Origin: Chitinophagaceae bacterium
GTDB lineage: Bacteria > Bacteroidota > Bacteroidia > Chitinophagales > Chitinophagaceae
NCBI GenBank assembly: GCA_023251285.1
Contig: JAHEZB010000135.1
Coordinates: 1-6,390 of the forward strand
Direction: 5' to 3'
DNA length: 6,390 nt
A program made the position numbers and the translations under genes. The notes beneath the pieces are model-generated. The model was not told the DNA's origin. It ran no database searches and worked only from the letters and a program-made list of their open reading frames with translations. Within the stretch, counting starts at the first letter, position 1. Every line of letters begins with the position of its first letter. Shown here piece after piece: positions 1 to 6,390 of the stretch.

Positions 1-563
1 AATCCTAACGCAGCAGCAAGCTGTGCGCTGTCGGTGCTGGAACCAAGTATCCATATCGGAATATCAAGCCCTTCGCCGGGAATGGCCCGCACTTTGGCGT
101 TGCGGTTTTCTTTGGATAAATAGTTTTGCAGCCTCAAAACATTCTGTGGAAACTCATTGGCATTATTAAAAAAGTCGCCTCTCAAAGCCATTGCTGTTAA
201 CTGATCGGTTCCGGGAGCACGTCCCAAACCCAGGTCAATTCTTCCGGGGTATAACGATTCCAGCGTCCCAAATTGTTCGGCAACCGCCAGAGGCGAATGG
301 TTGGGCAGCATAATACCACCGGAACCCACACGAATGGAATTGGTGCCGGAAGCAATATATCCGATCAGCACAGAAGTGGCTGAACTGGCCACACTCACCA
401 TATTATGATGTTCGGAAAGCCAGAAACGTTTGTAACCCAACTCTTCTACATTCCGCGCAAGCTCGAGGCTCTTGGCAAAGGTTTCGGTAATGCTGGCACC
501 TTCTGTAACGGTAGCTAATTCCAATACTGAAAATGGTATTTCGGGTAATAGGGTGTCTTTCAT
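1..563 (-). CDS. LLM-class flavin-dependent oxidoreductase (luciferase-like monooxygenase), 3' end outside the window
   Basis: My reverse-strand translation gives 187 codons from the ATG at 563-561, and the frame is still open at base 1. Family members are usually about 330 residues, so roughly the N-terminal half is present. It begins MKDTLLPEIPFSVLELATV. Residues 48-54 are WLSEHHN, the conserved W-x-x-EHH segment near the flavin/substrate pocket. Residues 107-120 are GRIDLGLGRAPGTD and residues 171-176 are WILGSS, both hallmarks of the YhbW/MsnO8-like branch of bacterial luciferase-fold enzymes. Such proteins are cytoplasmic TIM-barrel oxidoreductases using reduced FMN. The substrate cannot be told from this fragment. 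No signal peptide or membrane segment is seen. The start is chosen because it gives the usual family N-terminus. The bases just upstream are A-rich without a Shine-Dalgarno sequence, as is common in Bacteroidota. It diverges from the gene at 918. Confidence 0.93.
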   Translation of the reverse strand, partial: MKDTLLPEIPFSVLELATVTEGASITETFAKSLELARNVEELGYKRFWLSEHHNMVSVASSATSVLIGYIASGTNSIRVGSGGIMLPNHSPLAVAEQFGTLESLYPGRIDLGLGRAPGTDQLTAMALRGDFFNNANEFPQNVLRLQNYLSKENRNAKVRAIPGEGLDIPIWILGSSTDSAQLAAALG

Positions 564-917
564 TTTTTGTGTTGTTGCTTATTGCAATTTACAAAAAAGA
601 AAAAAGATGAAATAAAGTGATTGTCGATGAAGACACTGCTTCCCTATCTCATCAATTGATCTAATGAGTGCCCGAGGAAGATCATTTGCTCTAGAGCCGC
701 TGTCCTCACTGGCAGTTCATAACTTCTTCAATCATGAAATCCAACTGAGGTAAGATCTGCATCTCCCTTTCGAATATTTTGCAACTCTGATTCCCAGCCC
801 TGAGAAAAACCAAACGCCGGAACCCAAAAAGCACCATCCCCTGAATCCACCAGATAATAAAAGCACCATCTTTTCGTTCGTATCTTTAAAACTATTAAGA
901 ACCGTAAATTGACAGTT
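564..917. other. Intergenic region between divergent genes
   Basis: This 354-base gap separates the leftward oxidoreductase from the rightward gene at 918, so it should carry promoters for both. I see no gene of a known family. A minus-strand open frame at 728-955 runs into the coding start of the next gene and matches nothing I recognise. A perfect 10-bp palindrome, ATCAATTGAT, sits at 651-660. A TATTTTG string at about 775-781 resembles a -7 box but is one base short of the spacing. Confidence 0.6.
881..888 (+). promoter_or_regulatory. Candidate -7 box (TATCTTTA) for the gene at 918
   Basis: TATCTTTA matches the Bacteroidota -7 consensus TAnnTTTG at all but the last base. It lies 29 bases before the ATG at 918, a plausible distance for a short leader. 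No clear TTG is seen at the usual -33 distance, so the call is weak. Confidence 0.3.
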
Positions 918-1673
918 ATGCAATCATTACAACAGGAAATCAAAAAGGACATCATCAGCCATCCCTTTAGAAATATTGAGGTAATTTATGAGGTAAATAA
1001 AACCACACTCACACCACAGGATGAAGAGTTACTGTCCCGGTACATCAGCCTGCACGACCTGGAATTGCGGATGCAAAATACTGCCGATAATCTGTGCCGG
1101 CAATCTCTACTCGTAAACGACACCTTAGAGAGCTTACAGGAGGAGTTAAAAATCGTGGAGGCCAGCGTGGACGTTTGCATTCACCTGGCTGATAAACTGT
1201 CGGAGGAAAATTATGTAATGGAAGAAACCAGCATGAACAAACTCGATGATGCCCGTGAAGATACGCTGCAGAAGCTGAACGAATATAATGCGAAGATCCT
1301 GGAAGCGTATGAAGCTGCAAAAGCCATCCAGGACAGCATGAACGATCATAATGCAAAGAATGAAAACACCGCAGATGCTTTGTATTCTCAATTCTCCACG
1401 TTCAGCATGGATCATCTGGCAAATGAAAGCAATGCGATCAACCCTGTGGCTTTTGACACCCAGTTTGATCAATTCAGGGAATATGCATGTGCCAGGGAAA
1501 GCCAGCGCGAAGACCTGTTGCATACTTGTGATGAAATGATGAATAATTATACCAAACTGAATCTGCAAACCACCACCTTATATAATGTTTGGAATGAGTT
1601 TACGAAACGCAATGAACTGTTGATAAAAATATATCTTCTTCATAACAAAGTAACCGGGTTTACTGAAAATTAA
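918..1673 (+). CDS. Hypothetical acidic, helical cytoplasmic protein (251 aa)
   Basis: I do not recognise this family. The frame could start at a TTG at 909, adding three residues, but the ATG at 918 is the better start (MQSLQQEIKKDIISHP...). The protein is rich in Glu, Asp, Asn, Gln, Leu and Lys, with few glycines or prolines, so it should be nearly all alpha-helical. Residues about 34-145 show heptad-like spacing of Leu/Ile/Val/Ala (for example LESLQEELKIVEASV at 70-84), suggesting a coiled coil or helical bundle. A second helical block covers about 180-245. Four cysteines (60, 87, 191, 204) do not form a CxxC or another metal motif. There is no signal peptide, membrane segment or catalytic motif. 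It stands alone, with no gene on the same strand closer than 338 bases downstream. Coding use looks normal for the window and shadow frames on the other strand have no family features. It is probably a real gene of unknown role, perhaps structural or a binding partner. Confidence 0.8.
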   Translation: MQSLQQEIKKDIISHPFRNIEVIYEVNKTTLTPQDEELLSRYISLHDLELRMQNTADNLCRQSLLVNDTLESLQEELKIVEASVDVCIHLADKLSEENYVMEETSMNKLDDAREDTLQKLNEYNAKILEAYEAAKAIQDSMNDHNAKNENTADALYSQFSTFSMDHLANESNAINPVAFDTQFDQFREYACARESQREDLLHTCDEMMNNYTKLNLQTTTLYNVWNEFTKRNELLIKIYLLHNKVTGFTEN

Positions 1674-2011
1674 AATTTCAATCCAGGCAAAAACGTATCA
1701 ACAGGAATGTCGATATGCTGTGAAGCGAGATGAGGTAAAAGGTCTCACCAGGTTTGTAACTAAAATAAGTTTGACACGCACTTGCCCATCACGTCATGGG
1801 AAATGCAAATGATTGATATTTCTTTGTTTGCTGAAACAATGATTTCCTGGCGGATATTTTAAACCAGATATAATACTTTGTGTCTGACATCTGCACCTTC
1901 TGTTATTTTAGTTCAGGATCATTTTTCCGCTTCATTTTTCTAACGCAGAGATAAAAGATTTTATTCCTGAAAATTAATTATAGATTATATTCATTGTCTA
2001 TAACTTCAATC
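1674..2011. other. Intergenic region with weak promoter-like signals
   Basis: This 338-base gap contains no gene I can support. TAAGTTTG at 1766-1773 fits the -7 consensus TAnnTTTG perfectly but is about 240 bases before the next start, and no usable open frame begins after it. TACTTTG at 1873-1879 is a near match with one base missing from the spacer. Neither has a convincing -33 TTG. A 16-bp imperfect palindrome at 1785-1800 is listed separately. No terminator hairpin is visible directly after the gene ending at 1673. Confidence 0.5.
1785..1800. repeat. Imperfect 16-bp palindrome, possible operator
   Basis: CCCATCACGTCATGGG has matching CCCAT/ATGGG arms and a palindromic ACGT centre, with only the flanking C/C pair mismatched. 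It starts 12 bases after the perfect -7 box TAAGTTTG at 1766-1773, where a transcript would begin. It could be a regulator site or chance. Confidence 0.25.
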
Positions 2012-2260
2012 ATGAAACAATTTCTTATCGGCACTGTTGCCCTGTTTCTGCAGCATTTTTGCTTTTCACAAAATGAGGCCTTCCTGCTCGCAACAGTAAC
2101 GGGTCAGGGCACCAAAACCTTTTTTGCAGAAAACAAAGATTTTTTCTTTGCGAAAGACGAAGATATGCAGTTGGAGTTTACAAGAGACGACCAAAACAAA
2201 GTAGAAGACTTTGTATTACACCAGGGAGGCCAACTAATCAACTGTAAGAAAATTAAATAA
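2012..2260 (+). CDS. Small secreted protein resembling the isolated C-terminal tail domain of beta-lactamase-like serine hydrolases
   Basis: The ATG at 2012 gives 82 residues. An upstream in-frame TTG at 1994 would add six residues but spoil the signal-peptide start. Residues 1-19 form a clear Sec signal peptide: Lys2, hydrophobic core 4-13, likely cut after Ser19. There is no lipobox. The mature part (about 63 residues) reads as the short beta-rich domain (DUF3471-like) that ends many Bacteroidota beta-lactamase/penicillin-binding-family serine hydrolases: a TGQ at 30-32, a FFAKDEDMQLEF stretch at 45-56, then KVEDFVLHQGGQ at 63-74 and a basic KKIK end. In those proteins the tail follows a catalytic domain of 300 or more residues carrying SxxK. 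Here nothing lies between signal peptide and tail. It may be the product of an internal deletion that kept the frame, or a genuine stand-alone periplasmic domain. The tail assignment comes from remembered family pattern, not a search. Confidence 0.7.
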   Translation: MKQFLIGTVALFLQHFCFSQNEAFLLATVTGQGTKTFFAENKDFFFAKDEDMQLEFTRDDQNKVEDFVLHQGGQLINCKKIK

Positions 2261-2290
2261 GCTAAGAACAACATACAGATCTACCAATAA

Positions 2291-2307
2291 AAAAAGAGGA
2301 TCTTTTT
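2291..2307. terminator. Weak possible bidirectional terminator between convergent genes
   Basis: AAAAAGA-GGA-TCTTTTT forms a 7-bp stem with a three-base loop, flanked by A- and T-runs. It lies 31 bases after the gene ending at 2260 and 82 bases after the end of the kinase gene on the other strand. The stem is almost all A-T and therefore weak. Placement between convergent genes is the main support. Confidence 0.35.
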
Positions 2308-2388
2308 GTGTCGTCTATTAATCTTTTAGATTCCCGGATGGCTTCCTGTATCTTATTTGGGTAAGGAAATTACTTGCGGGCGTAAGTG

Positions 2389-4221
2389 TTACAGGCTCTG
2401 GGCTGAAGCAGGAATGGAAAAATAAAAAGTTGAACCCTTTTTCAGCTGACTGACAGCCCATATTTTTCCTCCATGCCTGCTGATGATTTGCGAGGCGATA
2501 TACAGTCCTATTCCTGAGCCGCTAAATGTAGAGGTAATGCCGCTCACTCTGTAAAACCGGGTGAAAATATTGTTCAGGTCGTCTGCCGGAATGCCAATAC
2601 CTTGATCCTCTATACCCACGATAATAGCATCCTCGGATCTGAATGCGTTCACCTTTATTTCTTTTGAGTTGGGTGAATATTTTATCGCGTTTCCCAACAG
2701 GTTGACTATTACAAGGCCTATCCTCTCCCTGTCTCCATATGCCGGCAGGATATCATTGGTATTTTTCAGAAAGATCTTAATTTCGGTAGTAAGCTGCAGG
2801 TTGTGTATCATCTCTTTTAATAAACCATTCATGTCAAAATCTGCAAGGTTTAATTCCAGTTTTCCTGCCTGGATCTTTGAAATATCCAGCAGATCATTGA
2901 TCAGTTTATTTAATTTTTCCACCTGTTTTAAGGTGTTTTCAACAAACAGAACATTTTCATCTTGCTGCATTTTAAGATACATGATATCAAGGTTGGCCTT
3001 AATAATGGTAAGCGGTGTTTTTAATTCATGACTGGCCATCGTCATAAATTCATCCTTGTATTTATTAAGTTGCTTCAATTTTTCTGTATAAAGGAGCCGC
3101 TGTTTTTCAATCTGCATTTTTTCTGTAACGTCCCTCGCAATCTTTGAAGCGCCTATAATTTTGCCTGCCTTATTTCGTATCGGTGAAACCGTTAAAGAAA
3201 TATTCAGCTCTCTTCCATCTTTGGCGACCCTGACAGTTTCGAAATGTTTAATTCTATTACCACTACGGATGTTTTCTATTATCATCGTCTCTTCATCCAT
3301 CCTGTCTGGCGGAATAATAATAGAAATATGCCTGCCTATTACCTCAGCTTCGGTATAACCAAACATTTTGGTAGCAGCCTCGTTCCAGCTGGTAATAATA
3401 CCGAAAAGCGTTTTGCTTATAATTGCATCATCAGATGAACTTACAATTGCAGCCAGCGTAGCCTGTTTTTCTTCTGCCAGCTTCTGATCGGATATGTCGC
3501 GTGCGATCTTCGAAGCGCCGATAATATTCCCTTCCTGGTCTTTAATGGGTGAAACGGTTAAAGAGATCTTTATTTTTTGCTTATTTTTTGCGATCCTGAC
3601 GGTACGGAAATGATCTATCTTTAATCCTTTTCTTACATTTTCTAATATCGTCTGTTCTTCCCGGAGCCGCTCAGGCGGAATAATGATAGAAATATTGTTG
3701 CCAATAGCTTCACTTTCAGAATAGCCAAACATTTTTTCGGCAGCGGGATTCCAACTGATGATGATGCCGTCCAGTGTTTTACTTACGATAGCGTCGTCAG
3801 AAGAATTTACAATTGCCCAGAGAACTGCCTGCTTCTCATTAAGTATTTTTTGCGCAGAAATATCGCGGGCAATTATTGACATGCCCGTCGCATTTGTGTT
3901 ACTTCCTTTTAAAGGAGAAACGGTAAGGGAAATATCAATTTTATTACCGTCTTTTGTTTTCCGGACCGTCTCATAATGTTTTATCTTCTCTCCATTTCTT
4001 ACCTGGTTGATAATTCTTTCCTGCTCTTCATAAAATTCCTCGGGAACAATAATTGAAATATGATTATTTATTGCTTCGCTGGCAGAATATCTAAAAATGT
4101 TTTCAGCTCCCTGGTTCCAGCTGGTGATAATGCCATCAAATTTATTGCTGATGATCGCATCATCTGCCGAATCAACAATGGCTGATAATCTTGCTTCAAT
4201 TTCTTCATCCTGTGTGTTCAC
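2389..4221 (-). CDS. Soluble sensor histidine kinase with three tandem PAS domains
   Basis: This 610-residue protein starts with GTG at 4221. A stop codon lies immediately upstream in frame and the next Met is residue 114, so GTG is forced. Three PAS domains begin near residues 14, 136 and 258, each carrying an AIVxSxDDAI...SWN motif and an IARD exit. A helical linker (about 370-392) leads to HisKA with the H-box ASHELKTPL, in which His398 is the likely phosphoacceptor. HATPase_c follows with N-box Asn507/Asn511, G1 DQGIGIP (539-545), F-box FTRFYR (553-558) and G2 GSGIGL (568-573). All key residues are present, so it should be active. No membrane segment or signal peptide is seen, implying a cytoplasmic sensor. 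FixL carries a haem-ligating His in the segment after the conserved proline, where these PAS copies have Glu-rich sequence, so FixL-type haem binding is unlikely. The ligand is unknown. No response regulator lies within the window, so the kinase looks orphan. Confidence 0.96.
   Translation of the reverse strand: MNTQDEEIEARLSAIVDSADDAIISNKFDGIITSWNQGAENIFRYSASEAINNHISIIVPEEFYEEQERIINQVRNGEKIKHYETVRKTKDGNKIDISLTVSPLKGSNTNATGMSIIARDISAQKILNEKQAVLWAIVNSSDDAIVSKTLDGIIISWNPAAEKMFGYSESEAIGNNISIIIPPERLREEQTILENVRKGLKIDHFRTVRIAKNKQKIKISLTVSPIKDQEGNIIGASKIARDISDQKLAEEKQATLAAIVSSSDDAIISKTLFGIITSWNEAATKMFGYTEAEVIGRHISIIIPPDRMDEETMIIENIRSGNRIKHFETVRVAKDGRELNISLTVSPIRNKAGKIIGASKIARDVTEKMQIEKQRLLYTEKLKQLNKYKDEFMTMASHELKTPLTIIKANLDIMYLKMQQDENVLFVENTLKQVEKLNKLINDLLDISKIQAGKLELNLADFDMNGLLKEMIHNLQLTTEIKIFLKNTNDILPAYGDRERIGLVIVNLLGNAIKYSPNSKEIKVNAFRSEDAIIVGIEDQGIGIPADDLNNIFTRFYRVSGITSTFSGSGIGLYIASQIISRHGGKIWAVSQLKKGSTFYFSIPASAQSL
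3085..4182 (-). repeat. Three tandem in-frame 366-bp PAS-coding repeats
   Basis: Residues 14-135, 136-257 and 258-379 of the kinase align without a single gap, at a period of exactly 122 residues (366 bp). By hand count, copies 2 and 3 agree at 72 of 107 positions up to the IARD motif, about two-thirds. Copy 1 is more diverged, for example NKFDG where the others have KTLDG or KTLFG. This points to internal duplication, with copies 2 and 3 more alike and probably the later event. Confidence 0.85.
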
Positions 4222-4280
4222 TTATGATTGCTTTTTTAATTTTTATAATGCACAATTTTGATTCCAATAATTATTATGTG

Positions 4281-4292
4281 TTGAAATTTCAA
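4281..4292. repeat. Perfect 12-bp palindrome near the predicted kinase transcription start
   Basis: TTGAAATTTCAA is its own reverse complement. It begins seven bases downstream of the -7 box on the minus strand, so it covers the expected transcription start. A half-copy, TTCAA, recurs at 4297-4301. The position would suit a repressor operator. Its A/T-richness means chance cannot be excluded. Confidence 0.35.
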
Positions 4293-4298
4293 TTGGTT

Positions 4299-4306
4299 CA
4301 AAAATA
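4299..4306 (-). promoter_or_regulatory. Candidate -7 box (TATTTTTG) for the kinase gene
   Basis: On the minus strand this reads TATTTTTG, a perfect match to the Bacteroidota primary-sigma -7 consensus TAnnTTTG. It lies 77 bases before the GTG start at 4221. A TTTG farther upstream is 27 bases away, longer than the usual -33 spacing, so only the -7 part is firm. Confidence 0.45.
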
Positions 4307-4490
4307 ACATCATTATGTTTAAAATAGCGAAGGCAAATGCCCAATGCGGGATGATTTGAGTAAACAATCAGCTTTGGTGAACCCCAATTGTGCTAAGATC
4401 CGTTACTGATTGCAAAACCCATTCAATCCTGCTTTATGTAGGTAAATCTTGCACCGTCACAATCCGAACCACGAAGCGTCAATCCTGATT

Positions 4491-4516
4491 TGTCCAATTT
4501 TGAAAGTCCGATCGTT
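4491..4516 (+). promoter_or_regulatory. ECF-type promoter, TGTCCA-N16-CGTT, for the AhpD-like gene
   Basis: A -35-like TGTCCA (4491-4496) and a -10-like CGTT (4513-4516) are separated by 16 bases, the spacing typical of ECF sigma promoters. Nearly the same element precedes the DGPF gene. The two 40-bp blocks (4490-4529 and 5023-5062) agree at 30 positions, concentrated in TTGTCCAATT, ATCGT, ATTA and TTTTTAAC. The known ECF42 promoter in Streptomyces is TGTCGA...CGTC, closely similar. The likely recognising factor is the sigma encoded at 5596. The predicted leader is about 25 bases. Confidence 0.7.
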
Positions 4517-4546
4517 ATTAGTTTTTAACTCACAAAAACAAATGGA

Positions 4547-5008
4547 ATGGAAACAAGAATTGATCTTTTAGAAAAAGGGCAACATGTAATAAAACTATTG
4601 TATCCTCTCGGTAGCTATTTAGCAAAATCATCACTTGGAAAACCACTTTTAGACCTGGTAGATTTCAGGGTTTCTCAAATCAATGGATGCGCCTTTTGCC
4701 TGGATATGCATTCAAAAGACTTGCGGGCAGCGGGGGAAACCGAACAACGTCTTTACACCCTCGACGCCTGGCGTGAAGCGCCTTTCTATACTGACCGGGA
4801 ACGGGCGGCTCTTACCTGGGCCGAGGCTGTTACCAAAATTACAAATGGCAATATTCCGGATGAGGTCTATGAAACGGCCAGGAAGCAGTTTTCAGAAGAA
4901 GAACTCGTTGACCTGACCCTCGCTGTCACCACGATCAACACATATAACCGGATCAATATTGCCTTTCGCCCGCCGGTCGGAACTTATAAAGTTGGTCAAT
5001 TCAGTTAA
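4547..5008 (+). CDS. Carboxymuconolactone decarboxylase / AhpD-like family protein
   Basis: The product has 153 residues. The core motif is GCAFCLDMHSKDLRAAGE at 47-64, giving C48-x-x-C51-x-x-x-H55, the redox cysteine pair and histidine of AhpD-type alkylhydroperoxidase and related proteins. The Arg/Ala/Glu-rich helices after it (YTDRERAALTWAEAVT, 81-96, and the VDLTLAVTTINTYNRIN helix, 111-127) are typical of the family. Such proteins are cytoplasmic, form all-helical oligomers and act in peroxide reduction or related thiol chemistry. The actual substrate here is unknown. The ATG at 4547 fits the family N-terminus. Another ATG at 4542 is out of frame. It is followed after 72 bases by the DGPF gene, which has its own copy of the ECF-type promoter, so the two may be co-expressed but need not share one transcript. 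AhpD-like and DGPF proteins are both known neighbours of ECF41/ECF42 sigma genes. Confidence 0.92.
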   Translation: METRIDLLEKGQHVIKLLYPLGSYLAKSSLGKPLLDLVDFRVSQINGCAFCLDMHSKDLRAAGETEQRLYTLDAWREAPFYTDRERAALTWAEAVTKITNGNIPDEVYETARKQFSEEELVDLTLAVTTINTYNRINIAFRPPVGTYKVGQFS

Positions 5009-5023
5009 TAGTTTTTCTTTGAT

Positions 5024-5049
5024 TGTCCAATTCAGCCAACTCAATCGTC
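5024..5049 (+). promoter_or_regulatory. ECF-type promoter, TGTCCA-N16-CGTC, for the DGPF gene
   Basis: TGTCCA (5024-5029) and CGTC (5046-5049) have exactly the same 16-base spacing as the copy before the AhpD-like gene and match the ECF42-type pattern even better, with the full CGTC. It lies in the 72-base gap just after the stop codon at 5008. The predicted transcript would start near 5056, leaving a leader of about 25 bases before the ATG at 5081. Confidence 0.72.
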
Positions 5050-5080
5050 ATTATTTTTTAACCATTAAAACTTAAATAAC

Positions 5081-5416
5081 ATGAAAGATTTCTTATTCTT
5101 ATTCAGGATGAATGGCGCTCCCGGCGGCTCCCCTGATGAAATGCAAGCGATGACGAAACGCTGGATGGACTGGATAGGAGGTATTGCGGCTCAAAATAAA
5201 TTAACGGACCGCGGTAACCGTCTTTTTCCCTCCGGTAAAGTGGTAAAACCTGGTAATATTATCACCGACGGGCCTTATTCAGAAATTAAAGAAACGATCG
5301 GAGGTTACACCATTGTAAAGGCCGATTCGCTGGAAGAAGCCACCGAAATGGCAAAAGGATGCCCGGGCCTTTCAGTCGGCGGAAGTGTGGAGGTGAGAGA
5401 GATCCAGGCGATGTAG
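5081..5416 (+). CDS. YCII-family protein with DGPF motif
   Basis: The product has 111 residues, a usual length for the family. It opens MKDFLFLFRMN, the first beta strand of the ferredoxin-like YCII fold. Residues 63-66 are DGPY, the DGPF-domain signature, inside GNIITDGPYSEIKE (58-71), followed by the conserved GGYTIVKADSLEEATEMAK strand and helix (74-92). These are small cytoplasmic dimeric proteins. Their biochemical role is not settled, though they are the most constant neighbours and targets of ECF42 sigma factors. The ATG at 5081 is preceded by AATAAC and has no Shine-Dalgarno. The 3' end is followed at once by a partial copy of the palindromic repeat, whose first bases overlap the TAG stop. 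Position between an AhpD-like gene and an ECF42-like sigma gene, plus its own matching promoter, supports membership in that regulon. Confidence 0.94.
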   Translation: MKDFLFLFRMNGAPGGSPDEMQAMTKRWMDWIGGIAAQNKLTDRGNRLFPSGKVVKPGNIITDGPYSEIKETIGGYTIVKADSLEEATEMAKGCPGLSVGGSVEVREIQAM

Positions 5417-5533
5417 GTTGCCTGAAGGTTGCCAACCTTAATCATTGCGTTTTGAATAATAGTAAACGTTTGAAGGTTGGCAACCTTAGATCCGGCGGAA
5501 CATTAGAAAACAGTTCCGAAGGTTGCCAACCTT
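5415..5533. repeat. Cluster of three 15-bp palindromic repeats plus a partial copy
   Basis: AAGGTTG-C-CAACCTT occurs at 5425-5439 and 5519-5533. The middle copy at 5473-5487 has G at the centre, so it is the same element in reverse orientation. Starts are 48 and 46 bases apart. A partial copy, AGGTTGCC (5415-5422), overlaps the stop of the DGPF gene. After copies 2 and 3 the string ATTAGAAAAC recurs (5502-5511, 5546-5555), so the repeat unit may be longer than the palindrome. The near-zero loop favours a protein-binding site or a dispersed REP-like element over a hairpin terminator, although a 6-bp stem with a GCC loop is possible in RNA. Confidence 0.8.
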
Positions 5534-5560
5534 AATGCGAGGAAAATTAGAAAACCCTTG

Positions 5561-5588
5561 AATGCCTTTGTACTTTTGCAAAGGCATT
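5561..5588. repeat. Perfect 10-bp inverted repeat around the sigma-gene -7 box
   Basis: The arms AATGCCTTTG (5561-5570) and CAAAGGCATT (5579-5588) are exact reverse complements with an 8-base loop. The loop is exactly the -7 box TACTTTTG. The right arm ends seven bases before the sigma ATG and is followed by a T-rich run. It could be a repressor operator straddling the promoter. Alternatively it could be an intrinsic terminator-like hairpin ending read-through from the DGPF gene. The sequence alone does not decide. Confidence 0.7.
5571..5578 (+). promoter_or_regulatory. -7 box (TACTTTTG) for the ECF sigma gene
   Basis: TACTTTTG followed by CA matches the Bacteroidota consensus TAnnTTTG perfectly and lies 17 bases before the ATG at 5596, so the leader would be only about ten bases. 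No good -33 TTG is visible at the expected place. No TGTCCA/CGTC element occurs upstream, so this gene appears to be transcribed by the primary sigma, not by its own product. Confidence 0.55.
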
Positions 5589-5595
5589 TATTTTT

Positions 5596-6390
5596 ATGAA
5601 ACAGACAGAACTGATCCCCCATTTATTCAGAACAGAATACCAGAAAATCGTTTCGGTGCTTTATAAATTGTTTGGCATTGACCACATCGAAATTGCAGAG
5701 GATATTGTGAGCGATACTTTCCTTTCAGCTTCTGAATTGTGGGGATTGAAAGGGCTCCCTGAAAATCCTACAGCCTGGCTTTATACCGTTGCAAAAAATA
5801 AGACCAGGGATTACCTGAAACATCATTCCATTTTTACCCGGAAGATTGCAAAAGAAATAAAGTACAATGCGGAAACATTCCACGAAACAGAGGTCGATCT
5901 TTCCTTGAAAAATATTAATGACAGCCAGCTGGCCATGATCTTCACAGTATGTCATCCGTGCAATCCTCCGGAAGCACAAACGGGGCTCGCGTTAAACCTT
6001 CTTTGCGGCTTTGGAGCAGGAGAAGTTGCCAATGCTTTCCTGACGAACAAAGAAGTAATTTATAAAAGATTGCAACGGGCCAAAGAAAAACTGAGAAATG
6101 AAAAAATTAGAATAGAGCAACCGGCTTTACCAGAAATAAACGAGCGGTTGCCGGCCGTTTTACTCACTTTGTACCTTCTTTTTAATGAAGGCTATTATTC
6201 CTCAAACCAGGATGTCAGCTTGCGAAAAGATCTCTGCCTGGAAGCCATGCGGCTAACTTATTTGCTTATTGAAAACGACTTTACGAATCAACCTGCTGTG
6301 AACGCGTTATTCGCGCTGATGTGTTTTCATTCCTCCCGTTTTGAAGCAAGAACCGATGAAGATGGAGGCTCCATTTTATACGAAGACCAG
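5596..6390 (+). CDS. ECF42-like RNA polymerase sigma factor with DUF6596-type C-terminal extension, 3' end outside the window
   Basis: The frame is open for 265 codons from the ATG at 5596 to the last base. Complete family members are about 400-420 residues, so about two-thirds is present. Sigma region 2 covers about 10-76 (AEDIVSDTFLSA at 34-45, then PTAWLYTVAKNKTRDYL at 58-74). A linker carries the subgroup mark IFTVCHP (115-121). Region 4 with its helix-turn-helix covers about 125-167, ending YKRLQRAKEKLR. The extension begins near 180 and shows LYLLFNEGYYSS (192-203), the signature of COG4941/DUF6596. ECF42 factors use this C-terminal extension in place of a separate anti-sigma and typically control DGPF genes. 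Here the DGPF and AhpD-like genes lie directly upstream with a shared ECF-type promoter. No anti-sigma gene is seen within the window. IFTVCHP has Val where many relatives have a second Cys (IFTCCHP). Confidence 0.95.
   Translation, partial: MKQTELIPHLFRTEYQKIVSVLYKLFGIDHIEIAEDIVSDTFLSASELWGLKGLPENPTAWLYTVAKNKTRDYLKHHSIFTRKIAKEIKYNAETFHETEVDLSLKNINDSQLAMIFTVCHPCNPPEAQTGLALNLLCGFGAGEVANAFLTNKEVIYKRLQRAKEKLRNEKIRIEQPALPEINERLPAVLLTLYLLFNEGYYSSNQDVSLRKDLCLEAMRLTYLLIENDFTNQPAVNALFALMCFHSSRFEARTDEDGGSILYEDQ

What the first reader, a model, noticed from the sequence alone, without database searches (positions are those of the whole stretch)
4490..5062. Two matched ECF-type promoters define a local regulon for the neighbouring sigma factor
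The AhpD-like and DGPF genes are each preceded by TGTCCA-N16-CGT(C/T), with identical 16-base spacing inside 40-bp blocks that agree at 30 positions. The regions around them are otherwise unrelated. An ECF42-like sigma gene follows and lacks this element. The pattern is close to the ECF42 promoter described in Streptomyces (TGTCGA...CGTC) but with CCA in the -35 part, suggesting a Bacteroidota variant of the target site. Pairing an AhpD-like gene (more usual for ECF41) with DGPF in one ECF42-type regulon is also notable.
Basis: partly seen in the sequence, partly recalled or inferred. Interest (0 to 1): 0.72.

Follow-up and report, generated by a model that had tools for sequence, protein, structure and literature searches.

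The report
Self-contained ECF42 sigma-factor promoter circuit
Two matching 40-letter DNA boxes sit before an AhpD-like gene and a DGPF gene next to a sigma-factor gene and are likely that sigma factor's own promoters; the same box recurs before the same genes in many Bacteroidota, differs by one letter from the box of other groups in step with one residue of the sigma factor's predicted DNA-reading helix, and a recurrent hairpin just before the sigma gene would act as a brake on the loop.

Summary
In detail: TGTCCA-N16-CGTY at 4491 and 5024, in 40-bp blocks agreeing at 30 positions (shuffles reach 24). It is very likely the promoter of the neighbouring ECF42-type sigma factor. In 60 same-family genomes, 18 of 73 matches to the extended box lie within 150 bp upstream of DGPF or AhpD genes (0.0014 expected); the box precedes 31 of 67 sigma-linked target genes and 0 of 56 sigma genes. 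Corrections: a 17-bp spacer is the rule (86 of 93 sites); only TGTCC is fixed; TGTCC also occurs in Verrucomicrobia and some Acidobacteria. TGTCC goes with Lys in the sigma recognition helix and TGTCG with Gln (89 and 14 loci, one clear exception), but on few independent evolutionary events. AhpD-DGPF-ECF42 is a recurrent cluster; an ECF41 sigma was found in 1 of 12 genomes with this AhpD class. New here: a terminator-like hairpin abuts the sigma start codon in 32 of 43 Bacteroidota DGPF-sigma gaps of 35-90 nt (10 of 103 control gaps), with compensatory changes; it probably attenuates sigma expression. There are no expression data, and two key ECF42 papers were not held. Verdict: new variant of a known kind.

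The parts
4490..4529 (+). promoter-like box before the AhpD-like gene: -35 TGTCCA 4491-4496, 16-bp spacer, -10 CGTT 4513-4516
   Evidence: same place in same-genus G045
4547..5008 (+). AhpD-like gene (carboxymuconolactone decarboxylase family, PF02627)
5023..5062 (+). promoter-like box before the DGPF gene: -35 TGTCCA 5024-5029, 16-bp spacer, -10 CGTC 5046-5049
5081..5416 (+). DGPF/YCII gene (PF03795)
5559..5590 (+). terminator-like hairpin, 14 pairs, then TTTTT, ending 5 nt before the sigma ATG
   Evidence: recurrence; compensatory changes
5596..6390 (+). ECF42-type sigma gene (Sigma70_r2, DUF6596), cut by the contig end
   Evidence: complete relative of 414 aa in G045
6043..6096 (+). predicted -35 recognition helix TNKEVIYKRLQRAKEKLR; Lys157 codon 6064-6066
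   Evidence: aligned with the serine of TVRSRIFRAR in chain 1or7_A (sigma-E)

Best explanation
The two boxes are likely promoters read by the ECF42-type sigma factor encoded just downstream, so that the AhpD-like and DGPF genes would be its targets and the sigma gene would be fed by read-through from upstream across a hairpin that is predicted to stop part of the transcripts. Shown from sequence: the box recurs at the same place before orthologous genes in many genera and before some AhpD genes far from any detected sigma gene; it is absent before the sigma genes; the fifth -35 base (C or G) goes with one recognition-helix residue (Lys or Gln); a hairpin with compensatory changes sits directly before the sigma start codon. 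Inferred: that RNA polymerase with this sigma factor starts at the boxes; that the C-terminal extension controls its activity (published for ECF42 as a proposal; I did not search for anti-sigma genes); that the lysine itself makes the C preference; that the hairpin is an intrinsic terminator keeping sigma low relative to DGPF; that the targets counter oxidants or electrophiles.
For: De novo dyads over 67 target upstreams put GTCC-N17-TTGT on top (19 of 67; largest of 30 Markov sets 10, dyads of two letters or fewer left out) and the strict box is in 31 of 67 targets and 0 of 56 sigma upstreams. 18 of 73 pattern hits lie within 150 bp upstream of DGPF/AhpD, 0.0014 expected. AhpD loci at 64% identity or more: TGTCC box in 12 of 12; at 50% or less: 1 of 16, not box-like. 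Recurrence in named Bacteroidota. S. meliloti RpoE10 (ECF42) promoters mapped in PMC6180224 have the same TGTC and CGTC cores (passages). TGTCC in 89 Lys loci, TGTCG in 14 Gln loci. Hairpin in 32 of 43 gaps against 10 of 103 controls, 8 of 11 pairs with changes on both sides.
Against: No transcript start or sigma-dependence was measured. The pattern as written is not enriched genome-wide, and 36 of 67 target upstreams lack the strict box: by eye some hold near variants, some are inner genes of an operon, others show nothing. 55 of 73 hits are not near these genes and are about as dense in genomes without the sigma factor. One DGPF gene with a box (G054) is in a genome where no sigma gene was found (86% complete). 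L273 has Lys with TGTCG and L308 Lys with TGTCT; 28 of 42 Gln loci gave no box. The tree gives one well-supported independent pair for Lys/Gln against C/G. The hairpin could serve RNA stability or translation; its stem has only 4 G-C pairs here.
Confidence: 0.8

Rival explanations
1. An ECF41-type sigma factor, whose known targets are carboxymuconolactone-decarboxylase genes behind TGTCACA-n16-CGTC, drives the AhpD box, and the DGPF box resembles it secondarily.
For: Same cores and 16-bp spacer, and an AhpD-like target (PMC3426412, passages).
Against: An ECF41-like (SigJ model, E<=1e-20) gene was found in 6 of 60 genomes; of the 12 genomes whose best AhpD is at least 64% identical only G045 has one, with three in-frame stops. 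In five genomes the ECF41-like gene lies beside another AhpD class (23-44% identical). The fifth -35 base is C, not A. Limits: no match passed the model's cut-off, scored candidates were capped at 32 in some genomes, and G000 is 72% complete.
Confidence: 0.04
2. The boxes are operators for some other regulator, not promoters of the sigma factor.
For: No transcript data.
Against: Two-part layout with 16-17-bp spacing, TGTC and CGTC cores as in mapped ECF42 promoters, and the -35 base goes with a residue of this sigma factor.
Confidence: 0.08
3. The second box is a recent local copy of the first and has no function of its own.
For: Both boxes have the rarer 16-bp spacer.
Against: Similarity stops outside the block (24% at 4400-4486); both boxes are present in G045 with different spacer letters; boxes recur before DGPF genes in many genera.
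Confidence: 0.02
4. The hairpin is not a terminator but a translation or RNA-stability element of the sigma mRNA.
For: It ends 4-15 nt before the ATG in most loci, where it could hinder ribosomes.
Against: T-rich tail in most copies (one search list) and terminator shape.
Confidence: 0.35

Closest known systems
ECF42 sigma factors with DGPF/YCII neighbours (S. meliloti RpoE10, P. putida ECF-10, S. venezuelae Sven_0747)
   Same: DGPF/YCII gene directly upstream, DUF6596 and TPR-like C-terminal extension, TGTC -35 and CGTC -10 cores
   Different: Fifth -35 base C instead of G with Lys instead of Gln in the helix; AhpD-like target; hairpin before the sigma gene; RpoE10 did not raise its own upstream YCII gene in S. 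meliloti
ECF41 sigma factors with CMD/AhpD targets (B. licheniformis, R. sphaeroides)
   Same: CMD-family target, few local targets, promoter with the same cores and n16 spacing
   Different: No SnoaL-like match in the window or G045 sigma factor; fifth -35 base C, not A; different AhpD class

Membership tests
ECF42 | ECF sigma regions 2 and 4 | tested here: met
   Sigma70_r2 over cut-off; region 4 aligns with sigma-E chains in the profile search but Sigma70_r4_2 stays below its Pfam cut-off in two relatives
ECF42 | About 200-residue TPR-rich C-terminal extension | tested here: met
   DUF6596 in the window and three relatives; the profile's C-terminal part matches TPR chains such as TOM70. No TPR family over cut-off; the window's own gene is cut
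ECF42 | DGPF/YCII gene next to the sigma gene | tested here: met
   window 5081-5416; in most family loci
ECF42 | No anti-sigma gene nearby | not tested
   stated for the group in PMC6180224 (passages)
ECF42 | TGTC -35 and CGTC -10 cores | tested here: met
ECF42 | G at the fifth -35 base (described trait, not a definition of the group) | tested here: not met
   C here; the variation goes with Lys/Gln
ECF41 | SnoaL-like C-terminal extension | tested here: not met
   no SnoaL match; DUF6596 instead
ECF41 | TGTCACA-n16-CGTC promoter | tested here: not met
   TGTCCAA instead
Intrinsic terminator (hairpin 5559-5590) | Stem followed by a T-run | tested here: met
   14 pairs, 4 of them G-C, TTTTT tail
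Intrinsic terminator (hairpin 5559-5590) | Transcripts end there | not testable with these tools
   needs 3' end mapping

The most novel reading that the evidence does not exclude
ECF42 circuits speak two promoter dialects set by one recognition-helix residue (Lys reads TGTCC, Gln reads TGTCG), and the Bacteroidota branch runs its loop through a built-in terminator hairpin abutting the sigma start codon, so that sigma is made only by read-through from its own target promoter: a hard-wired brake on a positive feedback loop without an anti-sigma factor.
Probability: 0.35. Interest if true: 0.65.

Novelty: new variant of a known kind. Interest (0 to 1): 0.5.

Why it matters
ECF42 sigma factors are widespread and published work names no anti-sigma factor for them (passages), so how their feedback is limited is open. 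A recurrent hairpin between target and sigma gene offers a concrete, testable brake. The C/G switch with the Lys/Gln residue, if causal, would help assign promoters to ECF42 sigma factors from sequence and is a small test case for -35 specificity. The box also predicts target genes (AhpD-like, DoxX-like, DinB-like, RibD-like, flavin-oxidoreductase and dehydrogenase genes) in Bacteroidota. No listing or 67 showed an ECF42 promoter from this phylum, but the founding ECF42 study and the 2021 re-classification were not held.

Tried and rejected
ECF41 as the driver: considered and disfavoured. Genome-wide enrichment of the exact pattern: not found. Many independent events for Lys/Gln against C/G: not supported by the tree. 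Rfam: no family in the window at gathering thresholds. Viral contigs: one partial relative, not followed. A 16- or 17-bp spacer insulating two ECF42 systems in one genome (G045 and G009 have one of each): left as a lead, since helix residues did not separate the spacers (by eye). Papers on a terminator-attenuated ECF loop or on AhpD with DGPF: listings gave nothing fitting. An early dyad count was discarded because coding sequence leaked in; one search replaced it.

Full report
What is there. The window is the whole of contig C458 of an unnamed draft assembly, 3.2 Mb, 72% complete. The best named matches of its sigma family are Bacteroidota; the window's family is probably Chitinophagaceae, which I did not show. 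On the plus strand lie an AhpD-like gene (4547-5008), a DGPF/YCII gene (5081-5416) and a sigma gene with region 2 and DUF6596 that runs off the contig (5596-6390). In the same-genus genome G045 the order is the same; its sigma protein has 414 aa with DUF6596, and the C-terminal part of the family profile resembles TPR proteins.

The boxes. The two 40-bp blocks agree at exactly 30 positions; 100 shuffled pairs reach at most 24. As written, TGTCCA-N16-CGTY is unremarkable genome-wide: 7 matches against 13 for the reversed control. Extended by recurrent letters it occurs twice in the assembly, both here, against 0 for the control.

Family survey. In 60 genomes of the family, the assembly included, DGPF relatives were found in 36, AhpD relatives in 39 and the sigma factor in 33 (56 hits). 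A de novo dyad count over 67 upstream regions of sigma-linked DGPF/AhpD genes puts GTCC-N17-TTGT and its one-base shift on top (19 of 67 each; largest count in 30 Markov sets 10, dyads of two letters or fewer left out). The strict box is in 31 of 67 target upstreams and 0 of 56 sigma upstreams. Many of the 36 misses show near variants by eye, or are inner genes of an operon; others show nothing. Of 73 exact extended-pattern hits, 18 lie within 150 bp upstream of a DGPF or AhpD gene, against 0.0014 expected from the density of the rest (68 of 77 DGPF and 15 of 82 AhpD hits used). Seventeen of the 18 are in genomes with a detected sigma gene; the other is in G054 (86% complete). The remaining 55 hits are about equally dense in genomes with and without the sigma factor (0.24 and 0.18 per Mb), so most are probably chance. 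This fits a sigma factor with very few targets.

AhpD. Among 30 AhpD loci (best hit of 30 genomes, of 82 hits), 12 of 12 at 64% identity or more have a TGTCC box, 13 of 14 at 56% or more, and 1 of 16 at 50% or less, the last not box-like. Three of the 12 are far from any detected sigma gene (G009, G001, G018); for G030 the AhpD gene ends at a contig end, so linkage cannot be told. A further AhpD of G018 (57%) was not examined. Several boxes of this class have CATTAT or CATCAT in place of CGTYAT. AhpD stands beside the sigma gene in 8 of the 55 other family loci, upstream of it in 6 of 80 loci of the genome scan and in one Acidobacteria locus (L313). An ECF41-like gene was found in 6 of 60 genomes, none over the model's cut-off; of the 12 genomes with the window's AhpD class only G045 has one, with three in-frame stops, and in five genomes the ECF41-like gene lies beside another AhpD class. 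In some genomes only 32 candidates were scored.

Dialects. Over loci from the family survey, a genome scan, plasmids, and Acidobacteria and Verrucomicrobia surveys, position 8 of the recognition-helix string is Lys in 145 loci and Gln in 42. Without duplicates, TGTCC was found in 89 Lys loci and TGTCG in 14 Gln loci; 28 Gln loci gave no box. Within the Acidobacteria loci, four Lys loci have TGTCC and one TGTCT, and eight Gln loci have TGTCG. Against: L273 (Lys, Verrucomicrobia) has TGTCG; L160's apparent TGTCA I judge a spurious hit. The tree, built without the helix columns, needs 2 changes for Lys, 4 for Gln and 5 for the base, and gives one well-supported independent pair, two over all branches. 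The association is strong across loci but thin as evolution. The residue aligns with the serine of TVRSRIFRAR in sigma-E chain 1or7_A (E. coli is recalled); that this residue lies at the -35 DNA there is recalled, not tested. Other helix positions differ as well.

Spacer. Among distinct TGTCC sites of Lys loci, 86 have 17 bp and 7 have 16 bp; the latter are in the window, L128 (G045), L133 (G009), L256 and L257.

Hairpin. In the window a 14-pair stem with a TTTTT tail ends 5 nt before the sigma ATG. In the Bacteroidota loci L128-L182 and L203-L259 with a DGPF-sigma gap of 35-90 nt, 32 of 43 gaps fold with z below -3, against 10 of 103 other same-strand gaps of that size in the same loci (Fisher p 1.7e-14; gene calls were crude). 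The window (gap 179) is outside the 43; its last 75 nt score z -3.3. Of 21 further loci with such a gap, 3 pass: L267, L276 and L280, all titled Bacteroidota; by my count none of the 15 from other phyla does. A Streptomyces plasmid locus with a longer gap (L193, 197 nt) also folds strongly. Against a second control, 60 nt before DGPF/AhpD genes, the numbers are 38 of 83 and 12 of 186. Gaps under 35 nt (59 of 156 pairs) can hardly hold it, so the hairpin is not universal. In 19 chosen hairpins 90% of cells pair, 8 of 11 pairs have changes on both sides, and every slid control is lower (the structure is the window's own). I read it as an intrinsic terminator that lowers sigma relative to DGPF. 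The few bases between hairpin and ATG leave no room for a promoter, so sigma transcripts would have to come through it. A role in stability or translation is not excluded.

Regulon. The same box with a 17-bp spacer precedes other genes in such loci: DoxX-like, flavin oxidoreductase (PF00724), three DinB_2, RibD_C, a short-chain dehydrogenase and a flavodoxin-fold gene; an NAD-epimerase and a DUF1801 gene lie elsewhere. I chose these ten from the list and left two others (L103, L106) unscanned; they are leads.

Literature. Passages only: S. meliloti RpoE10 promoters (TGTCGG with CGTC), TPR extension and missing anti-sigma genes of ECF42 (PMC6180224); control of ECF42 by its extension (PMC8999054; PMC8103513); ECF41 consensus and CMD targets (PMC3426412). 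In S. meliloti RpoE10 did not raise its own upstream YCII gene, which speaks against autoregulation there. The founding ECF42 study and the 2021 re-classification are not held, so a Bacteroidota motif may already be in print there.

Verdict. Observation confirmed; interpretation right in substance and corrected in spacing, consensus and scope. The most interesting addition is the hairpin that abuts the sigma start codon.

Noticed in passing
window 5424-5536: Three copies of AAGGTTGSCAACCTT, 48 and 46 bp apart with alternating middle base, fill the DGPF-sigma gap (179 bp here, 55 bp in G045). The assembly holds 13 places on 5 contigs and 0 for the reversed control, mostly in pairs 46-51 bp apart: a dispersed paired-palindrome element.
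   Followed up: partly
G045:C23 (L128, L132) and G009:C1/C5 (L133, L135): Genomes with two ECF42 loci have one with 16-bp and one with 17-bp spacers, which might keep the two systems apart.
   Followed up: no
G045:C4:29033-29665: The same-genus genome's only ECF41-like gene match has three in-frame stops and lies beside a distant AhpD gene.
   Followed up: no
window 2389-4221, minus strand: Soluble-looking histidine kinase with three PAS domains, HisKA and HATPase; no response regulator in the window's listed ORFs.
   Followed up: no
window 909-1673, plus strand: 254-aa ORF without a Pfam or NCBIfam match.
   Followed up: no
AhpD-class boxes, e.g. L040, L044, L047, L049, L233, L235: The -10 element is CATTAT rather than CGTYAT in several AhpD promoters, which may tune their output.
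   Followed up: no
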